64,000 nucleotides of DNA. Source: Bordetella genomosp. 9 (GTDB taxonomy: Bacteria; Pseudomonadota; Gammaproteobacteria; Burkholderiales; Burkholderiaceae_B). The position numbers and the translations under genes were made by a program. The notes under the pieces were generated by a model. The model was given only the letters and a program-made list of their open reading frames with translations, was not told the DNA's origin and did not search any database. Positions within the stretch are counted from its first letter, which is position 1, and the number at the start of each line of letters is the position of its first letter. Shown in pieces: positions 1 to 64,000 of the stretch. Location of the stretch: the NCBI RefSeq assembly GCF_002261425.1, contig NZ_NEVJ01000001.1, forward strand, positions 744,001-808,000, read 5' to 3'.

Positions 1-305
1 TGGTGAACATCGAGGGCGCGCAGTACATCGTGCCCACCGACGCCCAGGTTGCCGCCTACAAGGGCATTCCCGACCTGGAACTGTTCGGCGATCACCTGGA
101 CGCCCAGGCGATCACGGGCGCGGTCAGGATGCGCGCCCGCCAGGCCGTCGTGGACCGGATCAACCAGCAGCCGGGCGGCAAGGCGAAACTGGTCACGCTG
201 CCCAGCGTGGGTATCCATGGCAACTCGCACATGATGATGCAGGACAAGAACAACCTGGCGGTGGCGGACTATATCCTCAAGTGGCTGTCGGCACAGGCCA
301 GGTAG
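1..305 (+). CDS. alpha/beta hydrolase, C-terminal part only
   Basis: Only the last 101 or so codons lie in the window; the gene enters from the left edge in the frame that begins at base 3. The visible end carries a GIHGNSHMMMQ segment followed by an amphipathic helix (NNLAVADYILKWL). This is the usual way secreted or cytosolic alpha/beta hydrolases present their catalytic histidine near the C-terminus. The nucleophile elbow and acid residue are outside the window, so the substrate cannot be named. It runs towards the GntR gene at 358 and stops 52 bases short of it. The GTG at base 3 is probably an internal valine rather than a start. Confidence 0.6.
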   Translation, partial: VNIEGAQYIVPTDAQVAAYKGIPDLELFGDHLDAQAITGAVRMRARQAVVDRINQQPGGKAKLVTLPSVGIHGNSHMMMQDKNNLAVADYILKWLSAQAR

Positions 306-357
306 CCGCCATCGACGCCGGCGCCGCGCTGATCCCGCCGCGTCGAGTCCCTCGCGC

Positions 358-1077
358 TCAGCCCGTCGCGTGCGCCTGGCGCGCCAGGTGGATCTCGTGC
401 AGCGTGATCTTCCGCACCTCCGCCTGGCTGGCGGCGATGTGCGCCGACAGCAGGCGGCAGGCTTCGTCGGCGCGTTGCGCCAGCACGGCGCGCAGGATGC
501 GCGCGTGTTCGTCATAGGTCGCGTCGACCCGCGGCCGCTTGGTGAAATCCAGCCGGCGGATGATGCGTATGCGGTCGGTGACCTCGCGGTGCACGCGGGC
601 GATTTCCGCGTTGCCGGCGGCCTGCACCAGCGTGCAGTGAAAGGCTTCGTCCCACACCCCGACCTGCGCCATGTCGGTGCTGCGCGCTTCGGGCGCGACC
701 AGCCAGATATCGGCCAGGTCGTCCAGCAACTGCCTGTCGATGTGCGGCGCGCCGGTGCACAGCCGCCTGACCGCTTCGGATTCGAGCACCTGGCGCAGGT
801 CGTAGAGCTGTTCGAACTGGTCGAAGTCGAACGGCAGCACGCGCCAGCCGCTGCGGAACAATACCTCCACATAGCCTTCCTGCTGCAGGCGGAACAAGGC
901 CTGGCGCACGGGCGTGCGGGACACCCCGAGCCGGTCGCTGATCTCGCCTTCCGTGAAGCGGTCGCCCGGCACCAGCCGGAACTCGGCGATATCCCGCTTG
1001 AGCAACTGGTAGACGTCCTCGGCGCGCGTCAGGCGCGGCGCCTTGGACGGTGCGTGGTCGATACTGTTCACATTCAT
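358..1077 (-). CDS. GntR-family regulator (FadR/FCD subfamily)
   Basis: 239 aa DNA-binding repressor. The N-terminal winged helix-turn-helix (about residues 18-85) contains the typical GntR stretch with 'SDRLGVSRTPVRQALFRLQQEGYV'-like residues (ISDRLGVSRTPVRQAL). It is followed by an all-helical FCD ligand domain (about 90-230) with the histidines expected of a metal/acid-binding pocket. It is the last gene of a minus-strand run that starts with the AtzF-like gene, lying 9 bases after the AtzH-like gene, so it is probably co-transcribed and autoregulated. A palindrome of the TTGTnnACAA type, the sort bound by FCD-type GntR proteins, sits upstream of the first gene at 7611-7622. The ligand is unknown; a ureido or carboxylated-urea intermediate is an inference from context. 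Confidence 0.9.
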   Translation of the reverse strand: MNVNSIDHAPSKAPRLTRAEDVYQLLKRDIAEFRLVPGDRFTEGEISDRLGVSRTPVRQALFRLQQEGYVEVLFRSGWRVLPFDFDQFEQLYDLRQVLESEAVRRLCTGAPHIDRQLLDDLADIWLVAPEARSTDMAQVGVWDEAFHCTLVQAAGNAEIARVHREVTDRIRIIRRLDFTKRPRVDATYDEHARILRAVLAQRADEACRLLSAHIAASQAEVRKITLHEIHLARQAHATG

Positions 1078-1086
1078 GCGACGTGT

Positions 1087-1461
1087 TCAGCCCATCAGGC
1101 TGACATGGGCGGACACCACGCGCCAGCCATCCGGCGTGCGCAGCCAGGTCTGGCTCTGGCGCCCGACGCGCGATGAACCCGCACGGCGGAACTCGATATT
1201 GGCGGTCGCGAAATCCCGGCCATACGTGGTGATGACGGTGCGCAGCACCTCGCGATCCAGCCCTTGCGCCGGGCGCGCGGCGCGGAACTCGCGGATCTCG
1301 TCGTAGCCATACAGGTTTTCAGTCGCGCCGTAGCGCAGGGTGTGCGGACTGTTCCAGAACAGCTCGTCCAGCACCGCGACGTCGTTGCCCGTCAGGGCTT
1401 TCTCGTAGCGGGCGAATTGCGTCTGTACTTCGGCCAGCACGTCCGGCAGATTGATGTCCAT
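1087..1461 (-). CDS. atzH: AtzH-like / HpxZ-like protein (DUF3225, NTF2 fold)
   Basis: 124 aa, a one-domain NTF2/SnoaL-like protein. It has the features of the AtzH/HpxZ family: an N-terminal '[20 protein letters not shown]' segment and a C-terminal beta sheet ending '[13 protein letters not shown]'. Family members sit next to AtzE/HpxY amidases. In cyanuric acid catabolism AtzH is reported to act on the dicarboxyurea-type product of AtzEG, while in purine-degrading enterics the paralogue HpxZ belongs to an oxalurate locus. The start is the ATG that overlaps the stop of the amidase by one base (TGATG), implying translational coupling. The exact substrate here is undetermined. Confidence 0.85.
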
Positions 1462-2882
1462 CAGAGTCCTTCGTCGAAATGCGGGTGGCGGATGCCGGCG
1501 GCGCCGGCCTGTTCGAGCGCCACGGCGGCGCGCAGCGCGATGTCCTCGCGCCAGGGCGCTGCGATGAGTTGTACACCGATCGGCATGCCTTGTGTGCCGT
1601 CCGGCCACATGGGCGCCACCGCCACGGGGCATCCCGCGAACGAGATCGGCTGGGTCAGCAGCCCCATGGCGGGACGGCATGGATGCGTCGCGCCGTTGAT
1701 GTCCAGCCATTCGGTGCCGATCTCCGGCGCGGCCACCGGCGTGGCCGGCGCCAGCAGGAGGTCCCAATCCTGGAACAAGGCCAGCACGCGTTCCCGGTAC
1801 ATGCGGCGGAAGCGGTGCGCGCGCGCCACCCAGTGCGCGGGCTGCAGCGCGCCGGCGATGAAGCGGTCCACCGACAGGGGTTCGAAGTCCGCCGCGTGGC
1901 GGCGCAGCGCCGGCAGATGCAGGCTGCCGCCCTCTGACGCCGTGATGATGAAGGCCGCGATGCGCGCCATCTGCGCATCGGGCCATTCCACCGTGCGGCT
2001 CGCGCCCAGGACCGACGCGGCGGCGGCCACCGCGGCGCGCGCGGGCGCCGTCGCGTGGGTGTCGAAGTAGCCGCCCAGCACGCCGATGCGCAGGCCTTGC
2101 GTGCCCGAGCCCACTGACGGAGACACCGGTTGGACAGCCCGCGCATGGCAGCCGGGATCCTGGCTGTCGGGATACTGCAAGGCGTCGTAGACGCGCGCCA
2201 GCAAGGCGGCGGAATCCGCGAAAGGGCCGAGGTGGTCGATGCTGTGCACGAAGGGGAAGGTGCCGCGCCGCGACAGCCGGCCGAAGGTCGGCTTCAGCCC
2301 CCAGACGCCGCACAGCGACGCCGGTACGCGTATCGACCCGTTGGTATCCGATCCGAGCGACACGGGCACCTGCCCGGCGGCGACGGCCGCGCCCGAACCG
2401 CCCGACGATCCGCCGGCGATGCGCGACCGGTCATGCGGATTGCGGGTGGGACCGTAGTGCGTGTTTTCGGTGGTGAAGCCGTAGGCATACTCGTCCATGT
2501 TCAGCGCGCCGACCAGCACCGCGCCGGCCGCGCGCAGGCGTTGCACGAGTATGGCGTCCGCGGTGGCCGCGGGATGGCCGCGATTCACCTTGGAGCCCGC
2601 CAGCGTCACGACGCCTTCGATATCGAACAGATTCTTGACGGCGTAGGGCAGCCCCGCCAGCGGCGGCAAGGCCTGGCCGGCGGCACGCATGGCATCCACG
2701 CGGTCGGCGTCGGCGCGCGCCCGCTCCAGCGTGCGCGCGGTGAAGGCGTTGACGACGCCATCGGTGGCATCGATACGCGCCAGGCTGCGCTCCAGCCATG
2801 CGCGCGCCGTGGTCTCGCCGCGCGCGATGGCCTCCAGCCCGGCGATGCCGCCGGACGTGGCGTGCGGCTGCTTGGCCGTCAT
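1461..2882 (-). CDS. atzE: AtzE-like amidase (amidase signature family)
   Basis: 473 aa amidase-signature enzyme. The catalytic triad is visible: Lys83 in GLPYAVKN, cis-Ser159 in AGGSSGGS, and the nucleophile Ser183 in DTNGSIRVP. The protein most resembles the AtzE/HpxY group, whose AtzE member hydrolyses 1-carboxybiuret as a complex with the small subunit AtzG. The small AtzG-like gene lies directly upstream and overlaps this start by 4 bases (ATGA), as expected for a stoichiometric complex, and the AtzH-like gene follows. Assignment to carboxybiuret rather than oxalurate or another ureide is inferred from the AtzF-like gene in the same operon. Confidence 0.88.
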
Positions 2883-3100
2883 GGCTGCACCTCCGGAAAC
2901 GGCGCCGGGCAGAACAAGGCGACCGGCTCGTCGGCGACGTCCAAGGGGGCATCTTCCAGCACGCGCGCCATATCCGCGGTGCGCGCCAGGTAGACGGCCA
3001 CGCGGGCCGCCTGGTCCGCCTCCAGCGGCAGGTCCAGCAGCGCGGCGCTGGCCCGCACATAGGCCAGCGCAGTGTCTTCGGGGTGGGTGGGCGGGGTCAT
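2879..3100 (-). CDS. atzG: AtzG-like small subunit (DUF4089)
   Basis: 73 aa protein with the pattern of the AtzG/HpxX family (DUF4089): a short helical body (YVRASAALLDLPLEADQAAR) and a C-terminal tail ending 'PFPEVQP'. In the known AtzEG complex the subunit is a GatC-like partner that wraps and stabilises the amidase. Both ends are coupled: its start overlaps the stop of the ABC ATPase by 4 bases and its stop overlaps the amidase start by 4 bases. It is easily missed because it is short and lies inside a much longer non-coding-like open frame. Confidence 0.85.
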   Translation of the reverse strand: MTPPTHPEDTALAYVRASAALLDLPLEADQAARVAVYLARTADMARVLEDAPLDVADEPVALFCPAPFPEVQP

Positions 3101-3918
3101 CGGCGTACCTCTCGTTGAAATATTTCCAGGCTCTCTTTCTTGGCGGCGACGAAGCTGGGCTGCGACAGCGTTTCCACCGTGCGCGGCCGGGCGTCGGCGT
3201 AATCGAGGATTTCCGCGACCCGCGTGGGCCGCTTGGTCAGCAGCAGGATCTGGTCGGCCAGGTAGACGGCCTCTTCCAGATCGTGCGACACCAGCAGCAT
3301 GGTGGTGCCGGTCTGCATGAATACTTCCTGCAGCTTTTCGCGGATGAACAGCGTCATCTCGAAGTCCAGCGCGGAAAACGGCTCGTCCAGGAACAGCACC
3401 TCCGGCCGCGGCGCGAGCGCGCGCATGATGGACGCCGTCTGTTGCTGCCCGCCCGACAGTTCGTAGGGATAGCGTTTCAGGTCGAACTTGACGTCGAAGG
3501 ATTCGATCAGTTCTTCCATGCGCCGATCGACGTCCGCCTTGCTCTTGCCTTCCAGCAGCAAGGGGTAGGCGATGTTGTCGATGGTGCGCATCCAGGGAAA
3601 GAGCGCCTCGCGGTAGTTCTGGAAGACGTAGCCGATGCGCGTATCGCGCAGCGATTTGCCGTCGAACAGGATCTCCCCGCGATCCACCGGGATCAGGCCG
3701 GCGATCATGTTGATCAGCGTGCTCTTGCCGCAGCCGTTGGGGCCGAACACCGAGACGATCTTGCTCTTGGGGATGTCCAGGTCGAAGTTTTCGTACAGCG
3801 GCCAGCCGGCGAAATACTTGGTCAGGCCGCGGATGGTGATGTGCGTGCCGGCCGGGCCGGGCTGGAAGCGCGGCGGCGGCACGTCGGCGTAGGCGGGTAT
3901 GTTCAGGACGGTGCTCAT
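3097..3918 (-). CDS. ABC importer ATP-binding protein (NitT/TauT type)
   Basis: 273 aa ATPase of the SsuB/TauB/NrtD family. Walker A (GPNGCGKST) is at residues 59-67, the Q-loop glutamine at about 100, the signature LSGGQQQ at 154-160, Walker B (VLFLDEP) at 174-180, and a switch histidine follows in LLVSHDLEEA. It energises uptake together with the adjacent permease and binding protein. The gene starts 6 bases after the permease stop and overlaps the AtzG-like gene by 4 bases. Position inside the amidase operon suggests import of the nitrogenous substrate or a related amide; the substrate is not determinable from sequence. Confidence 0.93.
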   Translation of the reverse strand: MSTVLNIPAYADVPPPRFQPGPAGTHITIRGLTKYFAGWPLYENFDLDIPKSKIVSVFGPNGCGKSTLINMIAGLIPVDRGEILFDGKSLRDTRIGYVFQNYREALFPWMRTIDNIAYPLLLEGKSKADVDRRMEELIESFDVKFDLKRYPYELSGGQQQTASIMRALAPRPEVLFLDEPFSALDFEMTLFIREKLQEVFMQTGTTMLLVSHDLEEAVYLADQILLLTKRPTRVAEILDYADARPRTVETLSQPSFVAAKKESLEIFQREVRR

Positions 3919-3924
3919 GGCGTT

Positions 3925-4785
3925 CTACCTTCCGCTCCAATGGACCACGCGGCGTTCCAGCAGCAGGAACAGGATGTTCAGCACGTAGCCCAGCGCGCCC
4001 GCGCTCAGGATGGCCGCGTACATGGTCTTGACGTTCAGCACCTGCTGGGCGTCGATGATGGCGTGGCCCAGGCCGTTTTCCGAGCCGATGAACATCTCGG
4101 CCACGATGACGATGACCAGGGCCATGGACACCGCGGAGCGCAGCCCGACGAAGCTGGGCTGCAGGCTTTCCCAGATCAGCACGTCCTTGAAGATGCGCCA
4201 GCGCGATGCCCCCATGACGCGCGCCGCCATCACGCGCTGCTTGCGGGCATTGATCACGCCGTAGGCGCTGTTGAAGACCACGATCAGGAAGGCGCCGAAG
4301 GCGGCGATCGCGACCTTGTTGATGTCCGACACGCCGAAGATCAGCAGGAACAGCGGGATCAGGGCGGAAGACGGTGTGGAGCGGAAGAAGTCGACCAGGA
4401 ACTCGACGGTGCGGTAGGCGCGCTCGTTGCTGCCGAGCAGCACGCCCAGGGGCATGCCGATCACCGCGGCGATCACGAAGGCTTGCAGGGTGCGGCTGAC
4501 GGTCACCAGGAAATCCGTCAGCAGCGGGCCGCCCGCCAGTCCGGTGGCCAGCGCCACCAGCGTATCGGCGGGACTGGGCAGCAGGATGGGCTTGATGAGG
4601 CCGGCGCGCACCACCAGGTCCCAGATGATGAACAGCACGATCGGCCCGACGAAGGGCAGCAGGCGTTCGCGCAGCGGCGTGCGCGGCGCCGCGTCGGCCG
4701 ACGCGGGAGGCGACCACGTCGCCGCCGGCGCCACGGAAGCGGCCGGCACGGCGGAAGCGCCCGGTGTTGAAGTAGCCTCGTCCAT
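3925..4785 (-). CDS. ABC importer permease (NitT/TauT type)
   Basis: 286 aa inner-membrane permease of the SsuC/TauC (BPD_transp_1) family. About 45 N-terminal residues are low-complexity Ala/Pro-rich and precede the first membrane span (FVGPIVLFIIWDLVVRAGLI). Several further spans follow, together with the cytoplasmic EAA-type loop (ARVMGASRWRIFKDVLIWESLQ) that docks on the ATPase. It lies 3 bases after the binding-protein stop and 6 bases before the ATPase start, so the three are one transcription unit. The N-terminal extension is longer than in most family members and may be disordered. Confidence 0.92.
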   Translation of the reverse strand: MDEATSTPGASAVPAASVAPAATWSPPASADAAPRTPLRERLLPFVGPIVLFIIWDLVVRAGLIKPILLPSPADTLVALATGLAGGPLLTDFLVTVSRTLQAFVIAAVIGMPLGVLLGSNERAYRTVEFLVDFFRSTPSSALIPLFLLIFGVSDINKVAIAAFGAFLIVVFNSAYGVINARKQRVMAARVMGASRWRIFKDVLIWESLQPSFVGLRSAVSMALVIVIVAEMFIGSENGLGHAIIDAQQVLNVKTMYAAILSAGALGYVLNILFLLLERRVVHWSGR

Positions 4786-4788
4786 CGC

Positions 4789-5805
4789 TTACCCCTTGTA
4801 GATCAAAGGTGCTACGTCGACCTTCTTCGAGAAGATGTTTTTCTCGGTGAACAGGTCATAGAACTTCTGGAAGTACTGCACGTCGCTGGCTTGGAATTCG
4901 TCGTACATCATGTATGCCGCCAAGGGCACTTCGTTGGTCAGCGGACCTTCGATGGCGGTATAGCCCTTCATGTACTGGCGCGCGTCGGCGGGCTGCTTGC
5001 GCACGAACTCGACGCCGCGCCGGTAGGCCGCGATGTACTGTTTCGCCATGTCCGGGTGCTTCTGGATGAAGTCCGTGGTCAGGCTGGCGGCGCCGCCATG
5101 CCAGGGCGCCATAGGGTCGCCCAGGATGTAGTGCGCGACCACGCCGGCTTCCAGCACCCGCGTGGTGCCGTTCAGGCGGCCCACCGTGCCGGTGGGTTCC
5201 AGCGTGTAGCAGCCGTCCACCTGTCCCGTCGCGACGGCGGCGACGTGCTGGCCGATGGGCAGCTCGATGACCGTCGCGCCGCTGGCGCCCGCGCGCTCCA
5301 GCATGGTCTTGGCCAGCGTCACGTTCTGGATGCCCGGGCCCGAGGCGATCTTCTTGCCCTTGAACTCGGCCGCCGATTTGATGCCGCTGTCCTTCGCCAC
5401 CAGGAATTCTTCCAGCACGTTGCGGGCGTTGCTGGGGTTGGTGCAGAAGATCTTGAACAGGCCCGGCTGCGCGATCTCGCCGATGGCAAGGTTGGCCGAC
5501 CCGGTGCCATTGGCGCTGCCGTCGCAGCGGCCCGAAAGCATCGCCTCCATCACCTGCTGGGCGCCGGCGAACTTCAGCGCCTCGACATCCAGCCCGGCTG
5601 CCTTGAAATAGCCTTGCTCCACCGCGGCGAAGAACGGCAGGCCTGCCGCGACGGGCCAGAAGCCGATGCGGATCCTGGGTGTCGACTGCGCGCGCACGAT
5701 GGCCGGCATGGCCAGCATGCCGGCGACCGCGGCGCCGCTACGCAGCAGACGGCGCCGGTGGCCGTCCACCGTTGCGAGGACGGGCTTGGAGTGTGGGTTG
5801 CGCAT
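4789..5805 (-). CDS. ABC importer periplasmic binding protein (NMT1/SsuA-like)
   Basis: 338 aa substrate-binding protein. The chosen ATG at 5805 has a strong ribosome site (AAGGGG, about 5 bases upstream on the minus strand) and gives a signal peptide with a run of arginines before the hydrophobic core (RRRLLRSGAAVAG) and an ALA-type cleavage near residue 40, so Tat or Sec export is possible. The mature part begins RIRIGFWPVAAGLPFF, as in NMT1/SsuA-like proteins that bind small sulfonates, amides or pyrimidine precursors. An in-frame extension upstream to 5964 lacks a ribosome site and is unlikely. It lies 55 bases after the AtzF-like gene and precedes its permease. Confidence 0.9.
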   Translation of the reverse strand: MRNPHSKPVLATVDGHRRRLLRSGAAVAGMLAMPAIVRAQSTPRIRIGFWPVAAGLPFFAAVEQGYFKAAGLDVEALKFAGAQQVMEAMLSGRCDGSANGTGSANLAIGEIAQPGLFKIFCTNPSNARNVLEEFLVAKDSGIKSAAEFKGKKIASGPGIQNVTLAKTMLERAGASGATVIELPIGQHVAAVATGQVDGCYTLEPTGTVGRLNGTTRVLEAGVVAHYILGDPMAPWHGGAASLTTDFIQKHPDMAKQYIAAYRRGVEFVRKQPADARQYMKGYTAIEGPLTNEVPLAAYMMYDEFQASDVQYFQKFYDLFTEKNIFSKKVDVAPLIYKG

Positions 5806-5860
5806 GGAATTCCCCTTGTTGAGTTCGTGATCGTTGAAGGAATAAGGCATGAGGCGGCCG

Positions 5861-7582
5861 TCAGGCGGGCGGCTGTGCGCGCGATGCCACGTACGCGCGC
5901 CAGCCGCCGTAGGCGCTGACATCCTGGGCATCGCCGTAGGCATGGTCTTCGCAGATGAAGCCATGCACCCAACGGCCGTCCGCCAGTTCCAGGCTGCCCA
6001 GGCCCAGTGGCGATGGAATCAGCGCCAGGAAGCTGCCCACCGCCGGCAAGGGCACGTTCCAGACTTCGACGTCGATGGCGACGCCCTCGCCGGCCACGCG
6101 GCGCAGGCCCGGCTTGGGCGGAACCGTGCCCCGCAGGGCGTAGAGGCGATAGTGGGGCGCGGTCCGGGTCGTTTCGGCCAGGGTGGCGCCGCGCTCGATC
6201 AATTGGCCGTTCAGCGGCATGCCCGTCAGATGCGCGCCGACGACGGCGATATGCAGATGCGTGGCCGGCGTGGGCTGCAACGCGGCGATGGGTTGCGGCG
6301 CCGGCAGGGGCAGGGCCGTCGCGCCCTGCGGCAGTCCGGTGGCGTGATGCAGGCGCTGTCCCACGTCGGCCAGCTGCCAATCGCTGCCGGCGGGGCCGAT
6401 CAGCGTCACGCCGAAGGGCAGGCCGTCCGTGCGCAGGCCGGTGGGAATCGCCAGGGCCGCGTAATCGAGCAGGTTGACGAAGTTCGTGTAGTAGCCCAGC
6501 TCGCGGTTGCGGGCCACCGGATCGGCCAGCATCGCGGCGATCGCGCAATGGGTCGGCGCGGTGGGCACGCAGAGCAGGTCGATGTCCGCCCACATCGCGT
6601 CGGCCTGCCGGGCCAGCGCCTGCAGGCGATGCTGCGCGCGATACAGGTCGGCCGCGTCGTAGCCGCGTCCCGCCGCGATGATGTCGCGCACCGGCTGGAT
6701 GACCGAGTCCGCGTGCGCGTCGAAGAATTCCCGCACCGCCTCGTAGCGTTCGGCCACCAGGGCGCTGTCGTACAGCATGGCGGCTGCCTCGGCCAGCGGC
6801 GCGTAGTCGATGGGAACGAGGGTGCCGCCCAGGTCCTGGACCTGCCGCATCGCGTCCTGCCAGGCCTGTTCGGACAGGGTGTCGCCGAAGAACTCCAGTT
6901 GCGCCGGCACGCCGACGCGCGGCCGGGGCGGCAGCGGCGTGGTCTTCATCGCCAGCACACGGGAGTAGGGATCGCGCGGATCGGGGCCGGCGGCCGCTTC
7001 CAGCACCTGGACCGCCGTGGCCACCGTGCGCGCCAGGATGGATACGCAATCCACGCTGCGCGCCGCCGGGAATACGCCATGGGCGGGGATCAGGCCGCGG
7101 CTGGGCTTGAGCCCCACGATATTGTTCAGTCCCGCCGGTACCCGGCCGGAGCCCGCGGTGTCGGTGCCGAGCGCGAAGTCCATTTCACCGGCGGCCACCA
7201 CATAAGCCGAACCGGAGCTGGAGCCGCCGCTGACATAAGCCGGGTCGTAGGCATTGGGCACCGCGCCATAGGGCGAGCGCGTGCCGTTCAGGCCGCAGGC
7301 GAACTGGTCCAGGTTGGTCTTGCCGGCCAGCGCGGCGCCGGCCCGCAGCAGCCGCTCGACCACGGCGGCATGGACAGCCGGGGTATAGGCGAAGTCGGGG
7401 CAGGCGGCGGTGGTGGGCTGGCCCGCGACGTCGATGTTGTCCTTCACGGCGAAGCGCAGGCCCGACAACGGTCCCCCGGCGGCGCCGGCCTGGGCGGGCT
7501 CGAACCGGCGGATCCAGGCGTGATCGGGCGACGCGGACCCCGGTCCGGGCGCGGCGGGAATGGCGGTTTCAGGAGCTGGCAT
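5861..7582 (-). CDS. atzF: allophanate hydrolase (AtzF-like)
   Basis: 573 aa. The N-terminal two thirds are an amidase-signature domain with Lys47 (LRFAVKDN), cis-Ser121 in SGGSSSGSA and nucleophile Ser145 in DTAGSGRVP. After a linker near residue 440 comes a smaller C-terminal domain of about 120 residues (from 'LHIAVVGAHLTGMPLN') as in AtzF and the hydrolase half of urea amidolyase. The family converts allophanate to ammonia and carbon dioxide. It is the first gene of the operon that continues with an ABC importer and the AtzG/E/H-like genes. This places it at the end of a biuret/carboxybiuret-type route: AtzEG and AtzH would supply allophanate. Confidence 0.9.
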   Translation of the reverse strand: MPAPETAIPAAPGPGSASPDHAWIRRFEPAQAGAAGGPLSGLRFAVKDNIDVAGQPTTAACPDFAYTPAVHAAVVERLLRAGAALAGKTNLDQFACGLNGTRSPYGAVPNAYDPAYVSGGSSSGSAYVVAAGEMDFALGTDTAGSGRVPAGLNNIVGLKPSRGLIPAHGVFPAARSVDCVSILARTVATAVQVLEAAAGPDPRDPYSRVLAMKTTPLPPRPRVGVPAQLEFFGDTLSEQAWQDAMRQVQDLGGTLVPIDYAPLAEAAAMLYDSALVAERYEAVREFFDAHADSVIQPVRDIIAAGRGYDAADLYRAQHRLQALARQADAMWADIDLLCVPTAPTHCAIAAMLADPVARNRELGYYTNFVNLLDYAALAIPTGLRTDGLPFGVTLIGPAGSDWQLADVGQRLHHATGLPQGATALPLPAPQPIAALQPTPATHLHIAVVGAHLTGMPLNGQLIERGATLAETTRTAPHYRLYALRGTVPPKPGLRRVAGEGVAIDVEVWNVPLPAVGSFLALIPSPLGLGSLELADGRWVHGFICEDHAYGDAQDVSAYGGWRAYVASRAQPPA

Positions 7583-7598
7583 GGCGACCTTGTCTCAA

Positions 7599-7627
7599 GA
7601 GATATCCAAACTTGTGTACAAGATCAA
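7599..7627 (-). promoter_or_regulatory. candidate promoter of the atzF operon
   Basis: On the minus strand a TTGATC box (7627-7622) is followed after 17 bases by TATCTC (7604-7599), about 17 bases before the start codon of the AtzF-like gene. Both hexamers are poor matches to the sigma-70 consensus. The argument rests on spacing and on the palindrome that fills the spacer. Confidence 0.35.
7611..7622. promoter_or_regulatory. palindromic candidate GntR operator
   Basis: CTTGTGTACAAG is a 5-2-5 inverted repeat with CTTGT/ACAAG arms. It has the TTGT-nn-ACAA form typical of operators of FadR/FCD-subfamily GntR repressors. It lies 29 bases upstream of the AtzF-like start, within the presumed promoter spacer, so occupancy would block transcription of the whole operon, including the gntR gene at its far end. 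Confidence 0.5.
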
Positions 7628-7754
7628 AGCAAAGCTTGTGCCAATTTCCTGCGCTCTATGGCGCGCCGGTTCACCACGCCAGCCAGACCACTGAAATGCA
7701 CCGGAACGCGGCGCGCGCAGGCACCGTGGTCGTGCGTGGCACAGCGACGGTGCG

Positions 7755-8645
7755 TCAGCGGCCGGCGCCTTCGGCTTCCAGCCAAGCGCGAAAGCGCAGC
7801 ACAAGGTCGTCTTCGGCCCTGGCCTCCGGGATATAGCTGCAATAGCTGCGCGAGGGCAGCCGCGGCGCGTCGAAGGGCGCGATCAGTCGGCCGGCGGCGA
7901 GGTCGTCCGACACCAGCGCGATGGGCCCCATGGCGACGCCCACGCCATCGACGGCCGCCTGCAGGGTCAGGTAGAAGTGATCGAAGGTCAGGGCCGCGGC
8001 CGGCTGCAATGCCGCGAGCTTCGCGCGCGCCAGCCAGTCCGGCCACAGGCGCGGCAGGCTGGAGGTATGAAGCAGGGTATGCCGGCGCAGGTCGCGCGGC
8101 ACGCGCAGCGGCTGCGCGCGCAGCAGCGCCGGACTGCATACCGGCACTCTTTCCTCGGCCAGGAACGGCCGCATCACGTAACCATAGAAGGTATCCGGGC
8201 CGCCCCGGATGATGACGTCGTAGCCGTCACGCAGGCTTTCGACGGGCTCGTTCGACGTCTCGACCCTGACGTCCACATCTGGATGCGCGGCGCGGAAGGC
8301 GGCCAGCCTGGGCACCAGCCAGCGCAGGGTGAACGTCGCGGACGCATTCACGGACAGCGTGCGGGGCAGGACTTCCGGCAGGCCATAGTCGGCCGTCGCC
8401 TGGGCGAGTTGCCGGAACAGCGGACCTATCTTCGCCAGGTAAGCCTGGGCGGCGGGCGTGAGCGTGATGCGGCGGTTGTGCCGCTCGAACAGGGCCGCCT
8501 GCAGCCAGCCTTCCAGCATCCGGATCTGCTGGCTGACCGCGCCCTGCGTCACGTGCAATTCCTCCGCGGCGGCCTTGAAGCTGCCCAGGCGGCCGGCGGC
8601 CTCGAAGACACGCAAGGCATGGAGCGGGGGCAGGGACTTGGCCAT
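7755..8645 (-). CDS. LysR-family regulator (GcvA-like)
   Basis: 296 aa. The N-terminal winged HTH (residues 1-65) reads like GcvA-group regulators: PPLHALRVFEAAGRLGSFKAAAEEL, then HVTQGAVSQQIRMLEGWL. A periplasmic-binding-protein-like effector domain follows (about 95-290). It is divergent from the EamA transporter at 8752, and a perfect T-N11-A inverted repeat lies 5 bases upstream of its start, so it probably controls itself and the transporter. It is 172 bases from the AtzF-like start and faces the same way as that operon, so a role there is less likely. Confidence 0.93.
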   Translation of the reverse strand: MAKSLPPLHALRVFEAAGRLGSFKAAAEELHVTQGAVSQQIRMLEGWLQAALFERHNRRITLTPAAQAYLAKIGPLFRQLAQATADYGLPEVLPRTLSVNASATFTLRWLVPRLAAFRAAHPDVDVRVETSNEPVESLRDGYDVIIRGGPDTFYGYVMRPFLAEERVPVCSPALLRAQPLRVPRDLRRHTLLHTSSLPRLWPDWLARAKLAALQPAAALTFDHFYLTLQAAVDGVGVAMGPIALVSDDLAAGRLIAPFDAPRLPSRSYCSYIPEARAEDDLVLRFRAWLEAEGAGR

Positions 8646-8649
8646 TCGA

Positions 8650-8664
8650 GTTAGAGAAACTAAC
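8650..8664. promoter_or_regulatory. LysR-type operator (perfect inverted repeat)
   Basis: GTTAG-AGAAA-CTAAC is a perfect 5-5-5 inverted repeat containing the T-N11-A core (T8651, A8663) expected of a LysR recognition site. It lies between the divergent LysR (start 8645) and EamA (start 8752) genes, immediately next to the regulator start, as expected for autoregulation. A second small inverted repeat, AAGATA-GA-TATCTT, is at 8702-8715, closer to the transporter. Confidence 0.6.
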
Positions 8665-8751
8665 GTGAGCAGGGAATTTATATCGTTTGCCGGCCCGCCA
8701 CAAGATAGATATCTTCGTTATTCCTTTATCCTCGACGGCCAAGGATCCATG

Positions 8752-9606
8752 ATGTTGGGCTACACGGGCGGTATCGTCCTGCTTGCCGCGCTGATGCACG
8801 CCAGCTGGAACGCCATGCTGCACGGCAATTCCGACCGGCTGCTGTCCATGGCCTGGATGAGTATCGCGATCGCCGCGGTGTCCACCGTTGCCGTCGCCTG
8901 CCTGCCCTTGCCGGACCCGGCGGCCTGGCCTTACATCGCCGCGTCCGGCCTGACGCATGTGATCTACAACGCCAGCCTCGTCCATTCCTATCGCCGCGGC
9001 GACCTGACACAGGCATACCCGATCGCGCGCGGTTCTTCGCCCTTGCTGGTGACGCTGGGCGCCGCGATCTTCGCGCATGAAGAGATGGGGCCGCTGCGCC
9101 TGCTGGGCATCGCCCTGGTGTCGGGCGGCATCATCGCCCTGGCGCTGCACCGGCGCCCGTCCGCGGGAAAGGGCACGCGCCTGGGCCTGCTGGCCGCCTT
9201 CGGCACCGGCGCGCTGATCGCCATCTACACCGTCATCGACGGCATGGGCGTGCGGCTGTCGAACGGCCAGGCCATGCCGTACATCGCGTGGATGTTCCTG
9301 TTCTATTGGCTGACGCCTTTGCTGTTCATCGCCAGCAGGGGCGTGCGCGCGCTGTGGGCGCCGGCGCGCGGGGCGCCCGCCGCCGTGTGGACCTCCATCG
9401 CGGGCGGACTGGTATCCATAGGCGCCTACGGCATCGTCATCTGGGCCATGCAGTGGGGCGAGATGGGCGCGGTATCGGCCTTGCGCGAAACCAGCGTGGT
9501 GTTCGCGCTGCTGATCGGCCGGACCTTCCTGGGCGAGACCGTCAGCGTCCAGCGCTGGGTCGCGTGTTCGGTCGTGGCGGCCGGCGCGATATGCCTGGGC
9601 GCTTGA
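8752..9606 (+). CDS. EamA-family (DMT) exporter
   Basis: 284 aa integral membrane protein with about ten hydrophobic spans and the internal two-fold repeat of EamA drug/metabolite transporters. Each half ends in an Ala/Gly-rich span with a conserved acidic turn (PLLVTLGAAIFAHEEMGP in the first half, ETSVVFALLIGRTFLGE in the second). The ATG at 8752 is preferred over the adjacent ATG at 8749 because AAGGA at 8741-8745 is then at 6 bases. Probable role: proton-coupled export of an amino acid or metabolite. Its 3' end overlaps the convergent LysR gene by 65 bases. Confidence 0.85.
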   Translation: MLGYTGGIVLLAALMHASWNAMLHGNSDRLLSMAWMSIAIAAVSTVAVACLPLPDPAAWPYIAASGLTHVIYNASLVHSYRRGDLTQAYPIARGSSPLLVTLGAAIFAHEEMGPLRLLGIALVSGGIIALALHRRPSAGKGTRLGLLAAFGTGALIAIYTVIDGMGVRLSNGQAMPYIAWMFLFYWLTPLLFIASRGVRALWAPARGAPAAVWTSIAGGLVSIGAYGIVIWAMQWGEMGAVSALRETSVVFALLIGRTFLGETVSVQRWVACSVVAAGAICLGA

Positions 9607-10498
9607 GGCCGCCCGGCCCGTGGAGTTCGCCGAAGACCTCGCGCACGCATTCCGCCATGCGGCGGGCCAGCACATTGACCGGAAACTGATGCGAAGTGAC
9701 GGCGTAGCTGGGAAATTCCACCTGCTCCGAGAATGCGATTTCGCGTAGCCCCGCATCGCGCAGCGCCCGCGACACGATAGGATTGACGATGGAAACGCCC
9801 AGCCCCTTCGCGACCATCGTGCAGATGGTGGTGGCATACGGGGTTTCGATGGAAAGTATCCGCGCGTCGTCGGGAAAGTGGCGATCGATCGCCGCGCGAT
9901 TGAAGCTGCCGGCGGGTAGCGAAATAAAGGCCTCGTCCTTGAAATCCGTGGGTTTCAACAGCTTCTTGCGCGACAGCCGGTGCGTGCTGGCGACGATTCC
10001 CACCCCTTGGGCCATATTGATGCGCTCGTAATGCAGAGTGGGAACATCGGTATGGATGGAACTGAACCCGATATCGCAGTAGCCCGTGGCCACCCATTTG
10101 GCGACGACGTCGGATCCTCCGGTGTTGACGACGACCGGAATGTCGGAGCACTTCTGCCTGAACAGACGCATCGCGTCGGGCATCACGCATTGCGTAATCG
10201 AACCGACCGCGCCCACCCTCAGCATGCCCGTTCCGCGCCGGCGTATGGAGCTTGCGCTGTCGTTCAGCGATTCGAGGCCGATGAAGGCTCTTTCGACGTC
10301 GGCGTAGAAGGCTTCCGCTTCCGGCGTCGGAATCAGGCGGGTACCCACGCGCTGGAACAGCACGAATCCCAGGGTCTTTTCCAGGAGCGCGATCCAGCGG
10401 CTCACATTGGGTTGCGAGGTGTGCAGCAGGCCGGCCGCGGTGGTCATGGAACGCGTCATCATGACTGCGCGAAAGGCTTCCACCTGCTTGAAATTCAT
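9542..10498 (-). CDS. LysR-family regulator of the lyase/Bug locus
   Basis: 318 aa. The HTH lies in residues 1-60 (FKQVEAFRAVMMTRSMTTAAGLLHTSQPNVSR), a variant typical of CysB/NocR-like LysR proteins; an effector domain follows. The ATG at 10498 starts the protein directly at the HTH; an in-frame extension to 10636 adds 46 residues without homology features. It is divergent from the argininosuccinate-lyase-like gene at 10642, its likely target. The last 20 or so residues are basic and Pro/Arg-rich (GISRRPPRPNTRPSAGR), and this tail is encoded in the region overlapping the convergent EamA gene, probably a later read-through extension. Confidence 0.9.
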   Translation of the reverse strand: MNFKQVEAFRAVMMTRSMTTAAGLLHTSQPNVSRWIALLEKTLGFVLFQRVGTRLIPTPEAEAFYADVERAFIGLESLNDSASSIRRRGTGMLRVGAVGSITQCVMPDAMRLFRQKCSDIPVVVNTGGSDVVAKWVATGYCDIGFSSIHTDVPTLHYERINMAQGVGIVASTHRLSRKKLLKPTDFKDEAFISLPAGSFNRAAIDRHFPDDARILSIETPYATTICTMVAKGLGVSIVNPIVSRALRDAGLREIAFSEQVEFPSYAVTSHQFPVNVLARRMAECVREVFGELHGPGGLKRPGISRRPPRPNTRPSAGR

Positions 10499-10641
10499 GC
10501 GTCGATGCTCCCGTTCCGCGGCCTGTCCGCACACCCGGCGCAGCATATCATTTTTGTATGAACAGCTATGAAAACCTAATTTGACGTATTCAGCGCCGCG
10601 GGCCGAGACTAGCCGTTCACACAGCTTCGACGCCAAGCAAT

Positions 10642-12174
10642 ATGGAATCCAAAGTCAGCAGCCGCCTGAAACAGCCCCTGGCCAGCGAGGTCATCCAGCA
10701 CATCTTCCTGCCGCGCCTGAACCGCGAGTTTTTCGCGAACTTCGAGATGCTCAACGAGATCAACCAGGCCCATCTCTGGATGCTGCATGAACAGCGCATC
10801 CTGGACGACGACACGGCGGGGACGCTGGCGCGCGCCTTGATGAAGATGCAGCAGGACGGCCCCGCCGCCGTCGAGCTGGACGCGGCGCGGGAAGAGGCGT
10901 ATTTCAACTACGAAGCCCACCTGATCAAGCTGGTGGGCCAGGACGTGGGCGGACGCCTGCATACGGCACGCAGCCGCAACGACATCGGCGCGACCATAGA
11001 CCGGATCCGCGCCCGTGATTTTGCCTTGCGCATAGGCCAGGCGTTGATCGGCGTCGCGCGGGCCGCGCTGGCGCAGGCCGGCAGGTACGCGCATTACGTG
11101 ATGCCCGGATACACCCATATGCAGGCCGCGCAACCGATTACCTATGGGTATTACCTGTCGGCCCTGGTGGACGCATGGTCGCGCGATATCGACAGGGTAC
11201 TGCGAGCGCTGGACAGGGCCGATGCTTCACCCTTGGGTTCGTGCGCGCTGGCGGGAACGTCCTTCGCCATCGATCGCGATGCGACCAGCGCGATGCTGGG
11301 GTTCACCCGTCCCCTGGACAATGCGTTGGATGGCGTGGCGTCGCGGGATTTCGCGCTGGAGCTGAGCGCCGCGCTATCGATCATGATGATTACGTGCAGC
11401 CGCATGGTGCAGGATTTCTATATCTGGTCCACGCCGGAGTTCGGCTATCTGTCGTTTCCCGATAGCGTCGCCAGCACGTCCAGCATCATGCCGCAAAAGA
11501 AGAACCCGGCCGTGCTGGAATATTTGCGCGGCAAGACGGGACACTTGATCGGCCTGACCGCCGCCGCTATGTCGACCGTCAAGTCGACTCACTTCACTCA
11601 TTCCGGCGATAGCAGCCGCGAGAGCACGCGCACCTGCTGGGAAGCGTGCGAAGAAGCGCTCAAGGCGCTGGAGCTGGTCCGGCTGCTGGTGGAGCGGGTC
11701 GTCCCCGACCAGGCGCGCATGGTGGGTCGTGCCGCACGCGACTTCTCCACCGTCACCGACCTGGCCGACCTGTTGGTGCGCGAAGCGGACGTGTCTTTTC
11801 GCGATGCCCATCACATCATCGGAGCGGTCGTGCGCGAAGCGCTGGAAGGCAAGCTGCCAGCCAGCGAGATCACGGCCGCGATGATCGATGCCGCCGCGCG
11901 GGAGCAATTGGGGCGGCCGGTTTCATTGCGGGAAGAGGATATCCGCGCCTGCCTGGACCCGGTCCGCAATGTGGCGTCGCGACTGTCATACGGGGCGCCC
12001 GCGCCCGCACTGGTGCTGCGGCGCATCGAAGAACAAAGCGTGTCGCTGGCCGCCCAGGGCGAGGGGTTCGACGCGACGGCGAGGCGGTTCGGCGACGCAC
12101 GCGCGCTATTGCGGGAGCGCATCGGACAACTGGTTTCCAAGGACGCCGGTGCGTCCTGCCACACAACACACTGA
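10642..12174 (+). CDS. argininosuccinate lyase-like enzyme (aspartase/fumarase superfamily)
   Basis: 510 aa, longer than the usual 460-470 aa ArgH. It carries the superfamily signature loop SSIMPQKKNP, which supplies the catalytic serine, and the upstream conserved blocks 'TARSRNDIGATIDR' and 'GYTHMQAAQPITYGYY' of the argininosuccinate lyase branch. The family cleaves C-N bonds of N-substituted aspartates by beta-elimination, releasing fumarate. The neighbours are a LysR regulator and a Bug binding protein rather than arginine genes, so a catabolic substrate (an N-succinyl or other aspartate adduct, as for EDDS lyase) is more likely than arginine synthesis. The Bug gene begins 27 bases after the stop. 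Confidence 0.85.
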   Translation: MESKVSSRLKQPLASEVIQHIFLPRLNREFFANFEMLNEINQAHLWMLHEQRILDDDTAGTLARALMKMQQDGPAAVELDAAREEAYFNYEAHLIKLVGQDVGGRLHTARSRNDIGATIDRIRARDFALRIGQALIGVARAALAQAGRYAHYVMPGYTHMQAAQPITYGYYLSALVDAWSRDIDRVLRALDRADASPLGSCALAGTSFAIDRDATSAMLGFTRPLDNALDGVASRDFALELSAALSIMMITCSRMVQDFYIWSTPEFGYLSFPDSVASTSSIMPQKKNPAVLEYLRGKTGHLIGLTAAAMSTVKSTHFTHSGDSSRESTRTCWEACEEALKALELVRLLVERVVPDQARMVGRAARDFSTVTDLADLLVREADVSFRDAHHIIGAVVREALEGKLPASEITAAMIDAAAREQLGRPVSLREEDIRACLDPVRNVASRLSYGAPAPALVLRRIEEQSVSLAAQGEGFDATARRFGDARALLRERIGQLVSKDAGASCHTTH

Positions 12175-12201
12175 CACCGGAACATTTCAAGGGGAACAAC
12201 A

Positions 12202-13164
12202 ATGCGAAGACTCATGGCGGCCGCCGCACTGGCGATGGGCCTGTGCCTGCCTGCCGCGGCCCAGACGTATCCCGGCAGGCCGGTCACCCTGGTCGTGCCG
12301 TTCGCGCCGGGCGGCACCGTCAACCTGATGGGCCGGTTGCTGGCCACGCGCTTGTCCGAAGTGCTGGGCCAACCCGTCATCGTGGAAAACAAGCCCGGCG
12401 CGGGCGGCAGCATAGGCGCGAATTTCGTCGCCAAGGCGGTGCCCGATGGGTACACGCTTCTGCTCGCGACCATGGGCCAACAATCCATCCAGCCCTTGCT
12501 GTCCAGGGATCTTCCTTACGACCCCGCCAAGGATTTTGCGCCCGTCGCGCTGTTCGCCACCGTACCCAATGTATTGGCCGTTTCCGCCAACACACCGGCG
12601 AGGACCGTGGCCGAACTGGTGGCCTACGCCAGGCAGAACCCGGACAAGCTCAACATGGCATCGGCGGGTATCGGCTCGGTCAATCATTTGACCGGCGAGC
12701 TGTTCATGCTGCGATCGGGCGCGCGTTTCGCGCATGTGCCTTACCGGGGGGCCGGGCCGGCGACGGCTGACCTGTTGTCAGGCCAGGTGCAGATACTGTT
12801 CGCCAACCTGCCCAACGTGCTGCCCTACGTCAAGGCGGGGCAGCTGCGCGTGCTGGCCGTCGCCAGCGACCAGCGCAGTCCGGCGCTGCCGGACGTGCCC
12901 ACGCTGGCGGAGGCGGGCGTCAAGGATGCCGTCGTCGAGTCCTGGTACGGCGTGATGGCGCCGGCGCGCACCCGTCCGGAAGTGATACGCAAGCTGCAGG
13001 ACGCGATCGTCGGTATCGCGAAGGAAAAGGCGATGATTGCTCACCTGTCGGATCAGGGCGCGCTGCCGTTTCCGGGCAGCAGCGCCGATCTCGCACGGCA
13101 GTCCGAGCAGGAAACGGAGCGCTGGACGCGCATCATCCAGGGCGCCCATATCCAGGCGAATTGA
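12202..13164 (+). CDS. Bug-type periplasmic binding protein (TTT family)
   Basis: 320 aa with a Sec signal peptide (residues 1-20, cleavage after AAA in 'LPAAAQTYPG'). Then comes the Bug hallmark YPGRPVTLVVPFAPGG and the two-lobed binding fold, with ENKPGAGG in the first lobe. Bug proteins bind carboxylates or amino acids for tripartite tricarboxylate transporters; many are orphans without TctA/B genes, as here. It follows the lyase at 27 bases with a strong ribosome site (AAGGGG), so it likely delivers or senses the substrate of that lyase. Confidence 0.92.
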   Translation: MRRLMAAAALAMGLCLPAAAQTYPGRPVTLVVPFAPGGTVNLMGRLLATRLSEVLGQPVIVENKPGAGGSIGANFVAKAVPDGYTLLLATMGQQSIQPLLSRDLPYDPAKDFAPVALFATVPNVLAVSANTPARTVAELVAYARQNPDKLNMASAGIGSVNHLTGELFMLRSGARFAHVPYRGAGPATADLLSGQVQILFANLPNVLPYVKAGQLRVLAVASDQRSPALPDVPTLAEAGVKDAVVESWYGVMAPARTRPEVIRKLQDAIVGIAKEKAMIAHLSDQGALPFPGSSADLARQSEQETERWTRIIQGAHIQAN

Positions 13165-13188
13165 CCTCCGCCGCGACGGGACACGGCT

Positions 13189-13377
13189 TCAGGCCTTGTC
13201 GCCGGCATCGCCTTCTTCGTCCTCGCTTTCCTCGTCCGTATCGCGTGAGCCGAGGCGGCCGTCGCTGGGGTTGTACTCATCGCGCGGCGGTACGTCCCGC
13301 GGGACGTCGTGCCGGTCTTCCTTGAGGCGATCGACGGTGTGGGGCGCGAGAGGACTGCTGCCTTGTTGCGGGGCCAT
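13189..13377 (-). CDS. small acidic hydrophilic protein
   Basis: 62 aa, no recognised family. It is strongly charged and probably disordered, with a C-terminal acidic stretch (DTDEESEDEEGDAGDKA). An AGGAG ribosome site stands 6-7 bases upstream of the ATG on the minus strand, which supports real translation. It is the downstream member of a pair of small minus-strand genes with 54 bases between them. Function unknown. Confidence 0.6.
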   Translation of the reverse strand: MAPQQGSSPLAPHTVDRLKEDRHDVPRDVPPRDEYNPSDGRLGSRDTDEESEDEEGDAGDKA

Positions 13378-13431
13378 GATGATTCTCCTGTCGAAACCGT
13401 GCTGTCATGCCCATGCCACATTGCGATGTGG

Positions 13432-13692
13432 TCATGCCGTTTCATCGTCGGGCGAACGGCGCAGCGTGCCACGCTTGTTGTGGCGGCCCGTGTCGGGCGG
13501 CGTGGGGTTTTGCGTGGCGTTGGGTTCGCCGGCGCGCGCATCCTGCTCAGCCGCGGCGGTGGCGCGGTCGAACAGCGGCGCATCCTGCGCTTCCGCCGAA
13601 GGCGGATGGTCCATGTCGGGGCGAGTGTCGGAAAGATCGGCCTTCCTGGAAGGCCGGGGCGCACCCCGGTTCGGGTCGGGATAGGGAAGCAT
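13432..13692 (-). CDS. small hydrophilic protein
   Basis: 86 aa, Pro/Asp/Arg-rich with no membrane segment and no recognised domain. The ATG is preceded by an AGGAG ribosome site at about 6 bases. The composition (many D, P, R, few hydrophobics) suggests an intrinsically disordered protein like those abundant in Bordetella-type genomes. Function unknown. Together with the 62 aa protein downstream it fills the stretch between the Bug gene and the DUF2322 gene. Confidence 0.55.
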   Translation of the reverse strand: MLPYPDPNRGAPRPSRKADLSDTRPDMDHPPSAEAQDAPLFDRATAAAEQDARAGEPNATQNPTPPDTGRHNKRGTLRRSPDDETA

Positions 13693-13821
13693 GGCGGACT
13701 CCTGTAAGTGCCGGGGCGGAAGCCGCCCCTTGCCTTACAGGCCGCAATCGGTGTGCCGGCCCATCCCGGCCATGGTCGTGCGCATGCTCCGCCGGCTCCC
13801 TGCGCCGGCCTGCAGTGGTCG

Positions 13822-14166
13822 CTATTGCTGAGCCGGTATCACTTCGATGCGCAGCGCGGCCCCGCCATCGGCGATGGCGAGCAGCCTATCCACATTGGGA
13901 TGTGCGCCCGGACGGTTGCGCGCGTCGGCGGTATGCTTGGCGAACACCGCGAGGCCATGCTCCGCCGCTTTGGCGTCCAGGGCGCCATAGGCGCGCGCCA
14001 GATAGTGATAGACGGCCAACGATCCCTGTTTGCCCGGCTGGTTTTCGATGGTCCCGGCGATCCTGCCGTCGGCATCGATCAGATCGATGCGCGCGATTGC
14101 CGTGACGGGCGGGAGCTGCTGCAGGTTGTCCTTGAAGACGGGGCCGGGCTGTATGGTTGAAAGCAT
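13822..14166 (-). CDS. DUF2322 family protein
   Basis: 114 aa cytosolic protein matching the DUF2322 pattern: 'FKDNLQQLPPV' near the N-terminus, an 'IENQPGKQGSLAVYHYLARAYG' core, and the C-terminal 'GAHPNVDRLLAI' block. The family is conserved in betaproteobacteria and has no established role. It is transcribed on the same strand as the azoreductase further right but is separated from it by 73 bases, so it may be a single gene. Confidence 0.82.
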   Translation of the reverse strand: MLSTIQPGPVFKDNLQQLPPVTAIARIDLIDADGRIAGTIENQPGKQGSLAVYHYLARAYGALDAKAAEHGLAVFAKHTADARNRPGAHPNVDRLLAIADGGAALRIEVIPAQQ

Positions 14167-14239
14167 GGTTCCTTCCTGAGTGCTTTGCGGCCCGACATGT
14201 TATCCGACGACGCCATGGCGGGCCGGCCCGGCCGCCGAC

Positions 14240-14854
14240 TTACGCCAGCGCTGGTTCCACCACGTGGCGATGGATCTGCGCGCGGGCGCCTTCCAGTCCG
14301 GCGGCCGCGGCCTGTTCGCCCATGTTCAGTCCTTCGGCGTGGATGAAGGTGACGTCTTCCATGCCCAGGAAAGCCAGGACGATCTTCATGTAGGAGGTCG
14401 CCTGGTCCAGCTCCGTGCCCACCGTCTTGCCGCCGCGCGCGGTCACCACGTAGACCTTCTTGCCGGTCAGCAGGCCCTGCGGCTTGCCGTCGACGTATTT
14501 GAAGGTGACCCCGGCGCGGGCGATGTAATCGATATAGGTCTTCAACTGGGCCGGAACATTGAAGTTGTAGACCGGTGCGGCGATAACCACGCGGTCGGCC
14601 TGGGTGATCTCGGCAATCAGTTCGTCGGCCAGGGTGGCCCTTTGGGCCTGTTCGGCCGAGCGTTGGTCGGCGGGCGTGAACAGCGCGCCCAGATGCCCGG
14701 CATCCACGTAAGGCAGCGGCTGCGCGCCCAGGTCGCGCGTGCGGATGGTCATCCCGGGATCAGCCTCGGCAAGCCGGCTGACCAGTTGGTCGGCGACCAG
14801 GCGGGACTTCGAATTGGCGCCCAGGATGGAGGAGTGGATAACAAGCATGTTCAT
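14240..14854 (-). CDS. azoR: FMN-dependent NADH:quinone oxidoreductase / azoreductase
   Basis: 204 aa flavodoxin-fold enzyme of the AzoR family. The N-terminal 'LVIHSSILGANSKSR' loop binds FMN phosphate; 'APVYNFNVPAQLKTYIDYIARAG' and 'TARGG' complete the flavin and active-site loops. AzoR enzymes reduce quinones and azo compounds by two-electron transfer and protect against thiol-reactive electrophiles. The ATG at 14854 has a GGAGA ribosome site. It is divergent from a LysR gene, with overlapping palindromes in the 117-base gap, a common arrangement in which the regulator induces azoR upon electrophile stress. Confidence 0.93.
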   Translation of the reverse strand: MNMLVIHSSILGANSKSRLVADQLVSRLAEADPGMTIRTRDLGAQPLPYVDAGHLGALFTPADQRSAEQAQRATLADELIAEITQADRVVIAAPVYNFNVPAQLKTYIDYIARAGVTFKYVDGKPQGLLTGKKVYVVTARGGKTVGTELDQATSYMKIVLAFLGMEDVTFIHAEGLNMGEQAAAAGLEGARAQIHRHVVEPALA

Positions 14855-14932
14855 GGCGAATCTCCGTCGGGAGTGAGTGTGCGATGGGCAAACTGTACGC
14901 AGATCGATTCGCCACAAAAAGGGGGTTAAGAT

Positions 14933-14957
14933 GAACGGATCGTTCTATTAATAGAAC
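14933..14957. promoter_or_regulatory. overlapping palindromes, candidate LysR operator
   Basis: Two palindromes share a half-site: GAACG-GAT-CGTTC (14933-14945) and the perfect 16-base palindrome GTTCTATTAATAGAAC (14942-14957). Together they give three GAAC/GTTC half-sites (14933, 14942, 14954). They lie between azoR (start 14854) and lysR (start 14972), ending 14 bases before the regulator start codon. The layout fits LysR recognition and activation sub-sites with autoregulation. Confidence 0.6.
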
Positions 14958-14971
14958 AATGGGCGGCGGAC

Positions 14972-15895
14972 ATGCAGGACCTGAACGATCTCTACTACTT
15001 TTCCCAGGTCATCGAATACGGTGGGTTCAGCGCCGCGGCGCGGGCGCTGAACGTCCCCAAGTCCAGGCTGTCGCGGCGTATCGCCGAGCTGGAGGCCAAC
15101 CTGGGCGTGCGGCTGCTCCAGCGCAGTACGCGACGGCTGCGCCTGAGCGCGGCGGGTGAGCGCTACCTGCAGTATTGCCGGGAGATCTCCGCGGCCGCGC
15201 GCGCGGCCAACGACGCCATGCTGCACATGAAGGCGGCGCCTTCGGGTCCCGTGCGCGTGAGCTGCCCGGTCGCCATCGCGCAGGGGATGGTGGCGCCGAT
15301 CCTGCCCGAATTTCTCGATGCCTGGCCGGACATCCGGGTCGAGCTGCTGGTGACCAATCGCCGCATCGATCTGATCGCCGAAGGCGTCGACCTGGCGATC
15401 CGCGTTCGCGAGCGCTTGAACACCGATGCCGATTTCGTGGTGCGGCACCTGGGCCAGGCGTCGGGATGCCTGGTGGCCAGCCCCGGCTATCTGCAGCGCT
15501 GGGGCCAGCCCGCCGACGTGCAGGACCTGGCTGAACATGCCGCCCTGCATTTCGCGGCGCCGGGCGAAGCGCCGCGCTGGACGCTGCTGGACGAGCATGA
15601 CGTCCAGGTCGACGTGCCGATCAGGCCGGTCCTGGTGTGCAACGATTTCACGGTGCTGGTGGAGGCCGCGTTGAAAGGGCGCGGCATCGCCTTGCTGCCG
15701 GTGACCGCCACGCACGAGGAACGACGCCAGGGCCGGCTGGTGCATGTGCTGCCGGAATGGCGGTCGCAGACCGGCATCCTGCATTGCATCTATCCGTCGC
15801 GCCACGGCATGACGCCCGCCGTGCGCGCCATGCTGGATTTCCTGACCGAGCGGTTGAAGACGTCCTTCCAGCAGCAGTCATTAGACCTGGCCTAG
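14972..15895 (+). CDS. LysR-family regulator of azoR
   Basis: 307 aa. The HTH (residues 1-60: DLNDLYYFSQVIEYGGFSAAARAL, then PKSRLSRRIAELE) is typical of the group that controls quinone reductases and pirins. The effector domain spans about 90-300. It is divergent from azoR and linked to it by the palindromic operator in the shared intergenic region. Its stop overlaps the stop of the convergent UdgX-fusion gene by 4 bases. Confidence 0.93.
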   Translation: MQDLNDLYYFSQVIEYGGFSAAARALNVPKSRLSRRIAELEANLGVRLLQRSTRRLRLSAAGERYLQYCREISAAARAANDAMLHMKAAPSGPVRVSCPVAIAQGMVAPILPEFLDAWPDIRVELLVTNRRIDLIAEGVDLAIRVRERLNTDADFVVRHLGQASGCLVASPGYLQRWGQPADVQDLAEHAALHFAAPGEAPRWTLLDEHDVQVDVPIRPVLVCNDFTVLVEAALKGRGIALLPVTATHEERRQGRLVHVLPEWRSQTGILHCIYPSRHGMTPAVRAMLDFLTERLKTSFQQQSLDLA

Positions 15896-17421
15896 GGCAG
15901 GGCCAGGGCCTGGTCCGACAGATCGCGGGCGCGGCAGAGCGCGCGCGCGATGCCGGCGACGATTTCTTCGCGCGCTTCGGCGTCGTCCACCCGCAAGGCA
16001 TAGGAAGGGTGCCAGGTGGCGACCAGCCAGGCGTCGCCCAGCCTGACCGGCGCGTCCAGATAATCCCGCATGCTGACCTTGCGATGCAGGAGCGCGCCCA
16101 GCGCAGTGGCGCCCAGGGTGACGATCACGGCAGGCCGTACGCGCGCCAGTTCTTCTTCCAGCCAGTGCGCGCAGGCATCCACTTCCTGCTGGGCGGGGGT
16201 TTTGTGCATGCGCCGCTTGCCCCGAGGAAACCACTTGAAGTGCTTGACCGCATTGGTCAGGAAGAGGTCCTGGCGGGGTACGTCGGCGCGCTGCAGGGCT
16301 TCGTTCAACACCTGCCCCGCCGGCCCGACGAAAGCGCGGCCCGCCAGGTCTTCCTGGTCGCCCGGTTGTTCGCCCACCAGCATGATGCGGGCGTCCGCCG
16401 GCCCTTCGCCCGCCACGGCTTGCGTGGCATGGCGCCAGAGTTCGCAGCGACGGCATTCGTCCAGGGTGGTCGGCGCCGGACGGGCCGGCTGGGCGCGCCG
16501 CGCGTCGACGGCCACCTGCTTGCCGCCCATCGCGCCCACGGTGTTGGCCTGCGCCACGCGGCGCGCGCCGTTGCGTGCGTCGGCGATCATGCCGGGGATC
16601 AGGGGGCCTTCCGGCAGTCCTTTCCAGAAGCGCACCGGCATTTGCCGGTGCAGGGCGCTTTCGTTCAGCCGCGCGGGATTGAAGATGTTCCGGTAGTAGG
16701 CCAGCCACAGCGGTTCGGCCTGGTCGCGCGCGGCGCCGGCGCGTATCGCATCGGCGTCGGGCGGCGCGTTGGTCAGGTGCAGCGCCTGGCCATCCCATAG
16801 CGCGGCGCCCTGTGGGGTGCCGATCAGCCAGGACGATTTGCCCATGCGGCGCGCGAAGTGTTCGGCGGCGTAGGCCAGGACGTCGTGGTCGGGTTCGTAC
16901 CACGCCCGGTACTCAGGCATCGTGCCCGGCTCGCCCTGATGGAAACGCACGTAGGCGATCATGTCGTGCTTGGCGCGCCGCACCGATTTGGCCATGGCGT
17001 GCAGTTGCTGGCCGTCTTCGTCCGCCGCCGACTCCACCGCGCGATCGCCTTGCTGCCAGCGCCACAGTACCCGGTAAAGGAAGGCCCAACGGCGCGGCGA
17101 ACGAAAGAGCGCGGCGTCCTGCAGCAGCGTCGCGAGGCTCCTGGAAATGCGTACGGCGGGCGCCGGGGCCCCGGCCGCCGGGGTGTCCGGTGCGGCCGGT
17201 GCGTCCGCTGGATCCTGTGCCTTGGCCGGCGCGGCGTGGACGTCGCCCGCCGCGTAGTCGAGCGACATCTGCTCGGCTCCGCCGCCGCCCGGCAGCGGCA
17301 GCTGTTCTACCCACGTTACGGCTTCCGGCGGCCAGCCACGGGCAAGCGCGCGCAGCGCCAGATCGCGCCAGCCTGCATAGCCGTCCTGTACCGTCAGTGT
17401 CGGCGACGGAGCGTCCTTCAT
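15892..17421 (-). CDS. DUF4130 (TIGR03915-type) - UdgX uracil-DNA glycosylase fusion
   Basis: 509 aa two-domain protein. Residues 1-275 match the 'probable DNA metabolism protein' partner (DUF4130), with an Ala/Pro-rich insertion at about 62-90. Residues 315-509 are a family 4-like uracil-DNA glycosylase of the UdgX type. Visible there are C323 and C326 (likely iron-sulfur ligands, with C417), the GEQPGDQED motif at 350-358, the R-loop KRRMH at 402-406 and HPS at 471-473. In mycobacterial UdgX the histidine of the equivalent KRRIH forms a covalent bond with the deoxyribose of excised uracil; His406 is retained here. It overlaps the radical SAM gene by 4 bases and is presumably co-expressed from its LexA-boxed promoter. 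Confidence 0.9.
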   Translation of the reverse strand: MKDAPSPTLTVQDGYAGWRDLALRALARGWPPEAVTWVEQLPLPGGGGAEQMSLDYAAGDVHAAPAKAQDPADAPAAPDTPAAGAPAPAVRISRSLATLLQDAALFRSPRRWAFLYRVLWRWQQGDRAVESAADEDGQQLHAMAKSVRRAKHDMIAYVRFHQGEPGTMPEYRAWYEPDHDVLAYAAEHFARRMGKSSWLIGTPQGAALWDGQALHLTNAPPDADAIRAGAARDQAEPLWLAYYRNIFNPARLNESALHRQMPVRFWKGLPEGPLIPGMIADARNGARRVAQANTVGAMGGKQVAVDARRAQPARPAPTTLDECRRCELWRHATQAVAGEGPADARIMLVGEQPGDQEDLAGRAFVGPAGQVLNEALQRADVPRQDLFLTNAVKHFKWFPRGKRRMHKTPAQQEVDACAHWLEEELARVRPAVIVTLGATALGALLHRKVSMRDYLDAPVRLGDAWLVATWHPSYALRVDDAEAREEIVAGIARALCRARDLSDQALALP

Positions 17422-18641
17422 AGCAACGATAATTGCTGGGGCGCCTGCGTGAGCGAACGCCGCAATTGCTCGGAAGGCGGCTCGGCCAGGCTCGGCCGAT
17501 AATCCTGCACCACGATGAAAGGCTTGACCTTGTCCATCGCGCAGCGTAGTCGCACCAGGTCCTGGTAGCGCACCGCCCGCAGCCGGCGCAGATCGGCCAG
17601 CCGCTTGGCGTTGCGCATGCCTATGCCCGGTACGCGCGCGATCAGCTGCTGCGGCGCGCGGTTGATGTCCACCGGGAAGGATTCGCGGTGCGCCAGGGCC
17701 CAGGCCAGCTTGGGATCGATGTCCAGCGGCAGGTCGCCCGCGCCGGGCAGCAATTCTTCCGCGCGGAATCCGTAGCCGCGCAGCAGGAAGTCGGCCTGAT
17801 ACAGGCGGTGTTCGCGCAGCAGCGGCGGCGCTTGCGCGGGCAGGGCGGTGGGACTGTCCGGTATGGGGCTGAACGCGGAGTAGTACACGCGCTTGAGCTT
17901 GTAGGAGCCGTACAGCGTCTGCGCCGTCTGCAGGATGGTGCGGTCGTCGGCGTCGTCCGCGCCCACGATCATCTGGGTACTCTGGCCCGCCGGCGCATGG
18001 CGCGGCGGCCGCTTGGCGCCCTTGGCTTCTTCCTGCGCGGTTTCCTGGTCCAGGCGGATGGAGCCCATGGCGCGCTTGATCGTATGGGCGCTCTTTTCCG
18101 GCGCCAGCCGCTGCAGGCCGCCATCGGTGGGCAACTCGATGTTGACGCTCAGGCGATCGGCGTACCGGCCCGCTTGCGAGATCAGCTTGGGATCGGCATC
18201 GGGGATGGTTTTCAGGTGGATGTAGCCGCGGAATTGATGGTCTTCGCGCAGTGAGCGCGCCACGTGCACCAGCTGCTCCATGGTGTAGTCCGCGCTGCGG
18301 ATGATGCCGGAGCTCAGGAACAGGCCGTCGATATAGTTGCGGCGGTAGAAATCCATGGTCAGGTCGACCACTTCGCGCGGCGCGAAGCGGGCGCGCGGCA
18401 CGTTGCTGGACCGCCGATTGACGCAGTACTGGCAGTCGTACTGGCAGAAATTGGTCAGCAGGATTTTCAGCAGCGAAACGCAGCGCCCGTCCGGCGTGAA
18501 GCTGTGGCAGATGCCCGCGCCCGTGCTCGCCCCCAGACCGTCAAGCCCGCGGCTGTCCCGCTTGGGGGCGCCGCTGCTGGCGCAGGACGCGTCGTATTTG
18601 GCCGCGTCCGCAAGGATTTCCAGCTTGGTAAGCAGTTCCAT
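17418..18641 (-). CDS. putative DNA modification/repair radical SAM protein (TIGR03916-type)
   Basis: 407 aa. The radical SAM cluster motif CX3CX2C is C66, C70, C73 (FCQYDCQYC). Three further cysteines lie upstream (C20, C45, C54), possibly for an auxiliary cluster. A C-terminal helix-hairpin-helix (about 325-365: INRAPQQLIARVPGIGMRNA) is a non-specific DNA-binding element. The family is distantly related to spore photoproduct lyase and is found next to DUF4130/UdgX genes, but its reaction is unknown. The downstream fusion gene overlaps it by 4 bases. A TATAAT box and a LexA-like box lie 13-36 bases upstream, pointing to SOS induction. No clear ribosome site precedes the ATG. Confidence 0.9.
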   Translation of the reverse strand: MELLTKLEILADAAKYDASCASSGAPKRDSRGLDGLGASTGAGICHSFTPDGRCVSLLKILLTNFCQYDCQYCVNRRSSNVPRARFAPREVVDLTMDFYRRNYIDGLFLSSGIIRSADYTMEQLVHVARSLREDHQFRGYIHLKTIPDADPKLISQAGRYADRLSVNIELPTDGGLQRLAPEKSAHTIKRAMGSIRLDQETAQEEAKGAKRPPRHAPAGQSTQMIVGADDADDRTILQTAQTLYGSYKLKRVYYSAFSPIPDSPTALPAQAPPLLREHRLYQADFLLRGYGFRAEELLPGAGDLPLDIDPKLAWALAHRESFPVDINRAPQQLIARVPGIGMRNAKRLADLRRLRAVRYQDLVRLRCAMDKVKPFIVVQDYRPSLAEPPSEQLRRSLTQAPQQLSLL

Positions 18642-18654
18642 GGCAGAGGATATG

Positions 18655-18670
18655 CTGTGTTTATATCCAG
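18655..18670. promoter_or_regulatory. LexA/SOS box
   Basis: Read on the minus strand the site is CTGGATATAAACACAG, which has the CTG-N10-CAG frame and matches the E. coli SOS consensus CTGTATATATATACAG at 13 of 16 positions. It ends 13 bases before the start codon of the radical SAM gene and begins one base after the TATAAT box. Bound LexA would therefore cover the transcription start. Confidence 0.7.
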
Positions 18671-18671
18671 T

Positions 18672-18677
18672 ATTATA
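18672..18677 (-). promoter_or_regulatory. -10 box of the radical SAM/UdgX operon
   Basis: TATAAT on the minus strand, a perfect -10 hexamer in otherwise GC-rich DNA, 30 bases upstream of the start codon. No good -35 hexamer is found at 16-18 bases further upstream, where the sequence is already the end of the DUF2945 gene, so the promoter may be weak or depend on other contacts. The predicted start site falls inside the LexA-like box. Confidence 0.5.
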
Positions 18678-18692
18678 CGCGGCCCGCCCGCG

Positions 18693-18902
18693 CTAGCGCG
18701 TCTTCTTCAAGGCCTCGGCCTTATGAATCGCCGTCTTGCCGGTACGAGCGCTTTTCACCTCATATTGCGGGTGATCCGGCGACGCCTTCGCCACATGGCC
18801 GCCAGCCTTCGACGTCCCCGTCACCTTCCGCGTAACGGTGCCTTCCGTCCGCCCCTGTGAGGTCTCCCACTGGACCTTGTCGCCCTTCGAAAGATTGGCC
18901 AT
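18693..18902 (-). CDS. DUF2945 (hypervirulence-associated TUDOR-like) small protein
   Basis: 69 aa. The pattern KGDKVQWETSQGRTEGTV, then VKSARTGKTAIHKAEAL is that of DUF2945, a small beta-barrel SH3/TUDOR-like fold common in proteobacteria. It is basic and cytosolic. The ATG at 18902 has a GGAG ribosome site at 8 bases; an in-frame extension to 19016 adds a Cys/Arg-rich leader with no homology features. Its stop lies 16 bases upstream of the radical SAM promoter box. Function unknown. Confidence 0.82.
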   Translation of the reverse strand: MANLSKGDKVQWETSQGRTEGTVTRKVTGTSKAGGHVAKASPDHPQYEVKSARTGKTAIHKAEALKKTR

Positions 18903-19031
18903 GCCGCAACTCCACAAACGCGGCGCCGGGCGGCCGCGGTTCCGGCCACCGACGCAATACGCATGCCGCAGGAGAACTCGATTGGTCGCCTGCGGTTTGG
19001 TCTGATTTTTCTGCATTGGGCGCCCGCAACC

Positions 19032-19061
19032 TTGCCAGAGTGTCAGAAAAATGTTTATATT
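19032..19061 (+). promoter_or_regulatory. promoter of the AbiE-type module
   Basis: TTGCCA (19032-19037), an 18-base spacer and TATATT (19056-19061) each match the sigma-70 hexamers at 5 of 6 positions. The predicted start is near 19068, directly followed by the AGGAG ribosome site (19068-19072) of the antitoxin gene. Confidence 0.55.
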
Positions 19062-19068
19062 TCTGACA
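19041..19068. promoter_or_regulatory. inverted-repeat operator of the antitoxin
   Basis: TGTCAGAAA (19041-19049) and TTTCTGACA (19060-19068) are perfect 9-base inverted arms with a 10-base spacer. They overlap the -10 box and the predicted transcription start of the toxin-antitoxin operon. AbiEi-type antitoxins repress their own promoters by binding inverted repeats, so this is the likely operator. Confidence 0.65.
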
Positions 19069-19078
19069 GGAGATCAGT

Positions 19079-19672
19079 ATGCAATGGTTGAGCGAACAAA
19101 TCCTGGCTTATGCCGACACCCTGCCGGAAGGTGCCCCCATTTCGGCCAAGAGCCTTCTGCACCTCGGCAATCGCGCCGCGGTGGATCAGGCCTTGTCACG
19201 GTTGACCGCGCGCGGACGGTTGATACGCGCGGGACGTGGGATTTATCTTCGGCCGGTCCCCACCCGCTTTGGCGTCAGGGCCCCTTCCGTCCAGCAGGCA
19301 GTCGACGCGCTCGCCACTCAGCGTGGTGAGGTGATCGTGTCGAGCGGGGCGGCGGCTGCCAATACGCTTGGGCTGACGACACAGGTGCCCGTTCGCGCCA
19401 TTTATCTGACTTCCGGTCGCAGCCGGAAAATGAATTTCGGCAAACAGGTCATAGAACTGCGCCATGCGCCGCGGTGGCAACTCGCGCTCGCCGACAAGCC
19501 TGCTGGCGAGGCTGTGCGGGCTCTGGCCTGGCTGGGACCAGAAAGGGCGGAGTCCGCGTTGAAAACACTGAAGCGCAGACTCGCTCCGAGCAGCTTTAAC
19601 GAATTGGTCGCCGCGGCGCCGCGGTTGCCCACCTGGCTTGCGCGCAGCGTAGGGAAGGTTGCGTATGGCTGA
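19079..19672 (+). CDS. AbiEi-like antitoxin (DUF6088, type IV TA)
   Basis: 197 aa. An N-terminal winged helix-turn-helix (about residues 1-65, 'PISAKSLLHLGNRAAVDQALSRLTARGRLIRAGRGIYL') is followed by a C-terminal antitoxin domain, as in AbiEi/DUF6088 proteins that repress their own operon. It counteracts the downstream nucleotidyltransferase toxin without direct complex formation in the studied type IV systems. AGGAG is at 6 bases from the ATG. The stop overlaps the toxin start by 8 bases. The gene looks less GC-rich than its surroundings, which suggests horizontal acquisition. Confidence 0.87.
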   Translation: MQWLSEQILAYADTLPEGAPISAKSLLHLGNRAAVDQALSRLTARGRLIRAGRGIYLRPVPTRFGVRAPSVQQAVDALATQRGEVIVSSGAAAANTLGLTTQVPVRAIYLTSGRSRKMNFGKQVIELRHAPRWQLALADKPAGEAVRALAWLGPERAESALKTLKRRLAPSSFNELVAAAPRLPTWLARSVGKVAYG

Positions 19673-20685
19673 CGCATTCCTTGAGCTTTCGGCTGGCGAC
19701 CGTCGCGATGTGCTGGGCGTTGCGGCCGACAGGACGGGGCGGCCAGCTCACCTTCTGGAAAAGGACATTTGGGTAGTGTGGGCGCTGTCAATCCTCTATG
19801 GGTCGGCACTCGGCGAACATCTGGTATTCAAGGGCGGTACGTCGCTGTCGAAAGCCTATGGGGTCATTCGTCGATTTTCGGAAGAAGTTGATCTGACCTA
19901 CGATATTCGATCCATCGTGCCGGACATGACGGATCACGAGGGTGAGGCGCTGCCAAGAACCCGTAGCGAAGAAAAGCGGTGGTCGTCGGAAGTGCGCAAG
20001 CGCCTTCCGGAGTGGGTTGCCGGGACAGCGAAGCCGATCATCGTGGATGCGCTGCAGGCCGACGCACTACCTGCTGCGGTGCGCACCGAGGGCGAAAAGC
20101 TGTACCTAGACTACGAGCCCACGGTCGGCGGTTCAGGCTATGTGGCACCAAGCGTGATGCTCGAATTTGGCGCGCGCTCGACTGGAGAACCCGCGAGTCC
20201 ACGCGCAGTGGCTTGCGATGCATCTGATGTTGTGGAAGGCGTGGCGTTTCCCACCGCACGTCCTCGCGTGATGCACGCCGAACGTACCTTTTGGCAAAAA
20301 AACCACGGCGATCCACGTGTTCTGCTTGCAGGAGCGCCTCCGGGGTGACCGATTCGCGCGGCACTGGCATGATGTCGTGCGGCTGGATGAGGCGGGCCTC
20401 GCAGATGCGGCGTTCGCGGATCGTGAGCTGGCGAATGCCGTTGCCAGGCATAAAGGTATGTTCTTCGCCGAGAAAGCCGCCGATCGAACTTCGATCGATT
20501 ACACCGCAGCTGTGAGCGGTGGCTTGCACCTCGTACCAGACGGGGTGGCGTTCAAAGCCTTGCAGGACGACTACGCACGCATGGTCGAGGATGGGCTGCT
20601 GCTGGACGATGCCGAGCCGTTCGAAGAACTCATGAAACAATGCGCCGATATCGCCGTTCGGGCCAATCTCGCTACCCCGCCATAG
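19665..20685 (+). pseudogene. AbiEii-like nucleotidyltransferase toxin, frameshifted
   Basis: The first part (19665-20348) has the nucleotidyltransferase core: FKGGTSLSK at residues 55-63 and the acidic motif SEEVDL (D76). The frame then breaks at a run of seven A (20296-20302), and the rest of the protein (from about 20303 to 20685, with FCLQERLRGDRFARHWHDV) continues in the +1 frame. Removing one A gives a continuous 339 aa protein with a smooth junction (ERTFWQKTTAIHVFCLQ), a normal AbiEii length. It is either a real frameshift inactivating the toxin, a homopolymer sequencing error, or a tract corrected by slippage. The ATG at 19665 (AGGGAAGG upstream) is preferred to the TTG at 19659. Confidence 0.85.
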
Positions 20686-20758
20686 TTACTCTTTTTCGGG
20701 CACTACCAGCGGCACATCCGCCTTCAACATGGATGCACCACGTTGATGCGCGTATCCA

Positions 20759-21997
20759 TCAGGCAAACGAATCAACGGGGTCGCTTTGCAGGAGCTTGCG
20801 CATCGCGAACACGACGGCGAGGGCGCTCATGGTCAGGGTCGCGAGCAGTACCAAGGCGGCCATGCTGGCGTCCATGGAGAAGTTCAGCTGGGTGGCGCGC
20901 TCCAGCACCTTGTAGAGCAGCGCGGTGACGGCAAGGGACGCCGCGAACGTCGCGACGGCGACGAATAGCGCGAGCTGGATCACCAGGGCCAGCAGAAAGC
21001 CGTTGCCGCGTCCGGCGGCGCGCAGGACGGCGTATTCGGCAAGGTTCTTTTCGATGATCCCGTGCAGCACTTCCAGCACGAACACAACGCCGATCATGAT
21101 GCCGACCAGGATGCCGAAGTTGGTGACGATGCCCAGCGGCGTGCGATGAATGAAATGGTTCCGCTCGTGCGCGATGAGATCTTCCTTCAGCCATACCTGT
21201 GCGCTGCCGCGCATGCGGCGCGCCAGTTCGTCGCGGACGCGTTCGGCGTTCGCCCCGGGGACGATCTTGACCAGGCCCAGCGAAACCTGTTCCGCGGGCT
21301 GATCGAACAGGCGGGAGAAATCCTGGTCGCTGACGATCAGGTTGGCTGGAAAGTTGAAGTCCGGTCCCAGCTGGAAGGCGCCGATCAGGTCGATAGGCGG
21401 TGGCGTGGCGCTGCCGTTACCCGTGGGCGCACGCTCCGGCCGTGAGGCGTCGACGAGGTTGCCCGGGTGTTTCGCATTGCGCAGATAGACCCGTGGCGTC
21501 TCGCCGTCGTTCACCTGTTCGACGCGATCGGCGAAAGGGCCGCGCGACAGCGCGTCGATCAGCCCGGTGCCGGGCTGCCGTAGCCGCATCTGCTGATGCA
21601 CCAATCCTGGAGCGTGCAACGCGGCGTTCCCTGGATCGACGCCGATGACGCGGGCCGGGAGCGGTTCGCCGTGCTCGGTCAGGCTCAGTCGGGCCATGTG
21701 CACATACAGGGGCGTCGCGCTGCGCACGCCGGGCACGTCGCGCGCCTGGTAGACGAGGCCGCGCGCGAACGACGGCGGGGTATGCGCGATGGTGTCGAAC
21801 TGCGCGCTGACCAGGACGATATCGGCGTCGAGCGCGCGATCGAAATTCAGCACGCTATCCGTGAGCGCGTTCCTGAAGCCGAGCTGAATAAAAATCAGCA
21901 CTACCGCCACGCAGACGCCCGCAAGCGCCGCGACCAGTCCCAGGTCTTTGTGGCCCAGCTGGCGCAGGGCGAAGTTTGTCGATACCGGCAGCGTCAT
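20759..21997 (-). CDS. DevC-like ABC transporter permease (FtsX/MacB fold)
   Basis: 412 aa with one N-terminal membrane span (LVAALAGVCVAVVLIFIQLGF), a large periplasmic domain (about 40-275) and three C-terminal spans, the MacB/FtsX topology. The overall pattern, including 'FALRQLGHKDLGLVAALAGV', resembles DevC permeases of DevBCA exporters. No ATPase or HlyD-type adaptor lies next to it, so it is an orphan within this window. AAGGG precedes the ATG by about 6 bases. Possible roles are glycolipid or lipoprotein export. Confidence 0.8.
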   Translation of the reverse strand: MTLPVSTNFALRQLGHKDLGLVAALAGVCVAVVLIFIQLGFRNALTDSVLNFDRALDADIVLVSAQFDTIAHTPPSFARGLVYQARDVPGVRSATPLYVHMARLSLTEHGEPLPARVIGVDPGNAALHAPGLVHQQMRLRQPGTGLIDALSRGPFADRVEQVNDGETPRVYLRNAKHPGNLVDASRPERAPTGNGSATPPPIDLIGAFQLGPDFNFPANLIVSDQDFSRLFDQPAEQVSLGLVKIVPGANAERVRDELARRMRGSAQVWLKEDLIAHERNHFIHRTPLGIVTNFGILVGIMIGVVFVLEVLHGIIEKNLAEYAVLRAAGRGNGFLLALVIQLALFVAVATFAASLAVTALLYKVLERATQLNFSMDASMAALVLLATLTMSALAVVFAMRKLLQSDPVDSFA

Positions 21998-22354
21998 CGC
22001 GGCCCTTCAATACGTCAGTGGCGGGCCGCGCGGGCAGGCACGCCTGATCCACGGCAAAGTAACCCAGCCGCGCCGGTTTGGCACTAATTAGGTACATACG
22101 TGTGATGTTTTGACAACGTGAGTGGGGGAACCGTGCGAATGGCGTCATCCGTGCCCCTGCAAAAAAGGTTCATCCGGGTCCCAGCAGAAAACGCGCCGGC
22201 CTAGGGATTACCCTCGATTCTGAAAAATTGATTCTCGCCATGACGATTTATCCGCCGCGCGGCGACGCGCAGAATTCGGGCCATACGGAAGGGCACAACC
22301 AGGCGCCGATCTCGGTGTCCCGCCCCCGAACCAAACAGGACGAGGAGTACAGCC
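21998..22354. other. 357-base intergenic region
   Basis: Lies between the divergent DevC-like permease and the small periplasmic protein. I see no convincing gene, terminator or repeat. On the minus strand TTGTCA (22116-22111) could be a -35 box for the permease, but no good -10 hexamer stands at the right distance; on the plus strand TTGACA (22110-22115) likewise lacks a partner. The segment near 22080-22115 is clearly richer in A+T than its surroundings, so a promoter there is plausible. Confidence 0.4.
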
Positions 22355-22672
22355 ATGAAGATCAAGACGATTGTTTCCGCTTTGGTTCTGGCGGCCGCGG
22401 GCGTGGGCGTTGCCCAGGCGCAGACGACGCCGTTCCAGGGCGTCTATGGCAAGCAATACAGCAACGTGACGCGCGACCAGGTCGCCCAGGAACTGCAGAC
22501 CGCGCGCGCCGCGGGGCAGATGGGCAACGAAGACATGGACAACCAGCCCTTCAAGCCCCAGCCCGCCGCCAGCGCGCCGCGCACGAGCGTCGCCACTGAC
22601 GGCCAGCATGACCCCAGCGGCCTGAGCCACATGAAGTTCGGCGACACCGACAACATGCCGTTCCAGGGCTGA
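22355..22672 (+). CDS. small periplasmic DUF4148-like protein
   Basis: 105 aa. A Sec signal peptide (residues 1-22, cleavage after AQA) is followed by a short hydrophilic mature protein with NVTRDQVAQELQTARAAGQM, the core of the DUF4148 family of Burkholderiales periplasmic proteins. Two near-identical short elements, 'NQPFKPQ' and 'NMPFQG', end its halves. GAGGAG stands 9 bases before the ATG. Function unknown; family members are often stress- or host-induced. Confidence 0.75.
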   Translation: MKIKTIVSALVLAAAGVGVAQAQTTPFQGVYGKQYSNVTRDQVAQELQTARAAGQMGNEDMDNQPFKPQPAASAPRTSVATDGQHDPSGLSHMKFGDTDNMPFQG

Positions 22673-22700
22673 TCGGTCGCCGCGCCCGTCCCGCCGCGTC

Positions 22701-24008
22701 CTATTCCCCGCTGGTCCAGTCGACGTTGGCGCCGACAGACCGCAGGTTTTCAACGAAGTTGGGATGGGCGCGGCGGATCGGCAACGCGTTGGTGATTTCC
22801 GATCGTCCTTCGATGCTGGCTGCCACCATCAGCAGGGCGATCGCAACGCGGATGATGTAGGGGCTTTCCACCTTGGCGGGGCTGAGCCGCAGCCCGCCGA
22901 AAGTGATCAGGCGGTGCGGATCCGAAAGGAAAACATGCGCCCCGAATTTTGACAGCTCGACGGACCACCCCATGGCGCCGTCATAGACCTTGTTCCAGAA
23001 CATCGCGCTGCCCTCGGCCTGCACGCCCAGGGCGATGAAGATGGGCAGCAGGTCGACCGGCAGATAGGGCCAGGGCGCGGCCTCCACCTTGGTCAGGATG
23101 TTCTGCGTGAACGGTTTGCGCACGCGCAAGGGGCCATCGCGCAGCGCACGCGACCAGCCGTCGCGATGCGAGACCTCCACCCCGAATTTGGCGAACGTCC
23201 GATCGATCAGCGGAAACTGTTCCGGCGCGGTGTTGCGCACCGCGATGTCGCCGCCCGTGATGGCGCCCAAGGCCAGGAAGGTCGCGATTTCGTGGAAGTC
23301 CTCGCTGAAGCGGAATTCGCCGCCATCCAGCTTGTGGCCGCCTTCCACGCTCAGCCGCGACGTGCCTATCCCGTCGATGCTGGCGCCCAGCATCGCCAGG
23401 AAACGGCAGAACTCCTGCACGTGCGGTTCCGAAGCGGCATTGACCAGGGTCGAGGTGCCGCGGGCGGAAACCGCGCACAGCACGAAATTTTCGGTGGTGG
23501 TGACCGAGGCGTAGTCCAGCCAATGGTGGTTGGCCGTCATGCCGCCCCGCAGATCCGTTCTGACGATCAGTGAATCGGCGGTGCGGGATACGCTGGCGCC
23601 GAAGCGTTCCAGCACCTCCACGTGTGGATCGATTTCGCGTACGCCCAGGGTGCAGCCTTTGACGTCGTTCTCCAGGCGGGCGACGCCGAAGCGGGCCAGC
23701 AGCGGCGGCACCAGCATGATGGAAGAACGCATTTCCTCCGGCAGCCGATGCTCGGCGGGATCGAAGCGCGTCGCGCGGTGGTGCAGGTCCAGGATGCCGA
23801 TGGTGAAATCCATGGCGACGTCGCTGCCCAGGGTGCGGAAGATGTCCAGGATCTTCTTGACGTCGGTGATCTCGGGCACGCCGACCAGCCGCAACGGCTG
23901 GTCGGTGAGCAGGGTGGCGCAGAGTATGGGCAGGACGGCGTTCTTGTTGGCGGACGGCACAATCTTGCCGCGCAGCGGCAGGCCGCCGTTTACGATCAGG
24001 TTCGACAT
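22701..24008 (-). CDS. murA: UDP-GlcNAc 1-carboxyvinyltransferase paralogue (MurA-like)
   Basis: 435 aa EPSP-synthase-fold protein. The MurA catalytic set is present: Lys22 in the NKNA motif, Cys119 in KGCTLG (the PEP-adduct and fosfomycin-reactive cysteine), an aspartate in LPVDLLP corresponding to E. coli D305, and an arginine near residue 385 (YIIRVAIAL) corresponding to R397. Several neighbouring residues diverge from housekeeping MurA (e.g. GCTLGVREIDPH in place of GCAIGARPVDLH). The gene is not next to cell-wall or histidine genes where betaproteobacterial murA usually sits, so it is probably a second copy. Divergent from the AhpD-like gene. Confidence 0.83.
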   Translation of the reverse strand: MSNLIVNGGLPLRGKIVPSANKNAVLPILCATLLTDQPLRLVGVPEITDVKKILDIFRTLGSDVAMDFTIGILDLHHRATRFDPAEHRLPEEMRSSIMLVPPLLARFGVARLENDVKGCTLGVREIDPHVEVLERFGASVSRTADSLIVRTDLRGGMTANHHWLDYASVTTTENFVLCAVSARGTSTLVNAASEPHVQEFCRFLAMLGASIDGIGTSRLSVEGGHKLDGGEFRFSEDFHEIATFLALGAITGGDIAVRNTAPEQFPLIDRTFAKFGVEVSHRDGWSRALRDGPLRVRKPFTQNILTKVEAAPWPYLPVDLLPIFIALGVQAEGSAMFWNKVYDGAMGWSVELSKFGAHVFLSDPHRLITFGGLRLSPAKVESPYIIRVAIALLMVAASIEGRSEITNALPIRRAHPNFVENLRSVGANVDWTSGE

Positions 24009-24249
24009 AGGGAGGGTCGATATGCGGGCTCGCGATGAGAGGCGCCTATCATGCCATGCCCGTCGTGCCGGGGATACGGCGTAGATCTCAGTGCGGCGGT
24101 ATTGTTGCGCGGCGGGAAACGCGATGATTCACGGCACGCGTCTAGCGCCGGCAGGGTCGGCGGCCTACGATGGCTACGTTGTCGCAACGCCGGCAACGTG
24201 GGACCGAAATGCACGGCAGGGTCCGGCCAAATACATCGATGGGATCGTC

Positions 24250-24729
24250 ATGATGCAACGCTTGAACGCCGCTGAACAATGCCCCGAATTGTTCAAGAAA
24301 TTCGCCGAAGTCGGCAAGTTGTTGAAATCGGGCGACCTGGAAAGGTCGCTGTTCAACCTGATCGAAATCCGTGCCTCGCAAATGAACGGCTGCGGCTTCT
24401 GCCTGGACATGCACGTCAAGCAGGCGACGATCCAGGGCGAACGTGAACTGCGCCTGCACCACGTCGCCGTCTGGCGCGAATCCACGTTGTTTTCGCCGCG
24501 GGAACGCGCGGCGCTGGCCTGGACCGAAGCGCTGACGCGGCTGCCCGATGACGGCGTGCCCGATGCGATCTACGAGCACGTGCGCGAGCAGTTCTCGGAG
24601 AAGGAAATCACCGAACTCAGCTATGCCGTCATGATGATCAATGGCTGGAACCGCCTGAACGTGGGTTTCCGCACCACGCCGGGCTCGATGGACAAGGCGT
24701 TCGGTCTGGACAAGGCGAATCTGGACTAA
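24250..24729 (+). CDS. AhpD-like carboxymuconolactone decarboxylase family protein
   Basis: 159 aa. The core has the AhpD motif with redox cysteines C48 and C51 and His55 (NGCGFCLDMHVKQA). This subfamily (with the 'ERSLFNLIEIRASQMNGC' helix) acts in peroxide detoxification or as an uncharacterised alkylhydroperoxidase. Paired ATG codons at 24250/24253 begin the protein at the usual place; upstream in-frame codons to 24091 add residues without homology. No strong ribosome site is visible. Its stop overlaps the convergent LysR stop by 4 bases. Confidence 0.85.
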   Translation: MMQRLNAAEQCPELFKKFAEVGKLLKSGDLERSLFNLIEIRASQMNGCGFCLDMHVKQATIQGERELRLHHVAVWRESTLFSPRERAALAWTEALTRLPDDGVPDAIYEHVREQFSEKEITELSYAVMMINGWNRLNVGFRTTPGSMDKAFGLDKANLD

Positions 24730-25736
24730 GCCGCCAGGGCCGCCTGCATCCCGGCGGCCGCCGGAACGGCGCGCGGCTCCGCATCGCGGATGCGCGCGGT
24801 CATGTAGTCCACGAACACCCGGATCCGCGACGGCAGATGCTGGCGGCTCGGATAGCAGACATAGTGGCCGCGATCGCGCGGCGCGCAGTGCGGCAGGCAT
24901 GCCAGCAGGCGCCCGGCGCGCAGATGGGCGTCGACCTGGTAACCGGCCATCTGCGCCAGTCCCTGGCCATCCAGCACCGCCTGCAACACCAGGTCCGCGT
25001 CGTCGAAGGCCAGCATGGCCCGCGGCGGCGTGGGCAGGAAGCGCTGCAACTGCCCGTCCACCAGGAATTCCCATTCGTAGATCCGCCCCGACGCCATGCG
25101 GAAGTTCACGCAGCGATGCTCGTCCAGCGCCCGCAGGGTCGCCGGCAAGCCATGCGCGCGCGCATAGTCCGGCGACGCGCACAGCAGCATCCGCATCGGG
25201 ATCAGCTGCCTGGCGATCACCTGGCTGTCCTCCATGCGGCCATTGCGAAAGGACACGTCTACCCGGTCGCGGGTGAAGTCCGTGGGCCCGTCATCCAGCA
25301 GCAGGTCGATCGAAATCTCCGGATAGGCCGCGCGGAAGCCGGCCAGCAGCGGCGCGACGACCTTGCGGCCGAAGCCCACGGTGGCGCATACCCGCAAATG
25401 CCCCGATGGCGGTCCCGCGCGCAGCTCGCGCATATCGTCCACGGCCTGCACGACCCGTTGCACGCCCTGGTGGCAGTTCTGGTAGAAGCGCTCGCCTTCG
25501 CGCGTCAGCGACGTGCTGCGCGTGGTGCGGACGAACAGCCGCACGCCCAGCTGGTCTTCCAGTTTCTGCACATTGCGGCTGACGGCGGAACGGCCTATGC
25601 CCAGGCGGTCGCCCGCCTTGGCGAAGCTGCCTTCCGCGGCGACCGCGATGAATGCCACGACGCCCGCATAGCTGGTCGCAAAGCTGGAGGCGAGCGGGTC
25701 CGGGCCCGCATAGGCAAGCGTTGTGTGTCTGTCCAT
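24726..25736 (-). CDS. LysR-family regulator
   Basis: 336 aa; the ATG at 25736 leaves a 25-residue leader before the HTH (about 25-85: VVAFIAVAAEGSFAKAGDRLGIGRSAVSR), which is longer than usual. The effector domain runs to about 320 and an Ala-rich tail closes the protein. It is convergent with the AhpD-like gene and tandem with the sigma factor at 25790-26686 (53 bases). Its target is not evident. Confidence 0.9.
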   Translation of the reverse strand: MDRHTTLAYAGPDPLASSFATSYAGVVAFIAVAAEGSFAKAGDRLGIGRSAVSRNVQKLEDQLGVRLFVRTTRSTSLTREGERFYQNCHQGVQRVVQAVDDMRELRAGPPSGHLRVCATVGFGRKVVAPLLAGFRAAYPEISIDLLLDDGPTDFTRDRVDVSFRNGRMEDSQVIARQLIPMRMLLCASPDYARAHGLPATLRALDEHRCVNFRMASGRIYEWEFLVDGQLQRFLPTPPRAMLAFDDADLVLQAVLDGQGLAQMAGYQVDAHLRAGRLLACLPHCAPRDRGHYVCYPSRQHLPSRIRVFVDYMTARIRDAEPRAVPAAAGMQAALAA

Positions 25737-25789
25737 GCCCCTTAGACGGAGCAGCGGCGGGTTTTGTGACGTCGTCGGGGCCTGGCGGA

Positions 25790-26686
25790 CTAGCCGGGCA
25801 GGCGGGCCGCCGAGCGCGCCCAGGCGGCCGCCACGAGCGCCAGCTTGTCGGGGTTGCGCTGTACCAGCACGCGGACGATGCGTGCGCCGTCCGTCTCGTA
25901 GGACTGCACGGATTCCAGCGTGCCGTCGATGAACCGCAGCAGGGACCATTGGCCGTTCACCCACGCCATCTCCATGCGGAGCCTGTCGCCGTGGCGGCGC
26001 GTGACCGCGTAGTACAGGTGCGCCAGGCGCCTGCCGCCCAGCAGGCTGGAGAAGGCCGGCACCTTGCCGCCACCATCGGCGATCAGTTCGGCATCGTCGG
26101 CCAGCATGGCATACAGCCCACGCAGGTCGCCCGCGCGGATGGCTTGCGCGAAGCCCTGCATCAGGCGGTGGTGGGTATCGGGCGGCACGGTGCGGCGCGG
26201 CGTTTTTTCCTGCAGCTGCTGCTTGGCGCGCCGGACCAGCTGGCGGCAGGCGGCTTCGGTCTTGCCCAGCGTGCGGGCGACTTCGTCGTAATCCGCGTCC
26301 ATCACCTCGCGCATCAGGAAGGCCGCGCGCGCCTCGGGGCTCAGCCGCTCCAGCATGAACAGGAACGCGACCGAGAAGTCATCGGCGGCTTCGTGGATTT
26401 CGGCGGGGGTGGGCGGCGATTCCTGTAGCAAGGGCTCCGGGAGCCATACGCCGACGTAGCTTTCGCGTTGCGCCTTCAGGACACGCAGGCGGTCGATGGA
26501 CAGGCGCGTGGTGACGGTGACGAGCCAGGCTTCCGGGTTGTCCAGCGCGCCGTGGTCGGCTTCGTTCCAGCGCAGCCAGGCATCCTGGACGACGTCCTCG
26601 GCGTCGGCGACGGCGCCCAGCATGCGGTAGGCGATGGCCTGCAGGCGCGGTCGGTGACGGTTGAACAGCCCGGTGGGATCGATCAT
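25790..26686 (-). CDS. ECF sigma factor, SigJ/ECF41-like
   Basis: 298 aa. Region 2 ('RPRLQAIAYRMLGAVADAEDVVQDAWLRW') and region 4 ('RAAFLMREVMDADYDEVARTLGKTEAACRQLVRRAKQQL') are followed by a C-terminal SnoaL/NTF2-like domain of about 110 residues. This is the SigJ/ECF41 architecture, in which the fused domain, instead of a separate anti-sigma factor, modulates activity. The usual ECF41 target is a nearby carboxymuconolactone decarboxylase/AhpD-like gene; such a gene is at 24250-24729, two genes away. ATG at 26686 is preferred to the TTG seven codons upstream; no clear ribosome site. Confidence 0.9.
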   Translation of the reverse strand: MIDPTGLFNRHRPRLQAIAYRMLGAVADAEDVVQDAWLRWNEADHGALDNPEAWLVTVTTRLSIDRLRVLKAQRESYVGVWLPEPLLQESPPTPAEIHEAADDFSVAFLFMLERLSPEARAAFLMREVMDADYDEVARTLGKTEAACRQLVRRAKQQLQEKTPRRTVPPDTHHRLMQGFAQAIRAGDLRGLYAMLADDAELIADGGGKVPAFSSLLGGRRLAHLYYAVTRRHGDRLRMEMAWVNGQWSLLRFIDGTLESVQSYETDGARIVRVLVQRNPDKLALVAAAWARSAARLPG

Positions 26687-26831
26687 GGCAGTAGTGCTTG
26701 AAAGCAAAAAAATTGCGCGCTTGGCATGGCTTGCACACTTAAAAAAAGCTGAACCGCCGGGGCGAGTTTAGCGCTTGAGCAAGGCACGGGTCTTGCTGTC
26801 GCCGCGTGCTCAACTTGAACCGCACGCACGT

Positions 26832-28037
26832 ATGGAAGAATCATCGCAGCAAGACCGTGAACGACACCCGGCGCCCGCCGGGGCGGACGGCAATGGCGCC
26901 GACAACGGCAATGACGGCAATCACGGACGCGGCAGTCACGGCGACGACAAGGATAGCGGCGAGCAGGCCGCCGACGAAAACGACGCCGGCAAGGCGCCCA
27001 GGCGCCGCAGCAAGAAACCGCTGATCATCCTGGTCATCGTCGTCATCGTATTGGCCATCGTCGGCGCGATCTGGTGGTTCCTTACCCGCAACGACATCTC
27101 CACGGACGACGCCTATACCGAAGGCGACGCCGTCACCGTGGCCTCCAAGGTCGGCGGCTACGTCGTCGACCTGCGCATCGGCGACAACACCCGTGTGCGC
27201 CGGGGCGACGTCCTGCTGCGCATCGATCCCCGCGATTATGTCGCGGCGCGTGACCAGGCGCAGGCACAGGTCGAACTGGCGGACGCCCAATTGCACCAGG
27301 CGCAGACCCAGCTGGCGCTGGCGGAAGTCCAGTACCCCGCCCAGCTGGCCCAGGCGCAGGCCCAGGAGCAGGCCGCCCAGGCCGATCTGGCGAACGCGCG
27401 CGCCAGCTACCAGCGGCAACGCAAGGTCGACCCGCGCGCCACCAGCCAGCAGAACGTCGACACCGCCACCGCGCAGCTGCGCAGCGCCACGGCCGCCGTG
27501 GCCCGCGCGCAGGCCGAGGTCAAGGCCGCCAGCGTGGTGCGCGAGCAGGTCGCGCAGGCCCGCGCGCTGGTCGAGTCGCGGCAAGCCCAGGCGCGCGCCG
27601 CTCGGGCGCAGCTGGAACAGGCCGAACTCAACCTGTCATATACCGAAGTGCGCGCGCCCGTCGACGGCTGGGTCACGCGCCGCAATGTGCAGTCCGGCAA
27701 GCTGGTGCAGGCGGGCATGTCGCTGTTCTCGCTCGTGCCCCAGGCGGTATGGGTGACCGCCAACTACAAGGAAACCCAGCTGGACCGCATGCGTCCCGGC
27801 GATCCGGTCGACATCGAAGTCGACGCCTATCCGCAACTGAAGCTGCATGGCCACATCGACAGCGTGCAGCTGGGTTCGGGCTCGCGCTTTTCCGCCTTCC
27901 CCGCGGAAAACGCCACGGGCAACTTCGTCAAGATCGTCCAGCGCGTGCCGGTCAAGATCGTCATCGATGACGGGCTGGATCCGTCCTTGCCCCTGCCCCT
28001 GGGACTGTCGGTCACGCCGACGGTGCATGTGAAATGA
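26832..28037 (+). CDS. EmrA-type membrane fusion protein
   Basis: 401 aa HlyD-family adaptor. The N-terminal 55 residues are Gly/Asn/Asp/His-rich and cytoplasmic. A single span follows (LIILVIVVIVLAIVGAIWWF), then the biotinyl-lipoyl half-motif 'DAYTEGDAVTVASKVGGYV', a long coiled-coil hairpin rich in Gln/Ala (about 130-255) and the barrel domain. It links the EmrB-like pump to the outer-membrane channel encoded next. The ATG at 26832 is preferred over the upstream in-frame start at 26775 because it follows a plausible leader and removes an atypical extension. First gene of a three-gene operon with 4-base and 1-base overlaps. Confidence 0.9.
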   Translation: MEESSQQDRERHPAPAGADGNGADNGNDGNHGRGSHGDDKDSGEQAADENDAGKAPRRRSKKPLIILVIVVIVLAIVGAIWWFLTRNDISTDDAYTEGDAVTVASKVGGYVVDLRIGDNTRVRRGDVLLRIDPRDYVAARDQAQAQVELADAQLHQAQTQLALAEVQYPAQLAQAQAQEQAAQADLANARASYQRQRKVDPRATSQQNVDTATAQLRSATAAVARAQAEVKAASVVREQVAQARALVESRQAQARAARAQLEQAELNLSYTEVRAPVDGWVTRRNVQSGKLVQAGMSLFSLVPQAVWVTANYKETQLDRMRPGDPVDIEVDAYPQLKLHGHIDSVQLGSGSRFSAFPAENATGNFVKIVQRVPVKIVIDDGLDPSLPLPLGLSVTPTVHVK

Positions 28038-29614
28038 GCAACTCCGACGCGACGGCGCGGCAATGGCGCCCCAGCGCCAATCCGTGGCTGATCGCCGTGG
28101 CGGTGACGCTGGCGGCCTTCATGGAGGTGCTGGACACCACCATCGTCAACGTGTCGCTGCCCCACATCGCGGGCACGATGTCGGCCAGCTATGACGAAGC
28201 TACATGGACCTTGACGTCTTACCTGGTGGCCAATGGCGTCGTTCTGCCGATCTCCGGCTTCCTGTCGCGCACGTTGGGACGCAAACGCTATTTCCTGATC
28301 TGCATCATCGCCTTTACCTGCTGCTCCTTCCTGTGCGGCATCGCCACCAACCTGGCTGAGCTGATCGTCTTCCGCATGTTGCAGGGCTTCTTCGGCGGCG
28401 GGCTGCAGCCCAGCCAGCAGTCCATCATCCTCGATACCTTCGAGCCTTCGCAGCGCGGCCGCGCGTTTTCCGTCTCGGCGGTGGCTATCGTGGTCGCGCC
28501 GGTGCTGGGGCCGACGCTGGGCGGCTGGATTACCGACAATTTTTCCTGGCGCTGGGTATTCCTGATCAACGTGCCCGTCGGCGTGCTGACGGCGCTTGCC
28601 GTGATGCAGGTGGTCGAAGACCCGCCCTGGCAGAAGCCGACGCCGCTCTCAAAATTGCACATCGACCTGCCCGGCATCGGCCTGATTGCATTGGGGCTGG
28701 GATGCCTGCAGGTCATGCTGGATCGCGGCGAGGACGAAGATTGGTTCGGCTCCAGCTTCATCCGCGTCTTCGCGGTGCTGGCGGCGTTGGGCATTTCAGG
28801 CGCCATTGCGTGGCTCTTGACCGCGCGGCGGCCTGTGGTGGACCTGCGGGTGATGAAGGATCGTAACTTCACCCTGGGCTGCATCACCATCGCCGCCTTC
28901 GCCGGCGTGCTGTATGGCAGTTCGGTGCTGCTGCCGCAGCTGGCGCAGCAGCATTTGGGCTACACGGCCACGCTGGCGGGCCTGCTGCTGTCGCCGGGCG
29001 CATTGCTGATCACCTTCATGATACCGATCGTCGGCAAGGCCATGCCGCTGGTGCAGACGCGGCACCTGATCGCCGTGGGCTTCCTGCTGCTGGGCGCGGC
29101 CTTGTTCTATTCCCATCATCTGGTGCCGGACATCGATTTCAACACGCTCGTGATCATGCGCATGGCGCAGTCCTTTGCACTGGCATTCCTGTTCGTGCCG
29201 ACCAGCACGCTGGCCTACGTCAGCCTGCCGCAGGAGATGAACGACGACGCGGCGGCGCTGTTCACGATGTTCCGCAACATCGCCGGGTCCATCGGGATTT
29301 CGCTGGCCACCGCCGGCATACGCGAACGCACGCAGGTCCGCATGGCGCATCTTTCCCACTCTATGACGCCGCTGTACCAGCCTTACCAGGACACGCTGGA
29401 CCGCGTGGCGCAGGCCTTGCACGATTATGCGGGCGCCGCCGGCGACGTGACCCAGGCGGCGGCCGGCCAGATGTACCAGATGTTCGTTTCCCAGGCCACG
29501 ATACTGGCCTACATAGACGTGTTCGCCATATGCGGCATCTTTGCATGGTGTTTTATTCCCCTGACGTTCCTGTTTTCTCCGACCAAGGCGTCGGGCAAGC
29601 CGGGAGGCCACTGA
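28034..29614 (+). CDS. EmrB-type MFS drug exporter (DHA2, 14 TM)
   Basis: 526 aa major-facilitator protein with about 14 spans. The DHA2 motifs are visible: the span 1 'DTTIVNVSLPHIAGTM' (motif D1), the 'SGFLSRTLGRKRYF' loop (motif A) and the span 5 motif 'VAPVLGPTLGGWITDNFSWRWVF' (motif C, antiporter signature). It uses the proton gradient to expel hydrophobic drugs or uncouplers through the EmrA-like adaptor and NodT-type channel. The start overlaps emrA-like by 4 bases (ATGA) and the stop overlaps the channel gene start by one base. Confidence 0.93.
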   Translation: MSNSDATARQWRPSANPWLIAVAVTLAAFMEVLDTTIVNVSLPHIAGTMSASYDEATWTLTSYLVANGVVLPISGFLSRTLGRKRYFLICIIAFTCCSFLCGIATNLAELIVFRMLQGFFGGGLQPSQQSIILDTFEPSQRGRAFSVSAVAIVVAPVLGPTLGGWITDNFSWRWVFLINVPVGVLTALAVMQVVEDPPWQKPTPLSKLHIDLPGIGLIALGLGCLQVMLDRGEDEDWFGSSFIRVFAVLAALGISGAIAWLLTARRPVVDLRVMKDRNFTLGCITIAAFAGVLYGSSVLLPQLAQQHLGYTATLAGLLLSPGALLITFMIPIVGKAMPLVQTRHLIAVGFLLLGAALFYSHHLVPDIDFNTLVIMRMAQSFALAFLFVPTSTLAYVSLPQEMNDDAAALFTMFRNIAGSIGISLATAGIRERTQVRMAHLSHSMTPLYQPYQDTLDRVAQALHDYAGAAGDVTQAAAGQMYQMFVSQATILAYIDVFAICGIFAWCFIPLTFLFSPTKASGKPGGH

Positions 29615-31185
29615 TGCCGCGGCCGCTGAAGCTGCTCGCATGCGGCGCGGTCGCCTTGCTGTGCGCCGCATGCACGGTCGGCCCGGATTTCCAGAAACCC
29701 GATCCCGCCGTGCCGGCCGCCTATGCGGACCGCACGCGCGTCCAGTCGGCGGCGCCGGGGGCGGAGCCCGCGTCGACGGTGACCGACCAGGCCGATACGG
29801 ACCCGCGCTGGTGGCGGCGCTTCAACGATCCGGAGCTAAATGCGCTGATCGACCGTGCGATCGCCGGCAACCTGTCCTTGCAGCAGGCCGTGCAGCGCAT
29901 CGCGGCCTCGCGGGCGCAGGCGCGTGCCGCCGGCGCGGCCGCCTTGCCGCAATTGAACGCCAGCGGCAGCTACACCTATCAGCAGCTGGGCGCGCGCGGC
30001 CTGCTGGAATCGCGCGGCGTACCGCAAAAAATAGACAGCCTGGGTGCGCCCGGCTCGCCGCTGGACAACGTGTCGCCCGGGGCGGGCGCGGCGGCCCAGG
30101 CTGCCGGCAAGCAGCTGATCGACAAGATCGAAGATCCCGTCAATCTGTACCAGGTGGGCTTTGATGCGAGTTGGGAGCTGGATCTGTTCGGCCGCGTGCG
30201 CCGCACCGTGGAAGCCGCCGACGCGCAGACGGAATCGGCGATAGAGGCGCGCAACGATGCGCTGGTGTCGCTGGAGGCGGAGGTCGCCCAGACCTATGCG
30301 CAACTGCGTGGAGCGCAGCTGATGACGCGCATCGCGACCGAGCAGATCCAGGAAGACCAGGAAGTGCTGGACCTGACCCGCAGCCGCCAGCAGGCCGGGC
30401 TGGCCAGCCAGACCGATGTGGAACGCGCACAGGCGCAACTGGGCGCGTCGCAATCGCAGCTGCCGTTCTACGAGCAGCAGATGACGACCGCGCTGAATGG
30501 ATTGGCGTTGTTGATGGGCGCGCCGCCAGGGACCCTGGACGCGGAGCTCTCGACGCCCGGCGCGGTGCCGCCCGTTCCGCCCAGCGTGCCGATAGGCCTA
30601 CCCGCGGAGCTGGCGCGCCGGCGTCCGGACATCCGGCGGGCGGAGGCCGACCTGCACGCCGCCACGGCGCAGGTCGGCGTGTCCATCGCCCAACTGTTCC
30701 CCGACATTTCCCTGACCGGCAGCATCGGCCTGCGGGCGACGGAGGCCAGTTACCTGACGCGCTGGGCCAGCCATTTCTATTCCATAGGCCCGCAGGTCAG
30801 CCTGCCGATATTCCAGGGCGGCGCGCTGCGCGCGCAGATCGCCATGGCGAAGGCCGACCAGGCGGCAGCGACGCTGGCCTACCGGCAGACGGTCCTGTCC
30901 GCCCTGCACGACGTGGACAATGCCCTGGTGCGCTACCGCACCGACCAGGCGCGGCGCGACACGCTGTCGACGGTGGTGGACGCCAACCGCCGCGCCTTCG
31001 ACCTGGCCCGCAATGGCTACGTGAATGGCCTGAACAGCTTCATCGAGGTGCTGGACACCGAGCGCCAGCTGTCCAACAGCCGCATCGAACTGGCCAACGC
31101 GACGGTGCGCGTCACCACCGACCTGGTGGCCCTGTACAAGGCGCTCGGGGGTGGCTGGGAGCCTATGGCTTCAGCACAACCTTGA
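29614..31185 (+). CDS. NodT-family outer-membrane efflux lipoprotein
   Basis: 523 aa. The signal peptide ends in a lipobox (ALLCAAC, lipidated Cys near residue 17), followed by '[17 protein letters not shown]', typical of the OprM/NodT family. Two TolC-like repeats follow, each with long coiled-coil helices. It provides the outer-membrane duct for the EmrAB-like pump. The start codon overlaps the pump stop (TGATG). Its last 23 bases overlap the convergent alcohol dehydrogenase gene. Confidence 0.93.
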
Positions 31186-32332
31186 TGCAGCCGTCCTTTT
31201 TGTCGCGGAACGTCTTGTACATATCCGGACCGTCTTCCAGGCTGACGCGATGCGTGATCACGAAGGACGGGTCGATCTGGCCTTCGGCGATACGCTTGAG
31301 CAGATCGTCGGTCCAGCGGTTGACGTGCGTCTGGCCCATGCGCCAGGTCAGCCCTTTGTTCATCGACGCGCCGAAAGGTATCTTGTCGATCAGGCCGCCA
31401 TACACGCCCGGGATGGACAGCACGCCCCCCGGCCGGCAAACGTAGATCATCTCCCGCAGCACATGCGGACGGTCGCTTTCCAGCATCACCGCCTGCTTGG
31501 CGCGGTCGTACATCGAATCGATGGAACGGGTGGCATGGGATTCCATGCCGACCGCGTCGATGCATTTCTCCGGTCCCTTGCCCTGCGTCAGTTCCTGCAA
31601 CCGGTCGAGCACACTTTCCTCATCGAAATTGATCGCGATGGCGCCGCCGGCGCGCGCCATGTCCAGCCGCTCGGGCACGTGGTCGATGGCGATCACCTGC
31701 TTGGCGCCCAGGAGCACGGCGCTGCGGATCGCCATCTGCCCGACCGGCCCCGCGCCCCACACCGCAACCGTGTCGGTAGGTTCGATGTCGCACTGCGCGG
31801 CAGCCTGCCACCCGGTCGGAAAAATGTCGCCCAGGAAAAGAACCTGCTCATCGCTCAGCCCGTCCGGGATCTTGATGTGCGTCTTGTCGGCGAACGGCAC
31901 GCGCACGAATTCGGCCTGACCGCCCGGATAGCCGCCAGTCAGGTGGGTGTAGCCGAACAGCCCCGCCGTGGTGTGGCCGAACAGCTTGTCCGCCGTTTCC
32001 TTGTTGCGGTTGCTGCGCTCGCAGACTGAGAAGTTTCCGCGCTTGCACTGGTCGCATTCGCCGCAAATGATGGTGAAGGGTACGACCACGCGGTCGCCCG
32101 GCTTCAAGGACTTGTTCTCGGCGCCGACTTCCATGACCTCGCCCATGAACTCGTGGCCCATGATGTCGCCGTGCTTCATGCCTGGCATGAAGCCGTCGAA
32201 CAAGTGCAGGTCGGAACCGCAAATGGCGCAACATGACACCTTGACGATGGCGTCGCGCGGATGTTCGATCTGTGGATCAGGAACGGTATCGCAACGGATA
32301 TCGTGCTTGCCGTGCCAACGTAGTGCTCTCAT
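31163..32332 (-). CDS. zinc-dependent alcohol dehydrogenase (formaldehyde dehydrogenase-like)
   Basis: 389 aa medium-chain dehydrogenase. Catalytic zinc ligands C38, H60 and E61 ([14 protein letters not shown]); structural zinc cysteines C90, C93, C96 and C104; Rossmann motif WGAGPVG in the middle. The long insertion and '[19 protein letters not shown]' place it near the glutathione-independent formaldehyde dehydrogenase / FdhA group. The start at 32332 has a GGGAGA ribosome site; the upstream in-frame ATG at 32386 does not. Likely oxidises aldehydes or alcohols with NAD; physiological substrate unknown. Confidence 0.9.
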
Positions 32333-32467
32333 CGCATTCTCCCGTACCGTGGTTCGATTTGACGTCGCGAGTCGCGCAAGGGCCATGCCCCAGTTGAGTA
32401 CGTCGGCACGCGGCGGTGTGCCGTGCGCCGCCAGCCGCGTGCTTACGGGCCGGCAGCGTCGCGTCGA

Positions 32468-32728
32468 TCAGACGCCTTCCTTCTTGGGCAGCACGGCGGG
32501 CGTATCGTCGGGCGGGCTGAACACGCCGCCTTCGTCGTCGCTTTCGGGGTTGGGATTGCCGTCGAACTGCGTGGCCTTTTGACCGACGGTGGTCTGGCGT
32601 TGCTGATCCGCGTCCTTGCCCTTGTGCAGGCCGGCCTGCACATCGTTGGCGATGTCGACCTGGCTGCGGGTGGACGGTTCGGGCGGCGCGGTGCGGGTGG
32701 GATCTTCGATGGGACGGTCGTCGGTCAT
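32468..32728 (-). CDS. small acidic hydrophilic protein
   Basis: 86 aa, no recognised domain or membrane segment; rich in D, P, T and Q, probably disordered, ending 'DDTPAVLPKKEGV'. A GGAG ribosome site stands 8 bases before the ATG. In style it resembles the small proteins at 13189-13692. It sits alone between the alcohol dehydrogenase and a LysR gene, all on the minus strand. Confidence 0.6.
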   Translation of the reverse strand: MTDDRPIEDPTRTAPPEPSTRSQVDIANDVQAGLHKGKDADQQRQTTVGQKATQFDGNPNPESDDEGGVFSPPDDTPAVLPKKEGV

Positions 32729-32771
32729 GTCGGTGCTCCGTATCGGTGACGAGACCGACCGGCCGCAACAC

Positions 32772-33707
32772 TCATACCTGCCGCGCTTCGTCCAGCAGGA
32801 ATTCGACCAGCGTGGGCAGGGCGGCATCGTCGGCCCGATCCGAGCGCATGCGCATCACGTAGCCCCACGACCCCGCCATGCGCAGCGCGGGCACCAGCGA
32901 CACCAGGCCGCCGCGCGCGATCTCCTCGTCGATCAGCGGCGACCTCCCGAGCGCGATGCCCGCCCCTGCGACGGCGGCCGACACCACGGTGCTCAGTCCG
33001 CTAAGGATCAGCGGTTCCTGCCCTTGCGCGTCGCTCAGTTGCAAGCGCTTGCGCCAGGTGCGCCAACTGGTTTCCGGACTGGCGACGTGTTTTTCCTCCA
33101 GCCAGCGATGGCGCGTGAAGACCGCCGGGTCGTCGCGCTCGGCGGCGTCGATCAGGCTGGGGCTGCACACCGGCACCACTGTTTCCCGCATGAGCTGTAT
33201 ATCGCCCGGTGCCGGCCGGTGCGGGCCTTCGTCGCGCATGTGAAGAAAGGCCAGATCGATGTCCTGCTCCTGCCAGGCCGGATCCTGGTTCGTGTGCAGA
33301 TAGACTTGCACGTCGATCTCCGGATGCGATTGGACAAAGCGGCCGATGCGCGGCGCCAGCCACAGCGCGGCCAACGATGGATTGGACGATATGTTCAGGC
33401 GATAGGCCTGGCGCTCGCGGGCGGAAACGCGCACATTGCGGCAGGCGGTCGCCAGCAGGGTCAAGGCCTGTTGCACGGAGGCCAGCAGGTCGGCGCCTGC
33501 TTCGGTGGGTTCCGCGCGGCGGGTGGTGCCGCCCCGCCGCAGCAGGATCACGCCCAGGTCGGCCTCCAGGCCGCGCAGCTGATGGCTGACGGCGCTCTTG
33601 GTCACGTTCAGTTCCGCCGCGGCCCGGCTCAGGCTCCCCAGGCGGGCGACGGCTTCGAATGCGCGCAGCGCGGCCAGGGGAGGCGTGCGCAGAGGTAGTG
33701 TCGGCAT
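32772..33707 (-). CDS. LysR-family regulator (GcvA-like)
   Basis: 311 aa. The HTH (residues 10-70: LAALRAFEAVARLGSLSRAAAEL, then VTKSAVSHQLRGLEADLG) is GcvA-like and is followed by the effector domain. It is divergent from the fused CydDC-like transporter with 118 bases between the starts, so it may regulate that gene. No perfect palindrome is evident in the gap. Confidence 0.92.
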   Translation of the reverse strand: MPTLPLRTPPLAALRAFEAVARLGSLSRAAAELNVTKSAVSHQLRGLEADLGVILLRRGGTTRRAEPTEAGADLLASVQQALTLLATACRNVRVSARERQAYRLNISSNPSLAALWLAPRIGRFVQSHPEIDVQVYLHTNQDPAWQEQDIDLAFLHMRDEGPHRPAPGDIQLMRETVVPVCSPSLIDAAERDDPAVFTRHRWLEEKHVASPETSWRTWRKRLQLSDAQGQEPLILSGLSTVVSAAVAGAGIALGRSPLIDEEIARGGLVSLVPALRMAGSWGYVMRMRSDRADDAALPTLVEFLLDEARQV

Positions 33708-33825
33708 GGGTGTAATTTAACTCTACCCACGAGCGAAAAACTATCACTATTCCTCTTCCACCCGCCAAGGCAACAATGCCGGCAAGGCGCCGCCCGGGTG
33801 CGCAGTAGAGATTAAGGACGGACAG

Positions 33826-36800
33826 ATGTATTTCGACTTTCGGCTTTGGCGGCTGACTCGCGGCATGCGGGGGCAGTTGGCGGGCGGGATCGTGTTGGGC
33901 CTGCTGGCATTGGCCGCCGGCATCGGCCGCTATGTATTCCTCGGCCAGATGCTGGCGCTGGTATTCGTCGGCGCGCCCTGGCAGCGCTGGATATGGCCGG
34001 CCGGGGCAGCGGTGGCGATGGTGCTGCTGCGTGCCGCCCTGGACCACGGCCGCACCGTCCAGGCCAACCGCTGCGCGGCCACCGTGCAGCAGGTGCTGCG
34101 CGCCAAGCTGTATGACCGGATCGTCGCGCTGGGACCCGGCTGGTTCGCCAACCAGCGCACGGGCGGGGTGATGCTGACGGTGGTCGACGGGGTCGAACAG
34201 CTGCAGACTTTTTTCGGCCAGTACCTGCCCCAGTTGGCGATCGCGGCGGCGGCGCCTTTCGCCATCTTCGCCGTCATCGCTTTCTGGGACGTGCCGACGG
34301 CCCTGGTGTTGCTGGCGGCGGCGATATTCGCCCTGGTCGGGCCGATGGCGGTGCATATGCTGGACCGGCGCGCCAGCCTGGCGCGATCCAGGTCGCTGCA
34401 TGATTTCGGTGAAGACTTCCTGGACGCGGTGCAGGGGCTGCCGACGCTCAAGTCCTTCGGGCAGGGAAAGTCCTGGGGGCGCCGGCTGGCCGAGCGCGCG
34501 CGGCGCCTGTCGGATGGCACGATGTGGGTGTTGTCGGTCAGCCTGCTGACGCGCGGTATCAGCGACCTGGGCGTGGCGCTGGGCGCCGCGCTCGCGCTTA
34601 CCCTGGGCGCCTGGCGCGTCGGGCACGGTGAGATGAGCGTGGAGGCGCTGCTGATCGTGCTGATGGCGGGGACAGAGATTTTTCGCCCGCTGCGCGACCT
34701 GCGCGCGGTGCTGCACCGTGGCATGCTGGGGCAATCGGCGGCGGCCGGCATCCATGCCCTCATGGATGCCGAATCCGCCACGGCGACCTTGGCCGGTCCC
34801 AGCGCGGAATCGGCGGCGAACGCCTCGGGCCGCGCCATCGCGGCCGGCTTCCGGCCCAGTGTCGAATTCGACGACGTGACGTTCGCCTACACCGCGCAGC
34901 GCACGGCGCATCGCGGCTTGAGCTTTCGCATCGACGCGGGCGAACGCGTGGGGATCGTAGGGCCCAGCGGCGCCGGCAAATCGACCATCGTCCGCCTGCT
35001 GCTGCGCGAATGCCTGGCGCAGCAGGGCGCGGTGCGCATAGGCGGCCATGATTTGCGGGATATCGATCAGCAGGCGCTGCTGTCGCGTATCGCGGTGGTC
35101 AGCCAGGACATCACGCTGTTCCATGGCACGCTGGACGAGAACCTGCGCCTGGGAAGGTTCGACGCAAGCCCGGAGCAGGTCCGCGCCGCGGCGCGCGCCG
35201 CGAATATCGATGATTTCATCATGGCCTTGCCCGATGGCTACGCGACGCGCATCGGCGAACGCGGCTTGCAGCTCTCCGGCGGGCAGCGCCAGCGCATCGC
35301 GATCGCGCGCGCCCTGCTGCGCGATGCGCCCATCCTGATCCTGGACGAGGCGCTGTCGTCGGTCGATACCGAAAACGAAGCCATCATCCAGCAGGCGCTC
35401 GACCGCTTGATGGCCGGCCGCACGACATTGATCCTGGCGCATCGCCTGGCGAGCGTGCTGGGCGCGGACCGGTGCCTGGTGCTGGATGGCGGCCGCGTGG
35501 CGGAGCAGGGCACGCACGCCGAGCTGATGGCGCGGCGCGGCCTTTACTACGGGCTGATGCATGAGCAGGACGAGGCGCGGCGCAAAGGCGGCGATCGGGA
35601 TGCACGGGCGCATGCCGATGCGCATGCGGCCACGCCCGCGGACGCGCACGCGGATGCCGACCCGCATGCTTATGCCTATGCACCCGCGGATGCCGATGCA
35701 TACGGAGATGCCCCGGCGCAGGCCGCATCCCCGGCCGGCGACCCCTCGCGGCCCGAGGCGCGCGCCCTCGACGACGACGCGCAACACGTCGGCTGGCGCG
35801 AGACCGTGGCCACCTTGCTGGCGGTGGTGCGCCCGTGGCGCGGCACGCTGGTCACCACCATCGTCCTGGGCGTCGCCCGCGTGGCGGCCTACATCGGCGT
35901 CGGCGTATTGAGCGCCCTGGTGGTGGCCGCCGTGCGCGACGGCCGCGACACCGGCGGCCTGATCGTCGCGCTGCTGGTGGCCGCGCCCCTGGCCGCGCTG
36001 TTCCATTGGCTGGAGTCCTGGCTGGCGCACGCCATGGCCTACCGCCTGCTGGGCGATATGCGCGTCAATCTCTATGACAAGCTGGAACGGCTGGCGCCCG
36101 CATACCTGTTGCGCCGCCGCTCGGGCGACCTGGTGGCGTTGGCGACCCAGGACGTGGAGATGATCGAGTACTTCTACGCCCACACCATCGCCCCGGCGAT
36201 CGTCGCGCTGCTCGTGCCGCTGACCGTGCTCGGTTTCCTGTTCGCCTTCAGCTGGCCCGTGGCTGCCGTGCTGCTGCCCTTCCTGGCCTATGCCCTGTTC
36301 GCGCCCGTGCGCGGCCGCCGCCATGTGGATGCCCTGGGCGACAAGGCCCGGGCCGCACTGGGCGAAATGAGCGCCCACGCCACCGACACCATCCAGGGAC
36401 TCGCCGAGCTGACGGCATTCCAGGCGACCGGCCGCCGCCGTGCCGACTTCCTGGCGCTGGCCGAACGCTATGGCCTGCGCCGCCTGGACATCCTGCGCGA
36501 TCTTTCGGGCCAGGCGGCCCGCTTCGAAATCGCGATGGGCCTGGGCGGCCTGGCCGTGGCCGTCGTCGGCGCGCTGCAGGTGTCGGCCGGCACGCTGGAC
36601 GCGGGCATGCTGCCGCTATTGATCCTGATCTCGCTGGCCACATTCCTGCCGGTGTCGGAGATCTCGCAGGTCAGCCGCCAGTTGGCGGACACCATCGCGG
36701 CGTCGCGCCGCCTGCACGTGGTCAACCACGAGCCCGAGCCCGTGCAGGACGGCCCCCGGCCCGCGCCGCGCGCGGCGGAAGGACTGTCGCTGGCCTTCGA

Positions 36801-37500
36801 TCACGTCAGCTTCGCCTATCCCGGCAAGCGCGAGTACACGCTGAAGGACCTGAGCTTCGACGTACCGGCCGGCGCCATGGCCGCCATCGTCGGCCCGTCC
36901 GGCGCCGGCAAGAGCACCGTCGCCGGCCTGCTGCTGCGATTCTGGGATCCCGCGCAGGGCACGATACGCGTCGGCGGCGTCGACGTGCGCGAGCTGCAAC
37001 TGGACGGGCTGCGCGAATGCGTCGCGCTGGTGACCCAGGACACCTACCTGTTCAACGAGACGCTGGAGGCGAATATCCGGCTCGCGCGGCCGGACGCCAG
37101 CGACGCCGAGCTGCGGACGGCGCTGGAGCAGGCAGCCTTGACGGATTTCGTGCGCGCCTTGCCCGACGGCCTGGCGACCAGGGTGGGCGAACGCGGCATG
37201 CAGCTGTCGGGCGGACAACGCCAGCGGATTTCCATCGCGCGCGCCTTCCTGAAGAACGCGCCGGTGCTGATCCTGGACGAGGCGACCTCGCACCTGGACA
37301 CGCTGTCGGAGCTGCGCATCCGGCGTTCGCTGCAGCTGCTGATGCGGAATCGCACGACGCTGGTCATTGCCCATCGCCTGTCCACCATCCGCGAGGCCGA
37401 CCTGATACTCGTCTTGCAGGAGGGCAGGCTGGCGCAGTCCGGCACGCATGACGACCTGCTGGGGCGGCGGGGCTTCTACGCGCGCGCCAGCGCGCATTGA
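33826..37500 (+). CDS. fused heterodimeric ABC exporter (CydD-CydC-like)
   Basis: 1224 aa, two complete ABC exporter halves in one chain. Half 1: six-span domain, Walker A at 379-387, LSGGQRQR at 483-490, Walker B D507-E508. Half 2: six-span domain, Walker A at 1023-1031, LSGGQRQR at 1127-1134, Walker B D1151-E1152. Both catalytic glutamates are present. In E. coli the separate CydD and CydC proteins export cysteine/glutathione for cytochrome bd assembly; assignment here rests on the N-terminal half and the fused architecture known in betaproteobacteria. The join is an Ala/Asp/His/Tyr low-complexity linker (592-629). Cytochrome bd genes are not in the window. Confidence 0.85.
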   Translation: MYFDFRLWRLTRGMRGQLAGGIVLGLLALAAGIGRYVFLGQMLALVFVGAPWQRWIWPAGAAVAMVLLRAALDHGRTVQANRCAATVQQVLRAKLYDRIVALGPGWFANQRTGGVMLTVVDGVEQLQTFFGQYLPQLAIAAAAPFAIFAVIAFWDVPTALVLLAAAIFALVGPMAVHMLDRRASLARSRSLHDFGEDFLDAVQGLPTLKSFGQGKSWGRRLAERARRLSDGTMWVLSVSLLTRGISDLGVALGAALALTLGAWRVGHGEMSVEALLIVLMAGTEIFRPLRDLRAVLHRGMLGQSAAAGIHALMDAESATATLAGPSAESAANASGRAIAAGFRPSVEFDDVTFAYTAQRTAHRGLSFRIDAGERVGIVGPSGAGKSTIVRLLLRECLAQQGAVRIGGHDLRDIDQQALLSRIAVVSQDITLFHGTLDENLRLGRFDASPEQVRAAARAANIDDFIMALPDGYATRIGERGLQLSGGQRQRIAIARALLRDAPILILDEALSSVDTENEAIIQQALDRLMAGRTTLILAHRLASVLGADRCLVLDGGRVAEQGTHAELMARRGLYYGLMHEQDEARRKGGDRDARAHADAHAATPADAHADADPHAYAYAPADADAYGDAPAQAASPAGDPSRPEARALDDDAQHVGWRETVATLLAVVRPWRGTLVTTIVLGVARVAAYIGVGVLSALVVAAVRDGRDTGGLIVALLVAAPLAALFHWLESWLAHAMAYRLLGDMRVNLYDKLERLAPAYLLRRRSGDLVALATQDVEMIEYFYAHTIAPAIVALLVPLTVLGFLFAFSWPVAAVLLPFLAYALFAPVRGRRHVDALGDKARAALGEMSAHATDTIQGLAELTAFQATGRRRADFLALAERYGLRRLDILRDLSGQAARFEIAMGLGGLAVAVVGALQVSAGTLDAGMLPLLILISLATFLPVSEISQVSRQLADTIAASRRLHVVNHEPEPVQDGPRPAPRAAEGLSLAFDHVSFAYPGKREYTLKDLSFDVPAGAMAAIVGPSGAGKSTVAGLLLRFWDPAQGTIRVGGVDVRELQLDGLRECVALVTQDTYLFNETLEANIRLARPDASDAELRTALEQAALTDFVRALPDGLATRVGERGMQLSGGQRQRISIARAFLKNAPVLILDEATSHLDTLSELRIRRSLQLLMRNRTTLVIAHRLSTIREADLILVLQEGRLAQSGTHDDLLGRRGFYARASAH
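35599..35712 (+). repeat. degenerate GC/AT-hexamer repeat encoding the CydDC linker
   Basis: The bases encode alternating Ala-Asp, Ala-His and Ala-Tyr dipeptides (residues 592-629, e.g. ADAHADADPHAYAYAPADADAY) through repeated GCATGC-, GATGC- and TATGC-like units. This is unlike the rest of the gene and typical of slippage-prone, length-variable linkers. Confidence 0.6.
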
Positions 37501-37531
37501 CGGCGCGCATCGACAGCGGCTCGGGCCGCCG

Positions 37532-39190
37532 TCAGGCCTGTTCCGCTTCCGCCGACTGCCCCAGCCTGTCGCTCAGGACGGCGGCCGCGGGCTCGGCCGC
37601 GATCAGTATCAGCTTGAGCGTCGCCCGCGTCGCGCCGACGAACAGTTTGCGCACGGCCTGTTCGTCCAGCGTATCGAAATCGATCTCCGCGAACACCACC
37701 GCGGGGATCGACTGCCCCTTGAAGCGATAAACCGATTCGGCCAGGATTTCGCCGGCGGAATATTCGGGCTGGCCGAACATGTCGTATTGGCCGGTGAAAC
37801 GGCGCAGCGTGTGCGGCGCCAGCTTGTCCCGGCGCAGCACCTGCGACGTCTTGTGGCCGTGGTAGCTGAGCACCGCGATGTCCTCCTGCCGGAAACCGGC
37901 CGAATAGCACTTGCGTATGCCTTGCTTGACCGCGCGGGCCAGGCTTTCTTCATCGCGATAGGACAGCACTTCCACGTCGGCGTCCAGCACCGGCGCCTGG
38001 GCGTCGATGTGCGCATCGTCGGGCAGGATGGTGTGCAGGAAGCCGACCACCGGGCGCGGACTGCGGAAATTGCTCTGCGCCCGCATGCGGACCCAGCCGG
38101 GCAGCTCGGGCGGGGTATTGCCATAGAGGTTCTGCAGCGGGTCTTCCAGCCACAGGACACGCGCCTTGGGCTTGGCCAGGCGCAGCACGATGTCGCGCCA
38201 GCGTGCGCTGAAGTCCTGGCCTTCGTCGACGATCACGGTGTCGAACAGGAAATCCGCCGGCACCTCCAGCGTCGCGGCCTGTTCGACCAGCCGATCGAAG
38301 GCATCGGGCTGGGAAAAATCCGGCTTGCGCCCGGCGGCCCGCAGCAGGCGGTCGCACAGCATATGGAAGGAGCACACCAGGCCGCCTTCGGGCGCGATCC
38401 GGTTGAAGTGATCGGCCAGCGGACGGTTGAAGCACACGTAGAGCGGACGCTTGCCTTGCTCGACGGCATCGCGATACTCGGCCAGCGCGAGCTGCGTCTT
38501 GCCCGAGCCCGCGGTGCCCGTGACGCGCAGGCGATAGGGATCGACGTCCAGTTGCCGCGCCCAATGCGCCAGGCCGCCGGCCAGCCGCGTCACCTGCGTG
38601 CGCGCCTGGCCGATCAGCGCGCTGACGTCGACTTCCAGGCGGATGATGTCGCGCAGGAAACGGTCCACGCGCGGCGCCAGCGGGGTATGCGTGCCGGGCG
38701 GGAGGATGTCCTTGATCACGCCGCACAGGCGGTCGCGCCGGCTGGCGTCGACGATGCGTTCCGGCACCAGCCCCGCGGTGGTGGGCGCCACCACGCGATG
38801 GTCCGGGCAGTACAGCAGGTAGTCCAGGCGGATTTCCGCGCCGTCCAGGCTGCGGGCCAGCTTGGCGCGCAGGCTGTCGGCGGTGCGGGCCATCTGCACG
38901 GACACCAGCCTGGCCTTGCCTTCGTGGCGCTTGGCCAGGCCTTCCGGCGTTTCGTCGAGCGCGCCGGTTTTCTGCTCGATGACCAGCAGCTCGCCCGCGC
39001 GGTTGGCGATCACGAAGTCGATCTCGCCATGGATGGCGTGGCGGCCTTCGACGTTGGTCCAATGCACCGCGTGGTAGACCGTGTAGTCGTCGGGCAGGCC
39101 GGCCTTGAGCCGGGCCAGGGTGTCCAGCTCCCGTTGCGCCGGGCCGCTGCGCTGCTGGTTCTCCCAGCCGTCCGGAATGATGTGTGCCAA
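37532..39190 (-). CDS. NERD-domain SF1 helicase-like ATPase
   Basis: 552 aa. An N-terminal nuclease-related NERD domain (about 1-140, with 'HGEIDFVIANRAGELLVIEQKTG', the D-ExK-type core) is joined to a UvrD/REP-like superfamily 1 ATPase. Visible motifs are Walker A in TGTAGSGKTQ, Walker B/DEAD-like VIVDEGQDF, and a late 'YRFKGQSIPAVVFAEID' plus 'KLFVGATRA' motif VI. The TTG at 39190 is chosen as start: it gives MAHIIPDGW, the usual NERD beginning, with GGAG 6 bases upstream, while the ORF further upstream has no ribosome site. Likely role: DNA processing or repair, or phage defence; not assignable from context. Confidence 0.85.
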   Translation of the reverse strand: MAHIIPDGWENQQRSGPAQRELDTLARLKAGLPDDYTVYHAVHWTNVEGRHAIHGEIDFVIANRAGELLVIEQKTGALDETPEGLAKRHEGKARLVSVQMARTADSLRAKLARSLDGAEIRLDYLLYCPDHRVVAPTTAGLVPERIVDASRRDRLCGVIKDILPPGTHTPLAPRVDRFLRDIIRLEVDVSALIGQARTQVTRLAGGLAHWARQLDVDPYRLRVTGTAGSGKTQLALAEYRDAVEQGKRPLYVCFNRPLADHFNRIAPEGGLVCSFHMLCDRLLRAAGRKPDFSQPDAFDRLVEQAATLEVPADFLFDTVIVDEGQDFSARWRDIVLRLAKPKARVLWLEDPLQNLYGNTPPELPGWVRMRAQSNFRSPRPVVGFLHTILPDDAHIDAQAPVLDADVEVLSYRDEESLARAVKQGIRKCYSAGFRQEDIAVLSYHGHKTSQVLRRDKLAPHTLRRFTGQYDMFGQPEYSAGEILAESVYRFKGQSIPAVVFAEIDFDTLDEQAVRKLFVGATRATLKLILIAAEPAAAVLSDRLGQSAEAEQA

Positions 39191-39358
39191 CCTTCGCTCC
39201 ACGTGCGTATGCCGTGCACGCAGGATACCGCAGCGCCACGCCGGCCGCCCCGGGCCCTTTGTCCGCACGCCGAGTGGGGCTATGCGCGGCCGCGATTCGC
39301 GCCAGTGCTATACGAAAGCATGGCGGAACGCTGTCCGCCGCTGACAAGGAGCTGTTGA

Positions 39359-40237
39359 ATGAGCGCATCCCCCGAATACGTGCCGCCCAAGGTCTGGACC
39401 TGGAAAAAACCGAATGGCGGCCATTTCGCCAGCATCAACCGTCCGGTTTCCGGTCCGACGCATGACAAGGAACTGCCGGTCGGCCGCCACCCCCTGCAGC
39501 TTTATTCGCTGGCGACGCCCAATGGGCAGAAAGTGACCATCCTGCTGGAGGAACTGCTGGCGCAGGGCCAACAGGGCGCGGAATACGACGCCTGGCTGAT
39601 CCGCATCGGCGACGGCGACCAGTTCGGCAGCGGCTTCGTGCAGGTGAATCCGAATTCGAAGATCCCGGCCTTGATGGACCGCAGCGGTCCTCAGCCCATC
39701 CGCGTCTTCGAATCCGGCGCAATCCTTCTCTACCTGGCCGAAAAGTTCAGCGCCTTCCTGCCCAAGGATCCCGCCCAGCGCGCCGAGTGCCTGTCGTGGC
39801 TGTTCTGGCAGATGGGCAGCGCGCCTTACCTGGGCGGCGGCTTCGGCCACTTCTATGCCTACGCCCCGACGAAGATCGAATATGCGATCGACCGCTTCGC
39901 CATGGAGACCAAGCGGCAGCTGGACGTGCTGGACAAGCGGCTGGCGGACAACGAATACATCGCGGGCAGCGACTACACCATCGCGGACATCGCCATATTC
40001 CCGTGGTACGGGGCCCTGGTGAAAGGGCAGGTATACGGGGCAGGGGAGTTCCTGTCGGTACAGGACTACACGCACCTCCAGCGCTGGGCCGACGCCGTGA
40101 ATGCGCGGCCGGCGGTGCGGCGCGGCAGGATGGTCAATCGCGTCAACGGCGACCTGGCCAACCAGCTGCACGAGCGCCACGACGCCTCTGATTTCGACAC
40201 CCGCACGCAGGACAAGCTGCAGGCTTCCGGCGCCTGA
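39359..40237 (+). CDS. yghU: glutathione-dependent disulfide-bond oxidoreductase (YghU-like)
   Basis: 292 aa GST-superfamily protein. The N-terminal extension 'YVPPKVWTWKKPNGGHFASINRP' before the thioredoxin fold is characteristic of YghU/Nu-class GSTs, which bind two glutathiones and reduce disulfides. The 'NPNSKIPAL' loop and 'FESGAILLYLAEKF' glutathione-binding helix follow, then the all-helical domain ('GSDYTIADIAIFPW'). AAGGAG lies 8 bases before the ATG. Monocistronic. Confidence 0.92.
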   Translation: MSASPEYVPPKVWTWKKPNGGHFASINRPVSGPTHDKELPVGRHPLQLYSLATPNGQKVTILLEELLAQGQQGAEYDAWLIRIGDGDQFGSGFVQVNPNSKIPALMDRSGPQPIRVFESGAILLYLAEKFSAFLPKDPAQRAECLSWLFWQMGSAPYLGGGFGHFYAYAPTKIEYAIDRFAMETKRQLDVLDKRLADNEYIAGSDYTIADIAIFPWYGALVKGQVYGAGEFLSVQDYTHLQRWADAVNARPAVRRGRMVNRVNGDLANQLHERHDASDFDTRTQDKLQASGA

Positions 40238-40389
40238 CGCCAGGGTCGCCAGGGCCGGACCGATGACGTCCGAGCCGGCCTTGGCTTGGCGCCCGGTTTT
40301 GCCATGCATACCTGCCACTTATATTCCTTACGTGGAGGGGCAGTCGTATGACACTCCGCAACATGCCCTCGATAAGGAAGACGCACCCC

Positions 40390-40862
40390 GTGAATACCTA
40401 CGCCGTAGTGGTCATCGACGCCGGCGTCATCGGCAGCTCGGTTGCTTTTCATATTGCCAAACTCGGCGCGACGAACGTGCTCGTCCTGGATCGCGGCGCC
40501 GGACGGCGACAAGCTGGTCCCGCTGCGCGCGTCCCTGCGGCAGCAGCGGGACCAGGGCATCCCGCTTGAATTGCTGAGCCGGCAACAGGCTGCCGAGCTG
40601 CTGCCGATCGCCCGGTTCGACGATGCGGCGCTCATCGGCTATCAGCCCGACAACACCGTCATCAGCACCCAGAACATCTGGACCGCGGGTGGGCTATGGT
40701 TTCTCCGGCCATGGTTTCAAGCTTTCGCCCACCGTGGGCCTGGTCCTGGCTCAGGAAGCCCTGGGCCTGCCGACGCAGGTGTCCCTGCGTCGCTGTTCCA
40801 TCGAGCGCTTCCAGACCGGCGCGCTGCTGACGGGCAAGTATGGCCAGGGCGCCGTTTCCTGA
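40390..40862 (+). pseudogene. remnant of a DAO-type FAD-dependent oxidoreductase
   Basis: Three pieces of one protein lie in order but in three frames. First is a FAD-binding N-terminus from the GTG at 40390 (TYAVVVIDAGVIGSSVAFHIAKLGATNVLVLDRG). Next is a middle piece around 40500-40685 (DKLVPLRASLRQQRDQGIPLE). Last is a C-terminal piece around 40690-40862 (GFSGHGFKLSPTVGLVLAQEALGL, ending GKYGQGAVS before a stop). Complete enzymes of this family are about 380-400 aa, and only about 150 codons remain, so there are two internal deletions with frame changes. In the dinucleotide motif GAGVIG the usual preceding Gly is Asp. It is decayed and presumably not functional. Confidence 0.85.
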
Positions 40863-40997
40863 CAAGGCCCGATCAAGGGGGGACGACAAAACACGCCTCG
40901 GAAAACAGCTGGCGTCGGTGCATGCCCTGGGCCTGGGCCGACGCTGTCGGTGGTAACGGCCATTGGGCCTATACCCCTGGACCGGTGTACACTTGAA

Positions 40998-41016
40998 AAT
41001 GGTAACGATTACTATT
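40998..41016. promoter_or_regulatory. candidate Fur box upstream of the FecI-like gene
   Basis: AATGGTAACGATTACTATT is an imperfect 19-base palindrome with AATnGTAA / TTACnATT arms, the form of Fur operators (GATAATGATAATCATTATC). It lies 67 bases before the sigma-factor start, in an A+T-rich patch within GC-rich DNA; TATATG (41021-41026) next to it could be a -10 box. This fits iron repression of the fecI-fecR-receptor operon. Confidence 0.6.
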
Positions 41017-41082
41017 TGCGTATATGCATCAGGCTGACGCCCACCGCGGGGGTGGCGGCGGCCCGACCAAAAAGGCCCTGTT

Positions 41083-41598
41083 TTGAGTACGGGATACTTC
41101 CCCACCCATGTGGAAGCGCTGTATTGCGACCATCACTCCTGGCTGAAAGGCTGGCTCCATCGGCGCCTGGGCAATGCGGACCAGGCGGCCGACCTGGCGC
41201 ATGACACCTTCATCCGCCTGCTCAGCAGCGAGCGGGTGCCCGCCGCGCTGGACGAGCCGCGCGCCTTCCTGACCACGGTGGCGCAGCGCCTGGTGTCCAA
41301 CCACTGGCGCCGCGAAAAACTCGAAAAGGCCTACCTGGAGGCCCTGGCCCAGGCGCCGGTGGAGATGGCCTGCTCGCCTGAAACCCAGGCCATCCTGCTG
41401 GAAACGCTGCTGGAGCTGGATCGGCTGCTGGACGGCCTGCCGGCCGTGGTGCGGCGCGCCTTCCTGCTGTCGCAGCTGGACGGGCACACGCACGCCCAGG
41501 TGGCCGAGGCGCTGGGCGTGTCCATCCCCACGGTCAAGCGCTACATCGTCAAGGCCCTGCAGCGCTGCTATTTCGCCGATCTTTCGTTCACGGGATAA
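41083..41598 (+). CDS. FecI-type ECF sigma factor
   Basis: 171 aa sigma-70 of the iron-starvation group: region 2 ('WLKGWLHRRLGNADQAADLAHDTFIRLL') and region 4 ('LPAVVRRAFLLSQLDGHTHAQVAEALGVSIPTVKRYIVKAL'). It directs transcription of the TonB receptor when its FecR partner is signalled by loaded receptor. The start is TTG at 41083, with AAAGG about 8 bases upstream; no ATG fits. The FecR gene begins 4 bases after the stop. Confidence 0.92.
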   Translation: MSTGYFPTHVEALYCDHHSWLKGWLHRRLGNADQAADLAHDTFIRLLSSERVPAALDEPRAFLTTVAQRLVSNHWRREKLEKAYLEALAQAPVEMACSPETQAILLETLLELDRLLDGLPAVVRRAFLLSQLDGHTHAQVAEALGVSIPTVKRYIVKALQRCYFADLSFTG

Positions 41599-41602
41599 CG
41601 TT

Positions 41603-42631
41603 TTGTCCGCTTCTCCCTGGTATCGCGACACCACCGACGTGTCCGGCATTCCGCCGGCGGTGGCCGAGCGCGCGCTCGAATGGCTGGTGGAGCTGCAGGG
41701 CGACGCGGTGCCGGCGGCGGTGCGTGAAGAATGGGCGCGCTGGCGCGATGCGCATCCGGACCACGCGCGGGCCTGGCAGCGCATCGAAGCCGTGGGCGGC
41801 CGGCTGCAGCCCCTGGCGTCGCCCATGCATGCCGCCGTGGCGCAGGCCACGCTGCTGGGGCCGCGATCGGCGTACCGGCGCCGCATCATCAAGGCATTGA
41901 CGGTAATCGTGTTCGCCGGCGGCGCGGGCTGGGGTTTGGAAGCGCGCGCGCCGTGGCGCGTCTGGAGCGCGGACTACCGCACCGCGGTGGGCGAGCGCCG
42001 CGAACTGGTGCTGGCCGATGGCACGAAGCTGGTGCTGAACACCGACAGCGCGATCGACGTCCGCTTCGACGCCGCCGAACGCCGCATCAGGCTGCTGGCG
42101 GGGGAAATATTCATCGCCACGGCGGTGGACCGGGCGGTCGCGCCGCGGCCCTTCCTGGTGGAAACCACCGAAGGTACCGCGCAGGCGCTGGGCACCGAGT
42201 ACACCGTGCGCCAGCAGGACGGCGATACGCGCATCGGCGTGTACAAGGGGGCGGTGCGCGTCCGGCCGCGCGGCGACGCCGGGCGCGCGCTGGATATCCA
42301 GGCCGGATATGCCGCCATCTATACCGCCGGCGCCATCGAGCCGCCGCGCCAGGAAGACGAGGACAGCGCCGCCTGGAAGGACGGCTTCATCGTGGCCCAC
42401 GGCATGCGCCTGGACGACTTCATCGCCGAGCTGGCGCGATACAGCCCGGAATCGCTGTCCTGTGATCCGGGCATCGCCGGACTGCGGGTGTCGGGCTCGT
42501 TCCCCTTGCGCGATATCGACCAGGTGATGCGCACGGTTGGCACGACGCTGGGCGCGCAGCTGGAAATACGCCGGCGCTTCTGGGGCAAGGCCATGCGGCT
42601 GGTTCCCGGGCCCGGCGCGGCGCAAAGCTGA
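41603..42631 (+). CDS. FecR-family anti-sigma/sigma regulator
   Basis: 342 aa membrane signal transducer. Residues 1-90 are cytoplasmic (DUF4880-like, with 'ALEWLVELQGDAVPAAVREEWARWRDAHPDHARAWQR'). A membrane span lies at about 95-115 and the periplasmic FecR domain runs from about 125 ('AVGERRELVLADGTKLVLNTDSAI'). The C-terminus ends in a short secretin/TonB-like fold that meets the receptor's N-terminal signalling domain. TTG start with no close ribosome site, probably coupled to fecI. The pair controls the receptor downstream. Confidence 0.92.
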   Translation: MSASPWYRDTTDVSGIPPAVAERALEWLVELQGDAVPAAVREEWARWRDAHPDHARAWQRIEAVGGRLQPLASPMHAAVAQATLLGPRSAYRRRIIKALTVIVFAGGAGWGLEARAPWRVWSADYRTAVGERRELVLADGTKLVLNTDSAIDVRFDAAERRIRLLAGEIFIATAVDRAVAPRPFLVETTEGTAQALGTEYTVRQQDGDTRIGVYKGAVRVRPRGDAGRALDIQAGYAAIYTAGAIEPPRQEDEDSAAWKDGFIVAHGMRLDDFIAELARYSPESLSCDPGIAGLRVSGSFPLRDIDQVMRTVGTTLGAQLEIRRRFWGKAMRLVPGPGAAQS

Positions 42632-42690
42632 AGGTGCACGCAAAAAAATCCAGCCAACCTGATCCGTTTTGAGTTTTCGCGGGTCATTGC

Positions 42691-42712
42691 GAATGAGAAC
42701 ACTTACTCATTC
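42691..42712. promoter_or_regulatory. inverted repeat, candidate second Fur site before the receptor
   Basis: GAATGAG (42691-42697) and CTCATTC (42706-42712) form a perfect 7-base inverted repeat with an 8-base spacer, 17 bases upstream of the receptor start and immediately after fecR. The AATGAGAA/TTACTCATT look suggests a Fur or FecI-linked control site; it could also be a transcript hairpin near the ribosome site. Confidence 0.45.
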
Positions 42713-42729
42713 GGAACGAAAGGCTGCAT

Positions 42730-45171
42730 ATGTACAAGGTTATGGCGCGCAGGCGCTCTCTGAAATCGGTTGCCCGCCGGACCGCGTGGGCATGCGCCGC
42801 GGGGCGCATGGCATTCGGCGCGGTGGCGGCGACGCCCTTGATGGCGCTGGCGCCGGCGGTCCACGCGCAATCCCAGGCCGCGCAGGTGCGCAACTACGAT
42901 ATCCCCGCCGGCACGCTGGAAAGCGTCCTGGGCCGTTTCGGCCGCGAGTCCGGCATCATGCTGTCGTTCAAGCCCGAGGTGACCCAAGGCCGCCAGAGCA
43001 ATGGCCTGCGCGGCAGCTATACGGTGGAGGGCGGGCTGGACGCGCTGCTGGCCAATACCAGCATCCAGGCGGTGCGCCAGAGCAACGGCGGCTATGTTCT
43101 GAACCGTCCCATGGACGCGGGCGCCGGTGCCGGCGCCGTGCTGCTGCCCACCGTCAAGGTCCACACCACCGCGGAAAACGACCTGCCGCCGGCCTATGCC
43201 GGCGGGCAGATCGCCACCGGCGGCGGCCTGGGCATCCTGGGCACGAACAACGTCATGGACGTGCCCTTCAACACCACCAACTACACCGCCGAGGCGATCG
43301 AGGACCTGCAGGCCCGCACGCTGGCGGACGTCGTGCAGAACGAGTCGTCCGTGCGCATGCTGACCTCCACCAATGGCTTCGGCGAGGATTTCCAGATCCG
43401 CGGCTATACGGTGTCGAGCAACGACGTCGGCATCAACGGCCTGTATGGCCTGGCGTCGGCCAGCCGCATGCCGGCCGCGATCATGGAGCGCGTCGAAGTG
43501 CTGAAAGGTCCCGGCACGCTGATGAACGGCATCGCGCCGAACGGCAGCATCGGCGGCGGCATCAACATCGTGACCAAGCGCGCCGGCGACGATCCGCTGA
43601 CCCGCTTGACCACCACTTACCAGAGCAAGGGCCAGTTGGGCGAGCAGTTCGACATCGGCCGCCGCTTCGGTGACAACAAGGAGTGGGGCATACGCGTCAA
43701 CGGCGTGTACAAGGATGGCGCCACCACGATCGACAAGGGCAACCAGCAGCAGACGGTGGGCGCGATCGGACTGGACTATCGCGGCACCCGGCTGCGCTGG
43801 TCGCTGGATGCCTATGACCAGCGCGAGGATACCGATAACTTTCGCCCGCAGGTGGGTTTCCAGTCGTCGGTGACGTCCATGCCGGACGCGCCGTCCGGGC
43901 ATCGCAACTTTTTCCCGGGCACCAAGCTGAAACTGCAGGACTCCACCGTCCTGAGCCGCGTCGAGTACGACGTCACCGACCGCGTCACCGTCTATGCCGC
44001 GGGCGGCTATCGCTACGGCTCGGCCGACCAGACCTTCCCGTCGGGGCCGGTGGACCAGTTCGGCAATTTCACCGCCACCAACGCGTACTACGACTCGTAC
44101 AGCAAGACGTCCACGGGCGAAGTGGGCATGCGCGCGCGCTTCGATACCTGGGGCGTCGGCCATACGCTGACCCTGGGCGCCACGCGCCTGGACCAGGAAG
44201 CCGGCAATGCCTACGTGACCTCGGCGACCCGCGTCGCGTCCAATATCTACCACCCGTCGCCGTTGCCGCCCGTTACCGGCGACCGCGTGTCGCCCAGCAA
44301 GGCGTCGGACACCGCGCTTTCCAGCGTGGCCCTGACCGACACGCTGTCGTTCTTCAACGACCGCCTGCTGGTCACAGGCGGCCTGCGCGACCAGCGCGTC
44401 AAGCTGGACAACTATTCGACCACCAGCGGCGCCCGCACCTCGTCGTATGACGAAAGCGCGGTATCGCCCCTGGCCGGCATCGTCTTCAAGCCGATGTCCA
44501 ACGTGTCCCTGTACGGCAATTTCACCTCGGGCCTGACGCGCGGCGGCATCGCGCCGGCCACGGCGGCGAACGCCGGACAGGTGTTCGCGCCGTACAAGTC
44601 CAAGCAGTACGAAGCCGGCGTCAAGGTGGACTGGGGCAGCGTGATCACCACCGCGTCGGTCTTCCAGATCGACCGGCCCAACGCCATCACGGATCCGGAC
44701 ACCAACATCTACAGCTTCGACGGCGAACAGCGCAATCGCGGCGTGGAGCTGTCGGCCTACGGCGAGTTGACGCGCGGCCTGCGCGTGATGACCAGCGCGA
44801 CGTTCTTCGACGCCAAGCTCAAGCGCACGGCGGGTGGCGTAAACGACGGCAACGATGCCAACGGCGTGCCGGACAGCACCTTCAACGCGGGCGTGGATTG
44901 GGATACGCCCTGGGTGCGCGGGCTGAGCCTGAACGCGCGCGTCATCCATACGTCGTCGACGTACTTCAATGCGGCGAACACCTTCAAGGTGCCGTCGTGG
45001 ACGCGTTTTGATGTCGGCGCGCGCTACGTCACCGACGTGATGGGCAAATCGGTGGTGTTCCGCGCCAACATCGAAAACCTGTTCAACAAGGACTACTGGC
45101 TGGTCAGCGGGACCTACGCCACGGTCGCGGCGCCGCGCACCTTGCTGCTGTCGGCGCAGATCGATTTCTGA
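42730..45171 (+). CDS. TonB-dependent siderophore receptor with signalling domain
   Basis: 813 aa. A basic signal peptide (residues 1-46, cleavage after AHA) leads to an STN signalling domain (about 55-108: NYDIPAGTLESVLGRFGRES) that talks to FecR. A plug follows with 'EVLKGPGTLMNGIAPNGSIGGGINIVTKRA', then a 22-strand barrel closing with terminal Phe (LLSAQIDF). It imports a ferric siderophore across the outer membrane using TonB energy. The plug and barrel resemble FpvA/FhuE/ferrichrome-type receptors. The operon continues with the inner-membrane PepSY protein. The ligand cannot be told from sequence. Confidence 0.94.
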   Translation: MYKVMARRRSLKSVARRTAWACAAGRMAFGAVAATPLMALAPAVHAQSQAAQVRNYDIPAGTLESVLGRFGRESGIMLSFKPEVTQGRQSNGLRGSYTVEGGLDALLANTSIQAVRQSNGGYVLNRPMDAGAGAGAVLLPTVKVHTTAENDLPPAYAGGQIATGGGLGILGTNNVMDVPFNTTNYTAEAIEDLQARTLADVVQNESSVRMLTSTNGFGEDFQIRGYTVSSNDVGINGLYGLASASRMPAAIMERVEVLKGPGTLMNGIAPNGSIGGGINIVTKRAGDDPLTRLTTTYQSKGQLGEQFDIGRRFGDNKEWGIRVNGVYKDGATTIDKGNQQQTVGAIGLDYRGTRLRWSLDAYDQREDTDNFRPQVGFQSSVTSMPDAPSGHRNFFPGTKLKLQDSTVLSRVEYDVTDRVTVYAAGGYRYGSADQTFPSGPVDQFGNFTATNAYYDSYSKTSTGEVGMRARFDTWGVGHTLTLGATRLDQEAGNAYVTSATRVASNIYHPSPLPPVTGDRVSPSKASDTALSSVALTDTLSFFNDRLLVTGGLRDQRVKLDNYSTTSGARTSSYDESAVSPLAGIVFKPMSNVSLYGNFTSGLTRGGIAPATAANAGQVFAPYKSKQYEAGVKVDWGSVITTASVFQIDRPNAITDPDTNIYSFDGEQRNRGVELSAYGELTRGLRVMTSATFFDAKLKRTAGGVNDGNDANGVPDSTFNAGVDWDTPWVRGLSLNARVIHTSSTYFNAANTFKVPSWTRFDVGARYVTDVMGKSVVFRANIENLFNKDYWLVSGTYATVAAPRTLLLSAQIDF

Positions 45172-45188
45172 GAGAGGGAAGAGGAATC

Positions 45189-46952
45189 TTGCGGGGTATA
45201 CGGATAGGGATGGGGCGCACCGGCGCGCTTGTCGTTCGCATCGTTCTGGCCGTCGGCGGCGGTTATGCGCTGGCGGCGCTGGCCAGCGTGGCGGCGCTCG
45301 CGCTGCCCATCAGCCGCCCGCAGGCGGTGCTGACCGGCATGCTGGCCAGCTTCGCCATCTACGCCGGCGCCGTGGTCTGGATGTTCGCCGCGTACACGGG
45401 CCGCGGCATACGCCAGACCATGTCGGACCTGCATACCTGGGCCGGCCTGCTGGCGGGTTGGGTCCTGTACGCGATGTTCCTGACGGGCACCGTCAGCTAC
45501 TTCAAGGACGAAATCTCCCAATGGATGCGGCCCGAGCTGCCGCATCAGGCCCGGCTGGGAGACCCCGCCGCCACCGCGCAGCGCGTCGCCGACGAGCTGC
45601 GGGTGCTGGCCGCCGGCACCACGCAATGGAATATGGAGTTGCCCACGCCGCGCAGCAATGTGGTCGACGTGTTCTGGCGCTTGCCCAGCGCCGAGCCGGG
45701 CCGGCGCTCGTTCGGTTCCGCGACGCTGGATCCCGCCAGCGGCCACCAGGTTGCCGCGCGCGCCACCCTGGGCGGCGATTTCTTCTACCGTTTCCACTTC
45801 CAGTTCCACTACATGTCGGCCTTCTGGGGGCGATGGCTGGCCGGGCTGTGCGCGATGTTCATGCTGGTGGCCATCGTCAGCGGCGTCATCACGCACAAGA
45901 AAATCTTCGTCGACTTCTTCACTTTCCGCTGGGGCAAGGGCCAGCGCTCGTGGCTGGACGCGCACAACGCGCTATCGGTCTTCGGCTTGCCCTTCCACTT
46001 GATGATTACCTACACCGGACTGGTCACCTTGATGGCGCTGTACATGCCCTGGGGGCAGCAGGTCGCGATCAAGACGCCGGCCCAGCGCCAGGAACTGACG
46101 GCGCAGCTCAATGCCTTCATCCAGCCGGGCAAGCCGAGCGGCCAGCCCGCCGCGCTGGCGCCCATCGACGAGATGGTGCGGCAGGCCCAGGCGCGCTGGG
46201 GCGCCGACCAGGTGGGCCGCGTGACGGTGACCTTGCCGGGCGATGCCGCGGCGCGCGTCGCCGTGACCCGCGGCGAGGCCGGCAGACCGTCGATGAGTCC
46301 GCACTATCTGCTGTTCGAAGGCGCCACCGGCAGGCTGCTGCAGGTCCACGACCGTGTCGGCCCGGCGGCCGAGGTCAGGGGCGTGATGTACGCCCTGCAT
46401 CTGGGCCGCTTCAGCGACCTCGAGCTGCGCTGGCTGTATTTCATCGTCAGCCTGGCGGGCACGGCCATGGTCGGCACCGGGCTGGTGATGTGGACGGTCA
46501 AGCGGCGGCAGAAGCTGCCGGATCCGCAACGGCCGCATGTCGGGTTCCTGCTGGTCGAACGGCTGAATATCGCCGCCATCGCCGGGCTGTCCGTGGCGAT
46601 GACGGTGTTTCTCTGGGGCAACCGCCTGCTCCCGGCCGGCCTGGAGGCGCGCGCCGCCCGGGAGATCGATCTGTTCTTCGCGGTCTGGGCCGCGACCCTG
46701 CTGTACGCCCTGGCGCGGCCGGCGCGGCGGGCGTGGCTGGAGCTGCTGTGGCTGGCCGCCGCCCTGCTGGCCGCCTTGCCCGTCGTGAATGCGCTGACCA
46801 CGCAGCGCCCGCTGTGGCATAGCATCGCCACGGGCGACTGGGTCTACGCCGGGTTCGACCTGATGCTGTGGCTGTTCGCGGCGCTGCACGCGGCGTTGGC
46901 GGTGCGGATGGCGCGGCACAGGCCGCGCGCGCCGCGCGGGGCGGTCCGATGA
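45189..46952 (+). CDS. DUF3649-PepSY-type inner-membrane iron-uptake protein (fused)
   Basis: 587 aa. Residues 1-75 are a two-span segment ('RIVLAVGGGYALAALASVAALALP', then 'SFAIYAGAVVWMFAAYT') like stand-alone DUF3649 proteins. From about 80 a PepSY-associated membrane domain follows ('MSDLHTWAGLLAGWVLYAMFLTGTVSYFKDEI') with three or more further spans and a large periplasmic domain containing the iron-binding-like histidines. Such proteins are encoded with siderophore receptors and are thought to reduce or accept ferric siderophore in the periplasm. TTG at 45189 after a GAGGAA-rich stretch is the likely start, with the ATG at 45210 as an alternative. Confidence 0.83.
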   Translation: MRGIRIGMGRTGALVVRIVLAVGGGYALAALASVAALALPISRPQAVLTGMLASFAIYAGAVVWMFAAYTGRGIRQTMSDLHTWAGLLAGWVLYAMFLTGTVSYFKDEISQWMRPELPHQARLGDPAATAQRVADELRVLAAGTTQWNMELPTPRSNVVDVFWRLPSAEPGRRSFGSATLDPASGHQVAARATLGGDFFYRFHFQFHYMSAFWGRWLAGLCAMFMLVAIVSGVITHKKIFVDFFTFRWGKGQRSWLDAHNALSVFGLPFHLMITYTGLVTLMALYMPWGQQVAIKTPAQRQELTAQLNAFIQPGKPSGQPAALAPIDEMVRQAQARWGADQVGRVTVTLPGDAAARVAVTRGEAGRPSMSPHYLLFEGATGRLLQVHDRVGPAAEVRGVMYALHLGRFSDLELRWLYFIVSLAGTAMVGTGLVMWTVKRRQKLPDPQRPHVGFLLVERLNIAAIAGLSVAMTVFLWGNRLLPAGLEARAAREIDLFFAVWAATLLYALARPARRAWLELLWLAAALLAALPVVNALTTQRPLWHSIATGDWVYAGFDLMLWLFAALHAALAVRMARHRPRAPRGAVR

Positions 46953-47224
46953 CCCATCTGCTGACGCTGTGGTTCTGCCTGCTCGGATTCCTGGCGCTGG
47001 CCATGGCGACCGAGCGCCAGCAGGAGGCCTTGTTCGGCCGCCTGCTCACGCCCGCGCGCACCCGCATGCTGCGCCTGGCCGGTTGGAGCGCACTCGCGGT
47101 GGCGCTGTCCATCGTCGTCGCGCGGCAGGGTTGGGGACTGGGACTGGTCAGCTACAGCGGCCATACCAGCCTGGCCGCCGGGCTCGTCTACCTGGGATTG
47201 ATCATCCGAGATCGCCGGGGATAG
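46949..47224 (+). CDS. DUF3325 family small membrane protein
   Basis: 91 aa with three hydrophobic spans (LLTLWFCLLGFLALAMATERQ; AGWSALAVALSIVVARQGWGLG; LAAGLVYLGLIIRD), as in DUF3325 proteins that end PepSY iron-uptake operons. The ATG overlaps the PepSY stop by 4 bases (ATGA). Function unknown; probably an accessory of the inner-membrane PepSY protein. Confidence 0.82.
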   Translation: MTHLLTLWFCLLGFLALAMATERQQEALFGRLLTPARTRMLRLAGWSALAVALSIVVARQGWGLGLVSYSGHTSLAAGLVYLGLIIRDRRG

Positions 47225-47239
47225 CCTGCGGCGGCGGAA

Positions 47240-47259
47240 ATTGTGCCAAATGTCACAAT
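47240..47259. promoter_or_regulatory. inverted repeat upstream of the YjfB-like gene
   Basis: ATTGTG (47240-47245) and CACAAT (47254-47259) form a perfect 6-base inverted repeat with an 8-base spacer, followed by TATGCT (47267-47272) as a possible -10 box. It lies 45-64 bases before the start codon and is a plausible repressor or activator site; the protein that binds it is unknown. Confidence 0.4.
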
Positions 47260-47303
47260 CGTACGGTATGCTTCGGAATCTTTCTCCAGCCAGGATCATG
47301 TCC

Positions 47304-47507
47304 ATGGACAACATGTCGATCGAAGGGACCGTCGCCACCGCCGTCGGCCTGCAGCAGGCCAACGCCATGCAGGACGCCCAGAACGTCCTGCTGCGCAAGG
47401 TCCTGGACAACCAGGCGCAGGCCATCACCAGCCTGCTGGACGCGGCCACGGTGCCGCAGCTGTCGACCTACGGCATGGTGGGCACGCAGCTGCACGTCAC
47501 CGCCTGA
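47304..47507 (+). CDS. YjfB-like small protein (putative motility family)
   Basis: 67 aa. The pattern 'VATAVGLQQANAMQDAQNVLLRKVLDNQAQAITSLLDA' fits the YjfB family, small helical proteins annotated as putative motility proteins. ATG at 47304 is chosen because AGGA stands at 8 bases; an in-frame ATG at 47298 is the alternative, and an upstream extension to 47241 has no support. No flagellar genes are nearby, so the motility link is untested here. Confidence 0.7.
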   Translation: MDNMSIEGTVATAVGLQQANAMQDAQNVLLRKVLDNQAQAITSLLDAATVPQLSTYGMVGTQLHVTA

Positions 47508-47626
47508 CCTGCGCGCGCCGCGGCCGTCGGCCATAGGGCGCGGTGCGACGGTGGATTCCACAGCCGGTCCCTGGGTGTCACACTACGGGTTTTGCCCCGG
47601 ATACGAAGACAGCTCGGGAGCTGACC

Positions 47627-48217
47627 ATGACGACATTCCATCGGCGCGATTTCATTACCGGCGCGCTGCTCGGCGCCGCCTGCCTGGCCATTCCTTCATC
47701 GCCCGCGCTTGCCGCGGTGCAGGTGCCCGCCATGCTGCTGCTGCAGCGTAACGACTGGGTGCCCAACAATCCGCGCTTGCCGGTGCTGCAGTACATGGGC
47801 GTGCTCATGGACGGCGACGTCGCGTCCGCCTTCGAAGGCCTGTTCGCGCGCAACGGCTGGGTGCCGCAATGGCGCGACGGCATCTACGACTACCACCATT
47901 ACCACTCCACCGCGCACGAAACGCTGGGCATCGCGGCCGGCTCGGCGCGCCTGATGCTGGGCGGTCCGCACGGCACCGAGATGGCCGTGCAGAAGGGCGA
48001 TGTGCTGGTGCTGCCGGCCGGCACCGGCCACTGCCGCCTGTCGGCCAGCCCGGATTTCCTGGTGGTGGGCGCCTATCCGCCCGGGCAGAAGTGGGATATC
48101 TGCCGGGACGCACCCACGCAGGCGATGCTGGACCGCATCGCCCGCTTGCCGTTCCCGGCGGGCGACCCGGTCACCGGCAAGGATCCGGCGCTGGCGAGGT
48201 ACTGGCAGGTCGCCTGA
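47627..48217 (+). CDS. secreted cupin-fold protein (Tat signal)
   Basis: 196 aa. The N-terminus '[21 protein letters not shown]' is a twin-arginine signal with cleavage after ALA (residue 31 or so). The mature part is a single cupin-like barrel with metal-type histidines ([14 protein letters not shown]) and a '[15 protein letters not shown]' second half-motif, the cupin 1 and 2 signature. GGGAG is 6 bases upstream of the ATG. The substrate is unknown; export in folded form suggests metal loading in the cytoplasm. Monocistronic. Confidence 0.85.
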
Positions 48218-48286
48218 TGGTCGCGCCGAAGACGGCATGGCCGCCAGCGCATGACCACCAGCGCATGAACGCCAGCGCTTGACCCG

Positions 48287-49699
48287 TCAGCGTTTGACGG
48301 TCAGCGCATCGATCAGCTCGCCGATGTCCGCCAGCTTCTCGACGTTCATCATGGTGTCGACCACGCGATCCACCTGCGTCCGCGCGATGCGCCGCGACGC
48401 CAGCTTGACGAACTTTTCGATGACGTCGTCGGCCGAGGCGAAGGAATGCTCGCTGCCGCGCGGCGCTTCGACGGTTTCCTCCATCCGCGTGCCGTCCTTC
48501 AGCGCCACCTTGACCTTCACCATGTGCCGATACACCGCGCCGCGTGCGGTGATGGCCGGGTCTTCGATCACCCGCACCTTCTGCGATACGCGGATGCGCT
48601 CGGCATTCGTGACGTCCGCTTCGGTGAACTGATCGACGAACACGTCGCCTTCCAGCAGCAGCGTGGCGACGCAGTACGGCAGGTTCAGCTGCGCCGACGT
48701 CAGGCCCTGCGGGACGTACTTCCAGCCCACGTGGTCCACCGTGACGCGCGAGCCTTCCACCACGATTTCCTCGACGTCGTCAGGCCCGAAGGGCTTGCGC
48801 GCGCGCATGGTGCGCAGGGCGTCCAGCGTCGTGTGGTTGCTGCCCACGCAGGAATAGAACTTCAGGGCGATGCGCATGGTTTCGAACTGCGAGCCCAGTC
48901 CCGCCGTCAGCTTGGCCAGGTCGAAGCGGTCGGTCGAGCGCGACAGCGTGCTGCAGAAACCGCCATACGGATTTTCGAACACGTCGACGATGCCCGTGAA
49001 GCCGCGCGCCGCCAGCAGCGCGCCGTACAGACCGCTTTGCGACGCGCGGCCGGCGTGCATGCGCTTGACCATCGCGCCGAACTGCGCCGCCATCAGGCCG
49101 GACGACTGCGTGCCGGCGATGCCCAGCGCGTGCACGGTCTGGTCGGCGGTCAGCCGCAAGGCCGCGGCGGCGCCGGCGGCGGCGGAAAACACGCCCACCG
49201 TCGCGCCCGAATGCCAGCCCTGGGCAATGTGTTCGGGCCCCATGCACATGCCCACGCGCGGCCCGATTTCGTAGCCGGCCACGCAGGCGCGCAGGAAATC
49301 CTGCCCCGTCATGCCGGGTCGCCGGCCCGCCACCGCCAGCACCGCGGGCAAGGTGACCGCGCCGACGTGCAGCACGCCGACACGATGCACGTCATCGATC
49401 TCGAAGCCCTGTATGAGCGTGCCGTTGACCAGCGCCGCGTGCGGCGAGGACAGGCGCTTGTCCGTGCCCCAGACCGGCGTCGTGGTGCTCTGGTCTTCCG
49501 CCAGCAGCGTTTCCAGCAGGATCTTGCTCCACGGCAGCTCCGCGCCGAAGATGGCGCAACCGAACGAATCCAGGATCAGCAGCTTGATGCGCTCGCGCAC
49601 GTGTTCGGGGATGGCGTCGTAGTCGAGCGTGGCGACGAATTCGGCGATGCCTCGGGTATAGGTGTTCTGGATCTCTTCGGTGTCGTGCGCGTGGCCCAT
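48287..49699 (-). CDS. MmgE/PrpD family protein
   Basis: 470 aa, typical full length for the MmgE/PrpD fold (2-methylcitrate dehydratase, aconitate decarboxylase and many uncharacterised relatives). Family landmarks include 'ILDSFGCAIFGAELPWSK', 'GFEIDDVH' with the active-site acid/His pair, and 'AGWHSGATVGVFSAAAGAAA' (HIAQGWHSGATVG). Most members of this paralogous group in Bordetella-like genomes sit next to LysR or Bug genes and have unknown substrates, probably hydroxy- or dicarboxylic acids. ATG at 49699 has GGAGAC at 6 bases; the open frame continues to 49999 without homology. Divergent from a LysR gene. Confidence 0.87.
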   Translation of the reverse strand: MGHAHDTEEIQNTYTRGIAEFVATLDYDAIPEHVRERIKLLILDSFGCAIFGAELPWSKILLETLLAEDQSTTTPVWGTDKRLSSPHAALVNGTLIQGFEIDDVHRVGVLHVGAVTLPAVLAVAGRRPGMTGQDFLRACVAGYEIGPRVGMCMGPEHIAQGWHSGATVGVFSAAAGAAAALRLTADQTVHALGIAGTQSSGLMAAQFGAMVKRMHAGRASQSGLYGALLAARGFTGIVDVFENPYGGFCSTLSRSTDRFDLAKLTAGLGSQFETMRIALKFYSCVGSNHTTLDALRTMRARKPFGPDDVEEIVVEGSRVTVDHVGWKYVPQGLTSAQLNLPYCVATLLLEGDVFVDQFTEADVTNAERIRVSQKVRVIEDPAITARGAVYRHMVKVKVALKDGTRMEETVEAPRGSEHSFASADDVIEKFVKLASRRIARTQVDRVVDTMMNVEKLADIGELIDALTVKR

Positions 49700-49791
49700 G
49701 GTCGTCTCCGGCTTTCCCTCAGGGGTTTTTCGAATAGGGTGACCTGGAAGTATCCGGCGCGCGGCGGCGGATTGTGAATTGCACGTTGCGC

Positions 49792-49819
49792 GATTATTAT
49801 TGCGTGAAGTGGAATAATC
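49792..49819. promoter_or_regulatory. inverted repeat between the MmgE/PrpD and LysR genes
   Basis: GATTATT (49792-49798) and AATAATC (49813-49819) are perfect 7-base inverted arms with a 14-base spacer, i.e. two helical turns between centres. The repeat ends 7 bases before the LysR start codon and lies in the only A+T-rich segment of the gap, so it may bind the LysR dimer. Confidence 0.5.
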
Positions 49820-49826
49820 AGGTGCC

Positions 49827-50771
49827 ATGGCTTCCTTGAACGCTGTCGATCTCGAAGGCCTGCGGGGTTTCGTGGCGATCGCGCGGCATGCCAGTTTCCA
49901 ACTGGCCACGACCGAGCTGAACATCTCGGCGCCCGCGCTGACGCGCCGCATCCAGCGGCTGGAAGCCGCCATCGGCGCGCCCCTGTTCGAACGGACCACG
50001 CGCCGCGTTCAATTGACGCCCATCGGCGAATTGCTGCTGCCGCGCGCACGCGACATCCTGGCCAACCTGGCGGACGCCCTGTCCGCGGTGGACGATGCGC
50101 TGGCCAGCCGCAGCGGGCAGCTCAGCCTGGGCTGCATCCCCACGGCCACCAAGCTCCTGCTGCCGCATATCCTGCGCGCCTTCCACGAGCAAAGGCCGCA
50201 GACCCGCATACGCATCGCCGAAAACAACGTGGCGGGCGTGACCGCGGCGGTGCTGAACGGTACCGTGGATTTCGGCATTACCCTGCAGCCCGCGGCGGGC
50301 GCCGGTTTGGCCTTTGACGCCTTGCTCACCGAACCTTTCCTGCTGGCCTGCCCGCTCGACCATCCCCTGGCCGAACGGCGCCAGGTCGACTGGAGCGACC
50401 TCAAGCCCTACCGGCTGATCGTTTCCGAGCCGGGCAGCGGCAACCGCGCGGTGCTGGAACAAGCCTTGCGGAAGTGGCGCTGGCAACGCGACCACCTGGT
50501 GGAGATCGACCACCTGACCAGTTCGCTCGGCCTGGTGGAAGCCGGGCTGGGCATTTCCGTCGTGCCCTTGTCGGCCTTGCCGGACCTGCCGGACCCGCGG
50601 CTGGCGATCCGCGCGCTGGGCGGGCCGCGAGTGACGCGCACACTGGGACTGCTGCGGCGCCGCGCGATTCCGCTGGGCGCCGTGGCGCAGCAGTTCCGGC
50701 GGTCGGTGCGCCAACTGGCGCCCCTGCTGCAAAGCCAGGCCGCGGAACGCGCCGCGCGCTATTCCCTGTAA
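49827..50771 (+). CDS. LysR-family regulator
   Basis: 314 aa. The HTH is at residues 8-68 ('DLEGLRGFVAIARHASFQLATTELNISAPALTRRIQRLEA'), an effector domain follows to about 300. It is divergent from the MmgE/PrpD gene with a 127-base gap holding an inverted repeat, so it probably controls that gene. The MFS gene starts 83 bases downstream and may belong to the same unit. Confidence 0.92.
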   Translation: MASLNAVDLEGLRGFVAIARHASFQLATTELNISAPALTRRIQRLEAAIGAPLFERTTRRVQLTPIGELLLPRARDILANLADALSAVDDALASRSGQLSLGCIPTATKLLLPHILRAFHEQRPQTRIRIAENNVAGVTAAVLNGTVDFGITLQPAAGAGLAFDALLTEPFLLACPLDHPLAERRQVDWSDLKPYRLIVSEPGSGNRAVLEQALRKWRWQRDHLVEIDHLTSSLGLVEAGLGISVVPLSALPDLPDPRLAIRALGGPRVTRTLGLLRRRAIPLGAVAQQFRRSVRQLAPLLQSQAAERAARYSL

Positions 50772-50854
50772 CGCCAGACCGGCTTCTGAAACGGATACCT
50801 GAATCGGTGGATTTGAACGACTCCCTTCCTTCCGCAACGGCACATGCCCATGGC

Positions 50855-52009
50855 ATGCGCGCCACCACCCGCGCCGTCATGGCGCAGTTCTTCGTCGCCG
50901 GCATGGCCTTCGCCTGCTGGGGCGTGCAGATACCCGACATCAAGTCGCGCTTCGGCCTGTCGGACTTCGTGCTGTCCTTCGCCATGCTGACCGTGGCGGG
51001 CGGCGCCATCATCGCGATGGGCACGGTCGGACGCTGGGCCACCCGGGTCGGCAGCGCCCACGCGCTGGTGGTCAGCGGCGTGGTATATGCCGTGGCCACC
51101 GCATTGATCCCATGGATGCCGAACTTCGAGATCCTGCTGGCGTTGCTGCTGGTGCTGGGCATGGCCACGGCCGGTTACGACGTCACCGTGAACGTGCAGG
51201 CCGTCGCGGTGGAAACGCGCGGCGGCCGGCCCATCATGTCGACCCTGCACGGCATGTTCAGCCTGGGCGGCATGGTGGGCGCGGGCCTGGGCGGCCTGGC
51301 GGCCTTGGGCGATCTGCCAGCCTGGATATATCCCGCCGGCATAGGCCTGGCGACGCTGGGCGCCATTGCCTGGGGCCGGCCTTATCTGCTGGCCGACGCG
51401 GCGGCGGATGACGAGGCCAAGGGAACCGGTTCCAGAAGGATCCCCGCCGCGCTGTGGATACTCGGTTTTTTCGCCTTCCTGGGCCTGATCTGCGAAGGCG
51501 CCATGTACGACTGGGCCAGCGTGTACCTGCGCGATGTCGCCCATGCCGCGCCGCAGCTGGCCAGCTACGGATATGCCGCCTTTTCCACCGGCATGGCCTG
51601 CGGGCGCTTCGCCGCCGATCCCCTGCGCCGCCGCATCGGCGATGGGGCGACCTTGACGATCAGCACCTGGATGGGCTTCGCCGGCATCACGGTGGCGGTG
51701 GCCTTGCCGCAGCCGGCCTGGACGGTCGCGGGCTTCGTCCTGATGGGGCTGGGCGTGGCCAACCTGATGCCGCTGTTCTTCCTGGCCGGCGCACGACTGC
51801 CCGGAACCACGCCGGCGCAGGGCGTGGCGGCCATCGCCCGATGCGCCTATACCGGCATGCTGCTGGGGCCGGCCATCATCGGCGCCATCACGCATCATGC
51901 CGACCTGCGCGTGGCGCTGGGCGCGGTCGCCCTCATCATGGGGCTGATCGCGGCCGTCGGAATACGCCAGGTGCTGCGCATCGGGCGCCCGGCGGCGGCG
52001 CCGGGCTAG
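50855..52009 (+). CDS. MFS transporter (YbjJ/FucP-like)
   Basis: 384 aa with about 12 spans. The first span ('AVMAQFFVAGMAFACWGVQIPDIKSRFGLSDFVLSFAML') and the conserved charged loop 'GMATAGYDVTVNVQAVAVETRGGRPIMSTLHGMFSLGGMVG' match the YbjJ/inner-membrane transporter group. Substrate unknown. ATG 50855 is used; in-frame GTG 50807 is an alternative, and neither has a strong ribosome site. Confidence 0.82.
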   Translation: MRATTRAVMAQFFVAGMAFACWGVQIPDIKSRFGLSDFVLSFAMLTVAGGAIIAMGTVGRWATRVGSAHALVVSGVVYAVATALIPWMPNFEILLALLLVLGMATAGYDVTVNVQAVAVETRGGRPIMSTLHGMFSLGGMVGAGLGGLAALGDLPAWIYPAGIGLATLGAIAWGRPYLLADAAADDEAKGTGSRRIPAALWILGFFAFLGLICEGAMYDWASVYLRDVAHAAPQLASYGYAAFSTGMACGRFAADPLRRRIGDGATLTISTWMGFAGITVAVALPQPAWTVAGFVLMGLGVANLMPLFFLAGARLPGTTPAQGVAAIARCAYTGMLLGPAIIGAITHHADLRVALGAVALIMGLIAAVGIRQVLRIGRPAAAPG

Positions 52010-52130
52010 CGCCGGGCCCGTGGTGTCTTTACCGACTCTTACATCTGCCCGCGACGGATTTCCCGCGCGCCGTCCGTTGAAGTAGAAACGGCGCCGTCCC
52101 GATCCGACGGTATCGCTGGGAGTCGTGAAA

Positions 52131-52433
52131 ATGAAGCTTCCTGTTCTCCTCAAGATGGCATGCGCCGCGGGCGCCCTGGCCGCGGCTTCGTCGGCGTGTG
52201 CCGAACTGGTGATCGTCGAGCCCACCGCGCCGCCGCCTCCGCCGCGCGTCGAAGTCATGCCCGGCCCGCGCGCGGGTTACGTCTGGGACGCCGGCCATTG
52301 GCGTTGGGACCATGGGGCCTACGCCTGGGCCCCCGGTCATTGGCGACCCGTACGAGTCGGCCATCACTGGGTACCGGGCCACTGGGTCGCGCACGGTCCC
52401 AACTGGCACTGGATTCCCGGGCATTGGGCATAG
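52131..52433 (+). CDS. small secreted YXWGXW-repeat-like protein
   Basis: 100 aa. Signal peptide at residues 1-24 (cleavage near 'SACA'). A proline run (PPPPP) follows, then a Trp/His/Gly-rich tail in which W-x-x-GHW-type units repeat (AGHWRWDHG, APGHWRP, VPGHWVAHG, IPGHWA), as in YXWGXW-repeat envelope proteins. GGGAG stands 8 bases before the ATG. The function is unknown; the aromatic repeats suggest surface or envelope binding. Confidence 0.75.
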   Translation: MKLPVLLKMACAAGALAAASSACAELVIVEPTAPPPPPRVEVMPGPRAGYVWDAGHWRWDHGAYAWAPGHWRPVRVGHHWVPGHWVAHGPNWHWIPGHWA

Positions 52434-52479
52434 CGTGCGGTGTGTCTTCGCACATGAAACAGAACCTGGAGTTCGCATC

Positions 52480-52584
52480 ATGATCAAAACCATCGCTATC
52501 CTGCTGCTGGCCGCCGCCACGTTGAGCGGCTGCGTCGTCGTCCCGGCGCGGCCGGTCCACGTTCATCCGGTGTACGTTTACTGA
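52480..52584 (+). CDS. tiny lipoprotein
   Basis: 34 aa. The signal sequence ends in a lipobox (ATLSGC, Cys18), after which only 'VVVPARPVHVHPVYVY' remains: a short His/Val-rich mature peptide. A GGAG ribosome site (52468-52471) is 8 bases from the ATG. It follows the YXWGXW-like gene by 46 bases and precedes the ECF sigma gene by 27 bases. Function unknown; possibly metal-related because of its histidines. Confidence 0.6.
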   Translation: MIKTIAILLLAAATLSGCVVVPARPVHVHPVYVY

Positions 52585-52611
52585 CGTCCTCTCCACGACC
52601 AGACCCGCACT

Positions 52612-53178
52612 TTGAGCGAACGCGACCCCGATGCCGACCTGCTGGCCAGGGTCGGCAGGAATGATCCTTCGGCCGTGCGCCAGCTGGTCGCGCTCAAGCT
52701 GCCTCGGCTGCTCGCATTGGCCACGCGCATGCTGGGCGATCGCATGGAAGCCGAGGACGTGGCGCAGGAAGCGTTCGTGCGCATATGGAAACAGGCCCCG
52801 CGCTGGAAGGAAGGCGACGCGCGATTCGATACCTGGCTGCACCGGGTCGCGCTGAACCTGTGCTACGACCGGCTGCGGGGTCGCCACGAAGAAGCGTCCG
52901 ATCAATTGCCCGAAGGCGCCGATCCCGGGCCGGGGCCGGACGCGGTGGTGGAAACGGGCGAGCGCGACCGGCGCGTCCAGGCCGCGCTCGCGGGCTTGCC
53001 GACGCGGCAGCGCGAGGCGCTGGTCCTGACCTACTACCAGGATCTGTCCAATGTCGAAGCGGCCGCCGTGATGGAGATCACCGTGGAGGCCCTGGAAAGC
53101 CTGCTGGTGCGAGCCAGGCGGGCCCTGCGCGAGACGCTGGCCGCCACCGAAACCGCAAAGGTACGCCATGACACCTGA
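52612..53178 (+). CDS. ECF sigma factor (with CnrX-like partners)
   Basis: 188 aa. Region 2 ('ALATRMLGDRMEAEDVAQEAFVRIWK') and region 4 ('LPTRQREALVLTYYQDLSNVEAAAVMEITVEALESLLVRARRAL') are clear; the linker is Pro/Gly/Asp-rich. TTG start at 52612. It is followed by a likely membrane anti-sigma factor (start overlapping by 11 bases) and a periplasmic sensor-like gene, the layout of CnrH-CnrY-CnrX or similar trans-envelope systems. It probably transcribes its own operon, including the DUF1800 and DUF1501 genes. Confidence 0.9.
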   Translation: MSERDPDADLLARVGRNDPSAVRQLVALKLPRLLALATRMLGDRMEAEDVAQEAFVRIWKQAPRWKEGDARFDTWLHRVALNLCYDRLRGRHEEASDQLPEGADPGPGPDAVVETGERDRRVQAALAGLPTRQREALVLTYYQDLSNVEAAAVMEITVEALESLLVRARRALRETLAATETAKVRHDT

Positions 53179-53584
53179 AAGATTCCAAGCCATCGTGGAA
53201 GCCTACGGCGCCGACGCGCGCCGCTGGCCCGAGGCCGAGCGTGCCCGCGCGCAAGCCTGGGCGTCCGGCCATCCCGCGGCGGCCGACGCGATACTCGCGG
53301 CCGCCGCGCCGTTGGACGCTTGGCTCGATGGCGACACGGTCGCGCCGCCGGACCGAAGCCTGTTCGATCGCATCGTCGCCAGCGCGCCCGCGCGGCCGCT
53401 GTGGCGGCGCGCGCGCCTCTGGTGGTCCGGCGCGGTGTTCGCCGGGGTGGGCGTGGCGGGCGGCTGCGTCGGCGCCTTCGCCGTTTCCTTCTACATGTTG
53501 ACGGCGGTTCCGGCCATGCATGCCGATGCGCCTTGGATGGAGACCGGTTTCAGCAGTCCCGTCTCCGACTGGAGCGAAGAATGA
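53168..53584 (+). CDS. putative membrane-bound anti-sigma factor
   Basis: 138 aa. The N-terminal cytoplasmic part (1-75) begins 'TPERFQAIVEAYGADARRWPEAERARAQAW', a motif found in small proteins beside ECF sigma genes in proteobacteria. One membrane span follows ('SGAVFAGVGVAGGCVGAFAVSFYM', about 88-112), then a short periplasmic tail. It overlaps the sigma gene by 11 bases and the sensor-like gene by 4 bases, so sigma, anti-sigma and sensor are made together. It probably sequesters the sigma factor at the membrane; no direct experimental support is visible from sequence. Confidence 0.65.
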   Translation: MTPERFQAIVEAYGADARRWPEAERARAQAWASGHPAAADAILAAAAPLDAWLDGDTVAPPDRSLFDRIVASAPARPLWRRARLWWSGAVFAGVGVAGGCVGAFAVSFYMLTAVPAMHADAPWMETGFSSPVSDWSEE

Positions 53585-54093
53585 CAGGCCGTACGTGGAA
53601 GTTCGCGCTGGTCGGCTCGCTGGTGCTGAACGCGTTCCTGCTGGGCGGAATCGCCGGCGGCGCCTATCGCTGGTTTTCCGCCGATCATGTCGCGGAGAGC
53701 GTGGCGGCGCCACGTAGCGCCCTGCGCTTCGCCGCCGAAGCACTGGCGCCGGAACGGCGCCAGCAGTTCCTGCAGGCACTCAGGCAGGCGCGGCGGCAAG
53801 GCCGTGACGATGCGCTGGCCGCGCGCGAGGCCCGCCGGGAAGTCCTGGAGCAACTGGCCGCGCCGCAATTCGATCGCGCGGCGCTCGATACCGCATTGGC
53901 CCGCGCACGCGAAGCCGATGGCGAAGTGCGCAAGCGGGTCGAGCGCGCCGTCGCGGATTTCGCGGAAAGCCTGTCGCCGCGGGAGCGCATGGTCTTCGTC
54001 GACGGCTTGCGCCGCAGCGGGCAATGGCGCGATCCGCCCGCGGCCGGCAACAAGGCGGCACAGGGCGCGGCGCGCGACGGCGCTGCCCGCTGA
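53581..54093 (+). CDS. membrane-anchored periplasmic sensor-like protein (Metal_resist/CnrX-like)
   Basis: 170 aa. One N-terminal membrane span (FALVGSLVLNAFLLGGIAGGAY) anchors a helical periplasmic domain with the Spy/ZraP/CnrX-like pattern: 'FAAEALAPERRQQFLQALRQARRQGRDDA', long Arg/Ala/Glu helices and 'SLSPRERMVFVDGLRR' in place of the usual LTPEQR element. Only one histidine (H35) is present, so the His-rich metal site of CnrX is missing and the signal may not be a metal. It overlaps the anti-sigma gene by 4 bases. Confidence 0.7.
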   Translation: MTGRTWKFALVGSLVLNAFLLGGIAGGAYRWFSADHVAESVAAPRSALRFAAEALAPERRQQFLQALRQARRQGRDDALAAREARREVLEQLAAPQFDRAALDTALARAREADGEVRKRVERAVADFAESLSPRERMVFVDGLRRSGQWRDPPAAGNKAAQGAARDGAAR

Positions 54094-54148
54094 CGCCGCG
54101 AAAGCCAGCGATGGGAAACCACGGGCCGAAACGCCAAGGACTTCGCCA

Positions 54149-55543
54149 ATGGATACTCGCGCGCAAGCTCTCGATTCGAACGTTCCCGCCGCCGGCGGCG
54201 GACGCGCGCATGCGGCGGCCATCGCGCTGAACCGCTTCGGCCTGGGCGCGCGTCCCGATGAACAGGCGCCCGCCGATCCCAAGGCATGGCTGCTGGCGCA
54301 GCTCGACGCCTACGATCCCCGCCCCGCCGTCTGGCGGGCACAACCCTCGTCCCTGGCGCTGGCCGCCGATCCGCAGCAGAACCGCAAGCCCGGCGAGGCG
54401 CGCGACACCTACCGGAGCGCGGTGGCCGCCCGTGTCGAAAGCGCCTTGACGACGTCGACCCCCTTCGTCGAAAGGCTGGTGCACTTCTGGACCAACCATT
54501 TCGCGGTGTCGGCGGACAAACCGGTGGTCGCCGCGCTGGCCGGCTCATTCGAGGCCGAGGCGATCCGTCCGCACGTGCTGGGACGTTTCGAGGACATGCT
54601 GGTCGCCGTCGAGCAGCATCCGGCCATGCAGCTGTTCCTGGACCAGCCGCGATCCGCCGGACCGGACAGCAAGGCGGTGCAGCGCGCGGCGCAGCGCGAT
54701 CCGTCCCGCAAGCGCGGCCTGAACGAAAACCTCGCGCGCGAAATCATGGAATTGCACACCCTGGGGGTGCGCACGGGCTACACCCAGGCGGACGTCACCG
54801 AGTTCGCGCGGGCGTTGACGGGCTGGAGCATCGCGGGCGCGCGCGGTCCTCAGCCGGACGATGCCGCGCCGGGCGCGTTCGTGTTCCGCGCTGGACTGCA
54901 CGAGCCCGGTGCGCGGACCATCATGGGACGCCAGTATGCGCAGGCCGGCCCGCAACAGGCGCTGGCGGTGCTGCGCGATCTCGCGGCATCGCCGGACACG
55001 GCGCGCCATATCGCCTTCAAGCTCGCGCGTCACTTCATCGCCGACGATCCGCCATCGCAGGCCGTCGACCGCCTTGCGCGGACCTATGCGCGCAGCGGCG
55101 GCGATCTGCCCGCCCTGTATCGCGATCTCGTGGACATGCCCGCCGCATGGACCTGGCCGACCCAGGCGCCGACGGCGAAGTTCAAGACGCCTTGGGAATG
55201 GATGATCTCGGCCGTGCGGGGATTGGGCGGCCGGATACGCGGCAATATCGCCTACGCGCCGCTCTCGGCGCAGTTGGGGCAGCCGGTGTGGCGCCCCGGT
55301 TCGCCGGCGGGCTACGACGACGTGGCGGCGGCGTGGGCGGCGCCGGACGCGCTGGTGCGCAGGGTCGAAGCCGCCCAGCGGCTGGCCGCGCGCAGCGATG
55401 GCGCGCGCGACCCGCGCGTGCTGGTCCATGCCTTGTTCGCGGGCGCCGCCAGCCCGGCCACCGCCACGGCCGTGGCGCGCGCGGAAAGCGTGCAAACCGG
55501 CATCGCGCTGCTGCTCGTTTCACCGGAGTTCCAACGACGATGA
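54149..55543 (+). CDS. DUF1800 family protein
   Basis: 464 aa. The DUF1800 core includes 'ALNRFGLGARPDE', 'VERLVHFWTNHFAVS', 'RGLNENLAREIMELHTLGVRTGYTQADVTEFARALTGWSI' and 'TARHIAFKLARHFIADDPP'. Family members are encoded with a DUF1501 partner across bacteria; function unknown, sometimes suggested to act in envelope polymer or electron-transfer processes. AAGGA is 8 bases before the ATG; the open frame continues upstream to 53687 over the sensor gene without support. No signal peptide is evident, so it may be cytosolic or co-exported with its Tat-exported partner. Confidence 0.88.
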   Translation: MDTRAQALDSNVPAAGGGRAHAAAIALNRFGLGARPDEQAPADPKAWLLAQLDAYDPRPAVWRAQPSSLALAADPQQNRKPGEARDTYRSAVAARVESALTTSTPFVERLVHFWTNHFAVSADKPVVAALAGSFEAEAIRPHVLGRFEDMLVAVEQHPAMQLFLDQPRSAGPDSKAVQRAAQRDPSRKRGLNENLAREIMELHTLGVRTGYTQADVTEFARALTGWSIAGARGPQPDDAAPGAFVFRAGLHEPGARTIMGRQYAQAGPQQALAVLRDLAASPDTARHIAFKLARHFIADDPPSQAVDRLARTYARSGGDLPALYRDLVDMPAAWTWPTQAPTAKFKTPWEWMISAVRGLGGRIRGNIAYAPLSAQLGQPVWRPGSPAGYDDVAAAWAAPDALVRRVEAAQRLAARSDGARDPRVLVHALFAGAASPATATAVARAESVQTGIALLLVSPEFQRR

Positions 55544-56679
55544 CTATCCCACGCCGCCATTTCCTGACCCTGGCCGCCGCGTCGCTGCTCGCCAGGCCGC
55601 GCGTCGTCTTCGCCAATGTCGAGACGGACCATCGCTTTGTCTTCGTCATCCAGAGAGGCGCGGCCGACGGCCTGAATATCGTCGTGCCGTATGCCGACCC
55701 CGCCTATTCCCGCCTGCGCGGCGAACTGGCGATCGACGTCTCGGCGACGCGCCTGGACGGCACTTTCGGTTTGCATCCCGCGCTGGAACAGACGGCGCGC
55801 ATGTATGCGCTGCGCCAGGCCTTGTTCGTGCACGCCGTGGCGTCGCCTTACCGCGATCGTTCGCACTTCGATGGGCAGAACGTGCTGGAGACGGGCGGCA
55901 GCGCGCCGTATCGGATCAAGGACGGCTGGTTGAACCGCCTGGCGGGCATGCTGCCGACGTCCCGGGAAGAGGCCATCGCCTTTGCGCCGACGATACCGGC
56001 GGCGCTGCGCGGCGCGGCGGCGGTCACCTCGTACGCGCCTTCCGCCTTGCCCGCGGCGCCCGACGACCTGCTGGCGCGGGTGTCCCAGCTGTACGACGCC
56101 GATGCGCAACTGGGGCCGCTGTGGCGCCAGGCGCTGCAGACGCGGATGCTGGCGGGCGACGTGGGTGCGCGGCAGGATCCCGCGCACCTGGGCAGGATGG
56201 CGGCCGAATTCCTGGCGCGGCCCGATGGCCCGCGCATCGCCATGATGGAAACGAACGGCTGGGATACCCATAGCGGCCAGGACCAGCGGCTCGCCTATCA
56301 GTTGAAGGCGCTGGACGCCATGCTGGCGGCGCTGCGCGCGGGCCTGGGGTCGAACTGGGACCGGACGACGGTGCTGGTCGCGACCGAATTCGGCCGCACC
56401 GCCGCCGCCAACGGCACGGGCGGCACGGATCACGGGCAGGGCGCCGTCGCGATGCTGCTGGGCGGCGCCGTGGCGGGCGGCCGCGTCAAGGCCGATTGGC
56501 CCGGGCTGGCGCAGGCGGATCTCTATGAAGGACGGGACCTGCGCCCGACCGCGTCGCTGGACGCGCTGATCGCCGGCGCCGCCGCCGAGGCGCTGGCGCT
56601 GGATCCGGAAAAAACCGCTCGCGTGCTGTTCGGCCTGGACAGGCTGCCGCCGGCGGCGACGGGGTGGTTGCGCACCTGA
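55540..56679 (+). CDS. DUF1501 family protein (Tat-exported)
   Basis: 379 aa. The N-terminus 'PRRHFLTLAAASLLARP' is a twin-arginine signal. The mature protein has the sulfatase-like DUF1501 fold: 'FVFVIQRGAADGLNIVVPY' near the start and 'METNGWDTHSGQDQRL' plus 'VLVATEFGRTAAANGTGGTDHGQGAVAMLLGG' for the metal-binding histidines and aspartates. The start overlaps the DUF1800 stop by 4 bases, so the two are made together. The function is unknown; alkaline-phosphatase-like hydrolysis is an inference from fold. Confidence 0.9.
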   Translation: MTIPRRHFLTLAAASLLARPRVVFANVETDHRFVFVIQRGAADGLNIVVPYADPAYSRLRGELAIDVSATRLDGTFGLHPALEQTARMYALRQALFVHAVASPYRDRSHFDGQNVLETGGSAPYRIKDGWLNRLAGMLPTSREEAIAFAPTIPAALRGAAAVTSYAPSALPAAPDDLLARVSQLYDADAQLGPLWRQALQTRMLAGDVGARQDPAHLGRMAAEFLARPDGPRIAMMETNGWDTHSGQDQRLAYQLKALDAMLAALRAGLGSNWDRTTVLVATEFGRTAAANGTGGTDHGQGAVAMLLGGAVAGGRVKADWPGLAQADLYEGRDLRPTASLDALIAGAAAEALALDPEKTARVLFGLDRLPPAATGWLRT

Positions 56680-56765
56680 TGGCGTCGCGCCCGGGCCCGT
56701 CGCGCCGCGTGCCCTGAGGCCTCCGCGGCGACGTGCCCTTCAAGGGCCCCGCGTCGACGCGTCCT

Positions 56766-57644
56766 TCACGACGCCGCGGCCTGCGCCTTGGCCAGTTCGT
56801 GCCTGGCCTGGTCCCAGCCCGATTCGGGCGCCACCTGGCCTGCCGGGTCCTGCACTTCGGCGATACGGCCGGGCAGCGTGCCGGCGGGATCGTCGGCGTC
56901 CGCGATGTATATGCCCTGGGTCATGGTGATGTGAGCGCTTTCGAAGCTGCCGCCGCCGGCCAGCAGGATCATGCGCGTCGGCGCGTCTTCGCCCACCAGG
57001 GCCAGCAGGCCGGGGCTGACACGCTCGGGCGTCAGCACGGCGTCGGCCTCGGGCGGCAGCAGGCCTTGCGTCATGGCGGTCATGGCGGTGGGCGCCAGGC
57101 AGTTCACGCGCACGTTCCTGCTGGCGCCTTCCATGGCGAGCGTCTGCATGAAGCCGACCAGCGCCATCTTGGCGGCGCCATAGTTGGACTGGCCGAAATT
57201 GCCGTACAGGCCCGACGACGAGGTCGTCATGACGATGCGGCCGTAGTTCTGCTCGCGCATGCCGGCCCAGACCGCCTTGGTGGCGTGGACCGCGCCCATG
57301 ACGTGCACGTCCATCACCAGGCGGAACTCGTCCAGCGACATCTTGGCGAAGGTGCGGTCGCGCAGGATGCCGGCATTGTTCACCAGGATGTCGACCCGGC
57401 CGAACTCGGCGACGGCCAGCGCCGCCATGGCTTCCATATGGTCGTAGCGGCTGACGTCGCCCGCGTGGGCGATGGCCTGGCCACCCGCGCGGCGGATTTC
57501 CTCCGCCACGGCTTTCGCGGCCTCGCCCAGGTCGTTGACCACCACGCGGGCGCCATGGCGCGCCAGCTCCAGCGCGTGCGCGCGTCCGAGTCCGCCGCCG
57601 GCGCCCGTTACGATCGCCACCCGGTCTTTCAGCACATTCGACAT
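56766..57644 (-). CDS. SDR family hydroxyacyl-CoA dehydrogenase
   Basis: 292 aa short-chain dehydrogenase. NAD(P) motif 'VTGAGGGLGRAHALELARHGA' (residues 12-18 Gly-rich), the 'NNAGILRDRTFAKMS' block typical of (3R)-hydroxyacyl-CoA dehydrogenase domains of peroxisomal MFE-2 type enzymes, and the catalytic Ser-Tyr155-Lys159 triad (SSSGLYGNFGQSNYGAAK). It is the last gene of the minus-strand acyl-CoA operon, 33 bases after the thiolase. It probably oxidises the 3-hydroxyacyl-CoA that the thiolase later splits. Confidence 0.9.
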   Translation of the reverse strand: MSNVLKDRVAIVTGAGGGLGRAHALELARHGARVVVNDLGEAAKAVAEEIRRAGGQAIAHAGDVSRYDHMEAMAALAVAEFGRVDILVNNAGILRDRTFAKMSLDEFRLVMDVHVMGAVHATKAVWAGMREQNYGRIVMTTSSSGLYGNFGQSNYGAAKMALVGFMQTLAMEGASRNVRVNCLAPTAMTAMTQGLLPPEADAVLTPERVSPGLLALVGEDAPTRMILLAGGGSFESAHITMTQGIYIADADDPAGTLPGRIAEVQDPAGQVAPESGWDQARHELAKAQAAAS

Positions 57645-57677
57645 TCGTTTCCCTTGTTCGCGGACGGCGAGTCCCGA

Positions 57678-58862
57678 TCAGACCCGCTCGAAGATGGCGG
57701 CGATGCCCTGGCCGCCGCCTATGCACATCGTCACCAGCGCATAGCGGCCGCGTATGCGTTGCAGCTCATAAAGCGCCTTGGTGGCGATGATGGCGCCCGT
57801 GGCGCCGATCGGATGCCCCAATGATATGCCGGAGCCGTTGGGGTTGACCTTGGCCGGATCGAAGTCCAGCTCGCGCATGACCGCGCAGGCCTGGGCGGCG
57901 AAGGCTTCGTTGGATTCGATGACGTCCATGTCGGCCACCTTCAGCCCCGTGCGCGCCAGCACGGCGCGGGTCGCCGGGATGGGCCCCGTGCCCATGTAGG
58001 CGGGCTCGACGCCGGCATAGGCGTGGCCGACCAGCCGTCCGATGGGCGTAAGGTTCTGCGCCTTCACGGCATCGGCTCCCGCCAGGACCAGCGCGGCGGC
58101 GCCGTCGTTGATGCCGGACGCATTGCCGGCGGTCACGCTGCCGCCGTCCCGCTTGAATGCCGGCTTCATGGTGGCCAGCACCTCCAGCGTCGTATCCGCC
58201 TTGACGTGCTCGTCGGTATCGAAGTGGATCTCGCCACGCCGCGTGGCGATTTTCACGGGAACGATCTGTTCCTTGAAGCGGCCTTCGCGTATGGCGGCGG
58301 CCGCGCGCTGGTGGCTGGTCACCGCCAGCTCGTCCATCATCCGGCGCGTGATGCCGTAGCGCTCGGCGACGTTTTCCGCCGTCATGCCCATGTGGATGCC
58401 ATGGAAGGGATCGTGCAGGGCGTTCAGCATCAGGTCCAGCATGACGGTGTCGCCCATCCGCGCGCCCCAGCGGTTCGACGGCGACAGGTAGCCGGCGCGC
58501 GACATGCATTCGGCGCCCGCGCCCACGGCCACGTCGCAATCGCCCGCGGCGATCGCCTGCGCCGACGATACGATGGCCTGCAAGCCGGAGCCGCAAAGGC
58601 GATTGATGTTGAAGGCCGAGACCGATTGCGGCAGCCCCGCATCCAGCGCGGCGATGCGGCTCATGTAGATGTCGCGCGGCTCGGTGGTGATGACCGTGCC
58701 CATCGATACGTGGCCGACCGACGCCGGCGCGGCGCCGCTGCGCGCCAGGGCTTCGCGCACCACCAGGGTCGCCAGTTCGGCGGGCGGCGTGTTCTTCAGC
58801 GTGCCGCCGAAGGTGCCGATCGCGGTGCGCGCGGCGGCGATGACATAGACATCTTTCTGCAT
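57678..58862 (-). CDS. acetyl-CoA C-acyltransferase (thiolase)
   Basis: 394 aa thiolase. Catalytic Cys90 in NRLCGSG, His350 in GHPIGATGA and Cys380 in MCIGGGQG; 'NEAFAAQA' is the conserved NEAF loop. It cleaves 3-ketoacyl-CoA or condenses acetyl-CoA. The start lies 13 bases after the DUF1254 gene stop in an operon with an acyl-CoA synthetase and an SDR, which points to degradation of a short or modified carboxylic acid. Confidence 0.95.
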   Translation of the reverse strand: MQKDVYVIAAARTAIGTFGGTLKNTPPAELATLVVREALARSGAAPASVGHVSMGTVITTEPRDIYMSRIAALDAGLPQSVSAFNINRLCGSGLQAIVSSAQAIAAGDCDVAVGAGAECMSRAGYLSPSNRWGARMGDTVMLDLMLNALHDPFHGIHMGMTAENVAERYGITRRMMDELAVTSHQRAAAAIREGRFKEQIVPVKIATRRGEIHFDTDEHVKADTTLEVLATMKPAFKRDGGSVTAGNASGINDGAAALVLAGADAVKAQNLTPIGRLVGHAYAGVEPAYMGTGPIPATRAVLARTGLKVADMDVIESNEAFAAQACAVMRELDFDPAKVNPNGSGISLGHPIGATGAIIATKALYELQRIRGRYALVTMCIGGGQGIAAIFERV

Positions 58863-58875
58863 GGCGATTCCTTCT

Positions 58876-60168
58876 TCAAGCGGCGCGCCGTACCGGCGGA
58901 TAGGCGTAGGTCCCTTCCAGGTGGGACCGCGCCGGGGTGTACAGGCGCAGCGTCAGGTAAAAGCCCTTGTCCGCCGGCGCGGGCAGCCAGTTGTGGCCCG
59001 GTCCGGGGTCGTCCGCCTGGATGCGGATGCTCAGGCCGCCATCCGCGTCGTGCCGCAGGCCCTGCGTGCGGTCGCCGATGGAATGGCGTCCGATGGGATT
59101 GGCCACCAGCAGGCAGTCGCTGCGTCCGTACAAGGTGATGGACCAGAAGGAGCGGACCTCCGGCAGGGCGCCCGGCGGAAAGCGCAGCACGTAGCGGTGC
59201 GCGCCGGTCAATGCCTCGCCCTGTTCGTCGACTTCGGCCATGATGTACATGGCTTCCTCGATGCCCAGCGTGCCTATCCAGTTGCGCGCCACGCGGGCGC
59301 GGGTCAGGAAGTCGTCGCCGAAGTTCTCGCGCACGCTGACCGCCGTGGTCCAGCCGCCGCCCAGTTCCGACGCTTGCGCGACGTCGCGCAGCTCCGTGTA
59401 CACCTGCGCCAATGCGTCCTGCAGCAGGGCGGGCCCGACCGGCCAGGCGGGCAGGGGATGCGCGGAAGGATTGCGCGCCAGCATGGCATCCACGACGCGC
59501 TGGTACTCGGCGGCCTGCGGCACGCCGGCGCCGCGATCGTCGATCAGGGTGTCGATGCGCGAAAGCGCCGGCTCGCCATCCGGGCGCAGCAGCGCGAAGC
59601 GGTCCTGCAGCGCATGGACCTGCGCCAGGTCCTGTTCCGTGGCGTCGACCAGGATGCGGCCGATGACCCAGACGTCGTCGCTGGGCGCGCTGATCTCGTG
59701 CATGCCGGCGGGCACGTCGCCCTGCCATGCGGGGCCGTGCACGAACAGGCGCTGTGCCTCTCCGCCGGTGGTGCGGCGGCCGGCATAGGCCCAGGGATTG
59801 GTCCAGGCGTCCAGGAAACCCAGCACCCAATAGCGGTTGCCCATCGCGGGCACGTCGATCACCAGCGGGCCGGCGGACAGGTCCAGCCAGGCATTGGTGA
59901 ACAAGGTATCGTTGTTCGGTGTGACGACTTCCTTGTCTTCCGGACCGCGCAGGCGGCGCGTGTGGGTGAATTGGTTCAGCCACCGCATGCGCGACGTCGG
60001 GCTGTCGCCGGCGTAGCCCTGCACGGCGTGCTTGCGCGCCGTGTTGGCGGCCCGCATGCGGGCCATTTCGAACAGCGGCAGGGTGATCAGGACGGTCTGG
60101 CGGACGTCGGCGGAGACGGCCTGGGTGTTGGCGTTCAAGATGTCGGTGTTCACGATGTCGGTATTCAT
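58876..60168 (-). CDS. DUF1254/DUF1214 protein
   Basis: 430 aa. The first half matches DUF1254 ('LPLFEMARMRAANTARKHAVQGYAG', 'DKEVVTPNNDTLFTNAWLDLSAGPLVIDVPAMGNRYWVLGFLDAW'), the second half DUF1214 ('SFWSITLYGRSDCLLVANPIGRHSIGDRTQGL'). No signal peptide is present; the N-terminal 15 residues are a repeat (NTDI units). The family has no known reaction. It is tightly placed between the acyl-CoA synthetase (4-base overlap) and the thiolase, so it is probably part of this catabolic pathway. A GTG or TTG 5 or 10 codons into the repeat could be alternative starts. Confidence 0.88.
   Translation of the reverse strand: MNTDIVNTDILNANTQAVSADVRQTVLITLPLFEMARMRAANTARKHAVQGYAGDSPTSRMRWLNQFTHTRRLRGPEDKEVVTPNNDTLFTNAWLDLSAGPLVIDVPAMGNRYWVLGFLDAWTNPWAYAGRRTTGGEAQRLFVHGPAWQGDVPAGMHEISAPSDDVWVIGRILVDATEQDLAQVHALQDRFALLRPDGEPALSRIDTLIDDRGAGVPQAAEYQRVVDAMLARNPSAHPLPAWPVGPALLQDALAQVYTELRDVAQASELGGGWTTAVSVRENFGDDFLTRARVARNWIGTLGIEEAMYIMAEVDEQGEALTGAHRYVLRFPPGALPEVRSFWSITLYGRSDCLLVANPIGRHSIGDRTQGLRHDADGGLSIRIQADDPGPGHNWLPAPADKGFYLTLRLYTPARSHLEGTYAYPPVRRAA
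60124..60168 (-). repeat. three tandem 15-base units at the start of the DUF1254 gene
   Basis: Units at 60154-60168 and 60139-60153 differ at two positions, and 60124-60138 is a more diverged third copy (11 of 15 shared with its neighbour). They encode MNTDI, VNTDI and LNANT. The repeat falls on the start codon itself, so unit number changes would alter the N-terminus or move the start (ATG, GTG and TTG at the three unit boundaries). Confidence 0.6.
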
Positions 60169-62357
60169 GCCTGGCTCGAGATCAGTACGGCGTCCAGGGC
60201 CAGCGCGCCCTGGCCCTGGGGCAGTACGACGAAGGGATTCAGCTCCACGGATTCCAGCGTGTCGCCCGCCGCCAGCGCGAACTGCGAGAGACGCACGATG
60301 GCCTGCGCCAGCGCCTCGACGTCGGCGTGCGGCGCGCCGCGAAAGCCGCGCAACAGGCGCGCCGTCTTCAACTCGTCGATCATGTCGCGGGCTTCTTCGA
60401 CGTTGACCGGGGCGAGGCGGAACGTCACGTCGCCCAGGAGTTCGACGTTCACGCCGCCGGAACCCAGCATGACGACGACCCCCAGCGCCGGGTCGCGCCG
60501 GGCGCCCAGGATGCATTCGACGCCGCCGCGCACCATGGGCGCCACCAGCACGCCGTCCACGCGCGCGTCCGGCGCGGCAGCGCGCGTTGCGGCCATGATG
60601 CGGTCATACGCCGCGCCGGCTTCCTTCTCCTGGCGGATGTTCAGCACGACGCCGCCGATATCGCTCTTGTGCGTAATGTCGGCGGAGAGCACTTTCATGA
60701 CGACGGGGTAGCCCAGGGCGTTGGCGCCCGCGATGGCGTCCTCGCGGCCGTGGGCGCGGTGGAAGGGCACGGCGGGCAGTCCGCGGGCGGTCAGCAATTC
60801 CAGCGCGTCGGCTTCGCTGTATGGGGAGTGGCGCAGGGCGGCCGGAGGCGCGTCGGCCCGGGCCGCGATCGCCGGCGAACCGGCCGGCTGCGGCATGGCG
60901 TCCGCCGCTGCGGCGTGCGCATCGCGCGGGGCCGCCCTCGCCGCCCCTGGAGCGCCGGCGCGGATGATGGCCTTCTCGCGGTCGCGCAGAAAAAAGCGCA
61001 TGGCCGCCATGACGCGTATCGCGCGCGCCGGATCGGTGAACGACAGGCAGCCGGCTTCTTCCAGCGCGCGCTGCTGCGCCGCATCCGCCAGCGTGCTGAA
61101 GACCACCAGCCGGCCCGGAAAATCGCGTCGCAGGTCGCGCGCGAGTTGCTGTTGCAAGATCCGCATGGCGGGCGTGGCGCCGAATGCCGCCAGGAATATC
61201 AGCAGGCTGCCATGGTCCGCTTCGCCGAGCATGGCGCGCGCGGTCGCTTCCAGCAGGTCCGGCTCCGCCGTCACCTGGCCCGTGATGTCGACGGGATTGT
61301 GCGTGGCCGCCAGCGGCACGCGCGCCCGGATCATGGCCTGCGCGGCGGCCGGCAGCGCCTGCACGTCCAGCCCCGCGTCGGCCGCTTCATCGGCCATCAT
61401 GACGCCGACGCCGCCCGAGACGGTCAGCAGTCCCACCCGCGTATTGGGCGGCAGGCCGGCCACCGCGAGGCCATGGGCCACGTCGAAGAACTCCTCGATG
61501 GTGCGCGCCCGGTAGGCGCCATGCTGGCGGAACAGCACGTCGAACACGGCATCGTCGCCGGCCAGCGCCGCGGTATGGGAAGCCGCCGTCATGGCGCCCA
61601 GTTCGGTGCGGCCGACCTTGACCACGACCACCGGCTTGCCCGCCGCGCGGGCCAGGTCCAGCGCCTCGCGCAGCTTGCGGCCGTCGCGGCAGCCTTCCAG
61701 ATAGGCCATGATCACGCGCGTGGCGGGATCGCGCGCCATCCAGGCGATGCAGTCGGCCACGCCGATATCCGATTCGTTGCCCGTGGTGATCCAGGCCGAC
61801 AATCCCAGCCCACGCTCGCGCGCCATCGCGTAGGCATAGGCGCCGAAGGCCCCGCTCTGGCTCACGATGCCGACGTGGCCGGGCGTGTTCGACCCCGTGC
61901 CCACCACCGGCGAGAACGTGGCGTACACAGCGCGGGCGACGTTCATGAAGCCCAGGCAGTTGGGACCCAGCACGCGGATGCCCGCCGCGTTGGCCCTGGC
62001 GGCGAACTCGGCCTGCGCCTGTTCGCCCTGCTTGCCCATTTCGGCGAAGCCGGCGGAGAACATGACGATGTTCTTCACCCCGGCCGCGATGGCCTCGTCC
62101 AGGGCGGCGCTCACGCTGGAAGCCGGGATGGCGAAGATGGCCAGGTCGATGGGCGCCTGCACGGCCCCGAGCGATGCATAAGCGCGCCGTCCTTCGATTT
62201 CATCGGCGCGGGCGTTGATGGGATAGATATGCCCTTCGTAGCCGTGTTCGACCAGGTAGCGGACAGGCACCGCCCCGATCTTGCTGCGGTTCGACGAAGC
62301 GCCGACGATGGCGATGGAGCGTGGCGACAGGAAAGAGTCTAGGTCTGGCAGGGTCAT
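60165..62357 (-). CDS. ADP-forming acyl-CoA synthetase (fused acetate--CoA ligase family)
   Basis: 730 aa. Domain order: N-terminal CoA-binding domain ('SIAIVGASSNRSKIGAVPVRYLVEHGYEG'), succinyl-CoA-ligase-like domains with the phosphohistidine motif region 'TAASHTAALAGDDAVFDVLF', a Pro/Ala-rich linker near 480-520, and a C-terminal ATP-grasp domain ('LELLTARGLPAVPFHRAHGREDAIAGANALGYPVVMKVLSADITHKSDIGG'). It activates a carboxylic acid to its CoA ester. First gene of the minus-strand operon with DUF1254, thiolase and SDR genes; a promoter-like pair lies at 62441-62469. Substrate unknown. Confidence 0.93.
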   Translation of the reverse strand: MTLPDLDSFLSPRSIAIVGASSNRSKIGAVPVRYLVEHGYEGHIYPINARADEIEGRRAYASLGAVQAPIDLAIFAIPASSVSAALDEAIAAGVKNIVMFSAGFAEMGKQGEQAQAEFAARANAAGIRVLGPNCLGFMNVARAVYATFSPVVGTGSNTPGHVGIVSQSGAFGAYAYAMARERGLGLSAWITTGNESDIGVADCIAWMARDPATRVIMAYLEGCRDGRKLREALDLARAAGKPVVVVKVGRTELGAMTAASHTAALAGDDAVFDVLFRQHGAYRARTIEEFFDVAHGLAVAGLPPNTRVGLLTVSGGVGVMMADEAADAGLDVQALPAAAQAMIRARVPLAATHNPVDITGQVTAEPDLLEATARAMLGEADHGSLLIFLAAFGATPAMRILQQQLARDLRRDFPGRLVVFSTLADAAQQRALEEAGCLSFTDPARAIRVMAAMRFFLRDREKAIIRAGAPGAARAAPRDAHAAAADAMPQPAGSPAIAARADAPPAALRHSPYSEADALELLTARGLPAVPFHRAHGREDAIAGANALGYPVVMKVLSADITHKSDIGGVVLNIRQEKEAGAAYDRIMAATRAAAPDARVDGVLVAPMVRGGVECILGARRDPALGVVVMLGSGGVNVELLGDVTFRLAPVNVEEARDMIDELKTARLLRGFRGAPHADVEALAQAIVRLSQFALAAGDTLESVELNPFVVLPQGQGALALDAVLISSQA

Positions 62358-62440
62358 GGGATCTATGCACGAATGCCGGGCAGGGTGGGCGCGCTATGGA
62401 TGTCATGGTTATGCGCGCCGGATGTCTCCGGAGATCGGCC

Positions 62441-62469
62441 AAGATACCGCCAGTGGTCTTATCAGACAA
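62441..62469 (-). promoter_or_regulatory. candidate promoter of the acyl-CoA operon
   Basis: On the minus strand TTGTCT (62469-62464), a 17-base spacer and TATCTT (62446-62441) resemble a sigma-70 promoter; the distance to the acyl-CoA synthetase start codon is about 84 bases. The spacing is optimal, the -35 box matches at 4 of 6 and the -10 box at 4 of 6 positions. Confidence 0.45.
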
Positions 62470-62488
62470 ACTGTGTTTTCTGAATTTT

Positions 62489-63412
62489 CTATAAGCTGAG
62501 ATTATTTATCGCCGGCCTTTGCCGGCCTTTGCCGTCCTGCAGCGTGTAGTCCAGGAAACGCTCGACCGCGGGCGATATGGACGTCCGTGGCCGCGCGAAG
62601 ATCGCGATGCGCCAGCTCACCACCGGTTGCAGCACTGGCAGGAACACCAGGCCGAATCCTTCGACCAGTGCCCGTGCCATGGCGGGACATATCACGTAGC
62701 CTGGCCGCACCCGCAGCAGCGACAGGGCCGTGTTGACCCGATGCACGGACACGATGTCGCGCGGATGGTTGCGGGGCGGGATATGGGCCAGGACGTTGAC
62801 GGCCAGGTTGGGCATGTAGTTGATCAGGGGGCGATCGCGCAGGTCTTTCCAGCTTATCGATTCGGCGTCGGCCAGCGGATCGTCCGGGCGCAATGCGGCC
62901 CACAAGGGGTCGGCCCGCACCACGTGCGCTTCGATGGCGTCGTCGGTCAGCACGCCGGCCGGCCCGAAACCGATGTCCGCGCTGCCGTTGTGCAGGTTGG
63001 CCAGGACCTGTTCGATGGGTACGTCGTCGAAGCGCACCTCGACGCCCGGGTAGGCCTTGCCGTAGCCGGATATCAGCTCCGGCAGCAAGGTGCAGGACAG
63101 CGGTTCGGGCGCGGCCACGCGCACCAGTCCGCGGCGCAGCTCCTTCAGGTTGCTGACGCCTTCCAGCGCCTCGTCCAGGTCCGCGAGCACGCGCCGCACC
63201 ATGGGTTCGAATGCGCTGCCCACCGCGGACGCGCTGACGCTGCGCGTATTGCGGTCCAGCAGGCGCACGCCCAGCCGGCTTTCCAGTTCCTTGACCAGCC
63301 CGCTCAGCGCCGCCTGCGAAAGATGCATGGTGTCGGCCGCCTCGGAAAAGCTGCCGCATTCCAGCACGGCGAGGAAAGCGCGCAGTTGCCTGAGCGTCAC
63401 TTCAGCTGCCAT
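62489..63412 (-). CDS. LysR-family regulator
   Basis: 307 aa. The HTH (residues 5-65: LRQLRAFLAVLECGSFSEAADTMHLSQAALSGLVKELES) is of the common CbbR/GltC-like type; an effector domain follows. It is divergent from the Bug gene at 63605 and tandem with the acyl-CoA operon on its left, so either may be its target. A palindrome and a 12-base tandem repeat lie in its upstream region. Confidence 0.92.
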   Translation of the reverse strand: MAAEVTLRQLRAFLAVLECGSFSEAADTMHLSQAALSGLVKELESRLGVRLLDRNTRSVSASAVGSAFEPMVRRVLADLDEALEGVSNLKELRRGLVRVAAPEPLSCTLLPELISGYGKAYPGVEVRFDDVPIEQVLANLHNGSADIGFGPAGVLTDDAIEAHVVRADPLWAALRPDDPLADAESISWKDLRDRPLINYMPNLAVNVLAHIPPRNHPRDIVSVHRVNTALSLLRVRPGYVICPAMARALVEGFGLVFLPVLQPVVSWRIAIFARPRTSISPAVERFLDYTLQDGKGRQRPAINNLSL

Positions 63413-63424
63413 GAGGTCTCCCTT

Positions 63425-63448
63425 TCTCGTTGTCGGTCTCGTTGTCGG
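63425..63448. repeat. perfect 12-base tandem duplication in the lysR leader
   Basis: TCTCGTTGTCGG occurs twice back to back (63425-63436, 63437-63448), starting 12 bases upstream of the LysR start codon. It probably arose by slippage and lengthens the 5' leader of lysR. No function is claimed. Confidence 0.6.
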
Positions 63449-63459
63449 TCGGATTTATA

Positions 63460-63475
63460 ACTTTAACCTTTAAGT
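63460..63475. promoter_or_regulatory. imperfect palindrome between lysR and the Bug gene
   Basis: ACTTTAACCTTTAAGT agrees with its own reverse complement at 12 of 16 positions, in the A+T-rich core of the 192-base divergent intergenic region. It is a candidate LysR recognition site for control of the Bug gene and of lysR itself. Confidence 0.4.
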
Positions 63476-63604
63476 CATCAAAAAAATGAAGTTTGTCCTG
63501 ATAGGTTGGCCGCCTCTATCATCGCGTCTCCAGGCTCGCGTCCCGTCGCCATGTCCCAAGGCGCGGGTCGGCAGTTCCTATTCCAATAATCAGGAGACAC
63601 CACC

Positions 63605-64000
63605 ATGAAGATCACCCGACGGGCCCTGCTGGGCGCGGCGGCGGCCGGCCTGTGCGGCGGCGTTGCCCCGCGCGTCTTCGCACAGGGCGATTGGCCTGCC
63701 CGTCCCGTCCGCATCATCTCGCCGTATGGCGTCGGCGGCCCCAACGACCTGTCGGCGCGCCTGTTCGCCGAATACCTGGGCCGGCGCCTGAACCAGTCCT
63801 TCATCGTGGAGAACAAGGCCGGGGCCGGTACCCGGCTGGGCAACGAATACGTCGCCCACGCGCCGGCCGACGGCTACACGCTGCTGTATGGGGCGGCGCC
63901 GTACTCCACGCTGGAAGCCTTGTACGGCAAGCTGGGCTACGACCCGCGCAAGGACCTGCAGGCCGTGGCGATGGCCGCCACCGTGCCGCTGTTCCTGATC
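63605..64000 (+). CDS. Bug-type periplasmic binding protein, N-terminal part
   Basis: 132 codons visible, running off the right edge. The signal peptide has a twin-arginine-like start (ITRRALLGAAAAG) and cleavage near 'VFAQG'. The mature part shows the Bug hallmarks WPARPVRIISPYGVGG and 'FIVENKAGAGTRLGNEYVAH'. Bug proteins bind carboxylates for tripartite tricarboxylate transporters. It is divergent from the LysR gene, and may supply the substrate of the acyl-CoA operon on the other side. Confidence 0.9.
   Translation, partial: MKITRRALLGAAAAGLCGGVAPRVFAQGDWPARPVRIISPYGVGGPNDLSARLFAEYLGRRLNQSFIVENKAGAGTRLGNEYVAHAPADGYTLLYGAAPYSTLEALYGKLGYDPRKDLQAVAMAATVPLFLI

Follow-up and report, generated by a model that had tools for sequence, protein, structure and literature searches.

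Organization of the locus

The analysed window is a 64-kb stretch of Bordetella genomosp. 9 DNA. It contains two overlapping minus-strand genes, encoding a radical SAM protein and a fused DUF4130–UdgX protein, preceded by a -10-like hexamer and a LexA-type operator. On re-checking, the coordinates of the hexamer and the operator and the 4-base overlap are exactly those of the preliminary description of this DNA.

18677-18672, minus strand: TATAAT, a -10-like hexamer by sequence, upstream of CTGGATATAAACACAG
18670-18655, minus strand: LexA-type operator CTGGATATAAACACAG, ending 13 nt before the radical SAM start codon and one base from the -10 hexamer
17418..18641, minus strand: radical SAM protein gene, start codon at 18641, 407 aa; TIGR03916 (rSAM_link_UDG), 560 bits against a cut-off of 343.5
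18480..18584, minus strand: cysteines C20, C45 and C54, invariant (41/41); may ligate a second Fe-S cluster
18423..18446, minus strand: CX3CX2C cysteines C66, C70 and C73, in 41/41 aligned homologues; expected SAM-binding 4Fe-4S cluster
17583..17675, minus strand: helix-hairpin-helix-like motif, residues 323-353; HHH_3, 20.3 bits, under the Pfam cut-off of 27
15892..17421, minus strand: fused DUF4130–UdgX protein gene, 509 aa; its start and the radical SAM gene share 4 bases
16609..17391, minus strand: TIGR03915/DUF4130 part, residues 11-271; 179.2 bits against a cut-off of 112.25; regular partner
15946..16602, minus strand: TIGR03914 UdgX domain, residues 274-492; 243.9 bits against a cut-off of 189.95; accessory
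16204..16218, minus strand: UdgX R-loop KRRMH, residues 402-406, with the presumed cross-linking His406; His in 27/27 aligned partners

The radical SAM protein belongs to TIGR03916, the only NCBIfam family it matches at E ≤ 0.001, and its CX3CX2C motif is common to all 41 aligned homologues. The SplB-type profile TIGR04070 gives no match at that threshold, and searching the PDB with a profile of the aligned radical SAM proteins gave nothing at E ≤ 0.01. Together the six invariant cysteines suggest that the protein holds two Fe-S clusters, with C20, C45 and C54 as candidate ligands of the second; residues 18–53 of the model lie partly under pLDDT 50. The C-terminal helix-hairpin-helix attributed to this protein is present as a motif-like match, but one that scores below the Pfam cut-off. 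PA0069 of P. aeruginosa was considered as a LexA-regulated member of TIGR03916 and dropped, since the PA0069-type protein of locus L155 matches the separate family NF033668.

Foldseek and VIA place only radical SAM barrels among the matches listed for the model of this protein; MiaB, biotin synthase and NifB are among those ranked. The enzyme might install a modification, for example a sulfur or methyl group, on nucleic acid or protein rather than take part in repair. We regard this as unlikely: any radical SAM barrel would give such a fold match, the cysteine region belongs to a low-confidence part of the model, and the helix-hairpin-helix-like part and the UDG fusion point to DNA. For a role in repair, the leading proposal, tentative and somewhat doubtful, is that the protein may use a 5′-deoxyadenosyl radical on a damaged or modified DNA base, with DUF4130 as a recognition or co-catalytic partner.

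The partner protein exceeds the cut-offs for both DUF4130 and UdgX, and its UdgX domain carries GEQPG at residue 350, the R-loop histidine within KRRMH at 402–406 and HPS-x3-R at 471. His406 is indeed retained as the R-loop histidine, as had been proposed, and both this histidine and Arg404 occur in all 27 aligned partners, which were chosen by the motif GE[QAS]PG. The 50 Foldseek matches listed for the partner model, UDG-type structures and one phage polymerase, all align with the UDG domain. A covalent UdgX reaction is documented for H109 of MsmUdgX in part of PMC10359453; where fused, UdgX would, judging from its conserved residues, excise uracil or a uracil-like product and cap the abasic site via His406. 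An apparent lack of the fourth cluster cysteine in the UdgX domain was set aside, since the Msm sequence has the same pattern in that stretch.

The operator and its conservation

The betaproteobacterial LexA consensus is a CTG-N10-CAG palindrome of the CTGT-N8-ACAG type. CTGGATATAAACACAG is identical to CTGTATATATATACAG at 13 of 16 positions, and its left half is CTGG, the commoner half-site being CTGT. The CTG-N10-CAG frame by itself is not significant (16 matches in the window against 19.7 expected by chance), and it was dropped as evidence. The fuller consensus is far more restrictive: CTGGATATAAACACAG is the sole 16-mer in the 64 kb within three mismatches of CTG(TA)5CAG, where 0.01 are expected, and a match this close arose in one of 100 shuffles of the window. 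A profile was derived from the boxes of homologous operons (50 non-redundant ones, the window excluded). On it CTGGATATAAACACAG reaches 20.65 bits and the runner-up 16-mer in the window 9.27; no 64-kb sequence attained 20.65 in 150 Markov simulations. The window scan and the profile thus uphold the LexA-frame box, fitting at 13 of 16 positions, that had been placed directly before the radical SAM gene, and as a promoter site of the CTG-N10-CAG LexA regulon CTGGATATAAACACAG fits better than chance despite its CTGG half. Hexamers similar to its TATAAT neighbour (TATAAT, TACAAT, TAGAAT and TATACT) occupy the -10 place in several homologues; no good -35 hexamer was seen at a spacing of ~17 nt from TATAAT in the window promoter.

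The box is conserved at homologous operons. CTG-N10-CAG occurs within 60 nt upstream of 77 of 81 operons; among 14551 background stretches of the same length, 220 contain it. Absence of the box at close homologues would have spoken against the original proposal, but in a 151-genome sample from the family of Bordetella genomosp. 13 it precedes 20 of the 21 operons over the cut-off. When three box types are counted up to 160 nt before the KYD codon (allowing five mismatches for the CTG type and one for the palindrome), one of them lies upstream of 140 of 145 distinct operons; 6676 background stretches yield 4 CTG, 11 GTTC and 0 palindrome matches. Box type follows lineage, with CTG-N10-CAG in beta- and gammaproteobacteria, GTTC-N7-GTTC in presumed alphaproteobacteria and GTCTCA-N5-TGAGAC in Xanthomonadaceae. 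On a tree of 41 proteins from these operons the box labels need three changes, the minimum for four labels, against a mean of 14.9 for shuffled labels. Apart from the box, the DNA upstream of the genes shows little conservation, which averages 1.3 bits per position in the box and 0.34 and 0.23 in its flanks. By the criteria used, five of the 145 operons have none of the three boxes (L048, L094, L116, L197 and L201); the box of L048 is degenerate, and L197 has a palindrome with two mismatches.

Such conservation among orthologues is the pattern of a LexA regulon member. It also bears on the idea of a chance box ahead of a housekeeping operon, which would suit the commonness of the bare frame; in view of the rarity of the full consensus, the profile score and the conservation in all three operon sets, we consider this extremely improbable.

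A relative supplies the regulon context. The same consensus in Bordetella genomosp. 13 precedes lexA and imuA and lies near the start of a UvrD/PcrA-like helicase; that genome has only six sites within three mismatches of the consensus, and recA is not among them. Its lexA carries a box of the same type, CTGTATATACATACAG (locus L082), and its copy of the operon also has a CTGG half-site. Both observations argue against binding by a LexA paralogue or another palindrome-binding repressor in place of canonical LexA. We judge such binding very unlikely, even though CTGG departs from the commoner CTGT and some bacteria, among which a passage of PMC9578287 names P. putida and X. axonopodis, have two LexA regulons.

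The comparison with homologues strongly supports the SOS control first proposed for this locus. On sequence grounds it is very probable that the radical SAM–DUF4130–UdgX genes form a two-gene operon under SOS control, repressed by LexA and inducible by DNA damage. Bound at 18655–18670, a single base away from the -10 hexamer and probably over the transcription start, LexA dimers would block RNA polymerase. After damage, RecA-driven self-cleavage of LexA would free the promoter, and both proteins would be made in coupled fashion via the 4-base overlap. A little-studied radical SAM family, hitherto hypothetical, thereby comes closer to being seen as probably damage-inducible in the majority of the examined Proteobacteria that carry TIGR03916.

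Core genes and lineage-specific control

The core unit of the operon is the near-invariant pair of radical SAM and DUF4130 genes, and UdgX is optional. Of 200 genomes, 31 have radical SAM over its cut-off, and exactly these 31 have DUF4130 over its own. UdgX is over its cut-off in 23 of these 31 and missing from eight; by coordinates it adjoins DUF4130 in 22 of the 23 and lies on another contig in genome G364. At 50 of 80 loci the partner is short but full and has no UdgX motif, and UdgX over the cut-off is absent genome-wide from all 14 genomes with a short DUF4130 partner that were tested. Conversely, six of the 200 genomes have UdgX over the cut-off and no radical SAM gene. In genome G241, which has no radical SAM match, a DUF4130 remnant below the cut-off (49.2 bits, with an in-frame stop) lies directly before the UdgX gene.

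The concerted system of three activities envisaged in the preliminary description is therefore only partly upheld: it fits the radical SAM–DUF4130 pair, whereas UdgX over the cut-off is missing from eight pair-bearing genomes. Since 49 of the 50 loci without the UdgX motif keep CTG-N10-CAG, neither uracil removal nor abasic-site trapping as such gains much from the SOS link. The operon could instead exist for the sake of UdgX, with damage-induced uracil excision and covalent abasic-site capping as its purpose; radical SAM and DUF4130 would then assist by preparing or releasing the cross-link. The frequent co-occurrence and adjacency of UdgX and DUF4130 and the retention of the R-loop His and Arg404 would fit, as would a suggestion in part of PMC8565304 that UDGs in the SOS response may counter misincorporation by SOS-induced polymerases. 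We nevertheless find this distinctly unlikely, since operon and box persist in the short-partner genomes without UdgX and UdgX also occurs apart from the radical SAM gene. The pair to study is consequently the radical SAM enzyme and DUF4130, not UdgX, and the UdgX-less pseudomonads offer a clean system.

Control of this pair takes a different form in Xanthomonadaceae. None of the 18 Xanthomonad operons examined has a known LexA-type box, and GTCTCA-N5-TGAGAC with at most one mismatch precedes 16 of them. The palindrome also precedes, in at least one genome each, genes for an HRQ1-like helicase, recA, uvrA and umuDC, as well as Lhr, RmuC, DUF763, cas3 and cas9 genes. Eight palindrome genomes contain 11 lexA genes over the cut-off, ten with other box types and one without a recognised box; a further genome, G424, has seven palindrome sites, one at recA, and no LexA match over the cut-off. 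Two lexA genes (L195 and L251) are preceded by look-alikes with two mismatches, and because of these a LexA-type regulator of the palindrome is still conceivable. In a narrow multi-term search of open-licence literature, none of the papers listed mentions GTCTCA. We give about even weight to the reading that radical SAM–DUF4130 is a core damage module re-wired in each lineage, to LexA through CTG-N10-CAG or GTTC-N7-GTTC and, in Xanthomonadaceae, to an apparently undescribed SOS-like regulon marked by GTCTCA-N5-TGAGAC, whose regulator would not be canonical LexA. This palindrome of a possible SOS-like regulon is the newest lead of the analysis.

Comparison with known systems

We take COG4277 to be the TIGR03916 radical SAM family, and the COG1573–COG4277 pair to be the one found here. 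Part of PMC8565304 describes that pair as SOS-regulated in Bacteroidetes and, as cited there, in Verrucomicrobia and Alphaproteobacteria. The arrangement resembles ours in that a LexA box controls COG4277 together with a UDG gene. It differs in that the Bacteroidetes LexA motifs given in PMC8565304 are GGA-N5-TCC and CTAA-N5-TTAG, and DUF4130, the regular partner here, is not in the main text of that paper.

In an SOS context, as at our locus, a figure legend in PMC3765255 associates DUF4130 with both uracil-DNA glycosylases and radical SAM proteins. The radical SAM partners are termed SplB-like there, whereas ours is TIGR03916, and the passages on DUF4130 in PMC3765255 describe no operator. 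SplB and PA0069-type radical SAM proteins are likewise tied to DNA repair or SOS (for SplB, in a passage of PMC8565304) but form separate profile families: TIGR03916 for the window protein, as its sole match, and NF033668 for the PA0069-type protein of L155.

The UdgX domain shares GEQPG, the KRR-x-H loop and the HPS motif with Mycobacterium smegmatis UdgX (parts of PMC10359453 and PMC10776899; structure 6ajo and others), and identity to UdgX entries in the Foldseek alignments is 46–50%. The solved chains have 205–229 residues, whereas here the domain is fused behind DUF4130 and shares its operon with a gene for a radical SAM protein.

The view of the locus as an unknown system is partly overtaken, since the gene association and the SOS regulation of what is presumably the same pair are in print (in parts of PMC3765255 and PMC8565304). 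Similar damage control thus apparently has precedents in other bacteria, and the operon seems solid rather than unprecedented.

The operon and its predicted LexA box

The radical SAM gene of the operon (17418–18641, minus strand) matches TIGR03916 at 560 bits against a cut-off of 343.5 in a profile search. Its partner (15892–17421, minus strand) is a fusion in which TIGR03915/DUF4130 occupies residues 11–271 and UdgX (TIGR03914) residues 274–492, both above their cut-offs. On re-reading the window sequence, we found the coordinates in the preliminary description to be correct for the box, the hexamer and the genes, and they bear out the 4-base overlap of the two genes. Among the best 80 homologous loci listed, the next ORF starts ahead of the radical SAM stop in 74, a count from mechanical ORF calls that are biased to early starts.

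The predicted operator (18655–18670, minus strand) lies between the −10-like TATAAT (18672–18677) and the radical SAM gene, and was proposed from its fit to the frame CTG-N10-CAG. That match alone proves little because the bare frame is common in the window (16 observed versus 19.7 expected), but the full 16-mer stands out: when 3 mismatches are allowed, it is the only match in the 64 kb, against 0.01 expected. On a profile of 50 non-redundant boxes from homologous operons, with the window left out, it scores 20.65 bits, a value reached in 0 of 150 simulations; the second-best window 16-mer scores 9.27. The box in the window is real, and assignment of the radical SAM–DUF4130–UdgX operon to the SOS response is, judged from sequence, very probable. 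Two features lie upstream:

18693–19016, minus strand: small gene with a profile match to the Hva1_TUDOR domain, its stop 15 nt before the −10 hexamer
19079–20685, plus strand: divergent ORFs, the second apparently in two ORFs

We take the divergent ORFs to resemble an AbiEi/AbiEii-type toxin–antitoxin pair. Of the 80 loci listed, only L001 and L003 have the Hva1_TUDOR gene immediately before the operon (the match at L074 is distant), so the box belongs with the operon and not with this gene.

Putative control sites at homologous operons and in related genomes

CTG-N10-CAG is present within 60 nt upstream of 77 of 81 operons (the best 80 of more than 80 genome loci, plus the window), against a background of 220 in 14551. 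The four others are L027, with a 2-mismatch box further upstream and a degenerate box closer to the gene, L048, whose box is degenerate, and two Xanthomonadaceae loci (L079 and L080). In a sample of 151 genomes from the family of Bordetella genomosp. 13, a TIGR03916 gene above cut-off occurs in 21, and the box is there in 20 of them, L094 being without it.

A sample of 200 genomes from the phylum contains 31 with a TIGR03916 gene above cut-off; the loci of 30 were newly read, the remaining one being Bordetella genomosp. 13, already in the set. These 30 comprise 22 with GTTC-N7-GTTC (a direct repeat, counted in both directions), 6 with CTG-N10-CAG, 1 with the palindrome GTCTCA-N5-TGAGAC and 1 with none. 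GTTC-N7-GTTC is the Caulobacter LexA box according to the listing in PMC9578287, and box and protein tree together suggest that the operons carrying it are alphaproteobacterial. On a tree of 41 radical SAM proteins the hand-assigned box labels change 3 times, the minimum possible; related rows inflate the contrast with shuffled labels, so the change count carries more weight than the shuffle. In total, 145 distinct operons divide into 99 with CTG, 22 with GTTC, 2 with both, 17 with the palindrome and 5 with none, when boxes are sought in the 160 nt upstream of the KYD codon and up to 5 mismatches are allowed for the CTG type and up to 1 for the palindrome.

Bordetella genomosp. 13, taken as a positive control, has six sites within 3 mismatches of the box consensus, against one for the reversed pattern. 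They lie at the radical SAM operon, lexA, imuA, a UvrD/PcrA-like helicase gene and two other places; recA is not among them in this genome scan. The other two, LexA-like boxes at L084 and L086, are near genes for a KDPG aldolase and an HD phosphohydrolase. Seven more genomes yielded 9–19 sites versus 0–4 for the reversed pattern.

The radical SAM–DUF4130 unit and UdgX

The preliminary description suggested a concerted role for three activities. Two of them do travel together, TIGR03916 and TIGR03915 being above cut-off in the identical 31 of 200 phylum-sample genomes (lists matched by eye), but UdgX exceeds its cut-off in just 23 of these 31. It does so in 29 genomes overall, 6 of them without the pair; within the 23 pair carriers it adjoins DUF4130 in 22, the copy in G364 being on a different contig. 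Below cut-off there is one exception, genome G241, where a DUF4130 remnant (C1:5486827–5487696) scores 49.2 bits, is interrupted by an in-frame stop and directly precedes a UdgX gene, and a profile search of the genome gave no radical SAM match.

Among the best 80 loci listed, the GEQPG motif of UdgX is found downstream in 29 and a full short partner of 275–324 aa without it in 50; locus L054 is truncated where its contig ends. CTG-N10-CAG is kept at 49 of the 50 short-partner loci, the exception being L048. All four short partners scanned with profiles are TIGR03915, and UdgX above cut-off is absent genome-wide from 14 of 14 short-form genomes searched, 3 of which give a weak match of about 29 bits. 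These results make radical SAM plus DUF4130 the conserved unit, and it is this pair that the SOS box accompanies.

UdgX, where it occurs, appears to have kept its functional residues: the R-loop histidine, described earlier as retained, and Arg404 are present in 27 of 27 aligned partners, which were chosen by the motif GE[QAS]PG (a long partner without it, L123, was left out). An R-loop insertion, RGGPNSRA.TR-x-H, with His and Arg kept, is seen in the UdgX domains of L012, L016 and L142, two of which are from Pseudomonas. A second UdgX domain above cut-off, apart from the fused one, is encoded elsewhere in the genomes of Bordetella genomosp. 13 (G001:C19:150197) and Cupriavidus plantarum (G002:C2:191859).

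The Xanthomonad palindrome and published systems

A radical SAM gene occurs in 18 of 60 sampled Xanthomonadaceae genomes, and neither CTG-N10-CAG nor GTTC-N7-GTTC was found at these operons. They carry GTCTCA-N5-TGAGAC, exact in 11, with 1 mismatch in 5, 2 at L197 and 3 at L201. Of the 60 genomes, 41 contain the exact palindrome, and the reversed control gave no sites. The 75 exact sites in the 60 genomes and 3 in G264 make 78, of which 75 were read; the three unread sites are at the radical SAM operon in G377, G387 and G426. The read sites precede a DEAD-box helicase gene with a partial TIGR03817/HRQ1-type match (22), the radical SAM gene (9), recA (3) and uvrA (1). Ten lie 87–228 nt upstream of mraZ, mostly with an AT-rich centre (L161, L165, L178, L188, L220, L231, L234, L240, L242, L244), where the palindrome may be a different signal. 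Among the remaining 30, profile scans identified downstream genes for RmuC (3), Lhr (2), DUF763 (2), Cas3 (1) and Cas9 (1); the others inspected had no recognisable repair gene downstream. In G264, 1-mismatch palindromes are located at a UmuD gene and a PA0069-type gene. Genome G424 (L223) has two neighbouring Cas3-like ORFs, each with an exact palindrome about 60 nt before its start, the first being Cas3 by scan.

Eight palindrome genomes contain 11 lexA genes above cut-off. Five have TTAGTAGTA..TACTACTAA-like boxes and five GTACA-N2-TGTAC-like boxes, and that at L251 has none of the box types recognised at these genes; 2-mismatch palindromes lie upstream of two (L195 and L251). In G424, a many-contig assembly of unstated completeness, the LexA match in the profile search reached only 49.9 bits. 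From its distribution (L079, L080, L130, L146–L160, L161–L190, L197–L250), the palindrome looks like the mark of an SOS-like regulon under a putative regulator.

COG4277 is presumably the TIGR03916 family. A literature search for SOS control of the beta- and gammaproteobacterial cases found no published report. As far as PMC8565304 shows, this kind of system is known already: it describes a two-gene COG1573–COG4277 operon in Bacteroidetes SOS networks and cites reports that, in Verrucomicrobia and Alphaproteobacteria, a UDG-based system is under SOS control. With such an operon in print, novelty is limited, and it is confined to the beta- and gammaproteobacterial cases, the radical SAM–DUF4130 pairing and the dispensability of UdgX.
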